A stretch of DNA of 64,000 nucleotides from Verrucomicrobia bacterium ADurb.Bin006 (GTDB lineage Bacteria; Verrucomicrobiota; Verrucomicrobiia; Limisphaerales; J093): the NCBI GenBank assembly GCA_002071485.1, contig MWFF01000065.1, forward strand, positions 1-64,000. Direction: 5' to 3'. Position numbers and translations under genes: made by a program. Shown here piece after piece: positions 1 to 64,000 of this stretch. Numbering within the stretch: position 1 is the first letter of the stretch; every line of letters starts with the position of its first letter. The notes under the pieces are model-generated. The model made no database searches. It saw nothing but the letters and a program-made list of their open reading frames with translations, and was not told the DNA's origin.

Positions 1-86
1 AACCACCGAGAAATCAGCCCAGGAAATCACGCAAAAATCCTTAACGGCGTTTGGGGGAGGCACCGTCAAATCCTTCGGAAAACCAA

Positions 87-110
87 GGGGTCAGGACTGA
101 TTTTCACCCC
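87..110. repeat. REP-like 24-bp element at the 3' end of the DUF1080 gene
   Basis: The 24-bp sequence begins with GGGGT and ends with ACCCC, which are complementary, and contains an inner TCAG-GA-CTGA hairpin. It shares the GGGGTCAG start with the inverted repeat at 12601-12712. The stop codon and last codons of the DUF1080 gene lie inside it. I infer a REP-type element of the kind mobilised by RAYT transposases; a RAYT remnant lies at 42281-42687. Confidence 0.45.
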
Positions 111-760
111 GCATGGGATGCCAGTGAACCGAAAAAGCCGTTGAGGCTCTGATCGTCGAACAGGTTGGCGACCGCCACGCCGTTGAGCCAGGTGCGAATC
201 GATGGGCCCACACACTGGATTTCAAGCGCATTCCAGTCGCCCGGCTTGTTCGTCGCGCGCGCGGCGGCCAGCGTCTCGTCCGCGGTGGTGTCCATCCAGA
301 TGATGCCGTGCTGATGTCCGCGCCGGCCTTCATCATAGATGCGGGCGGTGTCCCCTTTGGGGTTGGGATCCATCTCCGCCTGATATCCATAAACCCGTTG
401 GCGCCCTTCCCCTTCCGGACGAGCCGCGGACCGAAACTGCACGCCTGAGTTGCCGGGAACATCGAACTTGAATTCGAGCTTCAGGATGAAGTTGCCGAAC
501 TCCTTCTCGCTGCACAGGAAGGTGTTCATCCGGCTCGGGAGACACTCTCCGACGATCGTGCCGTTGTCCACCCTGTAGGCCGCGTCCCCGCCGCGCTTCA
601 CCCAGCCGTCGAGCGTCTGTCCGTCAAAGAGCGGAACAAACCCCTCCTCGGGCCCCTGCGCCAGGATCGAGGCCGTCCCCAGGACAGCCAGAAGCGCGCT
701 TCCCCATGCAATGCCACGAGCTGCTACTCTCTTGTGAGTCGTTGTGTCGATTGATTTCAT
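104..760 (-). CDS. Secreted DUF1080 (3-keto-disaccharide hydrolase-like) protein, C-terminus truncated
   Basis: The protein has 218 aa from the ATG at 760, which is chosen because it begins a signal peptide (positive residues, then a hydrophobic run ending near the TASILAQG segment). The following [13 protein letters not shown] motif is the start signature of DUF1080, a concanavalin-like beta-sandwich domain linked to hydrolysis of 3-keto-disaccharides and common in Verrucomicrobiota and Planctomycetota. The rest matches the family ([33 protein letters not shown]). The usual last strand, which follows an HAG-like tripeptide and carries the FRNIRI-type motif, is missing: a stop comes right after HAG, inside a REP-like element. 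Function may therefore be reduced. It is divergent from aroC across about 100 bp. A longer reading upstream would run antisense through aroC and is rejected. Confidence 0.82.
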
Positions 761-859
761 GATGCAATGAGGATGTACGTCTCTTCGGGTGAACTGTCGA
801 TGGAAAAGCGGGAAGATGTGATGTTTGACCTGGCGGCTCGCCTGTCGCACTCTGACGAC

Positions 860-1945
860 ATGGGAAACACGTTTGGCCACCTGTTCCGTATCACGACATG
901 GGGCGAGTCCCACGGCGGCGGTGTGGGCGTGGTGATCGACGGCTGCCCGCCGCGACTCGCGTTGAGCGAGGCCGACATCCAGCCCGATCTCGATCGGCGC
1001 CGCCCGGGGCAATCGCGGATCGTGACGCCGCGCAAGGAGAGCGACTCCGTTCAAATTCTCTCCGGCACCTTCGAGGGGAAGACTCTCGGGACCCCCATCT
1101 CGATGTGGGTGACAAACGAGGACGCGCGCCCCGAGGCCTACGGCGAAATGGCCACGAAGTTCCGTCCCTCCCACGCGGACTACACCTACCAGGCCAAGTA
1201 TGGAATACGCAACTGGCAGGGCGGAGGACGCACCAGCGCGCGCGAGACCGTCGGGCGCGTGGCCGCCGGAGCGGTGGCCAAGAAAGTCCTGCGCGAGCAA
1301 TTCGGTGTCGAGCTTCTCGCTTACGTGAAGCAGGTCCACCGTTTGGTGGCCAATGCAGACCCGGAGCGCGTCACCGCCGCGGATGTCGAATCCAACATCG
1401 TTCGCTGCCCGGATTCCGTGGTGGCCGAGGAGATGATCCGCCTGATCGAGAAGACGCGGCAGGAGGGCAACACGGTGGGCGGAATTGTCGAGGGCGTCGC
1501 GCGCGGAGTGCCGCCGGGATGGGGCGAGCCGGTGTTTGATCGGCTCGAGGCCGATCTGGCCAAAGCGATGCTGAGTCTGCCCGCAACCAAGGGATTCGAG
1601 ATCGGCTCAGGATTCGGCTGTGTCTTGATGACGGGGCGCGAGCACAACGACCCGTTCAGGATGCGGGATGGCAGGGTGAGGACGGTGACGAACCGGTCGG
1701 GCGGCGTGCAAGGGGGCATCTCGAACGGGGAGATGATCTACTTCCGGGTGGCGTTCAAGCCTGTGGCGACGGTGATGCACGAGCAGGATACGGTGGATGT
1801 GCACTATCAGAACACGACGCTTAAGGGACGGGGGCGCCACGATGCGTGCGTCCTGCCTCGGGCTGTGCCGCTCGTCGAGGCGATGACGGCGCTTGTGCTG
1901 GTCGACCATGCCCTGCGGCATCGTGCGCAGTGCGCCGGCTCGTAA
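860..1945 (+). CDS. aroC: Chorismate synthase
   Basis: This 361-aa enzyme converts 5-enolpyruvylshikimate-3-phosphate to chorismate using reduced FMN, the last common step of aromatic amino acid synthesis. The start [20 protein letters not shown] is the canonical N-terminus of the family. Other signatures are the [14 protein letters not shown] segment and the [13 protein letters not shown] motif near residue 280. The ATG at 860 is chosen by family alignment. In-frame ATGs at 767 and 821 would add 31 or 13 non-homologous residues, although the one at 821 has a GGGAAG just upstream. Length is normal. It stands alone, divergent from the DUF1080 gene, with an integrase remnant just downstream. 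Confidence 0.96.
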
Positions 1946-1969
1946 CGACATGGGGTCACATCGTCCTGC

Positions 1970-2305
1970 TTGGGAAAGGAAGAAGGGGTCCCGAAAAACA
2001 GGAATGTTGACTGCATGATCGCATCTTCGGGGCGTGCTGGGTTCCCGTCCTGGAGGCACAACGCACTTCGGCATTCGTTTATCACCTACCGCGTTGCGGT
2101 AACACAGGATGTTTCCAAGACCGCGATCGAGGCTGGAAACAGCCCGAAAACGGTCTTCTCGAACTATCGCGCACTGGCGACAGCGAAGGAAGCGACCGTG
2201 TGGTTCTCGATCATGCCGGATGAGCGAGCCGTGGCCTGTCATCGAGGATGGTCCGGGCGTGCATCTCGTCTACCACTCACGAAAAGGGGTTCTCACAATC
2301 GATAA
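1970..2305 (+). pseudogene. Tyrosine recombinase (phage integrase) C-terminal remnant
   Basis: Residues 29-86 of this frame resemble the C-terminal catalytic end of a tyrosine recombinase: the NALRHSF box with its Arg and His, an EAGNSPKTVFSNYR segment carrying the nucleophile Tyr at residue 66, and a WFSIMP ending seen in verrucomicrobial integrases. The first 28 and last 25 residues do not fit. The core-binding and N-terminal catalytic parts are absent, so it cannot be active. Homology runs from about 2053 to 2230. It is a relic of an integrated element beside aroC. No att repeats could be recognised, and 2306-2530 shows nothing else. Confidence 0.7.
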
Positions 2306-2530
2306 TCAAGACTCCAATCGGTCGCTGGCCGTTGCGATCGAGCTGCGCCTGGCGACCTTCCGATTCAGGCCAATGGTATGTCCGCGAAGACTCGAGGCTC
2401 TGGGACAACGCGAAGTGACTCGGGCCAGGCCATGGATCGAGGCGATTCGGACCATCAGTCAGGGCCTCGCGCAGCTCGGCCCCCGAGCGTTCATGGCCGG
2501 CGCACGGACGGCGAGGCCGCCGTTGGCCGA

Positions 2531-3436
2531 TCACCGGGATTCTTCCCAGGTCTCGTACTGACGGACGATCTCCGCATCGTTGGGTGAGGTGAGGATGACC
2601 AGACGCGCCCGCGCTCGAGCCGTTTCGCCCGCCTTGAGGTCGCGTCCGAAAAGTGAAAGGTAGGTCGAGTAATGTCCCTCGCTCTCGTGCGGCGTCGCGA
2701 TCGCAAAGCAGTCGGTCGGCGCGGCCATCAGAATGGCGGTGAGGCCTGTGACCGGGGCGCGTCGAACGGTCAGCGGCTTGGCCAGCGGCGGACGAATCAC
2801 CCAGGCGACCGGATGCGGTTCGAGCTGCCAGCGTCCATCCCGGATCACCCCGACCGCGGCGTCGTCGCGCGGGAAGACCTGCCAATCGCCCGCGGGCTTA
2901 TCGGCAGCGACGAAGCGCATCTGGCCAGGTCCAGCGGCATCTCGGGCGCAGACGATCGAGTTGGTGAAGGGCGCGCTGAAGTAGGAAGCCAGAAACGATT
3001 CGAAGGCTTCGAGGTCACTGACTGCGCGGACCGCGGTCTCGAGATCGAGTGTGGCCGGGCCGGCCCAGCGATAGAGGGCCTGCATCTCGATGGGACGTTC
3101 CGGCGTGGCCGGAAACACGACCTCGACTGCGCCGTCGGGGCGCAGCATGGCGCTGCTGGGCCAATCCCAGGCACCGCCTCCATGGCGTTTGCCCCGGGTG
3201 AACACGCGGTAATGACTGAACAGACCGTTGCTGCTGTCCAGGCGCGTGGCAGTCGGGATGTGAACGACGGAGGAAAGCCCGAGCGATTGTCCGCCCGCGC
3301 GCAAGCGTCCGCGCAAGACACCGGTGTCGAACTCGAATCCGCCGTCGCCGGCGGGTTTGAAGGCTTGGGCTCCTTGGCTGGCGACGGTGCAGAGCGCGGC
3401 CAGCAGACAGGCGGTTGCGGGCACGAACGTTGTCAT
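2531..3436 (-). CDS. Secreted hypothetical protein, probable beta-sandwich
   Basis: This 301-aa protein has an N-terminal signal peptide (about residues 1-25, ending after SQGAQA). The remainder is rich in beta-forming stretches and aromatic residues, for example the FSHYRVFTRGKRHGG segment and a HYSTYLSLFGRDLKAGETA segment near the C-terminus. It resembles the galactose-mutarotase-like beta-sandwich proteins that Verrucomicrobiota and Planctomycetota place near sugar-utilisation genes. No catalytic residues could be assigned. It is flanked by the integrase remnant and by mazG with 135 bp of spacer, and looks monocistronic. Function unknown; a carbohydrate-binding or sugar-epimerising role is only a guess. 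Confidence 0.75.
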   Translation of the reverse strand: MTTFVPATACLLAALCTVASQGAQAFKPAGDGGFEFDTGVLRGRLRAGGQSLGLSSVVHIPTATRLDSSNGLFSHYRVFTRGKRHGGGAWDWPSSAMLRPDGAVEVVFPATPERPIEMQALYRWAGPATLDLETAVRAVSDLEAFESFLASYFSAPFTNSIVCARDAAGPGQMRFVAADKPAGDWQVFPRDDAAVGVIRDGRWQLEPHPVAWVIRPPLAKPLTVRRAPVTGLTAILMAAPTDCFAIATPHESEGHYSTYLSLFGRDLKAGETARARARLVILTSPNDAEIVRQYETWEESR

Positions 3437-3571
3437 TGGATGGAGAGTGTGCTTCGCGCCAATCGAAAGCCAAGCGCCGATTCGAGACGAGGCTTGGGCT
3501 GCCCAATCCGTGAGCCATCAAGTCGCGGGGCCTAGACGCTCGCCCGCATGTTGCGGGGTGCTATTTGTCAA

Positions 3572-4258
3572 CTATTTAGATGCGACCCCATTGACCTCTT
3601 TGGATCGCCATGCCCGCTCGCGTCGCTTCGCCTCCTGCCGCAACAGGGCCTCGGCTGACCAGCCGCGATCCTGGCAGAGAGCGGCGAGTTCGAACAACGC
3701 CTTGGCAACCTGGGCCGGCGTGCGGCCGTCCTTCCGGGGAGCAGACCCCGCACGGGGTGGAGAGACGCGGAGGGGTTCCGCGACTTTCGCTTTGAGCGCC
3801 TTCTTCCACAGCTTTTGCGCGCGCATGAGGGCGGGAAGGTGGCGAGGGATGCCGTCCATAGCCGAGGCGCGTTCGTTCTTTGTGCCGCGTTTTTCGCCCC
3901 GTTTGAGGCGATCCCATTGGGCCCAGACGGCGGCGGCGGTGTTTGCCTTGGCGGTGCCGAAGACGTGCGGATGGCGATAAACCAGTTTGGAGACGAGTCT
4001 TTGGGCGACAGTGGTGAAGTCGAAGGCGCCGCGTTCGCGGCCCAGTTGACAATGGAAAACGACCTGCAGCAGCAGATCGCCCAGTTCCTCTTCGAGTTCC
4101 TGGTCGTCGCCGGCCTCGATCGCATCGATCATCTCGTAGACCTCCTCGACGGCATGATAGCGGAGGGAATGGTGGCTTTGCTCGCGGTCCCAGGGGCAAC
4201 CGTCGGGGGCGCGCAAGCGCGCCATGATGGTCAGCAACTGGTCAATCGGTTTGGGCAT
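3572..4258 (-). CDS. mazG: Nucleoside triphosphate pyrophosphohydrolase MazG
   Basis: This 228-aa protein has the all-alpha NTP pyrophosphatase fold. MazG hydrolyses (d)NTPs to monophosphates and pyrophosphate, clearing aberrant nucleotides and affecting ppGpp levels. The family start (LLTIMARLRAPDGCPWDREQ) and the metal-binding EE-x2-E plus E-x2-E-x2-D helices (E38, E39, E42; E57, E58, D61) are present. The second half (HPHVFG at the domain end, then a Lys/Arg-rich tail) is less conserved. The start at 4258 removes a 35-residue non-homologous extension. It lies 13 nt downstream of proB on the same strand, so co-transcription is likely. Confidence 0.93.
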   Translation of the reverse strand: MPKPIDQLLTIMARLRAPDGCPWDREQSHHSLRYHAVEEVYEMIDAIEAGDDQELEEELGDLLLQVVFHCQLGRERGAFDFTTVAQRLVSKLVYRHPHVFGTAKANTAAAVWAQWDRLKRGEKRGTKNERASAMDGIPRHLPALMRAQKLWKKALKAKVAEPLRVSPPRAGSAPRKDGRTPAQVAKALFELAALCQDRGWSAEALLRQEAKRRERAWRSKEVNGVASK

Positions 4259-4271
4259 AGGCGGGGCGGCA

Positions 4272-5339
4272 CTAAAGGACAACCAGGTTGTCGCGGTGCA
4301 CCAGCACGGTGCGGGGTAGGTCCTTGGCGCGGACCTGGTCGGCGGCGAATTCGGGGATGCCACGGGCGAATTCGGTGCCTTCCACGTCGCAGATGCGCAC
4401 CACGTCGCCGGCGCGGAACTCGCCTTCGCAGCGGATCACCCCCGGCAACAGGAGGCTCTTGTTGGCCTCGCGCACGGCCTGGCGGGCACCATCGTCCACG
4501 ACCAGAGTTCCCCGCGGGTGATGGAAGAAGGCGATCCAGCGTTTGCGGCCCTGAAGCTTGCGTTCGCGCGGAACGAACATCGTGCCTTCGGCCTCGCCAT
4601 CGAGAATTCTGGCCAGCACGCCGCGGCGTCGACCGCTGGCGATTACCAGCGGAATGCCCGAACGCGTCACAATGCGTCCGGCATCGATCTTGGTGGTCAT
4701 TCCGCCCACGGCGGTCGCGCTCAGGGTCCCGTGCCCGAGGCGGACGATCGCGTCGTCGATCTTCTCGACTGTGGGCAGGAGGCGGGCGTCAGGTTGTCCG
4801 TAGTTCTGGATCAGGCCGTCGACGGACGTGAGGATGACGAGGAGATCGGCCGGGAGCAGGCAAGCGACCAGTGCCGAGAGCCGATCGTTGTCGCCGAACT
4901 TGAGTTCCGTGACCGAGACGGCGTCGTTTTCGTTGATAATCGGGATGACGCCGCGTTGCAGGAGGGTGACGAGCGTGTTTCGTGCGTTGAGGTGACGGTC
5001 GTGGTGTTCGAGGTCTTCGTGGGTGAGCAGCACCTGGGCCACGTGCAGCCCGTGACGGGCGAATAGCTTTTCGTAGCTGGCCATCAGGCGCGACTGGCCC
5101 ACCGCGGCGCAGGCCTGCAATTCGGCCAGATTGGTGGGGCGCTTGTCGAAGCTCAGCACCCCCATGCCCGCGCCGACCGCCCCCGAACTGACCAATACCA
5201 ACTCGCGGCCGGCTTCCCGCTGCTCGGCCACCTGGGCCGCCAGTTGCTCCATTTGCCCGAGGTCGGGCTGCTTGCGGCTGTCCGTCAGGATGCCGGTTCC
5301 CAGCTTCACGACCACGCGACTAATGTTGTCTTGAGGCAT
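4272..5339 (-). CDS. proB: Glutamate 5-kinase
   Basis: This 355-aa protein phosphorylates L-glutamate to gamma-glutamyl phosphate, the first step of proline synthesis. An amino-acid-kinase domain covers about residues 1-260 (VVVKLGTGIL at the start, LVSSGAVGAG, the NENDAVS loop and FGDNDRLSALVA, then GTGGM-like AVGGMTTKIDA). A C-terminal PUA domain follows from about residue 275 to the end. Length matches the ProB-PUA type. The ATG at 5339 is chosen from the family N-terminus. The usual partner proA is not adjacent; mazG follows instead. Confidence 0.96.
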   Translation of the reverse strand: MPQDNISRVVVKLGTGILTDSRKQPDLGQMEQLAAQVAEQREAGRELVLVSSGAVGAGMGVLSFDKRPTNLAELQACAAVGQSRLMASYEKLFARHGLHVAQVLLTHEDLEHHDRHLNARNTLVTLLQRGVIPIINENDAVSVTELKFGDNDRLSALVACLLPADLLVILTSVDGLIQNYGQPDARLLPTVEKIDDAIVRLGHGTLSATAVGGMTTKIDAGRIVTRSGIPLVIASGRRRGVLARILDGEAEGTMFVPRERKLQGRKRWIAFFHHPRGTLVVDDGARQAVREANKSLLLPGVIRCEGEFRAGDVVRICDVEGTEFARGIPEFAADQVRAKDLPRTVLVHRDNLVVL

Positions 5340-5603
5340 CTTGCGTCGCACGAAAACTGAGTAACAAACCGCCGTTCGGGTGTCGAGGGACGAAAACGAA
5401 TGGGCACCGCGGAGTTCACGGTGTGTGTGCGATGCCGAGAGAACCGCGAAATCGCGAAACACGCGAAAGGGTGGCAAACACTAATCCTCGCCTCCAAGGG
5501 CGCTACGAGCGCATCGGCGTGATGGCAGACAGCGCTTCGTCTGGGAAGCCCTCTGTTCGGTCCTGGCTGTGTCGGATCGTGCCTGCGTTTCCTCAACAGA
5601 GGT

Positions 5604-8531
5604 TCACAAGTCCACCCGAAGCCGATAGAACTTTCCCGAGGCATCCGGCGATTCGAGGGTATACGCCGAGGTCCCGTCACTCAGGATCGGCCCGGGCAGA
5701 TTGAACCAAGGGCTCGATTGCGCAAGATCAGCCGCGACTTCGAGGGTTGCCCGGCTTGTTCTGGCCGGCCAGGACACCTTGACCGATTGTGGGGCCGAGC
5801 GCTCGATCATGACCCGCGCAATGGCGGGATAGAGGAGGTTGACCGTGGTCGAGCCTGAGACCTGCAGAATCAGACGCCCGTCGACTGCCAGGAATTGATG
5901 CGGGCTGCCCAGGCCGACCGGTTGTCCGTTGATCTCGAGGGCGGGGGCGCGTGTCAGGCCGTTGATCAGGACCGAGCAGGATCGCGCGGACCATGTGTTG
6001 ACCGTGAACCGGACCCCGTCGGTCCTCTCCTCGATCGCCGTGATCTCGCCGGGGGCGTGCACCAGGAGACCGTGGCGGTTGAACGCAGCAAACGTGTAGA
6101 GCGGCTGTTCATCGAGCAGACGGACGGCGGATGCCAGCACGGTGGCGGGGTTGATCGCGGGGCCGTTGCGGGTCTGGGAACGCAGGTTGTAGCTGTCGGG
6201 CAGGAGACCGCGAAAGTCGGGGTCGTCGATCGGATAGCAATGCTGAATGCCGGCCGCGGCGATGCCGTCGGCGATTCGCTTCCAGGGGCCGCCCGGATCG
6301 TGGCGGGCGAAACGGTAGAGGGCGTCGGCATAAACCAGGCCGCACCATTGCACGGGCAGACCAATCCAGTTGGGCGCAACCCAGGCCGTCGCTCCGAGCA
6401 CGGGGATCGTGCCATAGACGCCGACAGGGTTGGACGTGGGCGGAGTGAGATAGACAAAGGGCACGCCTGTCCAGGCCCAATAGCGCGCCTGTTCGAGGAA
6501 GTCCGGATCGCGGGTGAGTTCGAACCCGATCGTGTAGACGCGGACGAGATGGGCCGAGGCCAGGATGTCGGGCGTGTGCAGAGGTATCTCCCAGGTCTGT
6601 GCCCCGCGCGGAACTGTGTTGCGGAACTTGTCGAGGGCACGCAGGTGGCGCAGGCCCAGGGTGCGCAGGACGGGATTGCCGGAGAAGAGGGCGTCGGCGA
6701 GCAGTGACTCGAGGACGGCGGCGGTAAGGCCGTTGGCGTCGGGCGCCCAGTGAGTCCGGCCATAGTCCAATCCGTTGGCCGGTTTCTGGTAATGGACCGA
6801 ACCATCGGGCTGAAACCGGCCAAGCAGGGCGTTTCCGTGCGCCTGGGCCGCCACAGCGTTGTCGGAGACGGCGCCATAGATCAGGGCCGGGAGCGGGTAG
6901 GTGACATGGCCGACTTGGGCGCTGTTGTAGTTGGCGGGCGACACGAGCGCCAGGGCGGCTTGCGCACCGGTCCGAAGGCGCGCGGCCAGTTCCGTATCGC
7001 CCACTTTCAGAGCAAGCCAATCCATATAAAGGGCGGCATCGGCGCTTGGTCCTGACGAGAAGCCCGGAGCGGCATGGCGATAGCGGTTGCCATCGCGGAT
7101 TTGCGAGTCAAGCCAGCCCCGTGCGGCGAGAGCGAAGAAGCTGCCCGTGCTCATCCCGATCTCGGGCACGGGCGGGAGCCCGAAGAGGCGGACGTACTGC
7201 TGCACGGCGGGGACAACGGCCCCCCCGCGCCCGCCGAGGAGAAGAGCGCTGACCGTGACACTGCGGTTGGCGGCGAGCGTGACCGTGTCGTAAGGGAGCA
7301 GGCTGCTTTCCTCGCGGTTGACACCGTCGGAGCCAGGGAAGAGCAGGCCCATGAGATGCGATTGGCTGCCGAAGAAGCGGTCGGGTGAGTCGAAAACCGC
7401 GCAGGTGTTGGGTTGGTCTCGGTTCCATGCCAATCCTACGTAGCGTTCCTGCGCGGCGAGAGCCATGAGAGGAAACGTCAGTTTCAGGATGTCGGGCACC
7501 TGGCGATCCGAGGCGGGCGGATTGAGGTCCGCCGTCGAACTGCTCGGTTCGTTGTCGAGGTACTCGACACCCGCCAGAAGGGCCTGAATCTTGTTTGTGC
7601 CGAAATCGCCCAGACCGGCCAGCAGTGTGAAGACAGGCAGGTAAAGCACCGCCCGATCCTGGTCCACACTGACGCGGGTCGAGGCGCCCAGCGCTCCGGC
7701 CTGGTTCAGCGTGAACGCCTGCTCGATCTGCCATCTGGCGCCGTCCGGATCCGTGCAGACAGCTCTTGCGCGAATCGCGCCGCCAATCGTCCTGTCGGCC
7801 AGCAGGCTCAGCGGTTGGTGCTCGATCGTGACGACAGCGTCGGCGCCATATCCGTACGGGAACCAGCGTACCTGGTTGTTGTGCACGTAGCCGATCAAGG
7901 CCCGATTGTTGCCGCATGCCAGCCGTTGGCCGGCAACGTGGACCTCGAATTCACCCAAACCACCTCGGCCATGAATCAGTTTGAGGTCGCCCGATTCCAG
8001 CGTCACGGCATCGGGACCGAGGGTGGGTGGGGCAGGCGAAGGCCAGATCGGCGGGTGGAATGCCACGCGCGGCTCGAAGCGGAGTCGGTTGAGCACGCAT
8101 GTGCCGCTGGTGCCGGGCGGGTCGAAACGCAGGCGGTAACTCGGCCCCAGGGCGGGCAGCCGGACTTTCGCGTCGTGCCACTGGCCGCCTCCCGGAACGG
8201 CGAACCGGATCGAGTTCTCTTCAGTCGCATGGGTGTTGAAGTAGAAAATCTGCGCCATGCCGCCCTGATCGGACTTGAGGCGGATGTGAAGCCAGAGCGG
8301 GGTATCAGGGGGGTAATCGCGGACCGGACCGCTCGAATAGGGATCGCTTCCCGTAATGGACAGCACCATTCCCTCGGCGCTGCCTGTGATGGGCCCGAGG
8401 TCGTGAGTTGGCTGCCATCCCTGCCGGTCGGCGGCCTTCGTGAAGTCCCACGACGGCAGCGAGGCGGGATGGGCGCTCGACGTCGACGCGAGGACAAGTG
8501 AGGCAATGAGGGATTTGAGGGCTTGGCGCAT
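5604..8531 (-). CDS. Large secreted protein, CBM-like N-terminus, helical toroid-like core and C-terminal beta module
   Basis: About 975 aa with an N-terminal signal peptide (hydrophobic run within the first 25 residues, ending near HPAS). Residues 30-160 look like a carbohydrate-binding beta-sandwich. Residues 170-450 are again beta-rich. From about 465 to 800 there are repeated Trp/Tyr-rich helical hairpins (for example ALYMDWLALKVGDTELAARL), recalling the alpha/alpha toroid of polysaccharide lyases and heparinase-like enzymes. The last 70 residues contain a WPARTSRATLEVAADL segment and a KFYRLRV end, a C-terminal module frequent in secreted verrucomicrobial proteins. I cannot assign a GH or PL family or a catalytic residue. 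The setting (sugar permease and other secreted enzymes downstream) suggests polysaccharide breakdown. Confidence 0.8.
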   Translation of the reverse strand: MRQALKSLIASLVLASTSSAHPASLPSWDFTKAADRQGWQPTHDLGPITGSAEGMVLSITGSDPYSSGPVRDYPPDTPLWLHIRLKSDQGGMAQIFYFNTHATEENSIRFAVPGGGQWHDAKVRLPALGPSYRLRFDPPGTSGTCVLNRLRFEPRVAFHPPIWPSPAPPTLGPDAVTLESGDLKLIHGRGGLGEFEVHVAGQRLACGNNRALIGYVHNNQVRWFPYGYGADAVVTIEHQPLSLLADRTIGGAIRARAVCTDPDGARWQIEQAFTLNQAGALGASTRVSVDQDRAVLYLPVFTLLAGLGDFGTNKIQALLAGVEYLDNEPSSSTADLNPPASDRQVPDILKLTFPLMALAAQERYVGLAWNRDQPNTCAVFDSPDRFFGSQSHLMGLLFPGSDGVNREESSLLPYDTVTLAANRSVTVSALLLGGRGGAVVPAVQQYVRLFGLPPVPEIGMSTGSFFALAARGWLDSQIRDGNRYRHAAPGFSSGPSADAALYMDWLALKVGDTELAARLRTGAQAALALVSPANYNSAQVGHVTYPLPALIYGAVSDNAVAAQAHGNALLGRFQPDGSVHYQKPANGLDYGRTHWAPDANGLTAAVLESLLADALFSGNPVLRTLGLRHLRALDKFRNTVPRGAQTWEIPLHTPDILASAHLVRVYTIGFELTRDPDFLEQARYWAWTGVPFVYLTPPTSNPVGVYGTIPVLGATAWVAPNWIGLPVQWCGLVYADALYRFARHDPGGPWKRIADGIAAAGIQHCYPIDDPDFRGLLPDSYNLRSQTRNGPAINPATVLASAVRLLDEQPLYTFAAFNRHGLLVHAPGEITAIEERTDGVRFTVNTWSARSCSVLINGLTRAPALEINGQPVGLGSPHQFLAVDGRLILQVSGSTTVNLLYPAIARVMIERSAPQSVKVSWPARTSRATLEVAADLAQSSPWFNLPGPILSDGTSAYTLESPDASGKFYRLRVDL

Positions 8532-8552
8532 TGGGCGCGAGGGCAAACCGGT

Positions 8553-9119
8553 TCAGGCGCTCTTGCCGACTGAGAAGGCTTTGGCGACGATCCCGCCGAT
8601 TCCGTAGTAGGCCTGAGTGTCAGGGGCAAACACAAGCGGCTTGACCTTCAGGATGTCCGCGTTGCCGTCGTTGGTCATGGCCGTCTCATCGACTTTGACG
8701 TCGACGACCTCGCCCACGAACTGCGTGTGCAGACCCAACTCGATCGTGTGGGCCAGCCTGCACTCGAGGACCATCGGGAACTCCCCAACATAAGGGGCGT
8801 CCACCAGGTCGCTTCGCACCGGAGTGAGCTTCACATCGGCGAACTTGTCGACTTCGCGCCCGGAGACCAATCCGACGCGATCGACGGCCTGGACATGGGC
8901 TTCGGACGGGATACCGATTGTAAAGGCTCTGCGCGCGATGATGTTGCCGTGGCTGTAGGTGGCCTTGCGCAACGACACGGCCACACACGGCGGTTTCGAG
9001 CAGCAAATGCCTCCCCAGGCAGCGGTCATGACGTTGGGCTTGCCGCGGGGATCGTAGGTTCCCACGATGAACACCGGCGTTGGATACAGCAGTGTCTTGG
9101 GTCCGAGAGACTTCTTCAT
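8553..9119 (-). CDS. Flavin reductase family protein
   Basis: This 188-aa protein belongs to the FMN-binding split-barrel flavin reductase family (flavin_reduct). It starts [20 protein letters not shown] and contains the [12 protein letters not shown] and [15 protein letters not shown] motifs typical of the anaerobe-type branch that reduces flavins or binds FMN. A Cys pair follows the first motif (GICCSKPP). The start at 9119 excludes 37 unrelated residues. It lies between the 975-aa secreted protein gene and the FucP-like gene on the same strand, with 17 nt to the permease gene, so they are probably co-transcribed. The physiological substrate is unknown. Confidence 0.9.
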
Positions 9120-9136
9120 AGAACGAGCCTGTTCAG

Positions 9137-11125
9137 TTAGTGTCCGCCCGAAGCCCCCACACCGTGCAGGGCCTCCGCACGGCTGAGCCTGGGCCACGCA
9201 TAGCCGTAAATGCCAATGAGCAGAAAGCAAATCATCGGCACCACAAAGGCGCGCGACATGTCATAGTGATCGGCCACAGCCCCCATCCACTTGGGCAGGA
9301 CCGCGCCGCCCATAATGCCCATGACGATAAAGGCCGACGCGCGCTTTGCCCGGGCGCCCAATCCATAGATGCCCAGGGCGAAGATGGTGGGGAACATGAT
9401 GGACATGAAGAAGTAGCTGAGAAAGACCGAGATCACGGAGATCCAGCCCAGCTTGAAGAAGACCAGCAGGCAGGCCCCCACGTTCAGCACGCCATAAAGC
9501 CCCACCACGCGGTGCGCGGAGTATTTGCGCAGCAACGCCGCCCCTGTAATCCGTCCGATCAGGAAACAAATGAACCCAAACGACGCCAGATTGGCCGCGC
9601 CCTGGTTGCTCACCCCGAGGATGCCGTCCCGATAACCCAGCACCTCCGGATACGCGTCGGCCAGGAGCATTCGGTTGCACCGCGCGGAACTGGAAGCGGG
9701 CGCATCGGGCGCGAGCAGTTGTTTCGTCTTCTCGGACAGGGCAATGCCGGCGAAGCGTTCCGGGGTGTAGAGCTTCTGTTTCAGAACGAGGCTGTTGAGA
9801 TCCTGCGTGAGGGCCACGCGAAACGCCGTCGCTGTGGCCGTGCCTTCCTGGAACTGGCTCAGGGTGCGGGCCGTCGCTGGCGAGAGGTTCGTGGCCATCA
9901 AGGCGGAGATCGGATCGGCCTTCTGGCTGATCTTGTTCGCCAGAGCGCGAAGGTCTTTGAAATCCGATCGGGTGAACGCGGTGCGCACCTCGATCCACTT
10001 GCTGGCGCCAGACTTCAGCCAGGCGGAGGGCAAAGGCGGCGGCTCGGACACCATGTAGTTGATGAGGAAGCTGAAGATGCCGGCCTGGGCGGCGACGTAG
10101 AGGAACTGGGCAAGCGTGGCGCCCGAGAAGTGCTCGTGCGCCCAGATGCTGTGGTGCGAGAGGCGCTTGACGGTCCGCGTGAGGGCGATCGCGGCGATGA
10201 TCACGGCGATCCCGCCTACCCACAGCAGAACGATGCCCAGGGCGTTTTCGGGATGGATGGTCACGCTGGACGGGTGCGGAAAGATCGAGGCCAATCCGAC
10301 AAGGTGGGGGCCAATGCCAATCGAGTTGAGGATCAGCCAGAGAATCATGCCGAAGATGCCGATCAACACGCACACATTGGCCAGCAGCAAGCCATAGGCG
10401 CGCCCGAAATGGACGGTGCGCTCTGGTTGGGCGGGAGCGGCACTCGAGTTGTCGGAGTCGTCCATCCGGTAATCGTCCTCGGCCTTGATGTCGGGAACGG
10501 GAGCGAAGAAAAAGACCACGGCGAGCACCAGGACCACCACCGCCACGCCGGCGTAGGGAATCCAGAGCGTCTCAGCCCCGGTGCTTCGGCCGGACGCATC
10601 CTTCGCGTAAAAGAACATCCCGCCGGCAATCGGGCCGAGAATCCAGCCGATGCCATTGCAGGATTGGGCGAGGTTGATGCGCGTGGCGGCGTATCGGGGC
10701 GGTCCCAGCACGGTGGTGTAGGGATTGGCGACCGTCTCGAGGAACGTCAGGCCCGACGCGATCACGCACACCCCGGTCAGGAACGCCCAGAATTGGGCGA
10801 TGTGCGTCGCCGGGATGAACCAGAATCCGCCTGCCGCGACCAGGAGCAGACCCGCGATGATGCCGCCTTTGTATCCCAGCTTGATCGCCAGCCATCCGGC
10901 GGGCAGCGACATCAGGAAGTACCCCAGGTAGTGGGCGAACTGGACCCAAGCCGACTGCGAGAGGCTCAGATGGAGTTCCTCCTGGAAATGCTTGTCCATC
11001 ACGTCGATCATCCCGTTGCAGAATCCCCAGAGAAGAAACAGGGAACTGACCAGAACGAATGTGAACAGAACATTCTTCCCGTCGCGTGTGACGAACATGC
11101 TCTTTTTGTCAGTGTCAGTGCTCAT
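9137..11125 (-). CDS. FucP-like MFS sugar permease with two large insertions
   Basis: This 662-aa inner-membrane major facilitator resembles L-fucose:H+ symporter FucP (about 440 aa). It keeps the TM1 motif [13 protein letters not shown] (residues 32-43), the FLETVANPY motif of TM4 (128-136), and the [17 protein letters not shown] segment of TM7. Two insertions explain the size. Residues 241-315 add two extra hydrophobic segments between TM6 and TM7. Residues 361-505 form a soluble, Ala/Lys/Thr-rich domain between TM7 and TM8 with a Cys at 483. Likely imports a deoxy- or hexose sugar released by the secreted enzymes around it. The substrate cannot be read from sequence. Confidence 0.9.
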
Positions 11126-11329
11126 AGATTAGGCGCAGTGGTCTGGGGCCGCGCAGACGTCGAGGTTGCCACGGACCGCCACGGCGCGTCCCGAACCGGC
11201 TCAGATTCTCATCTTCCTGCATAGTGGCCGGACCGTCCGTTCGCTTGCGGCTGTCCGAGTGCAATCGTGGAAACGCTCGAAGTTGACGGAGTCAGACTCG
11301 ATCTCGGTACGTTTTCTCCTCGGCAATAA

Positions 11330-12553
11330 CTACCGGGCCTTGAGTCCGTTCTTGATGTCGGCGATGGAGACGCCCAATGCTGCCCGGGCCACCGTATCGA
11401 GCGCCGATTCGTCGCCGCTCAGATGGATGGTGCGGTGGACGTGCGTGAGGCTCTTGCCCGGACGCAGCGCGGCGGCTGGCGACGAGGACTCGAGCTCGTA
11501 GAACGGGCCCATGGGTTTGGCGCCCGGCGCGGGCGGGCCGTCGTTGTAGCTGTTGGCCGCATCGCCGCCGTAGGGATTGTCCTGCAGTTTCCAGAGCGAG
11601 TTGACATAGTCGGTGACTCCCTCGGGCTGGCTGAATTGCACCACGGTGAGAACCCGGTTGTCCGCGTCATAGCTCCCCAGCACAGCCTTGCTCCGCATCG
11701 GGCTGATCCCGATCTTGCTCCGGTAATTGCCGTCGCCGCTCAGGTAGATGACATCCTCCCTCACCACCAGCCGCTCCGGCGGAATGGCGCCGAAGTAATC
11801 GGAGGTCACCTTGACCCCGAGTTTGGATTCCGGCCCGGGCACGATGGGAACCACGATGGTGGTCGAGGGCGAGGGGGTGAACATGCCAAGAATCCAAATC
11901 GAGAGCAGGCCGCTCTCCTTTGTCCAGGCGTTCGCGCCGTCGTTCTTCAGCGTGTTCTTGGATTCGAACGCCACCAGACTCACGCCATCGACCGCCTTGG
12001 TTCCTAGATTCTTCCACGCGGCCGTCGGGCGGAGCAAACGGACCTGGCGATCCACCGCGACGTCAAATCGGGTGCCCGAGTAGTTCGTGAGCGCGAACTT
12101 GGCGGCGAATCGCGCCCGATCCCGCGATGCTCGGACCACCTCAAAGGGCAGGGTGTCGATGGCCGCCGGCGTGAACCAGTCCGCCAGCTCGAACTTCGCT
12201 CCTTTGGCAAAGAAGATCGAGAACTGCCCCCCCTCCGGCCCCAGCCAGAAACGGTCTTCTCCGCCGAACGCATTCATGTGCGGCAGGTACTTGCCCGACG
12301 CAATCAACTCTCGATTGATCCAGCCGAAGCTCAGGCCGGCGTCGCTTCCTGCTGTGCTCGTCATCACGCGGCCCTGGTAAGCCGCGGACACTGCGGCCTT
12401 GGCCGCTCCTTTCTTGTCGCTGAGTTCGAAGACATCAACGTGTTTCTTCAGGAAGGCGACGTCGTCGCCGAACGAGGCGGCGGCGGCGCGGGGAGAGGAG
12501 GCGAATGTTAAGGTCATGAAACAGAGAATGGCTGCCGGGAAGTTGCGTTTCAT
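11330..12553 (-). CDS. Secreted DUF6786 family protein
   Basis: This 407-aa protein has a signal peptide (residues 1-26, MKRNFPAAILCFMTLTFASS then an Ala-rich cleavage region). The following FGDDVAFLKKHVDVFELSD, AYQGRVMTSTA and LSFGWINRELI segments are hallmarks of DUF6786, a family of exported proteins in Bacteroidota and Verrucomicrobiota whose fold resembles galactose-mutarotase-like sandwiches. An Asn/Gly-rich segment (YGGDAANSYNDG) near residue 330 is conserved in form. No enzyme function is established. It is upstream of the permease gene on the same strand with about 200 bp between them, so it may have its own transcript. Confidence 0.85.
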   Translation of the reverse strand: MKRNFPAAILCFMTLTFASSPRAAAASFGDDVAFLKKHVDVFELSDKKGAAKAAVSAAYQGRVMTSTAGSDAGLSFGWINRELIASGKYLPHMNAFGGEDRFWLGPEGGQFSIFFAKGAKFELADWFTPAAIDTLPFEVVRASRDRARFAAKFALTNYSGTRFDVAVDRQVRLLRPTAAWKNLGTKAVDGVSLVAFESKNTLKNDGANAWTKESGLLSIWILGMFTPSPSTTIVVPIVPGPESKLGVKVTSDYFGAIPPERLVVREDVIYLSGDGNYRSKIGISPMRSKAVLGSYDADNRVLTVVQFSQPEGVTDYVNSLWKLQDNPYGGDAANSYNDGPPAPGAKPMGPFYELESSSPAAALRPGKSLTHVHRTIHLSGDESALDTVARAALGVSIADIKNGLKAR

Positions 12554-12600
12554 GGCCTGAAAGCTACGGGTGAGGCGCGTGAAAGGTCAAGTCCGCAGCG

Positions 12601-12712
12601 GGGTCAGCCCTTAAGATTTAAATTAATCGTCGGCCGATCTTCTTTCAGTGTGACCTTGCGGGACACGACCATCAATTACTCGTCACCAAACTTAAACCTT
12701 AAGGGCTGACCC
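12601..12712. repeat. Imperfect inverted repeat (REP/BIME-like), 22-bp arms
   Basis: The left arm at 12601-12622 (GGGTCAGCCCTTAAGATTTA and two more bases) and the reverse complement of 12691-12712 agree at 20 of 22 positions and enclose 68 bp of AT-richer DNA. Each arm holds the palindromic core CCTTAAGG or CCTTAAGA. The right arm supplies the last codons and stop of the YceI-like gene. The arms resemble the REP-like element at 87-110. This fits a non-autonomous element served by a RAYT transposase. Confidence 0.65.
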
Positions 12713-13610
12713 TGCAGCCTGTAAGCCATTCGAACCGGATCGTGACCTCGTCACCGGTCTTGATGAAGTCCATGCCCGGAAGTTTCGGTGAGGGGGGCGG
12801 GATCTTGAAGTCGGTCATCTTGAGCGACTTGACGCCGCTGAACCTGAGGCGATTGGTCTCGAGACGGCACATCTGCACCTCGATGTCGATGGCGTTGGTG
12901 ACCCCCGCCACGGTCACTTCGCCGACGGTGTCGAATCTCACGACTGCCTCCTGCCCGGACGGCGCTTCTTTGGCCTTCATCGAGCGAAGTCGATAGAGGA
13001 TGTCCGGATTCTCCTTCATCCGCATCGCCTCCTGCATGATCTCGTCCATCTTGGACGCCCCGATGAGCGTCTGGCTCCGGAGGGATCGAACGGGGATTTT
13101 GACCTGAACCCGCGCGACGGCTTGGTTGGTCCAGGCGGAGGGAACCGGATGCTCCGTGAGAAGCGCGGGCTCGGCCTCGAAGAAGCCGCCGATAATGCCG
13201 CCTTTCACCGTCCAGTCGTGGATGCTCGAGGTGCCTTCGATGATCACCTGGCTGCCCGGCAGGGCCGCCCAGCGAACCCAGTCGACAGCCTCAGATCGGG
13301 TGTCGCCCGGACTGGGAACGGGACCGCCGGGCTGGTCGGATTGGTTCGTCGCGACGGTCTGCAAGCGGGTCAACGCATCGCGGAGTTGGAGGACCTGGCG
13401 ACGAAGATTTGCCACCTCTGAATCCTCGGTGACGGCGTTGAGGGCGCGCGTCTGCTCGGCCAGGCGCAATTCGTCCATCGTCCGGCGGAGTTGCTCGGTC
13501 TGGCGGTACTGCAAGATGAATGCCACCAAGAACACCACGAGGCAAAGCGGGCCGAACCAGCGAAAGCGCTTCTTCGGCGACACGGTCACGAGGGGTGTGG
13601 GAGGTTTCAT
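12699..13610 (-). CDS. Membrane-anchored YceI-like domain protein
   Basis: This 303-aa protein has a cytoplasmic N-terminus of about 18 residues, one TM helix (about residues 19-36, WFGPLCLVVFLVAFIL), a coiled coil (about 38-95, Leu/Gln/Arg-rich heptads), a Pro/Gly linker, and then a YceI-like lipocalin-fold domain. That domain has the VIIEGTSSIHDWTV start and the KMDEIMQEAMRMKENPDI segment typical of the family. YceI proteins bind polyisoprenoid or lipid ligands; the ligand here is unknown. The domain would face the periplasm. The final residues GCRVSP and the stop are encoded by the right arm of the repeat at 12691-12712, so the native C-terminus may have been replaced. Confidence 0.82.
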   Translation of the reverse strand: MKPPTPLVTVSPKKRFRWFGPLCLVVFLVAFILQYRQTEQLRRTMDELRLAEQTRALNAVTEDSEVANLRRQVLQLRDALTRLQTVATNQSDQPGGPVPSPGDTRSEAVDWVRWAALPGSQVIIEGTSSIHDWTVKGGIIGGFFEAEPALLTEHPVPSAWTNQAVARVQVKIPVRSLRSQTLIGASKMDEIMQEAMRMKENPDILYRLRSMKAKEAPSGQEAVVRFDTVGEVTVAGVTNAIDIEVQMCRLETNRLRFSGVKSLKMTDFKIPPPSPKLPGMDFIKTGDEVTIRFEWLTGCRVSP

Positions 13611-14145
13611 AGATCACGCTGTGTTGGCAGAGGAGCGATGGCCTGAACGCCCAGGGTCCGAATCGGGAGGGCGGCACGACGGCGCGTGAGGTCCAGACGG
13701 GTCTTCGACAACCTCCGAGGCGGCCTTCGGACTCGAGTGTCTGAACCGGAGCGGGCATGGACGCAACTCAAACCCTGCCATCGGCATGCGTCAATGCCGA
13801 ACCCCGAGTTTTCGGGAGAGTTTCGAGAGTTGCTTTGGCGAGGAGTTCAAGCGCAGAGTTCTCGCATTGCCCGATGATGGCCCTGGTTCTTGTCGCGCAG
13901 GACGTCGATTCAATCCACTTCGCGTGTCTTGGCGAGGCGCGAGTCAGTGTTTTGAATCCGGCGATTGATGTGCGGACCGCACGAGGAGTCGGCGGCTGTG
14001 CCTGGGTGCATCATCGAACACAGAGGACATGGCATGACTGAATCAACCGAAACGGCGCGGGCTGGGTGGTCCGGCGCAAAGGTCTCCAAATCCGAGACAC
14101 CCCAGGCGGGTCTCGACACTCAACGGCTGAATGCGCACGGGGACC
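13611..14145. other. Long intergenic region without a recognisable gene
   Basis: About 535 bp between the YceI-like gene (minus) and the glycosidase gene (plus). The short reading frames here have no family-like features. The region must contain the divergent promoters of both neighbours, but no clear -35/-10 pair or operator could be recognised. Confidence 0.5.
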
Positions 14146-14245
14146 ATGAATCGGTCTTGGAGGGGCGAGAATTGGAGGGGCGGGCTCGGCGAGTCTTTGT
14201 CTTGAGACAATCGCCGTCACCCTGCAGGGCTTTGTGGAACTCGGC
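14146..14245 (+). repeat. Dispersed ~100-bp repeat, copy 1
   Basis: This stretch matches 18793-18885. Both begin with an ATG-Asn-Arg frame and share a GAGACAATC(G/A)CCGTCA block followed, at the same 21-bp distance, by a 21-bp CAGGGC-to-ACTCGGC block with two differences. Copy 1 lies 38 bp upstream of the glycosidase start, copy 2 at the end of the same two-gene unit. It may be a mobile-element relic or a regulatory leader. Confidence 0.5.
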
Positions 14246-14282
14246 CCTGCGCATGGGTGGGACATTGATTGGGAAAGCCGGC

Positions 14283-16283
14283 ATGTTCCGACTTGCGAGC
14301 CGGCTCGTTCTGGGCTGTCTGCTCGCATCGGCGCGCGCCGGGGAGGGCGTGCATTTCGAGGGCCGGTATTTTGCCGGGCATGGGGATCGCGATTATGTGC
14401 ACCTTCTCGACATCGCGCGGGACATGTTCGATGCCAGTGCGCGCCAGCCGAACCTGGCGCTGCTCTACGTGACGAACTGGAACGGACTGGTCGAGGGGCC
14501 GACGTGGGATGCGTGGTGGATACAGAACAGCTACGGCACCACCTACGCCGCGCTGCCGTTCCTGCAGGAACCGTTCGTTACGTTCCTTCAGAATTCGCAG
14601 GATCTATGGTTCGATCAGATGGGTGACGGCAAACGCGTCGGAGCGGCGCCGCCATTCGACTGGGTGGCGCCCGACGGCGCTTTGTGCGATGCGGCGCGTC
14701 CGGGATGGATCGTGTACAAGCAAGGCGACGGGCGGACGGCCATTCACGATTGGGGGATGGAGTTCACGGCGGCGGGGATGGTATTGCAAGGCGAGCTGCT
14801 GCTGATCGGGCGCGACATCGAGGCGATTGCGAAGTATCTGCCCAAGCTCGAACGCTGCGCGCGTTTCATCGAGTCGCGCCGGGATCCAACCAACGATCTG
14901 TTCCTTGCCGGGCCAGCCGGCAATCTTCTGGCGCCAAGCTATGCGGGCTGGAAGAAGCCGGACGGCACCTTCGGTCAGGCCTACCTCACGGGTCTTTCCG
15001 TCACGTATATCGCGGCGTTGGATCGATTGATCGAGTTGGAGATGCTGGCCAAGCGCATGGACGAGGCGACTTCCTGGGCCGAGAGGCGGGACCGGGCCAA
15101 GCGGGGTCTGCAGCGGCTCGCCATGCCCGAGGGATATTTCATCCGGTCGCAGGATCCCGACGGAACGAGGCACGGGGTGTACGGCGCGGAACGACACGGG
15201 TACTTCGAGGCCTCGCCCAACCACGACGCGATCGCGTTTCGAGTTGTGGACGACGCGCAGGCGGAACGAATCTACCAGACCATCGCATCGATTCCGGGGT
15301 TGCGTCCGCACCAATTCGTGCTGCCCAACTACCCGTCTTACGACGACATGTACGAGCGTCCTGAGGGACTTTGGGCCTACGGCACGTGGGTGAACGGCGG
15401 GCATTGGTCGACCTGCGAGGCGCGCATGATACTGGCCTACTACCGTCTTGGAAAACACGAGGACGCCCGCCGCTCGATGAGCCAGTTGATGCATTTCGCG
15501 GACGGTTTCCGGATGGACAATCCGCTCACCAAGTGCGGCAGCGACGTCTACCAGCCGGCGCTTCCGATCAATCTCACCTACGATGCCTTCGGCCCGCCCG
15601 CGGCCTTTGTGCGGGGCCTCTTCGAGTATCGTTACAGCGCCGAGGGCCTCACGCTGGTTCCGCACATCCCGGACGGCCTCTCCCGCATCGATCAGTTGTT
15701 CCCGATCCGCTTCGGGCGCAGACAGGTCTTTGTCTCAGCCGCCGGCCGGGGCCGAATCACGGACGTTCTGGTCGACGGGCGGCGATGGGAGCGTCACGAT
15801 GCGGCGACGGTGTTCTTGCCTTACGAGTCGATGCCTGAAGTGGCGAAGGTCCGGATTGCGTTGGGCGGGGCGAAGATCGAATCGCCGTCCGCCGAGTCGC
15901 CCTTCCCGCCGCCACTGGTCGCTCTGCCGTCCGGACACGAGTGCGTCGTGTGCCAGGAGATCGGGCGCTCCGGCGCGCGATTGGCTCAGTTTCACCGAAA
16001 GGCATCCGAGGCCGGCCTGGGCGACCGGTACGAGGCGGCGCACGCGCGTTTGGCGCTGGCCTGCGCCTGGGCGGCGCACGAGCGCGTCGAGTTGGTCAAG
16101 AAAGGCCAGGTGCCGCGGTTGCCGGAGGTGTCCGAGGCAGCGGCCCGGAAGGCCTACGCCGCGAGCGCGCGCCAGTTGTACGACGGGTTGGTCCGTGTGC
16201 TCGAAGCGTCCGCGGACGGGAAGAGTGGAATCGAGCAACGGCTTGCGGCCTTGTGGCGCGAGACGGCGACGGGCGCCAGATGA
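14283..16283 (+). CDS. Secreted six-hairpin glycosidase-like protein with C-terminal helical tail
   Basis: This 666-aa protein starts at the ATG at 14283, which opens a short signal peptide ending near SARAGEG. Residues 20-450 are of the (alpha/alpha)6 six-hairpin glycosidase type, with aromatic and acidic clusters such as NYPSYDDMYERPEGLW and WVNGGHWSTCEARM, followed by a small beta domain (SAEGLTLVPHIPDGLSRID) usual in GH63/GH78/GH94-like enzymes. I cannot fix the GH family or the catalytic acid. The last 150 residues, with a CVVCQEIG motif and long Ala/Arg-rich helices, are not part of the usual catalytic fold. The stop overlaps the ATG of the next gene (ATGA at 16280-16283), implying coupled translation. 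Confidence 0.82.
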   Translation: MFRLASRLVLGCLLASARAGEGVHFEGRYFAGHGDRDYVHLLDIARDMFDASARQPNLALLYVTNWNGLVEGPTWDAWWIQNSYGTTYAALPFLQEPFVTFLQNSQDLWFDQMGDGKRVGAAPPFDWVAPDGALCDAARPGWIVYKQGDGRTAIHDWGMEFTAAGMVLQGELLLIGRDIEAIAKYLPKLERCARFIESRRDPTNDLFLAGPAGNLLAPSYAGWKKPDGTFGQAYLTGLSVTYIAALDRLIELEMLAKRMDEATSWAERRDRAKRGLQRLAMPEGYFIRSQDPDGTRHGVYGAERHGYFEASPNHDAIAFRVVDDAQAERIYQTIASIPGLRPHQFVLPNYPSYDDMYERPEGLWAYGTWVNGGHWSTCEARMILAYYRLGKHEDARRSMSQLMHFADGFRMDNPLTKCGSDVYQPALPINLTYDAFGPPAAFVRGLFEYRYSAEGLTLVPHIPDGLSRIDQLFPIRFGRRQVFVSAAGRGRITDVLVDGRRWERHDAATVFLPYESMPEVAKVRIALGGAKIESPSAESPFPPPLVALPSGHECVVCQEIGRSGARLAQFHRKASEAGLGDRYEAAHARLALACAWAAHERVELVKKGQVPRLPEVSEAAARKAYAASARQLYDGLVRVLEASADGKSGIEQRLAALWRETATGAR

Positions 16284-18796
16284 ACTCGTTGTTCGAGCGG
16301 TCCGAGGATCGGCGGATGCGAAAGACCATGCTGTTCCGGTTTTCTGGCTTGCTGGCGTGCGTCTGTCTGTGCGCGTGGGTCTTGCTGTGTCGGGGGGCTG
16401 AGACCGTGGCCAGCCTTTCCACATCGCCTGCCGGCGAACCGACACCGGACATTCGGCTGCGTCTGCTGATCGAGACCGATGCCGGCGGCGATCCGGACGA
16501 CGAACAATCGCTCGTTCGATTCCTGCTCTGCGCCAACGAGTGGGATGTCGAAGGCATCATTGCCAACCGCCCGGAGGCGCGCGCCGGCGAGAACCGCAAC
16601 GAGGAACGGACCGGCCTGGGCATTGTCCGCCGCTTGCTCGAAGCCTATCGCCAGTGTCATACGAATCTCGCACGGCACGACCCGCGCTATCCGGCCCCAG
16701 AAACCCTTTGGGCGAGGACCGTGCCGGGCTATGACGACACGGACGAGGGGGTTCGCTTGATTCTTGCCGCGGTCGATTCCGCTGATCCGCGTCCGCTGTG
16801 GTACTCGGACTGGGGCAGCGACCGCGGGAGCGCCACGAACAACCTGCGGCGCGCTTTGGATCGAGTCCTGCGGGAACGCGGGCCGGACGGGTACGCGGCG
16901 TTTAAGTCGCGTTTGCGGCTCGTGTCGTACGATGCGTTCGGCGAGCATACCGCCGGGCTCGAACCGCCTTTTTCGCTTTGGGTCAACACGTTTGCGCCCG
17001 AGGTCTCGGGCCGCCGCTGGTACCACCGATTCGCCGCCCTGACGGCCACAGCGGGCGGATTCGACCTTGCCCGGGACGTCCTGACCGGCCATGGACCGCT
17101 GGGCGCGCTCTACCCGACAAACAGTGGGCCCCGTCAAAAGGAAGGTGACACGATGACTTTCCTCTACCTTTTTCCGACGGGGATGAACGACCCGGAGCGC
17201 CCGCACTGGGGCAGTTGGGCGGGACGCTATGGTGCGAACAAGGAGCATGCCGGGAAGCCCTATTACTGGGCGAATTGCCAGGATGCATGGCGGGGCGCGA
17301 CCAATCGCGATAACACGCTCGGACGTTGGGCTGAGGCTCTGCAGAACGACTTCCGCGCGCGACTGGACTGGTGCGTTCGATTGCCCGCAGAGGCGAATCA
17401 CCCGCCCCAGGTGCGTGTCGATAGTCCCTTCCACCGGATCGTGCGCAGCGGGGAGAGCATCCGCCTGAGCGCCGCGGCGTCGGGCGATCCGGATGGCGAT
17501 GCACTGACGTTCGACTGGGTGGCTTATCCGGAGACCGGCACGTATCGTGGAGTCGTCCCTTCGCGGGCGGAGGGGCCTTTGCTGGCATTCGAGACGCCTC
17601 GAGTGACCTCGCCGGAAACGGTGCATTGGATCGTCGCCGTCACGGATCGGGGTTCTCCGCCGTTGACGCGTTACCGGCGTGTTGTCTGCACTGTGTTGCC
17701 GCGCGCCGCCGAGCCGGCTGACGACGGGTCCTGGCAGAAGGTCAAGTCCGCATTCGAGCCGCCCGGCACGCATGCGGACGGCCGGGCGACCTTGAAATCA
17801 CTGTTCCGCTTCGACAACGGACGTGAAGTGCAAACCGCCGCCGATTGGGCCGAGCGGCGCGCCGAACTGCTCGAATCCTGGCATGCGATCATGGGGCCGT
17901 GGCCGCCGTTGCTCGAGCACCCGCGGCTGGATGTGCTTGGCACCGAGACACGGGAGAATCTTGAACAACGCCGTGTGCGGCTCGAGATCGCGGCCGGCCA
18001 GACCGGTGAAGGCTGGCTGCTGCTGCCGGCGGGACGCGGACCATTCCCGGCGGTGCTCGTGGTGTACTACGAGCCTGAGACGAGCGTAGGGTTGAATCCC
18101 GAACAACCGCTGCGGGACTTTGGCCTCGAGCTTGCCCGGCGCGGATTTGTGACTCTGAGCCTGGGGACGCCTGGGGGCAATGCATGGAAGCCGGAATTAG
18201 GGGCGGCGCAATGCCAGCCGCTTTCCTATCATGCGTACGTGGCGGCCAATGCCTGGCGCGCGCTCGCGAGTCTTGCCGAGGTCGACCCTGAGCGGATTGG
18301 GGTTGTCGGCCACAGTTACGGGGGCAAATGGGCGTTGTTTGCGGGCGCATTGTGGGATCGGTTCGCCGCGGTGGCAGTGAGCGATCCCGGTATTGTCTGG
18401 GACGAGAGCCGGCCCAATGTGAACTACTGGGAGCCATGGTACCTGGGCCGCGATGCGACCCGCACGCGCCAGCCTGGCGTCCCGACCGAGGCGAATCCGC
18501 GGACAGGCGCTTACGCGCGGTTGGTGGCGCAGGGCCGGGACCTGCACGAGGTGCATGCGTTGATCGCGCCCCGGCCTTTCCTGGTTTCGGGCGGATCCGA
18601 GGACCCGCCCGAGCGCTGGCGCGCGCTCAATCACACCGTTGCCGTCAATCGCCTGCTTGGCGTTACCAACCGGGTTGGGATGACGAACCGCGCGACGCAC
18701 ACGCCCACGCGGGAATCGAACGAGCAGATTTACGCGTTCTTCGAGGTCTTTCTCCGGGCCCAACCTACCGGCGATGCATGCGGACGAGGACGATGA
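16280..18796 (+). CDS. Fusion of DUF1593 nucleoside-hydrolase-like domain, Ig-like domain and alpha/beta-hydrolase esterase
   Basis: About 838 aa. Translation may start at 16280 (ATGA overlap) or at the ATG at 16316, which directly opens the signal peptide MRKTMLFRFSGLLACVCLCA. Residue numbers here count from 16316. Residues 45-325 form a DUF1593 domain (Sde182-type, nucleoside-hydrolase-like), with RLLIETDAGGDPDDEQS, the Asp-rich metal loop, and a GSDRGSATN segment. Residues 345-440 form the Ig/cadherin-like part usual after it. From about 475 to the end there is an alpha/beta hydrolase of the acetyl-xylan-esterase/prolyl-oligopeptidase type, with nucleophile Ser667 in GHSYGG. Probably exported and acting on a decorated polysaccharide with the neighbouring glycosidase. 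The fusion is unusual. Confidence 0.85.
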   Translation: MNSLFERSEDRRMRKTMLFRFSGLLACVCLCAWVLLCRGAETVASLSTSPAGEPTPDIRLRLLIETDAGGDPDDEQSLVRFLLCANEWDVEGIIANRPEARAGENRNEERTGLGIVRRLLEAYRQCHTNLARHDPRYPAPETLWARTVPGYDDTDEGVRLILAAVDSADPRPLWYSDWGSDRGSATNNLRRALDRVLRERGPDGYAAFKSRLRLVSYDAFGEHTAGLEPPFSLWVNTFAPEVSGRRWYHRFAALTATAGGFDLARDVLTGHGPLGALYPTNSGPRQKEGDTMTFLYLFPTGMNDPERPHWGSWAGRYGANKEHAGKPYYWANCQDAWRGATNRDNTLGRWAEALQNDFRARLDWCVRLPAEANHPPQVRVDSPFHRIVRSGESIRLSAAASGDPDGDALTFDWVAYPETGTYRGVVPSRAEGPLLAFETPRVTSPETVHWIVAVTDRGSPPLTRYRRVVCTVLPRAAEPADDGSWQKVKSAFEPPGTHADGRATLKSLFRFDNGREVQTAADWAERRAELLESWHAIMGPWPPLLEHPRLDVLGTETRENLEQRRVRLEIAAGQTGEGWLLLPAGRGPFPAVLVVYYEPETSVGLNPEQPLRDFGLELARRGFVTLSLGTPGGNAWKPELGAAQCQPLSYHAYVAANAWRALASLAEVDPERIGVVGHSYGGKWALFAGALWDRFAAVAVSDPGIVWDESRPNVNYWEPWYLGRDATRTRQPGVPTEANPRTGAYARLVAQGRDLHEVHALIAPRPFLVSGGSEDPPERWRALNHTVAVNRLLGVTNRVGMTNRATHTPTRESNEQIYAFFEVFLRAQPTGDACGRGR

Positions 18797-18885
18797 ACCG
18801 ATTCGGAGGGACGATCTCGCGGCTGCGACAGAGTTCCTGACTCGAGACAATCACCGTCATGAAACAGGGCCTCGTGGAACTCGGC
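18793..18885 (+). repeat. Dispersed ~100-bp repeat, copy 2
   Basis: This is the second copy of the sequence at 14146-14245. It begins at the stop of the DUF1593-esterase gene and encodes a 15-codon open frame (MNRFGGTISRLRQSS, then stop). The shared blocks are 18844-18859 and 18865-18885. No coding function is claimed. Confidence 0.5.
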
Positions 18886-18990
18886 ATTCCGGAAGGGGCA
18901 CCGCGCGCGCAGACACACCCCGCGAGCAGAGTTGCAAACTCGGTGGTTTTTGGTAAAGGGAAGCGCCCGGCGCATTCGCCGGTCGGTTCT

Positions 18991-19308
18991 ATGCCAACAT
19001 ATCATTACATGTGTGAGAAGTGCGGTCACGAGTTCGACCATTTTCAATCGATGTCCGATTCGCCCCTCAAGACGTGTCTGAAAGAGAAGTGCGGACGAAA
19101 GACATGGGGCAAGGGGCGGGTGAAGCGCGTTCTGAGCGGCGGCGCCGGACTGATTTTCAAGGGCAGCGGTTTCTACATCACTGACTATCGGAGTGAAGGA
19201 TACAAGACGGCTGCAAAGAAGGAGTCCGAGGTTGCGGCCCCCAAGAAAGATGCGTCTTCCACTGCAAAGAAGGAGACGAAGTCTGAAAAGCCGGCGAGTT
19301 CAACCTGA
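18991..19308 (+). CDS. FmdB-type zinc-ribbon protein
   Basis: This 105-aa protein starts MPTYHYMCEKCGHEFDHFQS, the FmdB/CxxC_CxxC_SSSS regulatory zinc-ribbon start. C8 and C11 pair with two later Cys (in a KTCLKEKCG segment) to bind zinc. A conserved GSGFYITDYRS segment follows, then a Lys/Ala-rich low-complexity tail of about 35 residues. The family is linked with formamidase-type regulation in name only; its real role is unknown. The start at 18991 excludes upstream residues that are partly coded by the dispersed repeat. It is first in a plus-strand series leading to hom-thrC. Confidence 0.88.
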   Translation: MPTYHYMCEKCGHEFDHFQSMSDSPLKTCLKEKCGRKTWGKGRVKRVLSGGAGLIFKGSGFYITDYRSEGYKTAAKKESEVAAPKKDASSTAKKETKSEKPASST

Positions 19309-19423
19309 GTCGTCGGCCTGCGATCGGACCTTCGAGACATGGCAAGCAGCCGGTGCGGGCCGAGGAAGGGTCCGCCCTGGCCCCGTCGGCTCGGTCCCTC
19401 TGTTCGGCGCAAGCCGGGCGCGG

Positions 19424-20770
19424 ATGTGCCGTTGGATTGGGCTGGTGGTATTGGCGGCGGTTTTGGGGCAGGTGCGGGCCGCGACAGTGTACAGCCGCTC
19501 GGGCCAGTTTGTGATTCACAGTCCGTACGCCACCATGCCCACCCTGAATCAACTGCCCACCCCGGTCAGTTCGAACCGGGTGACGTTGGCGCCCGATCCT
19601 CTGGCGGTCTCGTGCGAGCGCATCAAGACCGGAGTGCTGCGGGAGTTGGATTTGCCTGATCACTGGCGCGGCAAAGTGCATGTCCGGATCAAGCCTCGGC
19701 TTCGCGCCGGCGCGACGCCTGGGTTTGTGTCGACGCGGTATGCGGATGGCTGGCAGTACACGCTCGAGTTGCCGGAGGAGCTCGAGCCGGACGCTCTGGT
19801 GCGCTCGGTCGTGCTTGCGGTGTTGTCGGAGATAGCCAATCGCCAGGTGGGGGTGCGGCCCGCGGAGATTCCGATCTGGTTGGCCGAAGGCTTGTCCGCC
19901 AGTGCAGCCCATGCGATCGGTCCGGACCTGGTGGTGGCGCCGACTCCACTGCGCGCGCGGCTGGGAGCTTCGGTGGGGCAGCTTGACACGACGCCGCAGA
20001 CTCGGGTGGGTGCTGAGAATCTGGGGGAGGTGCGGGCCTGGCTGTTCGATCGTGTTCCTCTCACATTCGCGCAACTGAGTCAGCCGGCGCCGGATTTTCT
20101 GTCGGGCGAGAGCGGGACGACGTATCGTCACTGCGCGCATTTGCTTGTGCGGCATCTCCAGGCCTTGCCCCAAGGGCGCCGCGGTCTGCAGACGTTCGTC
20201 TTTTCCCTGACGCGGTCGCTGAATTGGCAGACGGCGTTTCTCGAGGCCTTCTCGGGGCAGTTCAGCCGGCTGCTGGATGTCGAGAAGTGGTGGACGGTCA
20301 GCATGCAGGGCTTCCTGCAGGGCGATCAGCCCAACGCATGGTCTCGTGCGGTCAGTCTCGACAAGCTGGGCGACATTCTTGGCGTTCGTGTCGAGGTCCA
20401 GGACCGTCCGCGCGCCCCGCGGCGCGCGACCGTGCTGTCGCTGCAGGAGTTCATGGGCAAGACGGAATTCGCCGTGCATCGAGCCGTTGTCCGAGTTCGA
20501 GTCAGCCGACTGCAGGCGATTCAGCGCAGCGCGGCACGCGAGATCGTGCCTCTGATCGAGAGCTACCGGGCCGTGCTCGACGAGTACCTCAGCCACCGCG
20601 CGCAGGCCGGTCGATCTCCCTTGGCCAAGCGCGTCGGATCCCTGCCGCCGGCGTTGCTGCTTCGCGAGGCGACGCGCCAGTTGGACGAACTGGATCGGCG
20701 GCGCGCGCAGGCGAGGCTGCTTGCGGACCGGCCGCTGGCGCCGCTCTCGGACAGCGGGCAGAGGCGTTAA
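19424..20770 (+). CDS. Secreted protein with degenerate gluzincin (peptidase MA-like) core
   Basis: This 448-aa protein has a signal peptide (MCRWIGLVVLAAVLGQVRAA). Residues 125-165 have the layout of the peptidase MA/gluzincin core, a helix with HExxH and then a P-x-WLxEG loop. Here the helix reads LSEIAN, so both zinc-binding His are replaced (S135 and N139), while IPIWLAEGLSA keeps the loop and E155. Residues 330-448 are helical and Arg-rich. By sequence it should not bind catalytic zinc in the usual way. It is probably a scaffold or an inactive peptidase acting outside the cytoplasmic membrane. It sits between the zinc-ribbon gene and hom. Confidence 0.78.
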   Translation: MCRWIGLVVLAAVLGQVRAATVYSRSGQFVIHSPYATMPTLNQLPTPVSSNRVTLAPDPLAVSCERIKTGVLRELDLPDHWRGKVHVRIKPRLRAGATPGFVSTRYADGWQYTLELPEELEPDALVRSVVLAVLSEIANRQVGVRPAEIPIWLAEGLSASAAHAIGPDLVVAPTPLRARLGASVGQLDTTPQTRVGAENLGEVRAWLFDRVPLTFAQLSQPAPDFLSGESGTTYRHCAHLLVRHLQALPQGRRGLQTFVFSLTRSLNWQTAFLEAFSGQFSRLLDVEKWWTVSMQGFLQGDQPNAWSRAVSLDKLGDILGVRVEVQDRPRAPRRATVLSLQEFMGKTEFAVHRAVVRVRVSRLQAIQRSAAREIVPLIESYRAVLDEYLSHRAQAGRSPLAKRVGSLPPALLLREATRQLDELDRRRAQARLLADRPLAPLSDSGQRR

Positions 20771-20840
20771 TGAGCCGCTGCGCACGACTTGAAAAAGGGG
20801 GTTGTCGTCCGGGCGGGTCTCGCCCAATCTCACCCGCTTT

Positions 20841-22175
20841 ATGCAGCAAGTGAATGTGGGCATGATTGGCGGTGGGACCGTTGGTGGCGGTGTGTTTCAG
20901 GCACTCGAACGAAACGGCGCCCTGTTGAGTTCGAGGGCGGGGGTGCGGGTGCATCTGCGCAAGATCGCGGTGAAAGCGTTCGACGAGCCGCGCAAGGTCG
21001 ACATCCCGCGCGCGCTGCTGACGTTGGACTGGCGCGAGGTGGTCAATGACCCCGAGGTGAGCATCGTGATCGAGCTTGCCGGGGGCACGACGGCGGCGCG
21101 GGAGATGATCCTCGAGGCCCTGCGGTTGGGCAAGCCGGTCGTGACGGCGAACAAGGCGCTGCTTTCGGCGCGGGGGGAGGAGTTGTTCGCCGCGGCGGGG
21201 CGATCGGGCGCCAACATCTATTACGAAGCCAGCGTGGCCGGCGGCATTCCGATCATCAAGTCGCTGCGCGAGGGTTTCATCGGCAATCGCATCTTGCGCC
21301 TTTACGGCATCGTCAATGGCACGTGCAATTACATCCTGACTCGCATGAAGCTCGATGGGGCCGAGTTTGCGGATGTGCTGGCCGAGGCGCAGCGGCTGGG
21401 GTACGCGGAGGCGGAGCCCTCGCTGGACATTGATGGGCACGACTCGATGCACAAGGTGGGCATCCTGGCGTCGTTGGCGCACGGGTTCTGGGTCAAGCCA
21501 AGAGACATACACGTCGAGGGGATTCGCAACGTGTCGCAGATGGACATCCAGTTTGCCGGCCAGTTGGGATACACGATCAAGCTTTTGGGTGTGGTCAAGC
21601 AGATGCATCCGCCGGCCGGCCGGGGGCGGGGGCGGGCGGAGGCCGGGCCGGTGCTGGTGGCGGTGTACCCGGCGCTGGTGCCGAACAGCCATGTTCTGGC
21701 CAGCGTGAATCACGCGTTTAACGCCGTGTTTGTGCAGGGCGACGTGGTTGGCGACACGCTGTTCTACGGACGCGGGGCGGGCCAGGACCCCACGGCGAGT
21801 GCGGTGCTGAGCGATCTGGCCGATGCGGCGCTGGATCTGACGCACGAGAGCCGGCGCCGAGTCCCGCCCTTCGTGGCCCACGCCAAGAACGGGCGGGTGC
21901 TGGCCCTGTCCGAGGCGGTCTGCCGCTATTACGTGCGGTTGCGGGTGGTGGATCGGCCCGGCGTGCTGGGCCGTGTGGCGGCGATCCTGGGGCGAAACCG
22001 AATCGGCATTTCGTCGGTGTTTCAGCCCGAAGGCCACGAGGGCGGTGTTGTGCCGTTGATTTTGATGATCCATGAGGCCCCGAACCGGGCGATGGCGAGG
22101 GCTCTGGCGCAGATCGGACGGCTCGCGGCCGTGAAGGCGCCGCCGGTCATGTTCCGGGTCGAGAGTTTCAAGTGA
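20841..22175 (+). CDS. hom: Homoserine dehydrogenase
   Basis: This 444-aa protein reduces aspartate semialdehyde to homoserine with NAD(P)H in the threonine/methionine pathway. It starts MQQVNVGMIGGGTVGGGVF (Rossmann nucleotide-binding loop). It continues with the homoserine dehydrogenase catalytic domain (YEASVAGGIPIIKSLREG, GIVNGTCNYI, GYAEAEPSLDIDGHD) and ends with an ACT domain (about residues 360-444) for feedback control, probably by threonine. The ATG at 20841 is preferred over an upstream TTG at 20802. It is followed by thrC with overlapping GTGA at 22172, so hom-thrC form an operon. Confidence 0.96.
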   Translation: MQQVNVGMIGGGTVGGGVFQALERNGALLSSRAGVRVHLRKIAVKAFDEPRKVDIPRALLTLDWREVVNDPEVSIVIELAGGTTAAREMILEALRLGKPVVTANKALLSARGEELFAAAGRSGANIYYEASVAGGIPIIKSLREGFIGNRILRLYGIVNGTCNYILTRMKLDGAEFADVLAEAQRLGYAEAEPSLDIDGHDSMHKVGILASLAHGFWVKPRDIHVEGIRNVSQMDIQFAGQLGYTIKLLGVVKQMHPPAGRGRGRAEAGPVLVAVYPALVPNSHVLASVNHAFNAVFVQGDVVGDTLFYGRGAGQDPTASAVLSDLADAALDLTHESRRRVPPFVAHAKNGRVLALSEAVCRYYVRLRVVDRPGVLGRVAAILGRNRIGISSVFQPEGHEGGVVPLILMIHEAPNRAMARALAQIGRLAAVKAPPVMFRVESFK

Positions 22176-22204
22176 GCGCATGTGTCCGACGCGGGGGTGA
22201 CACG

Positions 22205-23596
22205 ATGGAACCGGTTGTTCTCGAAAGCACCAACGAGCAGTCGCCGCCGGTTGGCCTGCGCGAGGCGCTGCTCCGTGGGCAGGCGCCGGACCGCGGTTTG
22301 TACTGGCCGAGGCGGTTTCCATCGTTGAGCTCGGAGGAGATTGCAGCGTTCGCCGGCCTGCCGTATTGGCGAATCGCCTGGGAGGTGCTGCGGCGCTACA
22401 TGAGCGGCGTGCTCGACGCGGAGGCGCTCGAGGCCGTGTGCCGCGACGCGTACGATTTTGCTGTTCCGCTCGAACCGATAGGCGACCGCATCCATGTGAT
22501 GCGCCTGGACCGCGGCCCGAGCGCGTCGTTCAAGGATTTCGCCGCCCGCTGGATGGCGCGCGTGATCGGGAGGTTCGTTCGGGAGGAGGGGGGCGAGTTG
22601 ACGATATTGACGGCGACGAGCGGGGATACGGGATCCGCGGTTGCGAGCGCTTTTCATGACGTCCCCGGAATCCGTGTGATTGTGCTGTTTCCCGTCGGTG
22701 AAGTCAGCGAGCGCCAGCGCCGGCAGATGACCATCCTGCGCGGGAACATCCGCGCGGTGGCCGTTGGGGGGAAGTTCGACGATTGCCAGGCGATGGTGAA
22801 GCGGGCGTTCTCGGATCCGGCGCTCGATGCGATTCCGCTGACATCGGCCAACTCGATCAACATCGGGCGGCTTCTGCCCCAGAGCGTATACTATTTCTAT
22901 GCGGCGTCGCGCGTGGCCGAGTGCGGGGAGCCTGTGGTGTTCGCGGTGCCCAGCGGGAATTTTGGGGACATGATGGGCGCGGTTGTCGCCCGTAAGATGG
23001 GGCTTGCGCTCAAGCGCCTGGTGGCACCGGTCAATGGCAACGATGCGTTTCCGAGGTTCCTGGCGAGCGGGACCTACGGGAAGATCGAACCGTCGCGCGC
23101 CTGCCTCTCCAACGCCATGAATGTCGGGCATCCGAGCAACCTGGCGCGCCTGGTGGCAGCCTACGGGGGGCGCATGGACGAGGCGGGCGCGATCCATCGC
23201 CAGCCTGATCTGGACCGGATGCGGCGCGACCTCTACTCGACCTCGGTTTCAGACGCGCGGACGCGGGAGGCGATTCGCGCGGCGTGGGAGCGGCATCGTC
23301 TGCTCTTGGAACCGCACGGGGCAGTCGGATGGCGCGGGCTCGAGGATTACCTGGCTGTCGAGCCGTTGGGCGGGTCGCCGGCGGTGGTGCTCGAGACGGC
23401 GCATCCGGCGAAGTTCCCGGATGAGATTGTGGCGTTGTTGGGTTTTGCGCCGGACGTGCCTCCCGCGCTGGCCGCTTTGGAGCAGTGCCCGGAGGATTAC
23501 GACCGGCTCGAAGTGGACTACGAGAGCTTCCGGAACTACCTGCTCGAAAGACACTCGATGGGCTCGGCCGGGCGCCAGTCGAGCACTCGGAGTTGA
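22205..23596 (+). CDS. thrC: Threonine synthase
   Basis: This 463-aa PLP enzyme converts O-phosphohomoserine to threonine. Early residues carry the ALLRGQAPDRGLYWP motif. PLP-binding Lys110 lies in GPSASFKDFAARW. The ATSGDTGSA phosphate-binding loop, the TSANSINIGRLLPQ segment and the PSGNFGDM motif are all present. The ATG at 22205 fits the family N-terminus, while a GTG at 22172 overlapping the hom stop would add 11 residues. The gene follows hom. Its last 61 bp overlap the 3' end of recJ on the other strand. Confidence 0.95.
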   Translation: MEPVVLESTNEQSPPVGLREALLRGQAPDRGLYWPRRFPSLSSEEIAAFAGLPYWRIAWEVLRRYMSGVLDAEALEAVCRDAYDFAVPLEPIGDRIHVMRLDRGPSASFKDFAARWMARVIGRFVREEGGELTILTATSGDTGSAVASAFHDVPGIRVIVLFPVGEVSERQRRQMTILRGNIRAVAVGGKFDDCQAMVKRAFSDPALDAIPLTSANSINIGRLLPQSVYYFYAASRVAECGEPVVFAVPSGNFGDMMGAVVARKMGLALKRLVAPVNGNDAFPRFLASGTYGKIEPSRACLSNAMNVGHPSNLARLVAAYGGRMDEAGAIHRQPDLDRMRRDLYSTSVSDARTREAIRAAWERHRLLLEPHGAVGWRGLEDYLAVEPLGGSPAVVLETAHPAKFPDEIVALLGFAPDVPPALAALEQCPEDYDRLEVDYESFRNYLLERHSMGSAGRQSSTRS

Positions 23597-25278
23597 ACCG
23601 TGCGGCGCCCGTCGTACGAGTTCACCTGGGGCGTGCAGGCCAGGTCGAACAAGCCTTCGGGGCAGGGCTGGTGGGCGCCACCCCACCAGATCGCTTCGCC
23701 TGTGGCGGCGCCGTCGGTGACCCAGAGCTTGATGTGGCGCTGACCCCGCCCGATGCACGCGGGAGGGCGGCGCAGCGAAACGCGAGGGACGACGATTTGA
23801 ACGGGAGGATTGGCGCACCCGCGCGGCTCGAGTCGCTGGAGTTCGTCCACGCGTTCGAGGGTGAGTTCGCGCAGCGGCGTGACGGCATCCAGTCGCAGTG
23901 GCGGGCTCAGATCGTGGAGGTCGAGCGCCTGGCGGGCGAGGCGGTTGAGTCGTTCCCGCAGGGCGGGGAGGTTCTCGGGCCGGATGGTGAGTCCGGCGGC
24001 CATGGCGTGCCCGCCATGCCGCAGGAGTAGGTCGTCACAGGCCCGCAAAGCCGCTGCCAGGTCGAACCCCTCGATGCTGCGTCCGGATCCGCGCCACGCA
24101 TAGCCGTCGCCACCCAGGATCAGGGTCGGGCGATAGAATTCATTGAGCACGCGCGCGGCGACGATGCCGACGACGCCGACGTGCCAGAGCAGATTACCCT
24201 CGACGATGACGCGGTCGGTATCCGGCTGGAACCGGGCGCGGACGGCCGCCACCACCTCCTCGGCGATGGCACGTTCGATTTGTTGGCGCTCGCGATTCTG
24301 GGCGTCCAGGAGGCGGGCACCGGCCTCCGCGCTCGCCGGATCGCGGGCGAGCAGGAGGTCCAGGGCCGCCTTGGCGTTTTCGAGCCGGCCCGCGGCGTTC
24401 AATCGGGGCGCGATCTGGAATCCGACCTCCCATGCGCCGATCGCGCCCGGCACGCGCGCCACATCTTTGAGAGCGAGGAGGCCGGGCCGTTGCAGGGCGT
24501 TGATGCGGGCAAGGCCGGCCGAGGCAAGCACCCGGTTCTCGCCTGTGAGCGGCACCATGTCCGCGATCGTGCCGAGGGCGACCAGATCCAGGAGGGGCCG
24601 CAAGTCGAACTGTTCGGCGAGCGGGCAGCCCAGGGCGCGCCCGCGCTTGACCAGGGCATGGGCCAGCTTGAACGCGAGGCCGACCGAGCAGAGTTGTTGA
24701 AGGTTGTCGGGCCCGGGCGGGGCGAGTTGGGGATTGACGAGCGCCACGGCGGGCGGCGGCGGAGACGAGACCTGGTGGTGGTCGAGGACGATGACATCGA
24801 CGCCGCGTGTCTTGAGGCGGGCGATGGTGTCGCAGGTGGTGGAACCGCAGTCGACGGCGAGCAGGAGCCGTGCGGGGGAACGTTCCAGGCAGCGGTCGAC
24901 TGCTTCGTCTGTGAGGCCGTATCCCTCATCGAGCCGATGAGGCAGGTAGGAGACCGCGCGCCAGCCCAGCGGCTGCAGCACTTCGAGCAGGAGCGCCGTC
25001 GCGGTGACGCCATCGACATCGTAATCGCCGAAGATGACCACGGGCTCGTCGCTCTGCCTGGCTCGCCAGAGGCGATCGACGGCGGCGGGCATGTTGGGCA
25101 GATGGTTCGGATCGGCCAGATGCCGGAGGCGGGGGGTCAGGAATGCGCTGGCCTGGTCTGCGTCGGGTTGGCCGCGGTTGATGAGACACTGGGCCAGAAG
25201 TGGGGAGGCACCGAGCGCCGCGGCAATCGAATGGGCGCGTTCAGGCTGAGCCGCCGCCAGGAGCCAGCGATGCCTCAT
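23536..25278 (-). CDS. recJ: Single-stranded-DNA-specific exonuclease RecJ
   Basis: This 580-aa enzyme degrades single-stranded DNA 5' to 3' in recombination, mismatch and base-excision repair. The DHH domain has motif I GDYDVDG (84-90), motif II DCG (143-145) and motif III DHH (166-168), all Mn2+ ligands. The DHHA1 part has GGHAMAAGLTI, and a C-terminal OB fold follows from about residue 460. Length is usual for RecJ. It converges with thrC (61-bp overlap) and lies downstream of terC on the same strand with 223 bp between. Confidence 0.96.
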   Translation of the reverse strand: MRHRWLLAAAQPERAHSIAAALGASPLLAQCLINRGQPDADQASAFLTPRLRHLADPNHLPNMPAAVDRLWRARQSDEPVVIFGDYDVDGVTATALLLEVLQPLGWRAVSYLPHRLDEGYGLTDEAVDRCLERSPARLLLAVDCGSTTCDTIARLKTRGVDVIVLDHHQVSSPPPPAVALVNPQLAPPGPDNLQQLCSVGLAFKLAHALVKRGRALGCPLAEQFDLRPLLDLVALGTIADMVPLTGENRVLASAGLARINALQRPGLLALKDVARVPGAIGAWEVGFQIAPRLNAAGRLENAKAALDLLLARDPASAEAGARLLDAQNRERQQIERAIAEEVVAAVRARFQPDTDRVIVEGNLLWHVGVVGIVAARVLNEFYRPTLILGGDGYAWRGSGRSIEGFDLAAALRACDDLLLRHGGHAMAAGLTIRPENLPALRERLNRLARQALDLHDLSPPLRLDAVTPLRELTLERVDELQRLEPRGCANPPVQIVVPRVSLRRPPACIGRGQRHIKLWVTDGAATGEAIWWGGAHQPCPEGLFDLACTPQVNSYDGRRTVQLRVLDWRPAEPIECLSSR

Positions 25279-25501
25279 AACCGGTGGCCGGGCGATTCTG
25301 GGGAGGGCGCGGCGGGCATAAGGTGGAATCCTCGAAGCTCAGAACGCAGTGCAATCAAATCAAGTTCTGCCATGTCCCCTATCCCCTCTTTTTGGCAAGG
25401 ATTCCAACGAGCGAGGCGCGGGAGAGGAGGGCGGGGAAGCAGCGGGGATGGTTCATGGTGTTGAGGGTTTTGACTTGGTCCGAGGCGGGCCTCGCCAGAA
25501 C

Positions 25502-26512
25502 TCATGAGTCCTGTGGCGGCGCAGGCTCGGACAGGCGTTTTGCGGCGCGGTCCCGCCGCTCGGCGATGATCGAGACGAGTATGGAGCCGAGGATAACGCC
25601 TGCGACGACGGTCAGGGACCATCGACTTGGGATTTTGACCCAGTCAACGATGAGCATTTTGAAGCCGATGAACACGAGGACGACGGCGAGACCGACCTTG
25701 AGATAGCGGAAATAGGTGACGGCGCCGGCCAGGACGAAGTAGAGGGAGCGCAGCCCGAGGATGGCGAACGCATTGGACGTGAAGACGATGAACGGGACGG
25801 TGGTGACGCCGAAGATGGCGGGGATCGAATCGAGGGCAAACACCAGGTCCGTCGTCTCCACCATGATGAGCACCAGCGCCAGCGGCGTCAGGGCGGGGTG
25901 ACCGTGGTGGCGGGTAAAGAAGCGCTGCCCATCGTATTCGGTGGTGAAGGGGAAGAAGCGGCGGACCAGGCGAAGGACGGGATTGCGTTCGGGGCGGACC
26001 TCCTCGGTGTCATCGGTCGTGAGCATCTTGAGGCCGGTGAGGACAAGGAAAAGGCCGAAGATGTAGAGGACCCATTCGTAGCTGTGGATCAGTTCGGCGC
26101 CCAGCCAGATCATCAGCCCGCGCATGATCAGCGCGCCAAGAATGCCCCAGAAAAGAACGCGGTGCTGGTACAGGCTGGGGACGCGGAAGTAGCGGAAGAT
26201 GACGGCGATGACGAACACGTTGTCCATCGAGAGCGACAGTTCGATCAGGTAGCCCTGGAGAAAGTCGGTGGCTTCGCCACGTCCGCGCACGGGCACCAAA
26301 GTCAGGGCGAAGGTCATGGCCATGCAGAACCAGACGGACGTCCAGACCAGCGCCTCCCGGAATCCGACGACATGGGCCTTGCGGTGGAAAACCCCGAGGT
26401 CGAGGGCGAGAAAGAAGATGATGACCAGGATGAAGCTGACCCAATGCCACCATTGGATTTCGATGACTGCGAGCATCACTGCGGTCAGGCTGGAGCCTTC
26501 GAAGGCATGCAC
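25502..26512 (-). CDS. TerC/Alx family integral membrane protein
   Basis: This 336-aa protein has about nine TM helices. The two family repeats are visible: SLSMDNVFVIAVIF (helix with the Asp) and ETTDLVFALDSIPAIF. Proteins of this family handle metal ions, notably Mn2+ export in Alx/MntX-like members, and some support insertion or folding of secreted metalloproteins. The start is either 26512 or the ATG at 26476. It lies 15 nt after secDF on the same strand, so it is likely the last gene of a yajC-secDF-terC unit, which suits a role linked to protein export. Confidence 0.92.
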   Translation of the reverse strand: MHAFEGSSLTAVMLAVIEIQWWHWVSFILVIIFFLALDLGVFHRKAHVVGFREALVWTSVWFCMAMTFALTLVPVRGRGEATDFLQGYLIELSLSMDNVFVIAVIFRYFRVPSLYQHRVLFWGILGALIMRGLMIWLGAELIHSYEWVLYIFGLFLVLTGLKMLTTDDTEEVRPERNPVLRLVRRFFPFTTEYDGQRFFTRHHGHPALTPLALVLIMVETTDLVFALDSIPAIFGVTTVPFIVFTSNAFAILGLRSLYFVLAGAVTYFRYLKVGLAVVLVFIGFKMLIVDWVKIPSRWSLTVVAGVILGSILVSIIAERRDRAAKRLSEPAPPQDS

Positions 26513-26527
26513 AAACCGCGGCCGCCG

Positions 26528-29050
26528 TCAGGCCGGCTTGACCCGGCCTTGCGGCGCCGCAACCACGGTCTGGTCGATGGCCACGGCCTCAGCGCCGATC
26601 TTGGGACGCTGCCCTTTGTGCCACCAGAGCACGATCGGGCAGGCAATCATCAGACTCGAATAGGTGCCGCTCAGAATGCCGATCAGGAAGGCGAAGGCGA
26701 GGTCGTTGATCACGTTGCCCCCGAACAGGTAGAGGGCCAGGGTCGCCAACAGCACCGCGGTGCCCGTGATGATCGTCCGGCTCAGCGTCTGGTTGAGGGC
26801 GATGTCGATCAGCTCGCGGAACGAACCGCGGATTCCCAGTCTGAGGTCCTCGCGGATGCGGTCCATGATCACGATCTTGTCGTTGATCGAATAGCCGATG
26901 ATGGTCAGGATGGCCGCCACCATCGGCGCCGTGAGCTGGCGTCCGCTCAGGAAGTAGATGCTCATCGTGAGCAACACGTCGTGCAAGAGCGCGAGCACCG
27001 ACGCGACCGCGAACGAGAATTCGTAGCGGAATGCCACGTACACGAGAATGCCGAACATGGCCAGCAGCGAGGCGATGATGGCGGAGCGCTGGATCTGGGC
27101 GCCGACGCTCGGCCCGACGCTGTCTGTCCCCACAACGGTCATTCCGGCCTGTGGGAAGGACTCTTGCAGGGCCTGTTCCATTCTCGAGCCTGTGCCCACG
27201 CTTGTCATGATCTGGAGCGTATCGGGCGCGCCGATTTGCTGCTGGTACTGGATGAGCGAGTCGCCCAGACCGGCCTGATCCATCACCCGGCGCAGATCGT
27301 CCACCGGAACACGCTCGGTGAAGCGAAACTGCACGACATCGCCTCCGACGAAATCGACGCCCATGGTCTTATGCCCGCGCGCGATGCCGTACCCGATGCC
27401 GGCAATGATCAGGATCAGGGAGGTGGCGACGGTGAACTTGCCCCAATTCATGAACGGCACATGCCGGAGGCGGATGAGGGGGAGCATGCGCACCGTGCGC
27501 ATCCATCCGTTGGACAGGAGGTAATCGTAGATCAGGCGCGTGACCACCAGGGCGGTGAAGAAGCTTGCGACGATGCCGATGGTGAGCGTGACGCCGAAGC
27601 CCTTGATCGGGCCGGTACCCATGTAAATGAGGATGACCGAGGCGATCAGCGTGGTGACGTTCGAATCGAGAATCGTTCCGAACGCCTTGTGATAGCCGGC
27701 GGCGACGACTCCCCGGATCGACTTGCCGGCGGCGATTTCCTCGCGCATGCGCTCGTAGATCAGGACGTTGGCGTCGACGGCCATGCCGACGGCGAGGGCG
27801 ATGCCGGCGATGCCCGGCATCGTCAGCGTGCTGTCCATGGCGCACATGGCCCCCATCAGGAGAAAGATGTTCAGTGCCAGCGCCACGTTGGCGACCAGGC
27901 CGGAAGCGAAGTAGAAGATGATCATGAACACGAACGTGCCGGCTGCCGCGATGATCGAGGCGCGGAATCCGCTGTCGATCGAGTCCTGTCCCAGAGAGGG
28001 ATCGACCGTGCGCTCCTCCTCGATATGGACCGGCGCTTCGAGGGGATTCTGGAGGACATTGGCCAGTTCATTGGCCTCGCGCAGGTCGAAGTCGCCCGAG
28101 ATCTCGCACGAGCCGCCTAGAATCTCGGTGCGGATGACCGGCGCGGAGTAGAGTTCGCCATCGAGGACGATGGCCATCTGATGGCCGACGTGCTCGCGGG
28201 TGATGTCGGCGAACAGGGACGCTCCCTCGGGGTTGAAGAGCAGGTTGATTCTTGGGGAGCCGGTGACAGGATCCAGATAGACGCCCGATCGGTCCACATG
28301 CTTGCCCGTGAGGCCCCGCTCGGGCGTCTTGCGGACCAGGTACCTGCGGATCGGCTGAGGCTCCTGGCCGGCGCGACGGCGGATGCGCTCCTCTTTGATC
28401 TCGTAACCGGGCTCGACGATTTCCTGTTGGACCAGCTCGGCGCTTTGCGGGTGGACCATGCGGAATTCGAGGAACGCGGCCCGCTGCAGGGTGCTCTTGG
28501 CGCTCTCCTTGTCGGCCTCGGACAGGCCGGGAATCTGAATCAGAATCCGGTTCTCGCCCTGGGGTTGAAGTTGCGGTTCGGCCACGCCGAAGCGGTCGAC
28601 ACGCTTGCGCAGGACTTCCATCGCCTGTTCGAGGGCGTGGCGTTTGTCGACCACGTTCTCGAAGCGGTTGGTGTCCATTGCCACCAGGAACGATGTGCCG
28701 CCCTGCAGGTCGAGGCCTAGCTTGATCTTGCCGGCGGCCCTGCGCTGAATCTGGTTCAAGATATGGCGATTCTGATCCGCCGTTTCTTCGTCGGCCAGGG
28801 ACGGGAAATAGCGGATCAGGTCGTTCGTGCCCACCGCCGTCTGGAGGTTGCGGAAGGCGTGGTCCGGGTTGGCCTGATGCAGGCTGCGCGCCTGCTCGAC
28901 GATGGCCGTGAAGTTGGTGTCCACGTACTCCGCTTGCTTCTCGAAGACCCGGATCAAGTCGCGCGGGGTGGGTGGGTAAATGGAGTATAAGGCCCAGGCG
29001 ATCGCGAGGATCGTGAGAGCCAGGGAGGTTTTCCAGACGTTGCGACTCAT
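26528..29050 (-). CDS. secDF: Fused protein translocase subunit SecDF
   Basis: This 840-aa inner-membrane protein is a fusion of SecD and SecF, which use the proton motive force to pull exported proteins through SecYEG. The SecD half has an N-terminal TM (about 8-26), the LGLDLQGGTS motif (111-120), the periplasmic P1 domain, and five further TM helices with the PGIAGIALAVGMAVDANVLI signature. The SecF half begins near residue 545 and contains MGVDFVGGDVVQFRF and a second RND-type helix bundle (IIGYSINDKIVIMDRIRED). Both halves look complete. It is preceded by yajC (31 nt) and followed by the TerC gene. Confidence 0.96.
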   Translation of the reverse strand: MSRNVWKTSLALTILAIAWALYSIYPPTPRDLIRVFEKQAEYVDTNFTAIVEQARSLHQANPDHAFRNLQTAVGTNDLIRYFPSLADEETADQNRHILNQIQRRAAGKIKLGLDLQGGTSFLVAMDTNRFENVVDKRHALEQAMEVLRKRVDRFGVAEPQLQPQGENRILIQIPGLSEADKESAKSTLQRAAFLEFRMVHPQSAELVQQEIVEPGYEIKEERIRRRAGQEPQPIRRYLVRKTPERGLTGKHVDRSGVYLDPVTGSPRINLLFNPEGASLFADITREHVGHQMAIVLDGELYSAPVIRTEILGGSCEISGDFDLREANELANVLQNPLEAPVHIEEERTVDPSLGQDSIDSGFRASIIAAAGTFVFMIIFYFASGLVANVALALNIFLLMGAMCAMDSTLTMPGIAGIALAVGMAVDANVLIYERMREEIAAGKSIRGVVAAGYHKAFGTILDSNVTTLIASVILIYMGTGPIKGFGVTLTIGIVASFFTALVVTRLIYDYLLSNGWMRTVRMLPLIRLRHVPFMNWGKFTVATSLILIIAGIGYGIARGHKTMGVDFVGGDVVQFRFTERVPVDDLRRVMDQAGLGDSLIQYQQQIGAPDTLQIMTSVGTGSRMEQALQESFPQAGMTVVGTDSVGPSVGAQIQRSAIIASLLAMFGILVYVAFRYEFSFAVASVLALLHDVLLTMSIYFLSGRQLTAPMVAAILTIIGYSINDKIVIMDRIREDLRLGIRGSFRELIDIALNQTLSRTIITGTAVLLATLALYLFGGNVINDLAFAFLIGILSGTYSSLMIACPIVLWWHKGQRPKIGAEAVAIDQTVVAAPQGRVKPA

Positions 29051-29081
29051 GGCGGGGGGGGAGACTCTCGGGAACGAAAGG

Positions 29082-29414
29082 CTAGTTTTGATCGTTGCTT
29101 GTGCTGCGCTCGATCACCTGTGCGATGGCGCTCTTGAGCACTTCCAGCTTGGAATCGGCCGACCGCAGGGAGGCGGTCTTGTCTTTGACGCTGACGATGA
29201 CGCCGCAGATGCCGCTGCTGGTGACCACCTTGTCACCGGCCTTCAGGGCCTTGACCAGCGCCTCGTGTTCCTTGGCCTTCTTCTGCTGCGGCCGCCAAAG
29301 GGCGAAATAGAACATGAAACCCATGATGGCGATCATGCCCAGCATCTGGATCATGCCCGCCTTCGGGTCTTGCGCCGATTGTTGCGCCAGCAAACACCAA
29401 GAAATACCTGTCAT
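29082..29414 (-). CDS. yajC: Preprotein translocase subunit YajC
   Basis: This 110-aa protein has a single TM (about residues 20-40, MIQMLGMIAIMGFMFYFALW) followed by the family motif RPQQKKAKEH and the GDKVVTSSGICGVIVSV core. It associates with SecDF. The ATG at 29414 is chosen; the longer frame to 29480 adds non-homologous residues. It lies 31 nt upstream of secDF on the same strand. Confidence 0.95.
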   Translation of the reverse strand: MTGISWCLLAQQSAQDPKAGMIQMLGMIAIMGFMFYFALWRPQQKKAKEHEALVKALKAGDKVVTSSGICGVIVSVKDKTASLRSADSKLEVLKSAIAQVIERSTSNDQN

Positions 29415-29520
29415 GTTTTCGATCAAAGATGGGCGAGAATCTAGGGAGATTCCCCGTTTGGCAAGCACGGATGCGCTCAAAAAATCGGAGCGCGCCTCGC
29501 CGGGCGATCATGCCGGCGTC

Positions 29521-30855
29521 TCAAACGAACTCGTTGATCAGGTTTTCGAGGAACTCCTGGCGTCCGCTCGCGTTGGGGGCCAGGCGGCCCTTCTTGAGCA
29601 CGTAGGCCTCCAGTTCCTTGAACCCGACCTCGCCCCGCTCGATCCGACGCCCGATATCGCCGTCCCATGAACTGTAGCGGTGCCGAACGAATTCGGCCAG
29701 ACGACCATCCTTGCGGATGGCCGCCGCGATCTTCAGGCCGCGCGCGAAGGCGTCCATCCCTCCGATGTGCGCGTGGAACAGGTCCACCGGCTCGAAGCTC
29801 TCGCGGCGGCATTTGGCGTCGAAGTTGGTTCCGCCCGTTGTCAGGCCGCCATACTTGAGAAGGGTGAGCATGATCTGCGTGGTCAGATAGACGTCCGTGG
29901 GGAACTGATCGGTATCCCAGCCCAGCAGCAAGTCGCCAGTGTTGGCGTCAATGCTTCCGAGCGCTCCGGCCGCCCCCGCGACCTCGAGGTCGTGCTGCAT
30001 CGTGTGGCCCGCGAGGGTGGCATGGTTGGTCTCGATGTTCAGTTTGAGATGGCCCATCAGATCGTACTCGCGCAGGAAGTTCAGGCAGGCCGCGGCGTCG
30101 GAGTCGTACTGGTGTTTGGTCGGTTCCTTCGGTTTGGGCTCGATGTAGAACTGGCCCTTGAACCCGATCTTCTTTTTCCAGTCGACCGCCATGTGCAGGA
30201 AGGCGCCCAGGTGATCGAGCTCGCGCTTCATGTCGGTGTTCAGGAGCGTCGAGTAACCCTCGCGCCCTCCCCAGAAAACGTAGCCCGCGCCGTCGAGTTC
30301 GTGCGTGACCTCGATGGCCTTCTTGACCTGGGCCGCGGCGTGGGCAAAAACGTCGGCGTTGCAACTGGTGGCCGCCCCATGCATGTAGCGCGGGTGGGCG
30401 AACAGGCAGGCGGTGCCCCACAATAAACCGACGCCGGTGTCGGCTTGGTGCTTCTTCAACTCCTTGACGACTCGATCCAAGTTCCGGTTCGTCTCGCGCA
30501 GGGTCCGCCCCTCCGGCGCGACATCCCGATCGTGGAACGCGTAGAACGGAGCGCCCAGCTTCCGGCAGAACTCGAAGAGCACAGCCACGCGTTTGAGCGC
30601 CATCTCGAGCGAATCGGACCCGTCTTCCCAGGGACGATGCCACGAGCGGTTCATGCCGAACATGTCGGCTCCGACCCCGCGCAGCGTGTGCCAGAAGACG
30701 ACCGAGAATCGCAGATGATCCTTCATCGGCTTGCCCTCGACCATCTCCTCCGGATTGTAATGTTTGAAGGCCAAGGGGTTTTTCGAGTCGGGCCCTTCGT
30801 AGCGGATGGGGGCGATGCCGGGGAAGAACTCCGCGCGTGCGGTTCGTTTTTTCAT
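29521..30855 (-). CDS. xylA: Xylose isomerase
   Basis: This 444-aa enzyme interconverts D-xylose and D-xylulose (and glucose/fructose slowly) with two divalent metals. Its length and N-terminal extension fit the class II type (about 435-445 aa). Visible motifs are the [10 protein letters not shown] segment with the active-site His, the [13 protein letters not shown] metal-binding segment, [14 protein letters not shown], and the [17 protein letters not shown] end. The ATG at 30855 fits the family N-terminus ([14 protein letters not shown]). No xylulokinase or xylose regulator lies nearby. It is divergent from the DUF5069 gene across about 100 bp, where the promoters must be. Confidence 0.96.
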
Positions 30856-30959
30856 GCGTGTTGTCAGCTTTTGGGCGCACATTAGCGGGGCCGGGCGGAC
30901 GTGACAAGACGTGTCTTCGGCGCATTGACACGAGCAGGGCATCCTCCATACTGGCGGGC

Positions 30960-31388
30960 ATGAGCAAGCCAATCTTCCCACGCAGTCCGCGCGAAACAAT
31001 GTGCGGCTGGGTCCATCTGCCCCGGTACGTCGACAAGATTCGCCTCCACCTGGCGGGCCGACTTCACCCCGACTACCACGCGAACCTGGGCCAGGGCTTT
31101 GACGGGCGCTGGCTGGCGGCGGCCGGCGTAGCGCACGCCCAGATGGTCGAGGTGGTGCGCCAGTCGATCACCGACGGCGAGGTCTGTGACTGGGTGCGCT
31201 GCAACGTGAGAAAGACCGATGCCGAGAAGGCGGCGCATCGCCAGGAGGTTCTCGGTTTTCCGGCATCGACGGACACCGCGATGCAGAGCCTGCTCGAAAG
31301 GCGCAAGGCGGAGGCCGGCATGGCGGATCGCGCCGAGATCACGACTTTTGTGGACTTCATCGATGCCGACGAGGGGCGGTTCGAGTAG
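30960..31388 (+). CDS. DUF5069 family protein
   Basis: This 142-aa cytosolic protein starts [20 protein letters not shown]. The family features are [16 protein letters not shown] and [15 protein letters not shown] near the N-terminus and the CDWVRCNV segment. The family is common in Verrucomicrobiota and Planctomycetota and has no known function. There is no signal peptide and no TM. A longer upstream reading is antisense to xylA and is rejected. Confidence 0.88.
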
Positions 31389-31447
31389 TGTGGCCGAATA
31401 GTGTTTGACACTCTGGAAGTCGATTCCTAGTTTGACGAGGCAATTTT

Positions 31448-31876
31448 ATGGCAGAAAACACACCGAATACGCCCGAGGCGCCGGCTCCTCCGAAGCCCGC
31501 CGAAGCTGCTAAGGTGCAGCCGAAGAAAGAGACCGTGCGGATCAGTCTGCCTCCGAAACCGACGGCGGCGCCCACGATCAAGATTCCCACGCCGGCTCCG
31601 GTGGCGACTCCCACCGCCGCCGCGGCGGCGGCGCCCGTGTCGGGCGCTGCTCCGGCGCCCGCTGCGCCCGCTGTTCCGGTGCCAAAGCCTGTCGCCGTTG
31701 CTCCGCCCTCGGCCGCTGCCGCGGCTGCCCCGCGCGCGCCATCGCGACGGGCTGCGGCATCTTCCGCGACCGGCATCACGATGTTGGACAACGGGCTGGC
31801 GGTGGCGGCGGCAGTTCTGGGCCTGGCGGCATTGGTGAGCGTCTTTCTGTTGCTGCGCATGCTCCAGTTCCAATGA
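31448..31876 (+). CDS. Pro/Ala-rich tail-anchored membrane protein
   Basis: This 142-aa protein has a Pro/Ala/Lys-rich disordered region (residues 1-105) with a KKETVRISLPPKPTAAPTIK segment, then a single C-terminal TM (about 115-136, NGLAVAAAVLGLAALVSVFL). That gives a tail-anchored topology with most of the protein in the cytoplasm. A GAGG lies about 7 nt before the ATG, a fair Shine-Dalgarno. Similar Pro-rich proteins with KETVRI-type motifs occur in Verrucomicrobiota but have no known role. It is followed by a thioredoxin gene. Confidence 0.82.
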   Translation: MAENTPNTPEAPAPPKPAEAAKVQPKKETVRISLPPKPTAAPTIKIPTPAPVATPTAAAAAAPVSGAAPAPAAPAVPVPKPVAVAPPSAAAAAAPRAPSRRAAASSATGITMLDNGLAVAAAVLGLAALVSVFLLLRMLQFQ

Positions 31877-31939
31877 GGCGTCGGCGACCGGTCTGACAAC
31901 CGGCCGGCCGTTCTCCGAATTCCGAAAGGGGCTGCACAC

Positions 31940-32278
31940 ATGGGCTTCGAGAAAATCCTTACGCTCACCGCGGAGACGTTTGACGGTGAGATTGCCGGGT
32001 CGCCTGTCCCCATGCTTGTGAATTTCTGGGCCGATTGGTGCGCCCCGTGCCACAGCATCGCGTCCCTGCTCGACGATTTGGCCATCGAGTACGATGGCCA
32101 GGTCCGCTTCGGCAGGGTCAACGTCGACATCGAGCAGCGGTTGGCCGCCGAATACCGCATCAGCGGCGTGCCGACGCTCCTTCTTTTCAAGGACGGTCAG
32201 GTGCAGGACGTCATCGTGGGGCTGAAGAACCGGCAGGATCTCGTCGCCAGCCTCGAACAGGCGCTCACTCCCGCATGA
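31940..32278 (+). CDS. trxA: Thioredoxin
   Basis: This 112-aa cytosolic thioredoxin has the active site WCAPC (C34, C37) with FWADWCAPCHS around it, and the cis-Pro loop SGVPTLLLFKDG. The residue after the second Cys is His, not the usual Lys or Arg. Length is normal for TrxA. An AAAGGGG lies about 10 nt before the ATG. The next gene (GspF-like) follows after 24 nt, so the two may be co-transcribed. The gene symbol is by family only, as several thioredoxins may exist in this genome. Confidence 0.92.
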   Translation: MGFEKILTLTAETFDGEIAGSPVPMLVNFWADWCAPCHSIASLLDDLAIEYDGQVRFGRVNVDIEQRLAAEYRISGVPTLLLFKDGQVQDVIVGLKNRQDLVASLEQALTPA

Positions 32279-32302
32279 GCCCCTGGCGCAAGCCGTGCCG
32301 TC

Positions 32303-33301
32303 ATGCCTCTGATTGTCACGCCGGGTCGGCTCGCGCGGCTGGGGGAATTCTACTACCAGCTCAAGTCGATGCAGGCGGCCGGCTTGAGCCTCATCCAGGC
32401 GCTCGATCAGCTTCGGCTCGCCTCGCCCAGCCGATCGCTGGTCCGCCCAATCGAGCGTCTGCTCGACGGATTGAACCACGGGCTCTCTTTCACCGAGGCG
32501 CTCAAGAGCCTCGGACGCTGGCTGCCGTCATTTGACCTCGCACTGCTCGCCGCGGGCGAACAGAGCGGACGCCTCGATTCGGTCTGCGGGCTCCTGGCCC
32601 AGTACTACCAGAACCGCGCCGCACTGGCGCGCCAGGTGATCTCCTCCCTCATCTATCCGGCGGTGATCGTCCATGCCGCCATCTTGCTCGGTCCATTCCC
32701 GCAGTTCTTTCTGAGCGGCGATCTTGTCACCTATGCCCGGCAGACGTTGGGCACCCTCCTGCCGATCTACGGCGTGGTCCTGCTTGGAGTCATGGCCTGC
32801 CAGAGCCGGCGTGGACTATTCTGGCGCTCCGCTGTCGAGCGCCTGCTTCAGCTCATCCCCGTGCTCGGCCGGGCGCGGCGAAGCCTGGCCCTGGCGCGCC
32901 TCACGGTGGCGCTCGATGCCCTGCTCGAAGCCGGGGTGTCCGCGGTCGAAGCCTGGCCTCTGGCGGCCGCGGCCAGCGGGTCGCCGGCGCTCGGGCGCGA
33001 TGTGGCGGGTTGGAAGACGCGCCTGCTGGGCGGCGACGCGCCGGGCGACCTGCTGCCGCGGGCGCGCTCTTTCCCGAGTTTCTTCTCGAATCTTTACCGG
33101 ACGGGGGAGATCAGCGGCACGCTCGATGACGCCCTCAAACGCCTGCGCGTCTACTACGAGGACGACGCCCAGCGCAAGATGAAGGCTCTGGCCTTCTGGG
33201 TCCCTTTCGCCATCTACATCGTGATTCTGATCCTGCTCGCCATGACAGTCGTCGGGTTTTGGGTCGGCCACTACAACGCAATCCTCGATACGGACTACTA
33301 G
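32303..33301 (+). CDS. Type II secretion GspF/PilC-like inner-membrane protein, short form
   Basis: This 332-aa protein contains two T2SSF domains: the first about residues 10-135 (FTEALKSLGRWLPSFDLALLAAGEQSG), the second about 185-300 (DLLPRARSFPSFFSNLYRTG, then SGTLDDALKRLRVYYEDDA). There are TM segments after each (about 137-160 and 310-330). GspF/PilC proteins form the platform beneath a secretin or pilus machine. The usual N-terminal 70 residues are missing and there is no GspE-like ATPase or pilin gene nearby, so it is an orphan platform protein. It is followed after 22 nt by the aminotransferase-fold gene. Confidence 0.88.
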   Translation: MPLIVTPGRLARLGEFYYQLKSMQAAGLSLIQALDQLRLASPSRSLVRPIERLLDGLNHGLSFTEALKSLGRWLPSFDLALLAAGEQSGRLDSVCGLLAQYYQNRAALARQVISSLIYPAVIVHAAILLGPFPQFFLSGDLVTYARQTLGTLLPIYGVVLLGVMACQSRRGLFWRSAVERLLQLIPVLGRARRSLALARLTVALDALLEAGVSAVEAWPLAAAASGSPALGRDVAGWKTRLLGGDAPGDLLPRARSFPSFFSNLYRTGEISGTLDDALKRLRVYYEDDAQRKMKALAFWVPFAIYIVILILLAMTVVGFWVGHYNAILDTDY

Positions 33302-33323
33302 CCGTCGGACGCATCCGCTCCTT

Positions 33324-34478
33324 ATGACCGTTGACGAAATCCTCTCCAACGAACCGCTGCGCCTCGAAGAGTTTCCCGTCGCGCGGCGCGCCGTTTACCT
33401 GGCCCATGCCGGCGTTTGCCCCCTGCCGCGCCGCGTACAGGCCGCCTTGACCGCCTATGCCGCGCAAGGCACCACGGGCGACCAGGAGGAGGCGGTGCCG
33501 CCCTCGTTTCTGGCGGAAGCGCGTCAGGCCGCCGCCCGGTTGATTGGCGCCGCGCCATCGGAGATTGCCTTTGTGGGGCCGACGTCTCTGGCGTTGAGCT
33601 TTGTGGCGGCGGGTCTGCCGTGGCGACGAGGCGACAATGTGCTGCTGTATGCGGACGATTACCCGAGCAATGTCTACCCGTGGATGGCCCTGGCCTCGAG
33701 AGGGATCGAGGTGCGCACGCACGAGACGGACGCGCTGGGGCGGATCGTGCCCGAACAGGTTCTGGCACGCGCGGACGATCGCACGCGCCTGGTCGCGCTT
33801 GCCTCCTGCCATTTCGTCTCCGGCTGGCGCCTCGAATACCAGGAGATCGGGCGGCGCTTGCGCGAACGGGGAATCTGGTTTTGTCTCGATGGAATCCAAA
33901 CGCTCGGCGCCTTTCCGCTGGACGCGTCGTGCGTGGATTTCCTGGCCGCGGACGCCCACAAGTGGTTGCTGGGGCCGTGCGCCGCCGGGATTCTCTACGT
34001 GCGCAAGGAACTGCAGCCCCAGCTCGCCCCGCTGGCCTTTGGCTGGAACAACGTCCGCTGTCCGGGCTTTGTGGCGGAACCCGAGCTGGTCTTGCAGGGC
34101 GACGCGCGCCGTTACGAGGCCGGGAGCGCGAACCTCCTTGGCCTGGTCGGGCTCAAAGCGGCCTGCGATCTGATTCTCGAATTCGGAGTGGATGCGATTG
34201 CCGCCGAACTGCTGCGCAAGCGGGCTTGGCTCATTGCCGCTCTGCAAGCCAAGGGCCTCTCGGTGCTCGGCGCGGACGCCCCTCCCGCCAACGCCTCGGG
34301 CATCGTCACCGCCTTTCGTCCCGGAGCCGATATGACGCCGCTGCACCGGAGTCTGGCCGAGCACGGTGTGATGACGTCGCTGCGCACGGATCGGACCGGC
34401 CAGAACTACGTCCGTTTTTCTGCGCATTTCTACAACGCAGACAGCGAACTCGAGAGGGCTGTTGGGGCTCTGCCATGA
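33324..34478 (+). CDS. Class V aminotransferase-fold PLP enzyme
   Basis: This 384-aa protein has the fold of cysteine desulfurase/isopenicillin-N-epimerase-type enzymes. PLP Lys213 lies in the family motif DAHKWLLGP, preceded by the LDGIQTLGAFPLD metal/PLP Asp segment. Early residues ARRAVYLAHAGVCPLPRRV match the N-terminus of this branch. It lacks the NifS-type Cys loop, so a lyase or racemase role on an amino acid or amine is more likely than sulfur transfer. The substrate is unknown. It is followed after 34 nt by an esterase gene on the same strand. Confidence 0.88.
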   Translation: MTVDEILSNEPLRLEEFPVARRAVYLAHAGVCPLPRRVQAALTAYAAQGTTGDQEEAVPPSFLAEARQAAARLIGAAPSEIAFVGPTSLALSFVAAGLPWRRGDNVLLYADDYPSNVYPWMALASRGIEVRTHETDALGRIVPEQVLARADDRTRLVALASCHFVSGWRLEYQEIGRRLRERGIWFCLDGIQTLGAFPLDASCVDFLAADAHKWLLGPCAAGILYVRKELQPQLAPLAFGWNNVRCPGFVAEPELVLQGDARRYEAGSANLLGLVGLKAACDLILEFGVDAIAAELLRKRAWLIAALQAKGLSVLGADAPPANASGIVTAFRPGADMTPLHRSLAEHGVMTSLRTDRTGQNYVRFSAHFYNADSELERAVGALP

Positions 34479-34512
34479 CGTGAGGCGCGAACACGAAGTG
34501 AAAGGCGATGCG

Positions 34513-35766
34513 ATGCTTAAGCACACTAGTTGGACAACGCGCCTGCCGGGCTCGATCCGTCGGACGGCGCCCTCGGCGTTCGGGGCAATCGTTGCCCTCG
34601 GGCTGCCGATCTTCGAGTCGCTTTCCGGCCAGCCGGATCGATCCAGCCCGCCCTGGACGTTCGCGCAACTCGAAGCGCCTCCGCAATGGGAGGTCCTCGA
34701 GCGTCCGAAGGCCGAGGGCGTCCGCGCCATTGCGTTCGCAGGCCTGCCCTTTCGGGGAAGGCCGACGCAGGTATTCGCGTGGCTGGGCGTGCCCGAAGTT
34801 GCCTCGGGCCAGACCGTCCCCGCGATGGTACTCGTCCACGGCGGCGGCGGCACTGCCTTCGACGAATGGGTCCGCCTCTGGATGAAGCGCGGGTACGCCG
34901 CGATCGCAATGGACACATGCGGGCAGGTGCCGGTCGGCAACTACGGAGAATGGACGCGCTCCGAGCGGGGCGGGCCGCCCGGGTGGGGCGGCTTCGATCA
35001 ACTGAGCTGGAATCCGGAGGACCAGTGGACCTTTCATGCGGTGGCCGATGTCGTCTTGGCGCACTCGCTGATCCGCTCGCTACCCGGAGTGGATTCCGAG
35101 CGTGTGGGGTTGACCGGCATTTCCTGGGGCGGCTATCTGACATGCATCGTCGCGGGCGTCGATGCGCGCTTCAAGCTGGCCGTTCCGGTCTACGGCTGCG
35201 GCTATTACGACAAGACCGTTTTTGCCGCCGACCTGCTCCGGCTCGGGCGCGACGAGGCCTCGCGCTGGATGCAGTTGTGGGACCCGTCGGTCTATCTGCC
35301 GGCCGCGGCGATGCCGATGCTTTGGGTGACGGGAAGCAACGACTTCGCCTACACGCTCGAAGCCCTCCAGCTTTCGTATCGCCTCCCCCAGGGCCCCCGA
35401 TCGCTCTGCGTCCGGTTGCGCATGCCCCACGGACACCATGGGCCGGGGGAGAACCCCCGCGAGATTCACGTCTTCGCCAACAGCATCCTGAAAGGCGAGA
35501 CCGGCCTGCCCCGCATCCTTGGCGCCGGCAGGGAGGGAACGAACGTCTGGACCGCCTACGCGTCGAAGGCGCCTGTGGTCAAGGCCGAGCTGAATTTCAC
35601 GCGGGACAGCGGCGCGTGGCAGAAGCGCCGATGGGAGGCGATCCCGGCCGGTCTCGAGGAGTCCAGGGCAACCGCGATATTGCCGGAGGGAACGCGCGCA
35701 TACTATTTCAACCTCTTTGACGAACGCGAGTGCGTGGTGAGTTCGGAACACGAGGAGTGCCCTTAA
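34513..35766 (+). CDS. Secreted alpha/beta hydrolase (acetyl-xylan-esterase/dienelactone-hydrolase type)
   Basis: This 417-aa protein starts MLKHTSWTTRLPGSIRRTA followed by a hydrophobic run (AIVALGLPIF), so export is likely. The fold has the oxyanion loop LVHGGGGTAFDEWV, nucleophile Ser204 in GISWGG, and a later His in MPHGHHGPG. It resembles acetyl-xylan esterases and plant-wall-polymer esterases. A longer upstream start at 34462 overlaps the aminotransferase gene and adds non-signal residues. Together with the fusion gene at 16280 it makes two separate esterases in the window. Confidence 0.86.
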   Translation: MLKHTSWTTRLPGSIRRTAPSAFGAIVALGLPIFESLSGQPDRSSPPWTFAQLEAPPQWEVLERPKAEGVRAIAFAGLPFRGRPTQVFAWLGVPEVASGQTVPAMVLVHGGGGTAFDEWVRLWMKRGYAAIAMDTCGQVPVGNYGEWTRSERGGPPGWGGFDQLSWNPEDQWTFHAVADVVLAHSLIRSLPGVDSERVGLTGISWGGYLTCIVAGVDARFKLAVPVYGCGYYDKTVFAADLLRLGRDEASRWMQLWDPSVYLPAAAMPMLWVTGSNDFAYTLEALQLSYRLPQGPRSLCVRLRMPHGHHGPGENPREIHVFANSILKGETGLPRILGAGREGTNVWTAYASKAPVVKAELNFTRDSGAWQKRRWEAIPAGLEESRATAILPEGTRAYYFNLFDERECVVSSEHEECP

Positions 35767-35953
35767 TCGCAGCAGTCCTCGTTATGAGAACACGGCGCTG
35801 ATACCGTTTCCAATGTTGTTCATAAGGGCGCGGCATCTTTGTAGAAACCGCGAGCCATCTCCAGATCCATGACCCGGAGGCGCGCACGATTAGCGCAGCG
35901 AGTTTCCGGAACTGGGTACTGCATCAGGCGGTGATAGTTGTTCGACTGTGTGC

Positions 35954-36121
35954 TGGCCAACGGGCTCGGACCGTGTGATCGGCGGCGGCAGGAACTGGTA
36001 CGGCCAGCACCACAGGCTCGTCTGCACCTGGGTCTGCCGGTCAGCCAACCGCTTCCGCTACGACCCGGACAACAGGAACAACAACCTCGGGTTCGGGGTC
36101 CTGCTTGCCCGTGGTCAGTGA
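35954..36121 (+). pseudogene. FGE-sulfatase (C-type lectin fold) C-terminal fragment resembling a DGR variable repeat
   Basis: A 55-codon open stretch reads DRVIGGGRNW at its start and CRSANRFRYDPDNRNNNLGF near its end. This is the C-terminal sequence of formylglycine-generating-enzyme-like domains, which normally read RVxRGGSW...CRSAxR...GFRV. Upstream of about 35954 there is no matching sequence, so the gene body is missing. Variable codons (TTC, TAC, GAC, CAC, GGC, CTC, GTC) surround intact AAC codons, as expected when adenines of an AAC-rich template are changed by a diversity-generating retroelement. No reverse transcriptase or template repeat is in the window. The stop overlaps the Gfo/Idh gene end by 7 bp. 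Confidence 0.6.
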
Positions 36122-37386
36122 ACCAGGCGATCGAGCGGGAATTCCCAGGCCTCAGCCTGGCGCATCATGTCGGTCCAGGTGACCTCGCTCTTGGCGTAGG
36201 CGGCGGTGCGTCCGAGGATGGTTGTCAGGTTGCTGCGCACGCTGGGGGCGACGGTCGGGTTGCTGAAGTCGCCCTGGGCGATGCCGGCGTGGAAGGCCTT
36301 GACGTTGTTCTCGACGCCTTCGGCGTAGATGCGGCTGGTCTGGCCGCCGTTGTACTTGTCGTCGCAATGCACCACCACCGGGCCGCCGTAATGGGTGTCG
36401 ATCGTGCCTTCCGTCCCGTAGATGCGGCACTGGATGTCGTCCCAGTAGCGTCCAACCTGTTTCGAGGAGAAACTGATCAGCACGTCGTTGGGGAACCAGA
36501 ACACCACCGCGAAGTGATCCCAGCAGTCGCCGGCGAACGGGCGCGCCCGGCCGCCGGTGCCGAAGGCGCGGACCGGGGCCGCGTCGAGAATCCAGGTGCA
36601 AACGTCGAGGGAATGGATGTTCTGCTCGGTGATGACGTCGCCGCTGAGCACGCGGTCGACGGCCCAGGCGCGGACGCGCGCCTCGGGATTGCCGATGTTC
36701 TTCCTGTATTCATCGTCCATGCCCTGGAAATAGAGGCTGCATTGGTAGGTGGACTCGCCGCTGACGAGTTTGCCGATGGCGCCCGCATGCACGCGTTTCA
36801 CGGCCTCGATGTAGGCCGGCTGGGCACGTGTCTGGAAATCGACCAGGAACGCCCGCCGGTTGGCGGTGGCCAGCCGTCCGCTCTCGGCGATGGACAGGCA
36901 ACCGGGCACGTCCACGGCCACCGGTTTGGCCAGGTAAACGTGCTTGCCCGCCGCGACGGCGTCGGCGGCCTGCATCGGGTGGAAGAACGGCGGCGATTGG
37001 ATGGCGACGGCGTCGACCTTGTCCAGCATGCGTCGGTACCCATAGAGGCCGCTGAAGCGCATCGCCTCCGGGATGCCGTGCTTGGCCCCCGCCGCGTCGG
37101 CCTTGTCCTGGAAGTAGTCGGCGCAGGCGACCACGTCGAATCCGCCATGCTTCTTGAAATAATCCAGAATCCACGTGCCCCGCCCTCCGCAGCCGATCAA
37201 GCCGAGTCTGATTTTCGCGTCGGCGTCCGCCCCGCGCACCAACTGCGGGCTGAGCACGCCGAATCCCAGCGCGGTTGCGCCGGCACCGGCGCCGGCCAAG
37301 AACTGACGGCGGTTCAATGGGGTGGATGATGGCGACGAGGTGGATGGGTGAGCAGACACGGCGTTCTCCGGTTTGAATGGTCTCAT
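36115..37386 (-). CDS. Tat-exported Gfo/Idh/MocA family oxidoreductase
   Basis: This 423-aa protein has a twin-arginine signal (NRRQFLAGAGAGATALGFG, about residues 25-43) and is expected in the periplasm. The Rossmann domain has the dinucleotide loop GLIGCGGRG and the family motif CADYFQDKADAA; the EKP-type motif of the family appears as AKPVAVDV. The C-terminal half has the Gfo/Idh/MocA sheet domain with CRIYGTEGTID and an IGRTAAYA-type end. Members oxidise or reduce sugars, inositols or amino sugars with a bound NAD(P); in this phylum many Tat-exported homologues are linked with glycan breakdown. The substrate is unknown. The start at 37386 is chosen because it precedes the Tat signal. Confidence 0.92.
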   Translation of the reverse strand: MRPFKPENAVSAHPSTSSPSSTPLNRRQFLAGAGAGATALGFGVLSPQLVRGADADAKIRLGLIGCGGRGTWILDYFKKHGGFDVVACADYFQDKADAAGAKHGIPEAMRFSGLYGYRRMLDKVDAVAIQSPPFFHPMQAADAVAAGKHVYLAKPVAVDVPGCLSIAESGRLATANRRAFLVDFQTRAQPAYIEAVKRVHAGAIGKLVSGESTYQCSLYFQGMDDEYRKNIGNPEARVRAWAVDRVLSGDVITEQNIHSLDVCTWILDAAPVRAFGTGGRARPFAGDCWDHFAVVFWFPNDVLISFSSKQVGRYWDDIQCRIYGTEGTIDTHYGGPVVVHCDDKYNGGQTSRIYAEGVENNVKAFHAGIAQGDFSNPTVAPSVRSNLTTILGRTAAYAKSEVTWTDMMRQAEAWEFPLDRLVH

Positions 37387-37475
37387 GACAGTGCGCGGGC
37401 GGCGCGCATGGCGCGTCCATGCGATCCGCCGTTCCGACGAGCCGAACAATGGCCGCCCCCGGGGCGTGGCGCAAG

Positions 37476-37515
37476 CCGCATGTGCGACAGCCGCATGTGC
37501 GATCCGCATGTGCGA
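37476..37515. repeat. Three copies of CCGCATGTGCGA upstream of the Gfo/Idh gene
   Basis: The 12-mer CCGCATGTGCGA occurs at 37476-37487, 37491-37502 and 37504-37515. The array is 90-130 bp upstream of the oxidoreductase start and could be an operator or a slippage-derived satellite. Confidence 0.6.
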
Positions 37516-37572
37516 TCCGCGGCGTGCGTGTTCGGGGGCGTCTCACACCATTGATGCGAGCGCATTGTCTTT

Positions 37573-37830
37573 TCACACGCCGAGGTTGTGCCGTGTCTCA
37601 TCCAATTCAACCTGCAGGCCGGGGTGCAAATCCTCCAGCAGAAACTTCCACAGACGGGCTGAAGCCAGCAAGTCCGGGTCGCGCAGACGCAGAATGTCGG
37701 CGACCCGTCGGGCCACGGTTTCATCGCGACATAGTTGATACAGGCGCTTCCAATCTTCCGTGCCCCCGCGCTGGATGATGTTCAACCAATCCAGCGGCGT
37801 CGCCGTCTTGGTGCTTCGCGAGGGATTCAT
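37573..37830 (-). CDS. Small partner of the nucleotidyltransferase (85 aa)
   Basis: This 85-aa soluble protein starts MNPSRSTKTATPLDWLNIIQ; residues 12-75 are predicted helical with a LCRDETVARRVADILRLRD segment and the ending WKFLLEDLHPGLQVELDE. Its ATG overlaps the stop of the nucleotidyltransferase gene (ATGA at 37827-37830), a mark of coupled translation. I do not recognise a named family. In a two-gene unit with an AbiEii-like enzyme it could be the antitoxin or a specificity partner. Confidence 0.75.
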   Translation of the reverse strand: MNPSRSTKTATPLDWLNIIQRGGTEDWKRLYQLCRDETVARRVADILRLRDPDLLASARLWKFLLEDLHPGLQVELDETRHNLGV

Positions 37831-38603
37831 GCGGGTCCTCCTTGGGGCCAGTCCGGCGGCAGCGCCGCCGGCAACGCGCCGTCGAGTTCCTGCTTGAGCA
37901 AGGCCCGCCCCAGTTTGCGGCACTCGCCAGCCACGAACGGCCAGTCCGTGAACGGCGCTCGGAGACCCTTGTACTCCGCCAACGCAATTGCCGCAGCGTC
38001 CACCGGCTCGCCTTCGCACGCCTCAGCGAAGGCACTGAGCCAGGTTTGTGGCGTGCGCAGGCCGTAAACGAGGTTCAACACGCGCAGCGCGCCGACCGCG
38101 GCTTGATCGCCGAGGCGATTTGCCAGCGCGGCGGTATCCACGTAATCCCGCAAGGCGCGACGCTCGGTCAAAAGGAAGGCTTTGATACGGAGCATCTCGG
38201 CTGGAGTGGGAACGAGCAGCCCGGCGACGCGCGTGGTGTGGAGCGGCACCGAGCGGCGCAGTTGACGGACGCCTAGTTCCACGCTGCCGCGCTCGCCGAG
38301 GATCAGGACGGGTGGGTTGATGCGGTTGGTGCGCCAGCCTTCCCAAGCCGTCAGGTTTGCCTTCACTTCCTCGAATCGCGCGTTCAGTTGAGGTGTGACC
38401 ACATCCACATCCAGCGAGAAGCGATGGCCGCAATGCACCGCTGCTGCCGTGCCGCCCACTGCGATCGGCGACAAATCAGACAGCCGCGCTTGCAAGGCGC
38501 ATCCCTCGGCCAAGACTCGTTGGAAGTCCGGAACGTCCACGCCCGGGATCGTAACGCTTGGGCAAAAGGGCTGCACGGAAAAAGCCGGGCCGGCAGTTCT
38601 CAT
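37827..38603 (-). CDS. AbiEii-like nucleotidyltransferase
   Basis: About 258 aa from the ATG at 38603; a GTG at 38540 (starting VDVPDFQRVLAEGC) may be the true start because the first residues come from repeated spacer sequence. The nucleotidyltransferase signature is IAVGGTAAAVHCGHRFSLDVD, the GG-x-A ... HR-x-S-x-D-x-D form of MNT/AbiEii enzymes, with two catalytic Asp. The remaining domain is helical. Such enzymes add nucleotides to tRNA or protein targets, and many act as toxins in toxin-antitoxin or abortive-infection systems. The 85-aa gene follows with an ATGA overlap. Confidence 0.82.
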   Translation of the reverse strand: MRTAGPAFSVQPFCPSVTIPGVDVPDFQRVLAEGCALQARLSDLSPIAVGGTAAAVHCGHRFSLDVDVVTPQLNARFEEVKANLTAWEGWRTNRINPPVLILGERGSVELGVRQLRRSVPLHTTRVAGLLVPTPAEMLRIKAFLLTERRALRDYVDTAALANRLGDQAAVGALRVLNLVYGLRTPQTWLSAFAEACEGEPVDAAAIALAEYKGLRAPFTDWPFVAGECRKLGRALLKQELDGALPAALPPDWPQGGPA

Positions 38604-38700
38604 TTTGGCCAGGGCCTCCGGCGGAAACCGGCTGAAGCCGGGACACCCAATCACGTCCGACGCTTCGGCGTGCTGTTCGGTGTACAGCCTTCAGGCGACT
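38604..38700. repeat. Repeated-type spacer with hairpin CCGGCTGAAGCCGG
   Basis: The region between the nucleotidyltransferase (minus) and the Gly/Tyr/Trp-rich gene (plus) carries a perfect 5-bp stem hairpin at 38628-38641 (CCGGC-TGAA-GCCGG) and a GTACAGCCTTCAGGCGACTC segment. From memory this kind of sequence recurs between genes in Pedosphaera-type genomes; only one copy is in this window. Confidence 0.4.
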
Positions 38701-38803
38701 CGTGGCCAACCCTAGAATCGCTGAAGCCAGCCCGTCTCTGCTTGGCAGGGCGGGCAAAGGGGCGTATGGTGTCGGCATTGTGAAAGGCAGAGATCTCGCG
38801 TTC

Positions 38804-41524
38804 ATGGGCCGGGCGTGCTTAGCCCTGGCGGTTCTGGGATTGAGTGCCTCGCTGGTCGGGCAGGAGACCTCCGGGCAATGGCCGAGGCAGGTCGAGGCGC
38901 CCCAAGGACAGTGCATGATCTTCCAGCCGCAGCCGGCGGCGATCGAAGGCGATCGGCTGAGCGCGCGCGCGGCGCTGGCCGTGACGCTAGCAGGGTCGAC
39001 CAACGTTGTGTTCGGCATCGCCCAAATCGAGGCGCGCGCCGTGCAGGACCCGAGCGGGAGGGAGACCGTCATTTCCGAGGTCACGCTGAACCAACTCAAC
39101 TTTGCCCCAGCCAATGCGGCTGCGATGGCCGGCCTGGCTGACACACTCGGACCCGAACTGTCCAAGGTTACCTGGACCATGCCCTCGGACACTCTGCGGG
39201 CTGGTCTGGACGCGGTCGAATGGCAGCGTGCAGCCGCGCTGGGTATTGCGGCCAACGCGCCCCGCATTCTGTACAGTCAAAAGCCGGCGACGCTGATCGT
39301 GCTCGATGGTCCTCCGCAACTGCGCCAGATCCCAGACTCGAGGATGCAGCGTGTGATCAACACGCCATACGCGATGCTGTTCGATCCTACGTTGCAGCGC
39401 TATTGGCTGCGCGGCTCGTTCGAGTGGTTTTCTGCCTCGGATTGGCGGGGCGAATGGACTCCGGCCGCTCAGCCGCCGGCCGAGGTCGCGGCGGCGTTGC
39501 CGGCCGAGGTCGCCGGCGAGGCTCCCGCGGTCGGGCGCCTCACCGCGGTGTCCCCGCGAATTCTAGTATCGACTGAGCCGGCCGAACTGATCGTGACGCA
39601 TGGCGAGGCCACGTATGCGCCGGTTGCCGGGAGTGACCTGTTGTACGTGAGCAACAGCGAGCAACTGCTGTTTTTCACTCTCGATACCAAGGAGTACTAC
39701 GTTGCCTTGTCGGGCCGATGGTATCGGAGTCCCGCCCTGACTGGTCCGTGGGATGCGGTGGCGGCGGATGCCTTGCCGCCGGCCTTTGCCAAGATCACGC
39801 CGGGATCGCCCAAGTCCGAGGCGCTGACCTATGTGGCGGGAACGGTGGAAGCGCAGGATGCCGTGGTGCAGGCCGCCATTCCGCAGATCACCGCCGTCGA
39901 ACGCGGTCCGGCGGACGTCGAGGTCGAGTATGAGGGCACGGCGCAATTCCAGCCGGTGGAAGGCACCTCTGTGCAGTACGCTACCAATACCGTCGATGCA
40001 GTCTTCCTGGTCGGAGGGAACTACTACATGTGCCGCGACGCCGTCTGGTACACCGGCCCCAGTCCGGACGGGCCGTGGTCCGTGGCCACGTTCGTGCCTT
40101 CGGAGATCCAGTCGTTGCCCCCGAGCAATCCGCACTACAATGTCAAGTACGTGTACGTGTACGGGGTGACGCCCCAGGAGGTCTATGTCGGGTACGAGCC
40201 CGGCTATTCAGGCTGTTACGTCTACGGGCCGACCGTGGTCTACGGCACCGGATGGTGGTATCCCGGGTACTACGGGCCGTCGTACTATTGGGCGTATCCG
40301 GCGACGTTCGGATTTGGCTTCTGCTACAATTCGTGGTCCGGATGGAGCGTCGGTTTCGGCTGGGGTTACGGTTGGCTCAGTTGCGGGTACCGGTGGGGAT
40401 GGAGCGGGTGTTATCCGTGGGGGTGGTGGGGGCCGAGAGGCGCCTATTGGGCATGCGCGCCCCGGTATCCGTGCTATGACAGGTACCACCACGGGCGCGA
40501 TGGCTACGGTGGCCACGGACGTGGCGGTCCACCAGTCCGGAGCGGAGATCACGCCGGGCTGCGGCCGGGTTTGAGGCCCGATCGGCCATCGGGTGGGATT
40601 CGACCAGACGTTCCAGGTCCGAACGACCGGGTGAACAATGCGCAGCGTCGCAGTCTTCCGCCTTACGCGCGCACGGTCAGGGCGCCCTATCAGCAACCGA
40701 CTGCGCTCAGGCCGGCGGAGGGTGCTGCCTCGAGATCGAGTGTCGGAGGCGGTCCGAGCCGGCTGGCGGAGACCACTCGATCGCAAGTGCCGATCAGCCC
40801 GGGCTCAATGTCCCAGCAGTCGCCTCAGGCTCGTCCGGGAGACGCCGGTTCGCCGAACCGCTCGATTGTTGGCCGCGCACCCGACGCGGTTACGAATCCC
40901 GTCGCGCGGAGGGAGGGAATTCAACCGGAACGTTCGTTTGCCGGTTCGAGCGCAAGTGCGCCCGCAAGAACAACGCCGGCACGTAACCAGACTGTTGTCA
41001 GCCGGCAACCGGCGGCCGTCGCGGGAGGGGTCCCGGGAAGCTCTTCCGCCGCGCCGAATCGCGTGACAGCCGAGAGGGCGAGTCGTCCGGTTGCCGCTGC
41101 GCCCGTCTCGCGTCCGAACACAATCGGTTCGGGACCTTCCGTGCGCTCGACCTTGCCCGCGGCTCGCAGTTACTCGCCTCCGGTACGGTCGATGCCGTCG
41201 CAACCGCCGGTCTCGATGCGCGGCGGATCGTGGCCCGGCTCCAGGCCAACCTATGCGCCATCGGCGCCTCAGACCGTTACCCGAACTCCGTCGATGGGGG
41301 GTGGGTCAGTCTACCGCTCGGCGCCGTCGCGCGCTCCCGCACCCTCCTACGGCACGATCAGTCGCGCTCCCTCGATGCGGGCGCCTGTTGCGGCGCCGTC
41401 GGCACCGACTCGAGGAAGTTACTCGCCGCGATCGAGTGCGCCGATGGGGTCGGCGCCGACTCGTTCCTCGGGGGGGGTCTACGGAGGGTCGATGGGCCGG
41501 GGCAGTTCGTCGTGGGGCCGCTGA
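38804..41524 (+). CDS. Large secreted protein, carbohydrate-binding V/XII-like region and Gly/Tyr/Trp-rich then Ser/Arg/Pro-rich tail
   Basis: This 906-aa protein has a signal peptide from the ATG at 38804 (MGRACLALAVLGLSASLVGQ). Residues 20-440 hold three related units with the pattern of a short beta stretch followed by a WYxGP- or WYRSPxLTGPW-like motif. The next 120 residues are extremely rich in Gly, Tyr and Trp (WWGPRGAYW, GWGYGWLSCGYRWG). The last 300 residues are low complexity with repeated SxAP, PSxRSxx and RxPS patterns. It resembles the carbohydrate-binding family V/XII annotation found in several phyla. No enzyme motif is visible. A structural, adhesive or matrix role at the cell surface is plausible. 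Confidence 0.8.
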   Translation: MGRACLALAVLGLSASLVGQETSGQWPRQVEAPQGQCMIFQPQPAAIEGDRLSARAALAVTLAGSTNVVFGIAQIEARAVQDPSGRETVISEVTLNQLNFAPANAAAMAGLADTLGPELSKVTWTMPSDTLRAGLDAVEWQRAAALGIAANAPRILYSQKPATLIVLDGPPQLRQIPDSRMQRVINTPYAMLFDPTLQRYWLRGSFEWFSASDWRGEWTPAAQPPAEVAAALPAEVAGEAPAVGRLTAVSPRILVSTEPAELIVTHGEATYAPVAGSDLLYVSNSEQLLFFTLDTKEYYVALSGRWYRSPALTGPWDAVAADALPPAFAKITPGSPKSEALTYVAGTVEAQDAVVQAAIPQITAVERGPADVEVEYEGTAQFQPVEGTSVQYATNTVDAVFLVGGNYYMCRDAVWYTGPSPDGPWSVATFVPSEIQSLPPSNPHYNVKYVYVYGVTPQEVYVGYEPGYSGCYVYGPTVVYGTGWWYPGYYGPSYYWAYPATFGFGFCYNSWSGWSVGFGWGYGWLSCGYRWGWSGCYPWGWWGPRGAYWACAPRYPCYDRYHHGRDGYGGHGRGGPPVRSGDHAGLRPGLRPDRPSGGIRPDVPGPNDRVNNAQRRSLPPYARTVRAPYQQPTALRPAEGAASRSSVGGGPSRLAETTRSQVPISPGSMSQQSPQARPGDAGSPNRSIVGRAPDAVTNPVARREGIQPERSFAGSSASAPARTTPARNQTVVSRQPAAVAGGVPGSSSAAPNRVTAERASRPVAAAPVSRPNTIGSGPSVRSTLPAARSYSPPVRSMPSQPPVSMRGGSWPGSRPTYAPSAPQTVTRTPSMGGGSVYRSAPSRAPAPSYGTISRAPSMRAPVAAPSAPTRGSYSPRSSAPMGSAPTRSSGGVYGGSMGRGSSSWGR

Positions 41525-42226
41525 TTAGCGAGGCTCGGCCTGAAGGCGCGCGTGCCAGACGGTGTCGATCCATTCGCCGCGCTGGAATCTGGCTTTCAAG
41601 CACTCTCCTTCCTGGCGCAATCCGGCCTTTTCGAGCGTTTTGCGGCCGGCGACGTTGCGCCGGTCGGTGACGGTCGCGATACGATGCAGGTTCAGTTTTC
41701 GGAAGGCGAAGTCGAGAATCCCGCCCACCGTCTCGGCGCCCAGGCCGTGGCCTCGGTGATTCGGGTGGATGAGCATCTGGAAACCGAGTTGGCGGAGATC
41801 ATCCTCGATGAAATGGAGTGAGGCGATGCCGATCAGTTTGGGATTCTCGCGCAGGACGAGGCCCAAGTTGAGCGCGACACCGGTTTGGGTGAAGATCACG
41901 GCTTGGTCTTTCTCGATCCACTCGATGACACCGGCTTCATCCAACGGATTCCAATCGAGGTAACGAAACGACTCCTCGTCGGACATGAGTTCGAGCAGGT
42001 CTTTCCAGTCGTCGGGCGCAAAGCGTCTCAAGACCAGCCGTCGAGTGTTGAGAGGCAGGGGCAATAGCAGTCCGTACTCCTGGCTTTGTGCAGGGACAAC
42101 AACCACCGCGAAGCAGAGCGGGCACTCTTGGGGAAGACCCACGCGGTGGTCTGGGAACGAGATGGCACGATTGCAGTGGGGGCACTTGAAGTCGATGAAG
42201 ACCGGTTCAGGCGTTTCTGGTGTCAT
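41525..42226 (-). CDS. GNAT acetyltransferase with N-terminal zinc ribbon
   Basis: This 233-aa protein begins MTPETPEPVFIDFKCPHCN. Residues 9-35 contain CPHC and CPLC, a zinc-ribbon-like pair. From about 50 to the end it is a RimJ/RimL-type GNAT domain: LNTRRLVLRRFAPDDW at the start, a HPNHRGHGLGAETVGGI acetyl-CoA loop, and NVAGRKTLEKAGLRQEG at the end. Members acetylate N-termini of ribosomal proteins or small amines. The ATG at 42226 is selected because upstream residues lack homology. Confidence 0.88.
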   Translation of the reverse strand: MTPETPEPVFIDFKCPHCNRAISFPDHRVGLPQECPLCFAVVVVPAQSQEYGLLLPLPLNTRRLVLRRFAPDDWKDLLELMSDEESFRYLDWNPLDEAGVIEWIEKDQAVIFTQTGVALNLGLVLRENPKLIGIASLHFIEDDLRQLGFQMLIHPNHRGHGLGAETVGGILDFAFRKLNLHRIATVTDRRNVAGRKTLEKAGLRQEGECLKARFQRGEWIDTVWHARLQAEPR

Positions 42227-42280
42227 AATCGCAAGATGCCGCAAGCGTAACATCGGCTCTCCGCCAAAGCACTGCAAAAA

Positions 42281-42687
42281 TTGGAATTGACCGAACCGAA
42301 CCTGAGCCGCACCGGGCAATGGCTTAACGTGAGCTTCAGCGTGTGGTTAAACCGACGACTCGGGCGTTGCGGGCACTTGTTCCAGGGCCGGTTCGGGTCT
42401 GAGGTGGCGGACCACGATTTCGTGGAGGCTGGAGGAAGTCATCGCGAACGTGGAGAAGGTGAAAGGGCGGATCTGGAGGGAGATTCGGGATCAGTCCGGG
42501 GATGACGGGCGGGACCTGGCATTGCCCATCGGGCGGCGGGCTTACGGGTTGAGGCCGGGGAACTGGCGGCGGCGGCGGCGGGGATGATCGATTACATGGC
42601 GGTGTCGGCCGCCCTGCGGCTGCATGAGCGGCGGCTGCAGCGGAGCACCTCCGGGCGGGAACGGTTGAAACAAGCATCCGAAATGTA
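42281..42687 (+). pseudogene. RAYT (REP-associated tyrosine transposase) remnant
   Basis: The first frame reads NLSRTGQWLNVSFSVWLNRR and continues with RCGHLFQGRFGSEV, the middle of a Y1 transposase of the TnpA_REP type. Two frame shifts later, about 42555-42687 gives ELAAAAAGMIDYMAVSAALR and an ending of SEM with a stop, the usual C-terminal repeat-type helix of these proteins. The N-terminal catalytic half with the HUH motif is absent. The gene is dead. Its presence fits the REP-like elements at 87-110 and 12601-12712. Confidence 0.75.
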
Positions 42688-42744
42688 GAATGCGAGATGT
42701 GACTCCACCCGGCGCGGCTGCGCGCCAAGGTGCCGGCTTACGGA

Positions 42745-42930
42745 TCACTCCCCTCGGGCGCCGCCATTCCCGACTCGTTCCTCGAGTCTCTGAGGAATCG
42801 CAAGGCGGAGTTCAAGGGACGCTGACGAGATGGCCGCATCGTCCTTGACTGGTTCTGCGAGGCTGTGCACGCTGCGACCCGTTTCAAAGAACACATGACT
42901 CTCGACAGGTTGCAGGGCGATGGCCTGCAT
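42745..42930 (-). other. Open frame of unknown status (61 aa)
   Basis: A 61-codon ATG frame contains a VESHVFFETGRSVHSLAEP segment and continues upstream without a stop to about 43005. It looks more like protein than most short frames here, but I do not recognise a family, and it sits between a transposase remnant and a methyltransferase gene. It may be a degraded gene end or part of a dispersed repeat. Apart from this, 42688-43031 shows nothing. Confidence 0.25.
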
Positions 42931-43031
42931 GTGCCAGCCGTTGGTGACGATGGCATTGCGGGTCGGGCCTTGTGGGAGTGCTGCGCAAGACCGGCTGGGC
43001 TGGCTCCACCTAACACGGTCGGCTCACACAG

Positions 43032-43721
43032 ATGAGGAACGTTGTCCCAGAACACTCGTCGGATATGGCGGCGAACCTCTGCACGGATCACCGTCGGCGG
43101 ATAAAACACAGCCTCGGTGCTGCCGAGAGCTACGCCCATCGCAAACCGCGCAAGCACGATGCAGAGATGGCGCTGATCCGGCGTGGGATGGCGCTGGCGG
43201 CCGGCGTGCGAACGGTCCTCGATGCGCCGTGCGGGGTCGGACGCGCGACCATTTTGCTTGCGCGGATGGGGTATATTGTGACCGGCATCGACCTGGGCAA
43301 GGGGGCGATAGAAGTCGCGCGCAGGCTGGTGACGGAAGCCGCAGTTGCGGTGCGTATCGAACAGGAGGATATGGTTGCGCTGACCTTCGCGGGCGGCGCC
43401 TTCGATGCCGTTTTGTGTTTCCGTTTGATCCATCACCTGCCGACGGCAGCGCATCGTGAAGAGATCATTCGCGAACTGTGCCGCGTGGCGAGGCGCCATG
43501 TCCTCATTTCGTACTTGAGTCCGTGGTCATTCACCTCGGTGCGCAGGCTTCTCTGGAGGAAGCTCGGTCTGAAGGGCGGCAGGACTGTCCAGTACGTCAC
43601 ATCGCGCGCGGACATCGCACGGCATTTCAGACAACACGGATTCTCGCTTGTCAGGGACCTGGCGCAGGCGCCCTTGCTGCATTCGTTGCACCTGGCGGTC
43701 TTTGGGAGAGACCTCGTTTGA
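43032..43721 (+). CDS. Class I SAM-dependent methyltransferase
   Basis: This 229-aa protein has motif I LDAPCGVGRATILLARMG (about residues 63-80), an acidic ITGIDL-type strand end (TGIDLGKGAIEVARRL), and motif LCFRLIHHLP, in the usual Rossmann order for small-molecule methyltransferases. The N-terminal NLCTDHRRRIKHSLGAAESY segment is shared by homologues beside LPS-type kinases. An alternative ATG at 43065 is possible. It lies 8 nt before the InaA/WaaP-like kinase gene, so the two form a unit that may modify a lipid or envelope sugar. Confidence 0.85.
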   Translation: MRNVVPEHSSDMAANLCTDHRRRIKHSLGAAESYAHRKPRKHDAEMALIRRGMALAAGVRTVLDAPCGVGRATILLARMGYIVTGIDLGKGAIEVARRLVTEAAVAVRIEQEDMVALTFAGGAFDAVLCFRLIHHLPTAAHREEIIRELCRVARRHVLISYLSPWSFTSVRRLLWRKLGLKGGRTVQYVTSRADIARHFRQHGFSLVRDLAQAPLLHSLHLAVFGRDLV

Positions 43722-43729
43722 TATCGGCC

Positions 43730-44560
43730 ATGACAGCGAGGCGCGGATGCGATTTTGTTGGGTCCGACTGGAAGGCCGTGCTCGCCCACAACGGGCTCGG
43801 CGATTTCGAGGCGCTGTGGCATCTGGAGGCCGTTGAGGTCGACGCGCGCAATTGTCATCGCGGCGGCTGGAGCGCAGTGTCACGCTGGGAACTCGCCCTG
43901 CCGAACGGTGGCGTGGCGCGGGTCTATATTAAGCGCCAACAGAATTTTCGCACGCGCTCGTTGCGGCATCCGCTCGCAGGCGATCCGACGGCGTTGCGCG
44001 AATTTCGCCAGATGGAGTTTCTGCGCCGCCGGGGGATTCCGTGTCCGGAGACGGTCTACTGTGCAGTCCGCCGGCGGGGGCGGGAACATCGCGCCGTGCT
44101 TGTGACCGAAGAACTCGACGGATTCGCCGACCTCGAAGAGCTTGCGGCACGCTGGGTCCGAGACGGCAAGGCGCCGCCTGGAGTGCGGCGTCGCGTCGTC
44201 GACGCCGTGGCGGAACTGATTGGCAAGCTGCACGCGCACCGCATCCGGCATGGCTGCCTTTATCCGAAGCACCTCTTCGCCCGGATCGGCGCGGACGGCC
44301 GGGTGGAGCTGCGGTTGATCGATCTCGAGAAATCCGGATGGCGTCCGTTGAGAGCCTTGTTTGTGGTGCACGACCTGGCGGCGTTGTGTCAGCACGCAAT
44401 GAAGGCATGGAGCCGCAGCGAACGTCTGCGCTTTCTTTGCGGTTATCTCGGAAGGAAACGAGCGACACCCCCGGTGCGACGCCTGTGGCGGCGCATCGAT
44501 GCGCGGCTCGCTCGCAGGAGGCAGCGGCGACTGCCGGCCACCGGCCCGCGTGCAAGCTGA
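43730..44560 (+). CDS. Lipopolysaccharide kinase (InaA/WaaP/KdkA) family protein
   Basis: This 276-aa protein is of the Kdo/WaaP protein-kinase-like fold. It contains the beta-strand Lys in VARVYIKRQQNF, followed by RTRSLRHPLAGDPTALREF, and the catalytic-loop-like HRIRHGCLYPKHLF with the metal Asp in LRLIDLEKSGWR. The family phosphorylates sugars of the LPS inner core. The ATG at 43730 is chosen; the longer frame would cover the methyltransferase gene. It probably works with the preceding methyltransferase on an outer-membrane glycolipid. Bases 44561-44812 hold no gene. Confidence 0.88.
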   Translation: MTARRGCDFVGSDWKAVLAHNGLGDFEALWHLEAVEVDARNCHRGGWSAVSRWELALPNGGVARVYIKRQQNFRTRSLRHPLAGDPTALREFRQMEFLRRRGIPCPETVYCAVRRRGREHRAVLVTEELDGFADLEELAARWVRDGKAPPGVRRRVVDAVAELIGKLHAHRIRHGCLYPKHLFARIGADGRVELRLIDLEKSGWRPLRALFVVHDLAALCQHAMKAWSRSERLRFLCGYLGRKRATPPVRRLWRRIDARLARRRQRRLPATGPRAS

Positions 44561-44812
44561 ATTGGCCCGCGCCGAGCTCAACACGCTGCCCAAGCACAAA
44601 AACGAATCTCCTGCACAATGTCGGTTTTGCCAGCTCAATAATAATACCACCGTCTCGGTGCCAATCTTTGTTTCGTCCTGAATCGGTGTGGGGACTGTCT
44701 TCGCACCGAGTCGGTGAGGGTCCAGATCATGAGCGGCGCGACAGTTCGCCAATCCTGATGCGGCGGACCAGACGGTCAAATGACCACAGGCCGGACATCA
44801 GGCGCAGTTTCG

Positions 44813-45688
44813 CTACGGGCGGAGCAAGGCGACCTGATTTGTCTTGAGCCAGCCGACGCCGCGGCTGGCGCCTGAGACCTGGAACCACCCGCGTTTTTCG
44901 TCGAGGACGACCAGTTCCTGGCCATCCGGGAGAGTCTGCAGGCTGGGTGATTCGTCGAGGGGACCGTGCCTGAGAATGGTCTCGGGTTGGACGACAACGG
45001 CGTGTCGGGTGAGGCCTTGGTCGTGCCATGTCGTGAACAGGCCCATCGCGCTGAAGAGGAGGGCGACACCGCCTGCGACGATGGGGAGTCTGAGGCGGGC
45101 GGCCAGGGAAGGGTTCAGGTGCAGGAGGCTCCAGAGACCTAGCCATCCCCAGGTGAGAACCGCCGTGAGGACTGTCCATTGGTCGAGCGTGAGACGCGGC
45201 AGCGCGCGGCGCCAGCGGGAGGCTGGGGCGGGCGGGCCGCCCTGGATTTGGGTGCGGGTGAAGCGCAGGTTGGCCTGGATATCCGGGTCGCGGGGGGCGA
45301 GGCGTTCGGCGTGGCGATACCAGAGCAGGGCACGGCCCAATTGGCCCGCTTTGAAGCAGGCGTTTCCGAGGTTGTAGCAGACCGAGGCGGAGATTTTGCC
45401 CGACTCGAGGACGCGGGTGTAGGAAGCGATGGCCTCGGTATAATCGTTCTTTTCGTATTGGAGGTTGCCGCGTTCGAAGTTGACGGCGGGGGCATCGGCG
45501 GCCCGCACCGTTGCTGCAAGAATGAGGAGCAGCAGGAAAAGCCACGACGTGCGGTGCGGCAGGCAGGTCGGTGCAGGCAGGTGGGAGAGGGTCGGGCTGC
45601 CTGCCGCGTCGGATGCGGCGCAGGGGCGTCTGGAGTGCGGCGCTTCAGCGCCGCGGTTCGCGTCGGAGTTCATGGGCGGTGTGCTCAT
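44813..45688 (-). CDS. TPR and SH3 domain membrane protein (BatE-like)
   Basis: This 291-aa protein starts with a disordered stretch and a signal/TM (about residues 46-62, TSWLFLLLLILAATV). Residues 68-145 contain two tetratricopeptide repeats (FERGNLQYEKNDYTEAIASY; LGNACFKAGQLGRALLWYRH). Two TM segments follow (about 170-188 and 200-218), then an SH3-like domain (residues 227-291, with the VVVLDEKRGWFQVSG type strand). This is the BatE architecture that closes bat operons. Its ATG overlaps the batD stop by 4 bp (ATGA). Confidence 0.85.
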   Translation of the reverse strand: MSTPPMNSDANRGAEAPHSRRPCAASDAAGSPTLSHLPAPTCLPHRTSWLFLLLLILAATVRAADAPAVNFERGNLQYEKNDYTEAIASYTRVLESGKISASVCYNLGNACFKAGQLGRALLWYRHAERLAPRDPDIQANLRFTRTQIQGGPPAPASRWRRALPRLTLDQWTVLTAVLTWGWLGLWSLLHLNPSLAARLRLPIVAGGVALLFSAMGLFTTWHDQGLTRHAVVVQPETILRHGPLDESPSLQTLPDGQELVVLDEKRGWFQVSGASRGVGWLKTNQVALLRP

Positions 45689-47541
45689 GGTCCGGTTTGA
45701 ATCTTCTGGAGTTGGCGTAAGGCGGATTTGACTCTGGCTGCGACGGCTTGGAGGTCGTGGCTGATGGCGCCTGGGGCATAGCGCTGCTGATTGCAGGCTT
45801 GGAACAGTTCATGGAGGTCGGCGATGAGCTCCGGCGGGACATCGTATTCGGGCAACTGGTTCTCGAGCACGGCCTCGGTGATGGCGGCTGAGGGAAGATC
45901 GAGCCGCTCGCCCAGTTGTTCCTGCAAGAGGCGAAATATGACGGCGAAGAAGCCGTTGGCGTCGCCTCTGGCGGCGTGTTTCGACAGTTCGCCTAGACCC
46001 TGGCGGATCACGCGCTGAACAGCCGCGCGCCGAACCGTGCGGGGGTGGGCGGCCAGGTGTTCGCGGCGTTTGCGCCATGCGAAGGCTGCGCCGAGCAGGA
46101 GCAGCGGGACCAGTTGAAGGGCGAGGAACGAGTGACGGAGCAGGAGAGGCGGCCGGATTTGGGCCAATGCGCCCATCCGCTGTTTAAGACCGACGATGTC
46201 GTCAGGCGGGGCAGGGGAGGACTGGCTCGATGAAGGGGCGGCGGGGGAAGGCGTCAACGCATTCGCGCGTCCGGCGGGTCTGACGACGATGGGCGTGGGC
46301 GGGTGGGTGAGCGTTCGATACGCCTTAAGCGCGGGGTTGAAGAAGGCGAAGGAGAGCTCCGGGAGGGTCTTCACGCCGACGTGCTGCGGGACGACATCGT
46401 ATTGGAATATTTTGGCGCCTTCCACGCCCAGCGGATCGGTGGTCTCGATCTCGGTCGTGGGCGGGTATGTTGTGAAATCGCGCCAAGAATCCAGCGGGGG
46501 GAGGTTGACGCTCTCGAGGGAGCCTTTGCCTGTCACCTGCACTTTAAGCCGGATGGGCTCACCCACGGCGACGTTGGTGGGGCTGGCCATGACCGAGAAT
46601 GCGAAGTCGCCGACCGCCCCGGCGAACTCCGCGGGCCGGTTGTCCTTGGGCAGGGGGTGAACTTCGATAGCGAGAAGATCGCTGGTCAGCTTGAGGGGGC
46701 GCAATTCGTAACGCGGCCTGAAAGGATTGTCGAAGAAGTCCTCGAACGGGTCGCCTGTCCGCCTGCGCTCGGTCGGAATGCGCAGGGAGAGGCGGCATTC
46801 GGCAGGGCCGAGCTCGAGGATGCCCTCGCGGTTCGCGACGGCTGTGGTCATGAGCGAGATCAGGTGATAGACGGCGTTGCCGATCTGCACCTGACGGGGC
46901 GCCGATTGGTGCGCCTTGCCGAAGGTGAATCCGGCCCCCGGCAGCGGCTGCATCTGGATGTCTTGTCCGCTCACAACGTAGAGCTGGGTCTCGATCGGGA
47001 GGACTTCGCCGACATAGACGTTGGTCTTGGCGGCGGTCAGGCGCAGGAAAGCGAGTTGGCCTTGCGCTTCCGACTCTGTCACTTGCGCATCCGCCTTGAC
47101 GACCTTGAGAGTGAGCGGTTCGGTCGAGAGCTTGTCGTTGCCGATAGGCGCGACGATGCGCGGGATGGTGTAGTCGCCCGGCTGGGTGGCGGTGACGAAA
47201 TAGAACAGGGTCAGCACCGACGACTGCTGGCGATTGACCAGGCGGATCGAAGAACCCTGGCCGCCGTAGGTGAACTGCACATTGGGCATTGGCGGAAAAG
47301 TCGGGGCCTCGGAGGGCTGACAGTTCTCGAAATTCAGCGAAAGTTTGGCGCTCTCGCCAACACGGATTGTGGAGCGATCGAGGGTGGCGGTCAGTTGAGC
47401 TGCATGCAGCGTAAGGAGCGCGGACAGGATCGCCACAAGGCAGAGAATCGAGCGAACAGGGGATGCGCCGAGACGCGCCATCGGCGCCGTGCCCGGCTGG
47501 CAGGCCTTGTTCAGACGTTCTGTGAATCTCTCCCGTTCCAT
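45685..47541 (-). CDS. batD: BatD family protein
   Basis: This 618-aa protein has a signal sequence (about residues 27-48, VRSILCLVAILSALLTLHA), then beta-rich BatD units (AQLTATLDRSTIRVGESA start; FFYVT-type segments; DNPFRPRYELRPLKL; PTNVAVGEPIRLKVQVTGKG). It has a TM near residue 475-492 (LQLVPLLLLGAAFAWRKRR) and a cytoplasmic helical C-terminus. BatD is the large periplasmic component of the Bat complex, first linked to aerotolerance in Bacteroides. It is followed by the BatE-like gene and preceded by the batB/C fusion with 53 nt. Confidence 0.88.
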   Translation of the reverse strand: MERERFTERLNKACQPGTAPMARLGASPVRSILCLVAILSALLTLHAAQLTATLDRSTIRVGESAKLSLNFENCQPSEAPTFPPMPNVQFTYGGQGSSIRLVNRQQSSVLTLFYFVTATQPGDYTIPRIVAPIGNDKLSTEPLTLKVVKADAQVTESEAQGQLAFLRLTAAKTNVYVGEVLPIETQLYVVSGQDIQMQPLPGAGFTFGKAHQSAPRQVQIGNAVYHLISLMTTAVANREGILELGPAECRLSLRIPTERRRTGDPFEDFFDNPFRPRYELRPLKLTSDLLAIEVHPLPKDNRPAEFAGAVGDFAFSVMASPTNVAVGEPIRLKVQVTGKGSLESVNLPPLDSWRDFTTYPPTTEIETTDPLGVEGAKIFQYDVVPQHVGVKTLPELSFAFFNPALKAYRTLTHPPTPIVVRPAGRANALTPSPAAPSSSQSSPAPPDDIVGLKQRMGALAQIRPPLLLRHSFLALQLVPLLLLGAAFAWRKRREHLAAHPRTVRRAAVQRVIRQGLGELSKHAARGDANGFFAVIFRLLQEQLGERLDLPSAAITEAVLENQLPEYDVPPELIADLHELFQACNQQRYAPGAISHDLQAVAARVKSALRQLQKIQTGP

Positions 47542-47594
47542 TGCCTCAATTCGACATGGTCATGTGAATCGGAATCGGACGCCCGACTGTCGTG

Positions 47595-49598
47595 TCACCA
47601 GTCCCGCCGCAGTCCCGACGGCGCGCGCTGGGCTTCGGGAGGCACGAAGATCATGGGGCGCTCCTCGGATCTAGCCGCTTCCAACAACTGCCGGGCCTGC
47701 TCGGGCGTCATCTGTCCCATGATGACGCGGCCCATGGCTGCATTGGTCTCCTGCGAGGCCGGTGGCTGTTGATTGCGCGGCTTGGGTTGGGCTTCTTCGC
47801 GTTCATTGGATTCGCGCCTTTCCTCCGGATTGGGCTCTTTCTCCTCTTGGGCCGCAGGCTGCGGTTGCTTGTCCTGCCGGGATGGGTCCTGGGACTGCGG
47901 TTGCGGCTGGCCGGATTCCTTCTCGTTCTTCTGCGGCTGTTGGTTCTTTTGGTTCTGTTGTTGTTCGTCTTGCTGTTGTTGTTGCTGACGCTCCTGATGT
48001 TGGTTCTCTTTGTCGGTTTTGTCCTGATTTGGCTGCGATTGGTCCTTCTGATTCTGGGACTGCTCCTGGTCCTGGTTCTTGTCCTGTTGCTGTTGCCGAT
48101 CCTGTTGCTGCTTGCGGAGTTCCTCGATCTTTCTGGCGACCAGGTCGCGATTGAACTGGGCATCTGCGTCCTTGGGATCGAGTTTCAGGCTGCTGTCGTA
48201 GTGGCGCAGGGCGTCTTCCCAATGAGCCAGCGTGTTGGTGGCGGCTGAGGCGCGTTCGCCCAGGCGGTACTGGGTGTTGGCCAGATTGTAGTAGGCGCGG
48301 GCGAGGAGTTGCGGATCGGAGGAAAGGACGGCTGCGCTCAGGGCTGTGGCTGCTTCGTCAAACCGTCCGGCGCGATAGGCGGCCGTGCCGGCGTTGTAGT
48401 GGAGGCGCGGGTCTTCAGGCTTCTTCTCGAGCAGACGACGGTATTCCTGCTCGGCATTGGAGAAGTTGCCGGACTCGAACTCCTGGAAGGCTTTGTGGGC
48501 GGAGGCGTGGGCGCCCCAAGGGAAGAGCAGGAGAGCGAGCAGGGCGACCATTCTGCGCAACGCGGCGTTCGCGGCATTCGCAGTCACCTCCGTGCGCCGG
48601 ACGCGCTGGCGTTCGTTGACGAACATCTCAGCGAGCAGCAGGAAGATCGCAAGGCCGAGCGGCCATTGAAAGCGCTCGTAGTATTGGCGGAAACGGCGGG
48701 CGGCGTGCTCGCTGCGGGGCAGAGGGGCCAGCCGGACCTCATAGAGCAGCTTCAACGGATCCGGACCGCTGAGGCGCAGCATATCGCCCTTGGTTTTGGC
48801 GGCGATCTGTTCGAGCAACTGCATGTTAAGTTTTGAGACGACCGTCTGGCCGTCAAAATCTGACAGGTAAGTGGTTTTGCCTTGCTCGTCAACCACGCGC
48901 AGACGGTCACCTTCGAGCGTGCCGATGCCGACGGGGAAGATCAGGATTCCGGCATCGGCAGCCCGTGCGGCGGCTTCGAGCACGCCGGCCTCGTGATCCT
49001 CGCCATCGGTGAAGAGAACGAGAATCTTATGGTTGTCTTCGCTCTCCTTGAAGGCGCGGATGGCGGTGTCGATGGCCTCGGCGATAGCCGTGCCGCCTTG
49101 GGGGATGGTGTCGACATCGAGGTAATTGACGCTTTCGGCGAAGGCGTTGTCATCGAGCGTGAGGGGGCATTGGAGGAACGCGGTGCCCGCGAACGCAATC
49201 AGCCCGAGACGATCCGAGCGGGCTGCGCGCATCAAATCCAGAGCGGCGAGTTTGGCCCGGGCGAGCCGGTTGGGCGCCACGTCGGTGGCCAGCATGCTGC
49301 GGGAGGTATCGACGGCCACCAGGATGTCCAATCCGCGCTGATGGACTTCTTCCCAGGCGAATCCCAGTTGGGGGCGCGCCAGGGCGAACAGGATCAAGGC
49401 CACGGCGGCGCCCAGAAAGACGAGGCGCAGCTTCTGTCGACGGGTCGACACGCCGACTGTCAACTGGGCGAGCAGTCGGGATTGGACGAACTGGGCGATC
49501 ATCGCCTGTTTCTTGCGCCAGGCCCAAACCAGGAACCAGGCGAGCAGGGGCAGGACGGCCGCCAGCAACCAGAGCATTTGGGGATGGGCGAAGGTCAT
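47595..49598 (-). CDS. BatB-BatC fusion: VWA domain plus TPR and Gln-rich tail
   Basis: This 667-aa membrane protein has TM helices at about 8-26 and 57-74. A VWA domain covers about 90-290, with the MIDAS motif DTSRS (D97, S99, S101), a TFLQCPLTLDDN segment and a FTDGEDH segment; a further TM lies near 315-330. A second hydrophobic segment (about 348-366, MVALLALLLFPWGAHASA) opens a BatC-like part with TPR repeats (370-475). The last 180 residues are Gln/Asn/Lys-rich (QQQDKNQDQEQSQNQ pattern) and end in a conserved-looking RRDW. BatB and BatC are separate genes in Bacteroides. It lies 3 nt after batA. Confidence 0.9.
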   Translation of the reverse strand: MTFAHPQMLWLLAAVLPLLAWFLVWAWRKKQAMIAQFVQSRLLAQLTVGVSTRRQKLRLVFLGAAVALILFALARPQLGFAWEEVHQRGLDILVAVDTSRSMLATDVAPNRLARAKLAALDLMRAARSDRLGLIAFAGTAFLQCPLTLDDNAFAESVNYLDVDTIPQGGTAIAEAIDTAIRAFKESEDNHKILVLFTDGEDHEAGVLEAAARAADAGILIFPVGIGTLEGDRLRVVDEQGKTTYLSDFDGQTVVSKLNMQLLEQIAAKTKGDMLRLSGPDPLKLLYEVRLAPLPRSEHAARRFRQYYERFQWPLGLAIFLLLAEMFVNERQRVRRTEVTANAANAALRRMVALLALLLFPWGAHASAHKAFQEFESGNFSNAEQEYRRLLEKKPEDPRLHYNAGTAAYRAGRFDEAATALSAAVLSSDPQLLARAYYNLANTQYRLGERASAATNTLAHWEDALRHYDSSLKLDPKDADAQFNRDLVARKIEELRKQQQDRQQQQDKNQDQEQSQNQKDQSQPNQDKTDKENQHQERQQQQQQDEQQQNQKNQQPQKNEKESGQPQPQSQDPSRQDKQPQPAAQEEKEPNPEERRESNEREEAQPKPRNQQPPASQETNAAMGRVIMGQMTPEQARQLLEAARSEERPMIFVPPEAQRAPSGLRRDW

Positions 49599-49601
49599 CG
49601 T

Positions 49602-50597
49602 TCAGGGCAATTTGCGCCAGACGGTCTGGCTGAGGATGATTTCGAGCATGAGGAGGAGGAAGGCGGGCAGCGCCAGCCAGGGGAAGAGTTCTTTGAACCG
49701 CTGGTATTTCTTGGCCTCGACCTCCGTCTTTTCGAGCCGGTCAATCTCGTCGTAGATCTCGCGCAGCTTGGCGGTGTCGGTGGCCCGGTAGTAGGCGCCG
49801 CCGGTGCGCTGGGCGATCTGCCGCAGCGCCTCTTCGTCGATATCGACATCGACCTGCTGATAGCGTTTGTAGCCGAAGGGGTCGATGTAGGGCATGGGCG
49901 CCTTGCCGCGGGTGCCGACGCCGATGGTGTAGACTTTGACACCGAGGGCCTGGGCCGCTTCGGCGGCGGTGGCTGGCGGCACTTTGCCTGCGTTGTTTTG
50001 GCCGTCGGTCATGAGGATCACGATCCTGCTTTTGGCCTGGAGGTCGCGCAGGCGATTGAGGGCTGCGCTGAGGGCGGAGCCGATGGCCGTGCCGTCTTCG
50101 ATGGTGCCCAGGTTCAACCGTTCGATTGTTTCGAGGAGGAACTCGTGGTCGAGCGTGGGCGGCGCAGCGATGTAGGGGCGTCCGGCGAAGGCGACCAGGC
50201 CGATCCGGTCGTTCTTGCGTTTGTGAACGAAAGTGCGGAGCACTTCCTTGGCCACCTGGAGGCGATTGGCCGGCTTGTCGCGGAGTTGAAAGTCCTCCGA
50301 CTTCATGCTGCCCGAGAGGTCGAGTGCCACCACGATGTCGACGCCGCTGGCTTTCACCTTGGCCTCGCCCAGGCCAATCTGGGGGCGTGCCAGGGCGATG
50401 ATCAACAGGGCCAGCGCAAGCCAGCGCATGCGGCGCAGGATGGCGCCGACGTGGGATTGGGTGAGGCCGGAGATGCCTTTGACCAGGGCCACCGAGGAGT
50501 AGAGGAAGGCGGGTTGACCGCCGAGCCGGCCTTTCAACCAGGCAGCCACGGGCAGAAGCACCAGACCAAGGAGAAGCCATGGATGGGCGAAGTGCAT
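49602..50597 (-). CDS. batA: BatA family VWA protein
   Basis: This 331-aa membrane protein has TM helices at about 5-20 and 55-72, a VWA domain from about 85 to 275 with MIDAS DLSGS (D93, S95, S97) and the VILMTDGQNN strand, and a C-terminal TM (about 305-325). It has the BatA architecture. A family feature is the YIDPFGYKRYQQVDVDIDE segment. The ATG at 50597 opens the first TM. It is 1 nt from the DUF4381-like gene and 3 nt from the next VWA gene, so translation is tightly linked. Confidence 0.9.
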   Translation of the reverse strand: MHFAHPWLLLGLVLLPVAAWLKGRLGGQPAFLYSSVALVKGISGLTQSHVGAILRRMRWLALALLIIALARPQIGLGEAKVKASGVDIVVALDLSGSMKSEDFQLRDKPANRLQVAKEVLRTFVHKRKNDRIGLVAFAGRPYIAAPPTLDHEFLLETIERLNLGTIEDGTAIGSALSAALNRLRDLQAKSRIVILMTDGQNNAGKVPPATAAEAAQALGVKVYTIGVGTRGKAPMPYIDPFGYKRYQQVDVDIDEEALRQIAQRTGGAYYRATDTAKLREIYDEIDRLEKTEVEAKKYQRFKELFPWLALPAFLLLMLEIILSQTVWRKLP

Positions 50598-50598
50598 A

Positions 50599-51297
50599 TC
50601 AGCCGTGACGGGATGGGTTGAATGCGGCGGCGGCCGGGGCTTCGCCTTGCTGAAGGCGATCGGGTTCGAGGTCCTCGAGACGGCTCCCGTCGCTTGCGGA
50701 AGGTGGAGTCTCTGGGCTCGGCGGAGCGGTCTCGGAGTCGAACGGATGGGGCTCTGTCTCCCCCACCAACCGGAGGGCGGCGGCGTGCAATTCGAGAAGC
50801 TCGACCTCGGTCGGTTCGTAGCGGGCGAACTTGACGAGGTCGCAGCGGGAGAGGAAGTCGCCCAGGCGCTCCTTCTGGTCGGCGTCGAGCCGTTCGCTGA
50901 TTTGGAGTTCGAGGAGAAACTCCTCGGTTGTGCGCTCGGGGGCATGCAGGTCGAACCGCTCCTCGAGATAGGCGCGCAGGGCGTTCGAGACGGCGACGCA
51001 GAACGGTTCGGGCTGGCTGAGGAATTTGAGGGCGGCCTGGAGCTTCTCGCGAGCGCGGACGTGGGCCGGCACGGAGGGCACGCTCGGGGGGCGGGTTCGA
51101 GCGCGGCGCCGCCTGGTCCAGGCGGTCCAGGCGCCGAGGAGGAGCGCGAGGAGCGCCAGGGCCCACGCCGCCCAGACCCAGGGGTTGGGGATTTCGACGG
51201 GCGGCTTGACCTCGCGAATGTCGAGTTCGACCGCGGCGTTGGTGGCGGGCGCCGACTGGGGCGGAGTGAGAATCTTGAGTGGAGCGCGCGTGGCCAT
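50599..51297 (-). CDS. DUF4381-like membrane protein of the bat operon
   Basis: This 232-aa protein has an N-terminal Pro-rich part with a DIREVKPPVEIP segment, a TM (about residues 38-60, VWAAWALALLALLLGAW), then a basic linker and a helical cytoplasmic domain (about 80-170) with AHVRAREKLQAALKFL and the LRAYLEERFDLHAPERT motif. That is the layout of DUF4381-type proteins between DUF58 and the VWA genes. The remainder is acidic and low complexity. Stop and start spacing of 1 nt on both sides places it firmly in the operon. Confidence 0.82.
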   Translation of the reverse strand: MATRAPLKILTPPQSAPATNAAVELDIREVKPPVEIPNPWVWAAWALALLALLLGAWTAWTRRRRARTRPPSVPSVPAHVRAREKLQAALKFLSQPEPFCVAVSNALRAYLEERFDLHAPERTTEEFLLELQISERLDADQKERLGDFLSRCDLVKFARYEPTEVELLELHAAALRLVGETEPHPFDSETAPPSPETPPSASDGSRLEDLEPDRLQQGEAPAAAAFNPSRHG

Positions 51298-51298
51298 G

Positions 51299-52255
51299 TC
51301 AACCGTGACGGCGGCGCTTCTCGCGCATCTCGAAGAAGCGCCCCAAAGCCGCCGCGTAGGGGCGATCGGTTCGCAGTTGGATGGAATCGACCTTGGCGGC
51401 ACGAAAGATTTTCAGGAGGTCGCGCTGGAATCGTTCCTGTCGCTGGACGAATGCATTTCGCTTGCGGTCGTCGCCGGTGTTGACTTCCACCACCTCGCCG
51501 GTCTCGGCGTCCTTGAGAACGAGGTAGCCGAGGTTGGGCAGGGCGAGTTCGAAACGGTCGATGATCTGGGCGGCGACGACGTCGTGGCGGCGATTGGCCT
51601 GGCGCAGGCAGGCGAGCGAGGCCTGGGCGAGGGTTTCGGAAAGGACAACGCGGCGGCGGAGATGCGCGGCCATTTCCATGCGGGTTGGAGTTGTCTGGCC
51701 CAGGAAATCGGAGAGGACGACCACGATGGCGCGGTGAGGCACGACGCGGCTCAGGAACTCGAGCGCGTTGTTCAAATCCGTGCCGGCGCGGCGCGGCTCC
51801 CAATAGAGGATGTCGCGAATGACGCGCAGCACGTGGCGCCGTCCCTTGCGCGGTGGGATGTACTTTTCGACCGTGTCGGTGAAGAGAATCAGGCCGACCT
51901 TGTCGTTGTTGCGGATGGCCGAGAAGGCGAGGACGGAGGCGACCTCGGCGGCCAGTTCGCGCTTGGATTGTTCTCCGGAGCCGAACAACCCGGACCCGCT
52001 CAAGTCGACGACGAGCACGACGGTCAGTTCGCGTTCCTCGACGAACTTCTTCACGAACGGATGATTCATCCGCGCCGTGACGTTCCAGTCGATGAATCGG
52101 ATTTCGTCTCCGGGCTGGTACTCGCGCACCTCGTCGAAGTTCATTCCCTGGCCTTTGAAGACGCTCTGGTAGCGTCCGGCCAGCGCCTCGCTCACGAGCC
52201 GGTTGGTGCGCAGCTCGATGAGGCGGATCTTTTTAATGATGTCTTTGGGAATCAT
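51299..52255 (-). CDS. DUF58 domain protein
   Basis: This 318-aa soluble protein begins MIPKDIIKKIRLIELRTNRL, the usual DUF58 start in bat operons. It has the family block QGMNFDEVREYQPGDEIRFI followed by DWNVTARM, and a VWA-like fold with VVDLSGSGLFG as degenerate MIDAS. Such proteins are partners of MoxR AAA ATPases and possibly assemble or insert the VWA proteins. It lies 54 nt after moxR and 1 nt before the DUF4381-like gene. Confidence 0.94.
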   Translation of the reverse strand: MIPKDIIKKIRLIELRTNRLVSEALAGRYQSVFKGQGMNFDEVREYQPGDEIRFIDWNVTARMNHPFVKKFVEERELTVVLVVDLSGSGLFGSGEQSKRELAAEVASVLAFSAIRNNDKVGLILFTDTVEKYIPPRKGRRHVLRVIRDILYWEPRRAGTDLNNALEFLSRVVPHRAIVVVLSDFLGQTTPTRMEMAAHLRRRVVLSETLAQASLACLRQANRRHDVVAAQIIDRFELALPNLGYLVLKDAETGEVVEVNTGDDRKRNAFVQRQERFQRDLLKIFRAAKVDSIQLRTDRPYAAALGRFFEMREKRRRHG

Positions 52256-52309
52256 CGGCGAATCCGCAACAGCGCGGGCCCGGTTGCTCGAGAAGCCCTC
52301 CCGCGGCCC

Positions 52310-53299
52310 TCATGGCACCGGCAGCTCGTCGAAGATGCGTTGGATGATGGTCTCGGAGGTCTTGTCCTCCGCCTCGGCCTCGTAGGTGACTGTGACCCGG
52401 TGACGGAGGACATCCATGCCGATGGTCTTGACATCCTGGGGGGTGACGTAGCCGCGCCCGCGCAGGAACGCATGCGCTTTCGCGCAGAGCGTGAGCCCGA
52501 TCGTCGCGCGCGGCGAGGCGCCGAGTTCTATGAACTCGCGCACGGGAATCTTGTATTTGTCCGGCTCGCGGGTGCAGCAGACGAGATCGACGATGTAGTC
52601 CTTGACCTTGTCGTCGATGTAGATCTCGTTGATCACTTCGCGCGCCTGGAGAATCTGTTCGGGCATGACCACCGGGTTGGTGTGGGGTTGGCCGCTGGTG
52701 CGGGCCATTAAATCGAGGATCTGACGCTCCTCGTCGCGAGACGGATACCCGATTTTGAGCTTGAGCGTGAAGCGGTCGACCTGCGCCTCGGGCAGGGGAT
52801 AGGTGCCTTCCTGTTCGATCGGGTTTTGTGTGGCCAGAACCAGGAACGGCTCATCGAGCGGGAATGTCTCGTCGCCGATGGTCACCTGCCGTTCCTGCAT
52901 GGCCTCGAGCAGGGCGCTCTGGACCTTGGCGGGCGCGCGGTTGATTTCGTCGGCCAGGATGAAGTTTGCGAAGATGGGGCCCTGGCGAACCGTGAACTTG
53001 CGCTGTGTGGGCGCGTAGATCTGGGTGCCGATCACGTCGGCAGGCAGCATATCGGGTGTGAACTGGATGCGGCTGAACCGGGTGGCGACAGCCGCGGCGA
53101 GGGACTTGACCGAGAGGGTCTTGGCCAGGCCGGGGACGCCTTCGAGCAGCACATGACCGTTGGCGAGCAGACCCACCAGCAGCCGCTCGACAAGATAGTG
53201 TTGACCGACCACGACCCGCCCGATTTCCTGGATCAGGGGTCCGGTGAAGGCACTCGCGCGCTGCACCCTCTCGCTGATCGCATTGATATCCATGCTCAT
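52310..53299 (-). CDS. moxR: MoxR family AAA+ ATPase
   Basis: This 329-aa cytosolic ATPase has Walker A GVPGLAKT (residues 54-61), Walker B with FILADEINRA (113-122), sensor I in the VLATQNPIEQEGTYPLPEAQ motif, and the C-terminal lid with ELGASPRATIGL. MoxR proteins act as chaperones that load cofactors or assemble complexes with VWA proteins. It is the first gene of a seven-gene minus-strand operon moxR-DUF58-DUF4381-batA-batB/C-batD-batE, so its promoter should lie in 53300-53607. Confidence 0.96.
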   Translation of the reverse strand: MSMDINAISERVQRASAFTGPLIQEIGRVVVGQHYLVERLLVGLLANGHVLLEGVPGLAKTLSVKSLAAAVATRFSRIQFTPDMLPADVIGTQIYAPTQRKFTVRQGPIFANFILADEINRAPAKVQSALLEAMQERQVTIGDETFPLDEPFLVLATQNPIEQEGTYPLPEAQVDRFTLKLKIGYPSRDEERQILDLMARTSGQPHTNPVVMPEQILQAREVINEIYIDDKVKDYIVDLVCCTREPDKYKIPVREFIELGASPRATIGLTLCAKAHAFLRGRGYVTPQDVKTIGMDVLRHRVTVTYEAEAEDKTSETIIQRIFDELPVP

Positions 53300-53607
53300 C
53301 GTCTCAAATCCTATGGAACCATTGACACCAAAACCAGCAAATGTGTTCGGCGGAGCTCAGTGTGAAACACGAAGCCGCCCCGCACACAGGCAAACTTCGT
53401 CCCTGGGCCTGCATCTGGGTTCTCACAGCGCAAGGGGCCGCGCGGTCGGCCCGCGCCGCGGCACTGGCGCCGCGCGTGCGGGCAAACACCAACATCGGTC
53501 AAGCGCCACTCGGGACGCCTTGACCCATGGCACGCACTTCGGTCCGCTCGAGTGTCGGTGCTGCGACGCCGAAGGACGGGGCATTCGCCCGGCTGCACGT
53601 TGGCGCG
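53300..53607. other. Intergenic region upstream of moxR
   Basis: About 300 bp with no family-like frame. It should contain the promoter of the bat operon. No clear promoter or operator could be identified. Confidence 0.5.
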
Positions 53608-53766
53608 TCAGCTCGACTTCTCTGCCTTGCTCTTGCGCTTCAGATCGGCCCGATGCGCGCGTTCGTAGGTCTGGATGTCCTTGAATCGGCCTTTGGCATC
53701 CCTGACGGCGTAGAGTCACTTGCCAGCGCTGCTGCGGTGCGTTGTGCGTTTTGCTTTGCCTGCCAT
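53608..53766 (-). pseudogene. Small basic protein gene with an in-frame TGA
   Basis: The minus frame reads MAGKAKRTTHRSSAGK, then a TGA (53716-53718), then LYAVRDAKGRFKDIQTYERA and a basic end with a KRKSKAEKSS tail, closing in a regular stop: 53 codons including both stops. The Lys/Arg-rich composition, the Thr/Ser start and the VRDxxGxFKDIQTYxRAH segment look like a conserved small basic protein family, but I cannot name it. A one-codon change of a Lys or other codon to TGA explains the break. Translation restart or read-through is possible but not supported by sequence. Confidence 0.6.
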
Positions 53767-54182
53767 ATCGTGACCTTTTCGCTGTTTGGTTGTCTCTTCA
53801 CCGTCCCGAAAAGCCTTTCCGGCTCGCGCAGGCCAGTCCGGTGACTCACGTTGCGCAATCGCGTCGAACAGTGGGATGAAAGCAATCGACCGCGCGCTGT
53901 CAAGACTGCTTGCAGACGCGTCGGACGTTCCAGTGTCTGAGGTTTTTCGACGTTGTCTTGGGCGCGGCGCGGGTTCTCAATCTGCCGCATCGCCGGTTTG
54001 GAACCGACAAGGGCCTGGTCTGGCGCACGGGCCTCCGAGTTCATCGCAGCCCCGCAGATTCCAAACCTGCAATCCAGTGCTCCATGACTCGAGTCTTGAA
54101 CCGGCGCGCCGGCGCGGATTTACTGCCCGCACACGTTCGCGTGCGGCGGGTCCGGATCGGGGGCGCGGGCGGGATAGATCAC
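53767..54182. other. Intergenic region upstream of the SSS symporter
   Basis: About 415 bp. Long open frames here have no recognisable domain. The symporter promoter is expected in this stretch; no hairpin, operator or transposon end was seen. Confidence 0.45.
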
Positions 54183-56015
54183 ATGAAACTGCAAATCATC
54201 GATTGGTGCATTATTGCGGCCTCGCTGTTCGTCTGCTTCATTCCCGCCCTTTTTTTCGGAAAACGCGCCGGCAAAAACACCTCCGAGTTTTTCGTCTCGG
54301 GGCGTTCGGTGCCCTGGTGGCTGGCCGGATTGTCGATGGTGGCGACGACTTTCAGCAGCGACACCCCGAATCTGGTGACGGACATAGTGCGGCGCAACGG
54401 GGTTGCGGGCAATTGGGTCTGGTGGGCGTTTGCGCTGACCGGTGTGGCGACCGTTTTTTTCTATGCGCGCATGTGGCGGCGGTCGGAGGTTATGACGGAT
54501 CTCGAGTATTACGAGCGGCGGTATTCGGGCAAGGCGGCGAGCGTGGTGCGGGGTTTTCGGTCGGTGTACCTCGGGCTCTTTTTCAACTGCGTCATCATGG
54601 CGACAGTGAATCTGGCCGCGTGCAAGATCGCGAACGTGCTGTTCGGGCTGCCGCGGTGGCAGACGCTGGTGGTGTGCGGGATTCTGAATGTGATCTTCGC
54701 GGCGCATTCGGGGCTATGGGGGGTGCTGGTGATCGACATGATCCAGTTTGTTCTGATGATGACGGCGGTTGTGGCGGCGGCGTTCTTTGCGGTGCAGCAC
54801 GTTGGCGGCTTGAGCGTGATGGTCGAGCGCCTCTCCGGGCCCATGCATGGTCCCGACGGTCAGACCATGCTGCATTACTTGAATCTCCTGCCCGACTTCA
54901 CCAACAACTGGAACATCGCGGTTGCGGTGTTCATCATGCCGCTCGCTGTGCAGTGGTGGGCAACCTGGTACCCGGGGGCCGAGCCGGGGGGCGGCAGCTA
55001 CATTGCCCAGCGGATGCTGGCCTCGAAATCGGAGAAGGACTCGCTGGGCGCGGTGCTCTTCTTCAACGTCGCCCACTATGTGTTGCGTCCCTGGCCCTGG
55101 ATTCTCGTCGGCTTGTGCTCGTTGATCGTGTATCCGCAGTTGTCGGACATTCAGAAGGCCTTTCCCAATCTCGATTCGAAGTTGCTCGGGCACGACATCG
55201 CCTACCCGGCCATGCTCAAGTTCCTGCCGGTCGGCTTCATCGGCCTGATGGTGGGCGGGCTGATTGCGGCGAATTCCTCGACCATTCTGACGCATCTGAA
55301 CTGGGGTTCGTCGTATCTGGTGCACGATTTCTACCGCCGTTTCATCCGCAGGGACGCGGGTGAAAAGCATTACGTGGCAGTCGGGCGGCTCACCACGGTG
55401 GGCCTGTTCCTCGCGTCGAGCGGCATGGTGTATCTGTTGGACACCGCCAAGGACAGCTTCGACATTATCCTCCAGATCGGCGCGGGCACGGGCTTGCTCT
55501 ACCTGTTGCGATGGTTCTGGTGGCGCATCACAGCCTGGTGCGAAGTGGTGGCCATGGTCAGTTCGTTCGGAGTTTCCCTGGTTTTTCTAGTTCTCAAGAA
55601 ACATGCCGGTTACGAGATCTCGACCCACCATGCGCTGGTGATCACGGTGGCGGTGACGACCGTGTGCTGGGTCCTGACGGCGTTCCTCGGCCCGCAAACC
55701 GAGCGGCAGACATTGATCGAGTTCTATCGCAAAGTCCGTCCTTTCGGCCCCGGATGGCGGCGCATTCGGGAGGAAGCGGGTTTGGCCGAGCACGAGGCGG
55801 CTGCCACGCGCGAGAACATCCCGCTCGCACTGATGGGGTGGACGTCCGGGTGCGCGCTGATCTGGTCGTCCCTGTTCACTGTGGGCACGTTGCTGTACGG
55901 GCGCTGGATGCAGGCGGGTCTGCTCCTGGCCGTGTGTGTGGTCAGTGGCCTCGTGTTGCTGTGTGTCGTGAACTTACTGTGGCAGAACCCGCGGAAACCG
56001 GACCGCTCGGTTTGA
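54183..56015 (+). CDS. Sodium:solute symporter family (SSS) protein
   Basis: This 610-aa inner-membrane protein has about 13 TM helices. The start MKLQIIDWCIIAASLFVCFI opens TM1. Family features are the SGRSVPWWLAGLSMVATTFS segment of TM2, the WYPGAEPGGGSYIAQRMLAS loop, and GGLIAANSSTILTHLNWGSS in TM8 where sodium ligands usually lie. The C-terminal 100 residues carry a cytoplasmic segment (KVRPFGPGWRRIREEAGLAE) and two more TM helices, a common pattern in Planctomycetota and Verrucomicrobiota sugar symporters. The ATG at 54183 is chosen because the upstream 91 codons have no TM. The substrate cannot be told from sequence, but a sugar or sugar acid is likely. Confidence 0.92.
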   Translation: MKLQIIDWCIIAASLFVCFIPALFFGKRAGKNTSEFFVSGRSVPWWLAGLSMVATTFSSDTPNLVTDIVRRNGVAGNWVWWAFALTGVATVFFYARMWRRSEVMTDLEYYERRYSGKAASVVRGFRSVYLGLFFNCVIMATVNLAACKIANVLFGLPRWQTLVVCGILNVIFAAHSGLWGVLVIDMIQFVLMMTAVVAAAFFAVQHVGGLSVMVERLSGPMHGPDGQTMLHYLNLLPDFTNNWNIAVAVFIMPLAVQWWATWYPGAEPGGGSYIAQRMLASKSEKDSLGAVLFFNVAHYVLRPWPWILVGLCSLIVYPQLSDIQKAFPNLDSKLLGHDIAYPAMLKFLPVGFIGLMVGGLIAANSSTILTHLNWGSSYLVHDFYRRFIRRDAGEKHYVAVGRLTTVGLFLASSGMVYLLDTAKDSFDIILQIGAGTGLLYLLRWFWWRITAWCEVVAMVSSFGVSLVFLVLKKHAGYEISTHHALVITVAVTTVCWVLTAFLGPQTERQTLIEFYRKVRPFGPGWRRIREEAGLAEHEAAATRENIPLALMGWTSGCALIWSSLFTVGTLLYGRWMQAGLLLAVCVVSGLVLLCVVNLLWQNPRKPDRSV

Positions 56016-56117
56016 GCGGTGAACGGCTGACCCGATGACGGCGCGGGTTGATCCGCATGGCAGTCCTCCTGCGACGTCTGACCGTCCTGTGCGCCAATCG
56101 GGCGCGAAAACTGCGGG

Positions 56118-57494
56118 TCAGGCTGCCGTGCCAGCCAACTCGGGCCAGAGGGCGGCGCCCAGGCGCATTCCGGCGGCGTAGTTGTCGAGATTGAACTTCT
56201 CGTTCGGCGAGTGCGCGTTGTCGTCGGGGAGGGCCAGGCCCAGCAGCAACGTGTCGGCGCCGAGGATGCGCTTGAAGTCGGTGACGATCGGGATGGATCC
56301 CCCTTCGCGCAGCAAAACCGGGTCGCGTCCGAACGCGGTCTTCAGGGCGCGCAGGCCGGCCTGAGCTGCTGGGCTGGTGGGCGAGAACAGGTAGGGCTGG
56401 CCGCCGTGCCCGGTCTTGATCTCGGCGCGCACGGTGGGCGGGCAGAGGTGTTCGAGGTGTTTTTTGACGAGCCGGAGGATGCGCGCCGGTTGCTGGTTGG
56501 GGACCAATCGCACGGTGATTTTGGCGCTGGCCCAGGATGGGACGATGGTCTTGCTGCCCTCGCCCTGGTAGCCGCTGGTGAGACCGTTGATTTCGAACGT
56601 GGGGCGGGCGCTGCGTTGTTCCCAACTCGTATGGCCGCGCTCGCCGTACAACTGCGGCACGCCGAGAAAACGGGCATAGCTCTTCGCATTGAACGGGAGT
56701 CGGGCCAGTTGCTTGCGCTCGTAGGACGTGAGCGGCAGCACATCGTCGTAGAAGCCAGGAACGGCGACGCGTCCGCGCCGATCGCGCATTTGGGCCAGCA
56801 GTTGGCAGAGGGCCATCGCCGGGTTGTCGACCGAGCCGCCGAAGATGCCGGAGTGCAGATCGCGGTTCGGCCCGACGAGTTTGATCTCGAGGGCTGCGAC
56901 GCCGCGGAGGGCGTAGGTGAGCGCCGGCAAGCCCGGCGCCGGCATGCCGTTGTCCGAAACGACCACCGCCTCGCAGCGCAGATCCTGCCGGCGCTCCTTC
57001 AGGAATTCCGCCAGACTGCGGCTTCCCACTTCTTCCTCGCCCTCGATGACGAAGGTGAGATCGCACGGCAATTCCGTCCCTGTCCGGAGATACGCTTCGA
57101 CTGCATTAATATGGGCCAGGTGTTGTCCCTTGTTGTCGCTGGCGCCGCGTCCGTACAGGGATCGTCCCTCGATCCGGGGCTCGAAGGGGGCCGATTTCCA
57201 AAGCTCGAATGGTTCCGGTGGTTGGACGTCATAGTGGCCGTAGACCACGTAATGCGGTTTGTTGCGTCCGCGCGAGCGCGGCGTACGAGCGAGGACGATC
57301 GGGTGGCCCGAGGTTGGGCACAAAGAGGCCTCGAGACCGATGGCCTGGCAGTGCTGGCGCAGCCAATCGGCGCATGCCTGAAGATCGGCGCGGTGATTCG
57401 GTTGGGCGGAGACGCTGGGAAACCGCACGTAGGCGCACAGTTCGTCAACGAAACGAGCTTCGTTTGCCGCGAGATAATCGCGTATAGAGTTCAT
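56118..57494 (-). CDS. M20 family dipeptidase
   Basis: This 458-aa cytosolic metallopeptidase has H87-x-D89 in YVVYGHYDVQPP, bridging D120 in RGASDNKGQ, and catalytic E153/E154 in VIEGEEEVGS. A dimerisation (lid) domain with RDLHSGIFGGSVDNPAM lies in the middle. The C-terminal part has GGSIPIVTDFKRILGAD and ends near NEKFNLDNYAAGM, both typical of the dipeptidase branch (PepV/CNDP-type). The start overlaps the stop of the AsmA-like gene by 4 bp (57491-57494), so the two are probably translated in coupling. Confidence 0.93.
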   Translation of the reverse strand: MNSIRDYLAANEARFVDELCAYVRFPSVSAQPNHRADLQACADWLRQHCQAIGLEASLCPTSGHPIVLARTPRSRGRNKPHYVVYGHYDVQPPEPFELWKSAPFEPRIEGRSLYGRGASDNKGQHLAHINAVEAYLRTGTELPCDLTFVIEGEEEVGSRSLAEFLKERRQDLRCEAVVVSDNGMPAPGLPALTYALRGVAALEIKLVGPNRDLHSGIFGGSVDNPAMALCQLLAQMRDRRGRVAVPGFYDDVLPLTSYERKQLARLPFNAKSYARFLGVPQLYGERGHTSWEQRSARPTFEINGLTSGYQGEGSKTIVPSWASAKITVRLVPNQQPARILRLVKKHLEHLCPPTVRAEIKTGHGGQPYLFSPTSPAAQAGLRALKTAFGRDPVLLREGGSIPIVTDFKRILGADTLLLGLALPDDNAHSPNEKFNLDNYAAGMRLGAALWPELAGTAA

Positions 57495-60400
57495 TTTGGT
57501 GCTGTCGAGTCGAGAGAGGCGTTGGGGAGAACCGTTGGATTGGACTGGGTTGAGGGAAAAGCGGCGCCCAAATCGACGGCAGTCCCGACCAGGGCTCGGC
57601 CATCGATCTTCGGTCTGGGTTCTTTCAGGGTGCCTTCGAAGGTTACGAAGTCAGGGAGCTTGACAAGGGGCTCATCGGTGGTTGCGCCGGGCTGCACGAG
57701 GCCCGCCTTGGCGGCCAGGGGCCGGCTCAAGAAGACCTGCACCGGGATTTCGAGCAGAGAATCGCCCAGCACTGGAGCGAGCGTGATCGCGCCCTGCCCC
57801 TCGGCCAGGAACGCCGCGCTTTGGAGGCGTCCCGATTCCAGTTCGACACGGCCGCTGGTGGCGCGTCCGCGCGCGGCGATGAGTTGGATGGGTGCTTTGG
57901 CGATCTCGGCTGTCCAGCCACCGTCTCCCTCTTGATTCGGAACGGTCGACGAATTGGTCGAGGCGGCGAGCGCCGTGTTTGGGTTGCGCGTCAACTCGGG
58001 GATACGTTCGATGACATGGATCAGGGATTTGAGCAATGGGGTGCGAAGATCGGTGGTGGCGAGGTTGAGGTTGCCACAGCCCAGATCGAAGATGCCGGCC
58101 AGGCTCTGCCGCAGACTGGCGCCGTCACTCCCGGTTCCCGTGAATTGCAGATGCGCGTCGAGATCGCCCGTGATCCGTCCTTTCCGGTCCGGCGCAAACG
58201 CATCCACCCAAGGTCCGATCGGCAGTTTGCTCGACTGCACTATGACGTTGTAAGACGCGGCGGGAGTGCCGGCATCGATTGTGGCGACGGCGCCAAGCGG
58301 GGCGCCATTGGCGGTGAGTTGGAATGGATCGATGACCAGGATGTTGTCGGCGAGCTTCGCGCGGGCCGTCCAGTTGGAGAGGACGGCGTCCTTGGCGTGA
58401 AGCCGTCCGATCTGCCAATCGACGATGCATTCCCGGAAGGGGAGCTTGATGCTGCCCGACGGCGGCGGGGGGGCATCGGCGGGCGGCATCGAGGCGTGTG
58501 CGGGACGGGCTGGGGCGACGGTTGGGGCCTGATTGGTGGCCTGCGCATCCAGGATGTCGGACCAATCGAGCGCTTCGGCGGACACCCGCACCTGCCCCAC
58601 CCACCCGCTGGGGGGGGCCAGGTCGATTCGTCCTCGCACGACCATCTGGTTGGTCGCACGCGGGGTCGGAGGCAGCCTGAGGGCCAGTTCCGTCAAATCC
58701 ACAAGATTCGAGGAGAGGCTGCCATTGAGAGAGAACTCGATGTCCAGAGGCGTATTGGGCATCAGACCTGCGGGATCGGAGATACGAAGCCCCGTGAGGC
58801 GGGTCTGCAATTGCACCGAAGTTCCCGTCACCGGATCGCGCTGGACGATCCCGTCTCCGGTGAATCGGGCTGAGAGAAGCCGAACGGTCGAGAGGCGGGG
58901 GGCGAGGAGAGGCTGCAGGATGGCTTCGGACAGGCCGTTGATGTTGATCTTGCACTCTCCCCGATCGGTGTGCAGGTTGTAGTTGCCGGCGAAGTCGACT
59001 CCGCCGAAGGGGCCGATCCCCTGTCGGGACGCGAGTTGGAGGCGGCGCAGGGTGAGTTCCTGGCCCGTGCTCTCGACTCCGATTTCAATGCGCGCGTCAT
59101 GATTGTCGAAGCGGTACAGGTCATAAGCGCCGCTGAACCCGCGGAGGTTCACGTTGAGTGTGGCTGCGCGCTGACCGCGATTCTGGGCGAACAGGCCATC
59201 GACCGTGACGCGACCGCTCGAGGCGTTCAGGTGAGGCACGGGGAACTGGGACAGGAATTGAGGCACGCCTGACTCCGAGACGAACTGCACATTCGAATCG
59301 CGGGTGGTGAGATCGTAACCCGCGGAACCCGTGACGACGGCCAGGGGGACATCCTCCTCGCTCAGGTGCGCGGTGAATCGCTCGAAGAGGAGCGAACGGT
59401 AATCCGAGAAGTTGCCCAAAGCGGTAAACTTGAGGTTTCCCCGATCGAAGCGTCGGCCGGCCAGTTCCCATTCCGCGTCCTTGAGATCCCCGGCCAGATC
59501 GGTGGTGAATCGGCGTCCGCTCAATTGACACGTCACGGCGCCGGTTGCGCTGAGAATGCCGGCCGGCACGTTGGTTCCGAGAAAGAGCGCCCAATCGCGC
59601 AGGCGCAGGTCGTGGATGGCGATTCGGACAGTCGACTGATTGACGCCCTGGGGGAGGCGTCCCCAGGCCAGGTACATGGGGTTGTCGAGGGTGGCGCTGA
59701 GCAGTTCGCGCTGGGCCTGTCGGCCCGTGAGGGCGAACCGATGGAGGATCGCGGACTGCTCGTTCTCGGTGATCGTCAGGTGGCTGTCCAGGTCAAGGTC
59801 GACCGGTGCGCTGGCGGTTGCTCCGTGGCGCACGCTGAATTGTTCGAGAACCCAACGCCCGGTCAGAACGACCAGATCCCCGCCGCGGGAGACATCGAGC
59901 GTCGTTTTCACATTGATTTTGGTGTCGAGGAAATCGAGGCCGAAGGGCGCTCCCACCAGGTCGAGCACGTTGCGGTCGATCGAGGTGACATCGAGCGAAA
60001 GCCTGGCTTCCGACCGGGCGAGGTCCATCGGACCGCGGGCGCGGATGACACCCAGCGACTGACCGTCGCGCTCGAATCGGGCGGAGAGATCCCGGATTTC
60101 ATTGGCCGAGAAGTCGCAGGCAAGGGTTCCGACGAGTCCGGCCAGGTCGCTCAAGGTGCCTGTGCTTTGGGCAACGGTCAGGCGGGCGTCCCCTCGGGCC
60201 GATGTCGCGCGAAGCCTTTTGTCCAATGAGGCCGTGAAGGCCCCTGCAAGGGTGGCCTGCAATCGGCCCTGGACATTTGTGAGGCCCGAGGCGGGCGTTG
60301 CCGTGTGAGCCGCCGTTGCATGGAACGCGAGTCTCGCCTCCTTTTCGTTACCCAACTCTTCAAGATCCAGTTCCAGCGCGCTGATCTCGCTTAACTGGCT

Positions 60401-60955
60401 GCCGCCGTCGGACGCCAGGCGCAGGAGACGCAGAACGCCGTTAGTGACAGTGATCCTCCCGATGTCCATTTCCAGACGGGCGCTCCGGCGCGCGGTCCGT
60501 GGCCGTTTTCCCCAAGCGTCCCTCAGGGGATCGAGATTGGTCTTGCCATCCGCTTGGCGCACCCAGATGCCCCGGGGCGCTTCGACCACGATTTCCGGGA
60601 ACTCGAGACGCCCCATCAGCAGGCCCCAAGGACGGTACCGCAGGAGCAGGCGTTGGGCCTCGAACAGCGGTTCCGGCCCCTCGGTTTCGAGGCGGAATTG
60701 GTGCAACTCGATCGAGGACAGGGGGTCGACGGAGAGGTCGGCGGCGGTGATCTGCGCGTTCCAGGTCTCGCTCAGGCGCGGGAGCACCACGCGTTTGAGA
60801 AACGACGTGTTTGTGAAGGCGAAGTAGAGGGCGGCCAGGAGGAGCGCCGCGATGATCAGCAGGCCGAGGAGAATGCGCAGCACTCGCCACCACAGCGGGC
60901 GGGGCTTCCATTCCATCGCATCGAGTGAGTCAGAAGCAGGCATGGATTTGTCCAA
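57491..60955 (-). CDS. AsmA-like giant membrane-anchored protein
   Basis: This 1154-aa protein has a short cytoplasmic N-terminus, one TM helix (about residues 24-46, WRVLRILLGLLIIAALLLA), and then about 1100 residues of repeated beta units. The start of the domain (FLKRVVLPRLSETWNAQITA; SVDPLSSIELHQFRL) is AsmA/DUF3971-like, and the final part resembles the AsmA_2 C-terminal domain (the LIAARGRATSGRVELE type strand). AsmA-like proteins form long hydrophobic grooves that move phospholipids between the membranes. No enzymatic motif is visible. It overlaps the M20 gene by 4 bp (ATGA). Confidence 0.86.
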   Translation of the reverse strand: MDKSMPASDSLDAMEWKPRPLWWRVLRILLGLLIIAALLLAALYFAFTNTSFLKRVVLPRLSETWNAQITAADLSVDPLSSIELHQFRLETEGPEPLFEAQRLLLRYRPWGLLMGRLEFPEIVVEAPRGIWVRQADGKTNLDPLRDAWGKRPRTARRSARLEMDIGRITVTNGVLRLLRLASDGGSQLSEISALELDLEELGNEKEARLAFHATAAHTATPASGLTNVQGRLQATLAGAFTASLDKRLRATSARGDARLTVAQSTGTLSDLAGLVGTLACDFSANEIRDLSARFERDGQSLGVIRARGPMDLARSEARLSLDVTSIDRNVLDLVGAPFGLDFLDTKINVKTTLDVSRGGDLVVLTGRWVLEQFSVRHGATASAPVDLDLDSHLTITENEQSAILHRFALTGRQAQRELLSATLDNPMYLAWGRLPQGVNQSTVRIAIHDLRLRDWALFLGTNVPAGILSATGAVTCQLSGRRFTTDLAGDLKDAEWELAGRRFDRGNLKFTALGNFSDYRSLLFERFTAHLSEEDVPLAVVTGSAGYDLTTRDSNVQFVSESGVPQFLSQFPVPHLNASSGRVTVDGLFAQNRGQRAATLNVNLRGFSGAYDLYRFDNHDARIEIGVESTGQELTLRRLQLASRQGIGPFGGVDFAGNYNLHTDRGECKININGLSEAILQPLLAPRLSTVRLLSARFTGDGIVQRDPVTGTSVQLQTRLTGLRISDPAGLMPNTPLDIEFSLNGSLSSNLVDLTELALRLPPTPRATNQMVVRGRIDLAPPSGWVGQVRVSAEALDWSDILDAQATNQAPTVAPARPAHASMPPADAPPPPSGSIKLPFRECIVDWQIGRLHAKDAVLSNWTARAKLADNILVIDPFQLTANGAPLGAVATIDAGTPAASYNVIVQSSKLPIGPWVDAFAPDRKGRITGDLDAHLQFTGTGSDGASLRQSLAGIFDLGCGNLNLATTDLRTPLLKSLIHVIERIPELTRNPNTALAASTNSSTVPNQEGDGGWTAEIAKAPIQLIAARGRATSGRVELESGRLQSAAFLAEGQGAITLAPVLGDSLLEIPVQVFLSRPLAAKAGLVQPGATTDEPLVKLPDFVTFEGTLKEPRPKIDGRALVGTAVDLGAAFPSTQSNPTVLPNASLDSTAPK

Positions 60956-60986
60956 CGGCGGCAGGGTATCCGGTTTGCGCTTCGAG

Positions 60987-62618
60987 TCAATCGCGCCGGG
61001 TCGAGTCGGGCATGCGGCAGACGATCGAGTCTTTTTGGGCCCAATCCGAGGCCGGCTGGGGGTAATCGGTATTGAAGTGCAACCCGCGGCTTTCGGGGCG
61101 GTGCATGGCGCACCGGACGATCAATTCGGCCACAAGCGCGATGTTGCGCAGTTCGAGGAGGTCAGATGTCACCACGTAATCCCAGTAATCCTGTTGAATC
61201 TCGCTCTGCAGATTGCGAATCCGCGACTCGGCGCGTTGGAGCCGCTTGTTCGTGCGCACGATGCCGACGTAGTCCCACATCAGGCGCCGAATCTCGTTCC
61301 ACAGATGCGACACCACGACCAATTCGTCCGGATTATGCGCCTGGCCCGACTGCCACGGCGGGATGTTGCGGAAGTCGCCGTACGAGGGCAGGGCAGCGGC
61401 GGATTGGGCTGCGCGCTGGGCGCAGACCACCGCTTCGAGCAGTGAATTGCTGGCCAGACGGTTCGCGCCGTGGAGTCCCGTGCATGCGGCCTCACCCACG
61501 ACGAACAGGCCGGGGATGTCGGTTTCCCCGTTGACCGTGGCCGCCACGCCGCCGCACTGGTAGTGAGCGGCCGGAACGACCGGGATCGGTTCCTTGGTCA
61601 TGTCGATGCCATACTCGAGGCAGGTGCGGTAGATGTTGGGGAAGCGCTGCATGATGAACGGCGCCGATTTGTGCGTGATGTCCAGGTACACATGCGCGCT
61701 GCCGCTCTTCTTCATCTCGCTGTCGATGGCCCGGGCAACCACGTCCCGCGGCGCCAACGATTGGAGGGGGTGATACTGGGCCATGAACTCCGCGCCCGAG
61801 AAAGTGCGGAGCACCGCCCCTTCGCCCCGCACCGCCTCGCTGATCAGGAAGGACTTGGCCTTGGGGTGATAGAGACAGGTCGGGTGGAACTGGATGAATT
61901 CCATGTTCGCGATGCGCACCCCGGCGCGGTACGCGATCGCAACTCCGTCGCCAGTCGCGATGTCCGGGTTGGTCGTGTACAGATACACCTTTCCGCATCC
62001 CCCGGTTGCCAGCACGGTGACAGGGGCTGCGAAGACCAGGACCTGGCCTGTTCCTTTGCAGAGGACATAGGCGCCAAGGCATCGCTGGCTCTCCGAGCGC
62101 CCGAGTTTCTGCGTCGTGATCAGATCAATGGCAAAGTGGTCTTCGAAGAACCGGATGTTGGCGTTTTGGCTGGCGGCGTTGAGGAGCGCACGTTCCAACT
62201 CCTGACCCGTCACGTCCGCGGCATGCAGAATCCGCCGTTTCGAGTGCCCGCCTTCGCGCCCCAGATCGAGTTCCTTTCTGCCGGGGTGCTCGGGGTTCTC
62301 ACGCTCGGAAAAGCGCATGCCCAATTCCATCAACTCGCGCACACGCGCGGGGCCTTCCTGGACGATGGCGCGGACCACGTCTTCTCGGCAGAGACCCGCC
62401 CCCGCGATGAGGGTGTCGCGTACATGCAGATCAAACGAGTCCTCCTGGCTTGTGACCGAGGCGATGCCTCCCTGGGCGTGGTTGGTGTTGGAATCGGCGC
62501 TCGATTTCTTGGTGACAATCGCCACGCGACCCCGCTGCGCGGCCTTGAGAGCGAAGAAGAGTCCCGCGATCCCGCTCCCGATCACAAGATAGTCGAACCG
62601 CAGCATGGTGTCGTTCAT
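60987..62618 (-). CDS. nadB: L-aspartate oxidase
   Basis: This 543-aa flavoenzyme oxidises L-aspartate to iminoaspartate, the first step of de novo NAD synthesis. FAD binding is shown by YLVIGSGIAGLFFALKAA (10-27). The NadB-type segments are NTNHAQGGIA, a GGHSKRRILHAADVTG active-site region, MEFIQFHPTCLY and HYQCGGV with the substrate-binding His. The C-terminal helical domain (SRIRNLQSEIQQDYW) is present. Length is normal. The ATG at 62618 is chosen for its family start MNDTMLRFDYLVIG. NadA and NadC genes are not adjacent. Confidence 0.96.
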   Translation of the reverse strand: MNDTMLRFDYLVIGSGIAGLFFALKAAQRGRVAIVTKKSSADSNTNHAQGGIASVTSQEDSFDLHVRDTLIAGAGLCREDVVRAIVQEGPARVRELMELGMRFSERENPEHPGRKELDLGREGGHSKRRILHAADVTGQELERALLNAASQNANIRFFEDHFAIDLITTQKLGRSESQRCLGAYVLCKGTGQVLVFAAPVTVLATGGCGKVYLYTTNPDIATGDGVAIAYRAGVRIANMEFIQFHPTCLYHPKAKSFLISEAVRGEGAVLRTFSGAEFMAQYHPLQSLAPRDVVARAIDSEMKKSGSAHVYLDITHKSAPFIMQRFPNIYRTCLEYGIDMTKEPIPVVPAAHYQCGGVAATVNGETDIPGLFVVGEAACTGLHGANRLASNSLLEAVVCAQRAAQSAAALPSYGDFRNIPPWQSGQAHNPDELVVVSHLWNEIRRLMWDYVGIVRTNKRLQRAESRIRNLQSEIQQDYWDYVVTSDLLELRNIALVAELIVRCAMHRPESRGLHFNTDYPQPASDWAQKDSIVCRMPDSTRRD

Positions 62619-62756
62619 GAGATCGAGTCTAGCGCTGACTCGTCCTCGGAAACCATGAAATACAACAGCCGGGGTGCTGCGCGACGCCTGCAAGCGGTAA
62701 CGACGCCCGGGGCAGCGCGCGCGCCTGTTCGATCGTGTGGACCATGCTGTCGAGGA

Positions 62757-62957
62757 TCAGGCATCCGTCCGTGCTTCCGAGGCGAGGGCCTGGCGGGCCT
62801 GCGCGCGGCCGGTGTCGGGCGCCAGTTCGATTTCGATGTACTTGCCCACGTGCACGGCGGCGACGCCCTGGCAGCCCGTGTGATCGAGGGCGTTCTGGAC
62901 GGTCTTGCCCTGGGGATCGAGCACCGCCTTCTTGGGCGTGATGATGATCTTGGCCTT
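62757..62957 (-). pseudogene. purS: PurS-like gene lacking a start codon and C-terminus
   Basis: An open stretch of 66 codons begins KAKIIITPKKAVLDPQGKTV and continues VGKYIEIELAPDTGRAQARQ. This matches PurS, the small subunit of phosphoribosylformylglycinamidine synthase (step 4 of purine synthesis), from its second residue. No ATG, GTG or TTG exists in this frame upstream; codons before it read SDR, overlapping the last codons of the aminotransferase. The usual last 15 residues (LLANPVIEDY-type) are also missing. A deletion of the start codon is the simplest explanation. Bases 62619-62756 contain no gene. Confidence 0.6.
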
Positions 62958-62961
62958 CCTG

Positions 62962-64000
62962 TCACTTGAACAGGCTGCGCGCGAAACGTTCCATGCGGTC
63001 CAGCCCTTTCTGAATATTGACCATGCTGGTTGCGTAACTGATTCGCACGTAATCGTCTGCGCCGAACGCGATGCCGGGGACTGCGGCGACCTTCTCCTGT
63101 TCGAGCAGGCGGGCGCAGAACTCGGTCGATTTGAGGCCCAGCCGGCTGATGTTGGGGAACAGGTAGAAGGCGCCTTTGGAGTTGACGCATGTGATGCCGG
63201 GCATGCTGCTCAGGCGCTGATGGGCGTAACCGCGGCGTTTGCTGTATTCGGCGAGCCAACTGTTCAGGTGATCTTGGGAGCCATTGAGGGCGGCGACCGC
63301 GCCTTTTTGGGCGAAGGACGTGGGGTTGCTGGTGCTGTGGCTCTGGATGGCGTCGACCGCCTTGGCCACGGGCTCCGGGGCGGCCATGAAGCCCAGGCGC
63401 CATCCGGTCATCGAGTAGGCCTTGGCGAATCCGTGTGTCACGATGGTGTGGGCGTAATGGGCCGGCGAGAACGATGCGACGCTTACGTGCTGGGCGCCGT
63501 CGTACACAAGTTTCTCGTAGATCTCGTCGCTGAGGATGAGCACATCGCGCTCGACGCAGATGTCCCCGAGCGCCTTGAGTTCATCCGGGGCGTAGAGCGA
63601 GCCGGTCGGGTTGCTGGGGGAGTTGAGAACGAAGAGTCGGGTGCGCGGCGTGATGGCGGCGCGCAATTGGTCGGGCGTGATCTTGAACTCGGTCGCGTCG
63701 GTCGTTGGCACAATCACCGGCTTGGCGCCGGCCAGTTTCACCATTTCCGGGTAGCTCAGCCAGTAAGGCGAGGGAATGATGACCTCGTCACCGGCCTGGC
63801 AGGTGGCCATGACGGTGTTGAAGCACGAGTGCTTGCCGCCGCACGACACGATGATTTGGGATGGCTTGTACGTGAGGCCGTTGTCCCGCTTGAATTTGTC
63901 CGCAATCGCTTGCCGCAATTCGAGGATGCCACTGCTGGGCGTGTACTTAGTAAAGCCGTCGGCCAGGGCCTTGACGGCGGCTTCCTTGATGTGCTGGGGC
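62962..64000 (-). CDS. Class I/II PLP aminotransferase, aspartate aminotransferase type (5' end beyond the window)
   Basis: Partial: about 345 residues run from the window edge to the stop at 62962. The reading extends through the edge without a start, with KYTPSSGILELRQAIADKF near the visible N-terminus. The conserved segments of the aspartate aminotransferase Ib group are present: IIVSCGGKHSCFNTV, PSPYWLSYPEMVKLAGA, LNSPSNPTGSLY, LSDEIYEKLVYDGA, and the PLP Lys in THGFAKAYSMTGWRLGF. The enzyme probably transfers amino groups between aspartate or glutamate and oxo acids. The missing part would be about 55 residues. The stop lies 5 bp from the purS-like stretch. Confidence 0.93.
   Translation of the reverse strand, partial: PQHIKEAAVKALADGFTKYTPSSGILELRQAIADKFKRDNGLTYKPSQIIVSCGGKHSCFNTVMATCQAGDEVIIPSPYWLSYPEMVKLAGAKPVIVPTTDATEFKITPDQLRAAITPRTRLFVLNSPSNPTGSLYAPDELKALGDICVERDVLILSDEIYEKLVYDGAQHVSVASFSPAHYAHTIVTHGFAKAYSMTGWRLGFMAAPEPVAKAVDAIQSHSTSNPTSFAQKGAVAALNGSQDHLNSWLAEYSKRRGYAHQRLSSMPGITCVNSKGAFYLFPNISRLGLKSTEFCARLLEQEKVAAVPGIAFGADDYVRISYATSMVNIQKGLDRMERFARSLFK

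Follow-up and report, generated by a model that had tools for sequence, protein, structure and literature searches.

Nucleotidyltransferase (NTase) toxins of the DUF1814 kind, which include AbiEii and MenT, are widespread, and they raise the question of how antitoxins that are not related to one another can all keep them in check. The antitoxin types named in published work are AbiEi (COG5340), COG4861 and MenA1 (PMC10435456, PMC3985639). In the type IV AbiE system, the gene for the antitoxin AbiEi, which carries an N-terminal winged HTH, comes first and the gene for the toxin AbiEii (COG2253) second; the two-gene unit is mobile, its two products do not bind each other, and the toxin carries motifs I to IV as defined in PMC3985639. 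In MenAT1 of M. tuberculosis, the NTase toxin MenT1 (Rv0078A) is encoded beside a short antitoxin without a DNA-binding domain, MenA1 (Rv0078B), and menA1 lay upstream of menT in 15 of 21 surveyed loci (PMC10435456). Residues T39, D41, K137 and D152 of MenT1 have been studied experimentally, and the phosphoacceptor is T39 in MenT1 and S78 in MenT3. HEPN/MNT modules (type VII) also join an NTase to a small helical protein; in these, the NTase-domain protein is the antitoxin and modifies the small helical toxin (PMC7641770).

Here, we describe a pair of minus-strand genes in a 64,000-nucleotide stretch of the genome of Verrucomicrobia bacterium ADurb.Bin006 (the window), which likely forms a mobile toxin-antitoxin cassette of the DUF1814 (AbiEii/MenT) type, with the NTase as the toxin and an 85-aa partner as the antitoxin. 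An earlier note, made from the sequence alone, had reported both genes and an ATGA overlap between them, and re-reading the frames from the sequence gave the same picture. The NTase frame runs from an ATG at 38603 to a stop at 37827 (258 aa), the partner occupies 37830-37573, and the start and stop codons overlap at 37827-37830, an arrangement that suggests translational coupling. A Shine-Dalgarno-like AAGGAGG (37837-37843) stands 6 nt before the partner ATG. The closest relative is a cassette from a Pedosphaera sp. of Lake Baikal (locus L003), whose enzyme is 75% and partner 87% identical to those of the window. Nucleotide changes between the two cassettes fall mostly at third codon positions, and the NTase and partner genes have dN/dS values of approximately 0.12 and 0.08, respectively, indicating that both are real genes under purifying selection. 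The NTase start given in the earlier note needs correction: translation probably begins at the GTG at 38540 (residue V22), giving a 237-aa protein (37827-38540), because homology to L003 begins at residue 22, residues 5-16 are of low confidence in the structure model, and the upstream ATG falls inside an interspersed repeat.

The surroundings of the pair had been described as containing a satellite and transposase relics. A small tandem repeat is indeed present at 37473-37520; the only trace of a transposase was one suggestive short open reading frame at 42281, which has no Pfam match. An Rfam scan of the window region gave no match. The neighboring GFO/IDH/MocA oxidoreductase gene (36115-37509) belongs to a large paralogous expansion, with 64 matches in its own genome and 31-100 in other genomes of the family. 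On the other side, a 917-aa frame (38771-41524) without a Pfam match is conserved within the genus, with 89% identity over the first 300 aa in genome G001.

The enzyme is AbiEii-like, as first proposed. It matches the AbiEii family of Pfam (PF08843) with an E-value of 1.1e-6 and 29.2 bits, above the cut-off of 22.5, and it contains all four motifs of AbiEii. In an alignment of 43 loci, motifs I and II form GGT...HRxSxDxD (G50-D67; 38403-38456, minus strand), and motifs III and IV comprise K141...R148 and RDYVD (R152-D156; 38136-38183, minus strand). Nearly invariant across these loci are GG 50-51, R61, S63, D65, D67, K141, R148 and R152-D-x-x-D156. Residues G50, G51, S63 and D67 are kept in 41 of the 43, the other two lacking the whole region, and K141, R148 and D156 are invariant in every locus that retains theirs. 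The AbiEii model of PADLOC scarcely responds to the enzyme (E=0.039), searches of solved-structure sequences with the single sequence and with a profile gave no match, and neither did a PHROGs search. The predicted fold (pLDDT 90) has as its best solved matches in Foldseek JHP933 (8e-6) and MenT1 (1.5e-5), the latter both alone and within the MenAT1 complex (8an5/8an4). T39, D41, K137 and D152 of MenT1 correspond to S63, D65, K141 and D156 of the window enzyme, with the same spacing within each pair (2 and 15 residues), so that S63 (38415-38417), two residues before the catalytic Asp, occupies the phosphoacceptor position. The two systems thus share the toxin fold and active-site residues, as well as adjacent genes and a short partner without a DNA-binding domain. 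They differ in that the window enzyme is only about 16% identical to MenT1, its partner is encoded downstream, and that partner has no detectable homology to MenA1, since neither its profile nor its model matched the MenAT1 entry.

The partner was also predicted not to be AbiEi, and this holds: it is 85 aa long, has no N-terminal winged HTH and matched no family in Pfam, NCBIfam or PADLOC, so that its family is without a name in the libraries searched. With AbiEi missing and the enzyme gene first, the window pair is not AbiE proper, even though it shares with AbiE the enzyme motifs, the two-gene unit and the mobility. The partner model contains four helices (pLDDT 76), and the alignment, locus census and model together portray it as the stand-alone form of an all-helical family. 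Its only near-invariant residues are R5, R21, G22, W27 and L30; these include a loop motif, RG...DW..L, in which G22, W27 and L30 are invariant across a wide alignment. A fold search of the model against solved structures gave no match below E=1, the profile found only unrelated chains among solved-structure sequences (E 0.077 or worse), and the best PHROGs match had E=0.33. No description of the family was found in the open-access literature searched, and the NetFlax paper (PMC10440598) does not mention these NTases. A second, broken copy of the partner, covering residues ~42-80 and lacking an enzyme, is present elsewhere in the same genome (L002 1516-1632; contig C121, ~32189-32323).

A small helical protein beside an NTase is also what a HEPN/MNT-like module would look like, in which case the partner would be the toxin and the NTase an antitoxin that modifies it. 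We regard this exchange of roles as very unlikely. The partner alignment shows no conserved R...H pair of the kind found in HEPN RNases, and we considered and rejected a HEPN toxin as its identity. Motifs III and IV of the enzyme are specific to DUF1814, and the MenT1 toxin is among the enzyme's best structural matches. The pattern of gene decay points the same way. The catalytic part of the enzyme has been lost and the partner kept in genomes G006 (L026), G013 (L049) and G110 (L053) and at locus L014, and the enzyme is absent beside a retained partner in G059 (L050); at L091, it is degenerate. Such losses would be dangerous if the enzyme were the antitoxin. Where both sides could be read, there was no intact enzyme without an adjacent partner or partner candidate. 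Repeated loss of the enzyme with retention of the partner fits the expectation for a toxin and its antitoxin and is suggestive rather than decisive: when six one-sided losses are weighted by gene length (237 versus 85 aa), the probability of such a pattern by chance is approximately 0.16, so the asymmetry counts as support and not as proof.

The assignment of the enzyme as toxin and the partner as antitoxin draws further support from how regularly the two genes occur together. A same-strand partner gene adjoins the enzyme gene in 41 of 43 distinct (non-redundant) loci, upstream in 24 and downstream in 17; two small co-oriented genes that always occur side by side are a feature of toxin-antitoxin systems. 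The two exceptions are L007, whose start coincides with a contig edge, and L094, which has only a weak downstream partner candidate. Two analyses guarded against circularity. In the first, a profile based only on the close partner group was run on 388 genomes of the phylum, and five of its weak hits (L031, L035-L038) each lie directly upstream of an NTase. In the second, the partner profile was matched, at 1e-14 to 4e-21, by proteins that had not been used to build it, namely the neighbors of NTases on plasmids of Pseudarthrobacter, Pseudonocardia and P. putida. Four other weak partner hits (L030, L032, L033, L034) were discarded as lying inside long unrelated frames or having no NTase near. 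According to the earlier note, a partner family found mainly without the enzyme would speak against a functional pair. The opposite distribution was found: a search of 320 genomes of the order yielded 12 strong partner hits, 8 of them beside an intact NTase and 2 beside an NTase remnant, with 1 at a contig edge and 1 alone. The genes could conceivably be chance neighbors in an accessory region, a reading for which the small size of the partner leaves some room and beyond which nothing else in its favor was found. Pairing at 41 of 43 loci over several phyla and purifying selection on both genes led us to reject it, and we consider its probability negligible.

The order of the genes, with the enzyme first, had been presented as the unusual feature of the pair. 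The NTase does come first at the window locus, and 7 of the 17 enzyme-first loci have the same -3 spacing as its ATGA overlap; however, this order does not define the group, since at 24 of 41 loci the partner gene comes first. Restriction to one phylum likewise proved too narrow, as pairs were also found in Pseudomonadota, Actinomycetota, Myxococcota, Vulcanimicrobiota and possibly Deferribacterota. Verrucomicrobiota close to the window carry a stand-alone partner downstream of the enzyme, and more distant members of the phylum carry a stand-alone partner upstream. In Pseudomonadota, an XRE HTH is fused to the N-terminal side of the partner domain and the gene lies upstream of the enzyme; in Actinomycetota, the HTH is on the C-terminal side and the gene lies downstream. 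On the enzyme tree, which comes from a quick search and places L020 on a long branch, gene order requires at least three changes, two of them forced by well-supported branches. Gene order thus follows clades without being fixed, and enzyme-first is one of several arrangements. At one locus (L091 4824-5717), on contig IMGVR_UViG_2799113165_000002 of a viral collection, the partner is fused to the C-terminus of the enzyme in a single frame, and the enzyme half is degenerate, with motifs I and II gone. On a Deferribacter megaplasmid, a distant NTase pair (L094 1-512 and 1980-3219) is found close to a CRISPR locus with its cas6 gene, and on a Pseudarthrobacter plasmid, a J-domain protein gene directly precedes the NTase gene (L092 2183-2881).

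Several observations indicate that the pair is mobile. In G001, a genome of the same genus, the two genes that border the window cassette (92-93% identical at the DNA level) directly adjoin each other with no cassette between them; in the window, the pair is accordingly carried by an insertion of approximately 1.2 kb (37529-38735, with approximate boundaries). One end of the insertion is formed by an interspersed repeat of ~131 bp with inverted ends (38592-38723), recognized from matches in its own genome, alignment and folding. It has 16 further matches in this genome, most of them 82-91% identical, with ends that read GCAGTTCTCATTTTGGCC...GGCCAAAATGAGAACCGC in other copies. It has no match in Rfam and is probably a small non-autonomous element. 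The direct repeats detected on either side of the window cassette were all short and resembled chance matches. The L003 cassette occupies a different locus, following an aminopeptidase gene. The 3' end of this gene recurs on the far side of the cassette as a direct repeat of 103 bp (92% identity; 4852-4954 and 5980-6082), as if the insertion had duplicated the end of the gene; a homologue of this aminopeptidase gene is present in the window genome, with no cassette there. Relatives of the pair occur on eight plasmid records, and presence in the order is patchy, at approximately 5% of genomes.

This distribution bears on two other readings of the pair. One is that the NTase is a non-toxic, two-subunit enzyme that modifies RNA or protein in housekeeping or under stress, for which the partner serves as a specificity or stability subunit. 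Obligate pairing and the fused L091 would also fit this, and MenT2 had no detectable effect on growth in earlier work (PMC10435456). Patchy presence, the insertion and its empty site, plasmid copies and HTH-fused partners better fit a selfish or defensive module, and we think a two-subunit enzyme unlikely. The other reading is defense proper, in the form of abortive infection as in AbiE, with phage infection freeing the enzyme. The homology to AbiEii, the phage resistance conferred by AbiE (PMC3985639) and the scattered, mobile distribution speak for it. Against it, there are no defense-system neighbors at the window locus, PADLOC gave no system assignment for the pair, and tblastn of both proteins found no close homologue in a phage collection; a scan of viral contigs added one locus, L091. 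A role in defense is possible, on balance rather doubtful, and compatible with the toxin-antitoxin explanation instead of exclusive of it.

The nearest parallel to the window partner is DUF6922 (PF21956), a domain annotated as of unknown function, for which no paper was found in the open-access literature searched. In other Verrucomicrobiota, DUF6922 proteins, small or fused to an XRE HTH, adjoin AbiEii-type NTases, and they have a similar motif, xxG..(E)DW/V..L, after the first helix. Unlike the window partner, DUF6922 is encoded upstream wherever an NTase was found, and the linked NTases are remote, ~29% identical to the window enzyme in a partial alignment. A search for PF21956 among the window's relatives found none, and it was present in 20 of 97 genomes around G338. 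At 20 of 21 loci (L096-L116), a DUF6922 protein, often fused to an XRE HTH, precedes an AbiEii-type NTase or its remnant, and DUF6922 itself looks like an antitoxin. These pairs decay in a similar manner, with broken or truncated enzymes in L100, L101 and L106. Hmmscan found no match between the partner and DUF6922; alignment of the partner with the DUF6922 profile by hhalign gave a weak link (probability 36%, P=3.7e-4). This hints that the two may share a common origin.

The toxin-antitoxin role of the pair is thus well supported by indirect evidence. We infer that the enzyme would be toxic and that the partner would neutralize it, and phage defense would be a possible further function. By analogy with MenT1, MenT3 and MenT4, the NTase probably adds nucleotides to the 3' ends of tRNA, which would stop translation. 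The helical partner, as the putative antitoxin, would be translated with the help of a strong ribosome-binding site of its own and in coupling with the stop codon of the toxin, so that antitoxin would be made whenever toxin is made. The partner probably binds the toxin directly and might then either block the active site or induce phosphorylation of Ser63. In other clades, HTH-fused partners probably also repress their operon; since the window partner has no DNA-binding domain, its control is expected to be mainly post-translational, and transcriptional control by the partner is unlikely. We speculate further that the partner family represents undescribed, phylum-spanning antitoxins of DUF1814 tRNA nucleotidyltransferases, which together with DUF6922 would form one helical "RG-DW" superfamily, in which gene order was swapped and the HTH gained or lost several times, and whose bare 85-aa form would neutralize via Ser63 phosphorylation. 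This broader proposal is tentative, and the odds are somewhat against it in full.

Searches based on an antitoxin-first order or on AbiEi can miss systems of this type. The pair described here adds a further partner family, one that is unnamed in Pfam, NCBIfam and PADLOC, to those associated with DUF1814 enzymes, and its natural variants separate the putative neutralizing domain from the DNA-binding domain. This makes it testable whether phosphorylation of an active-site Ser/Thr is a general mode of control of these enzymes and whether a bare helical domain suffices to neutralize them.
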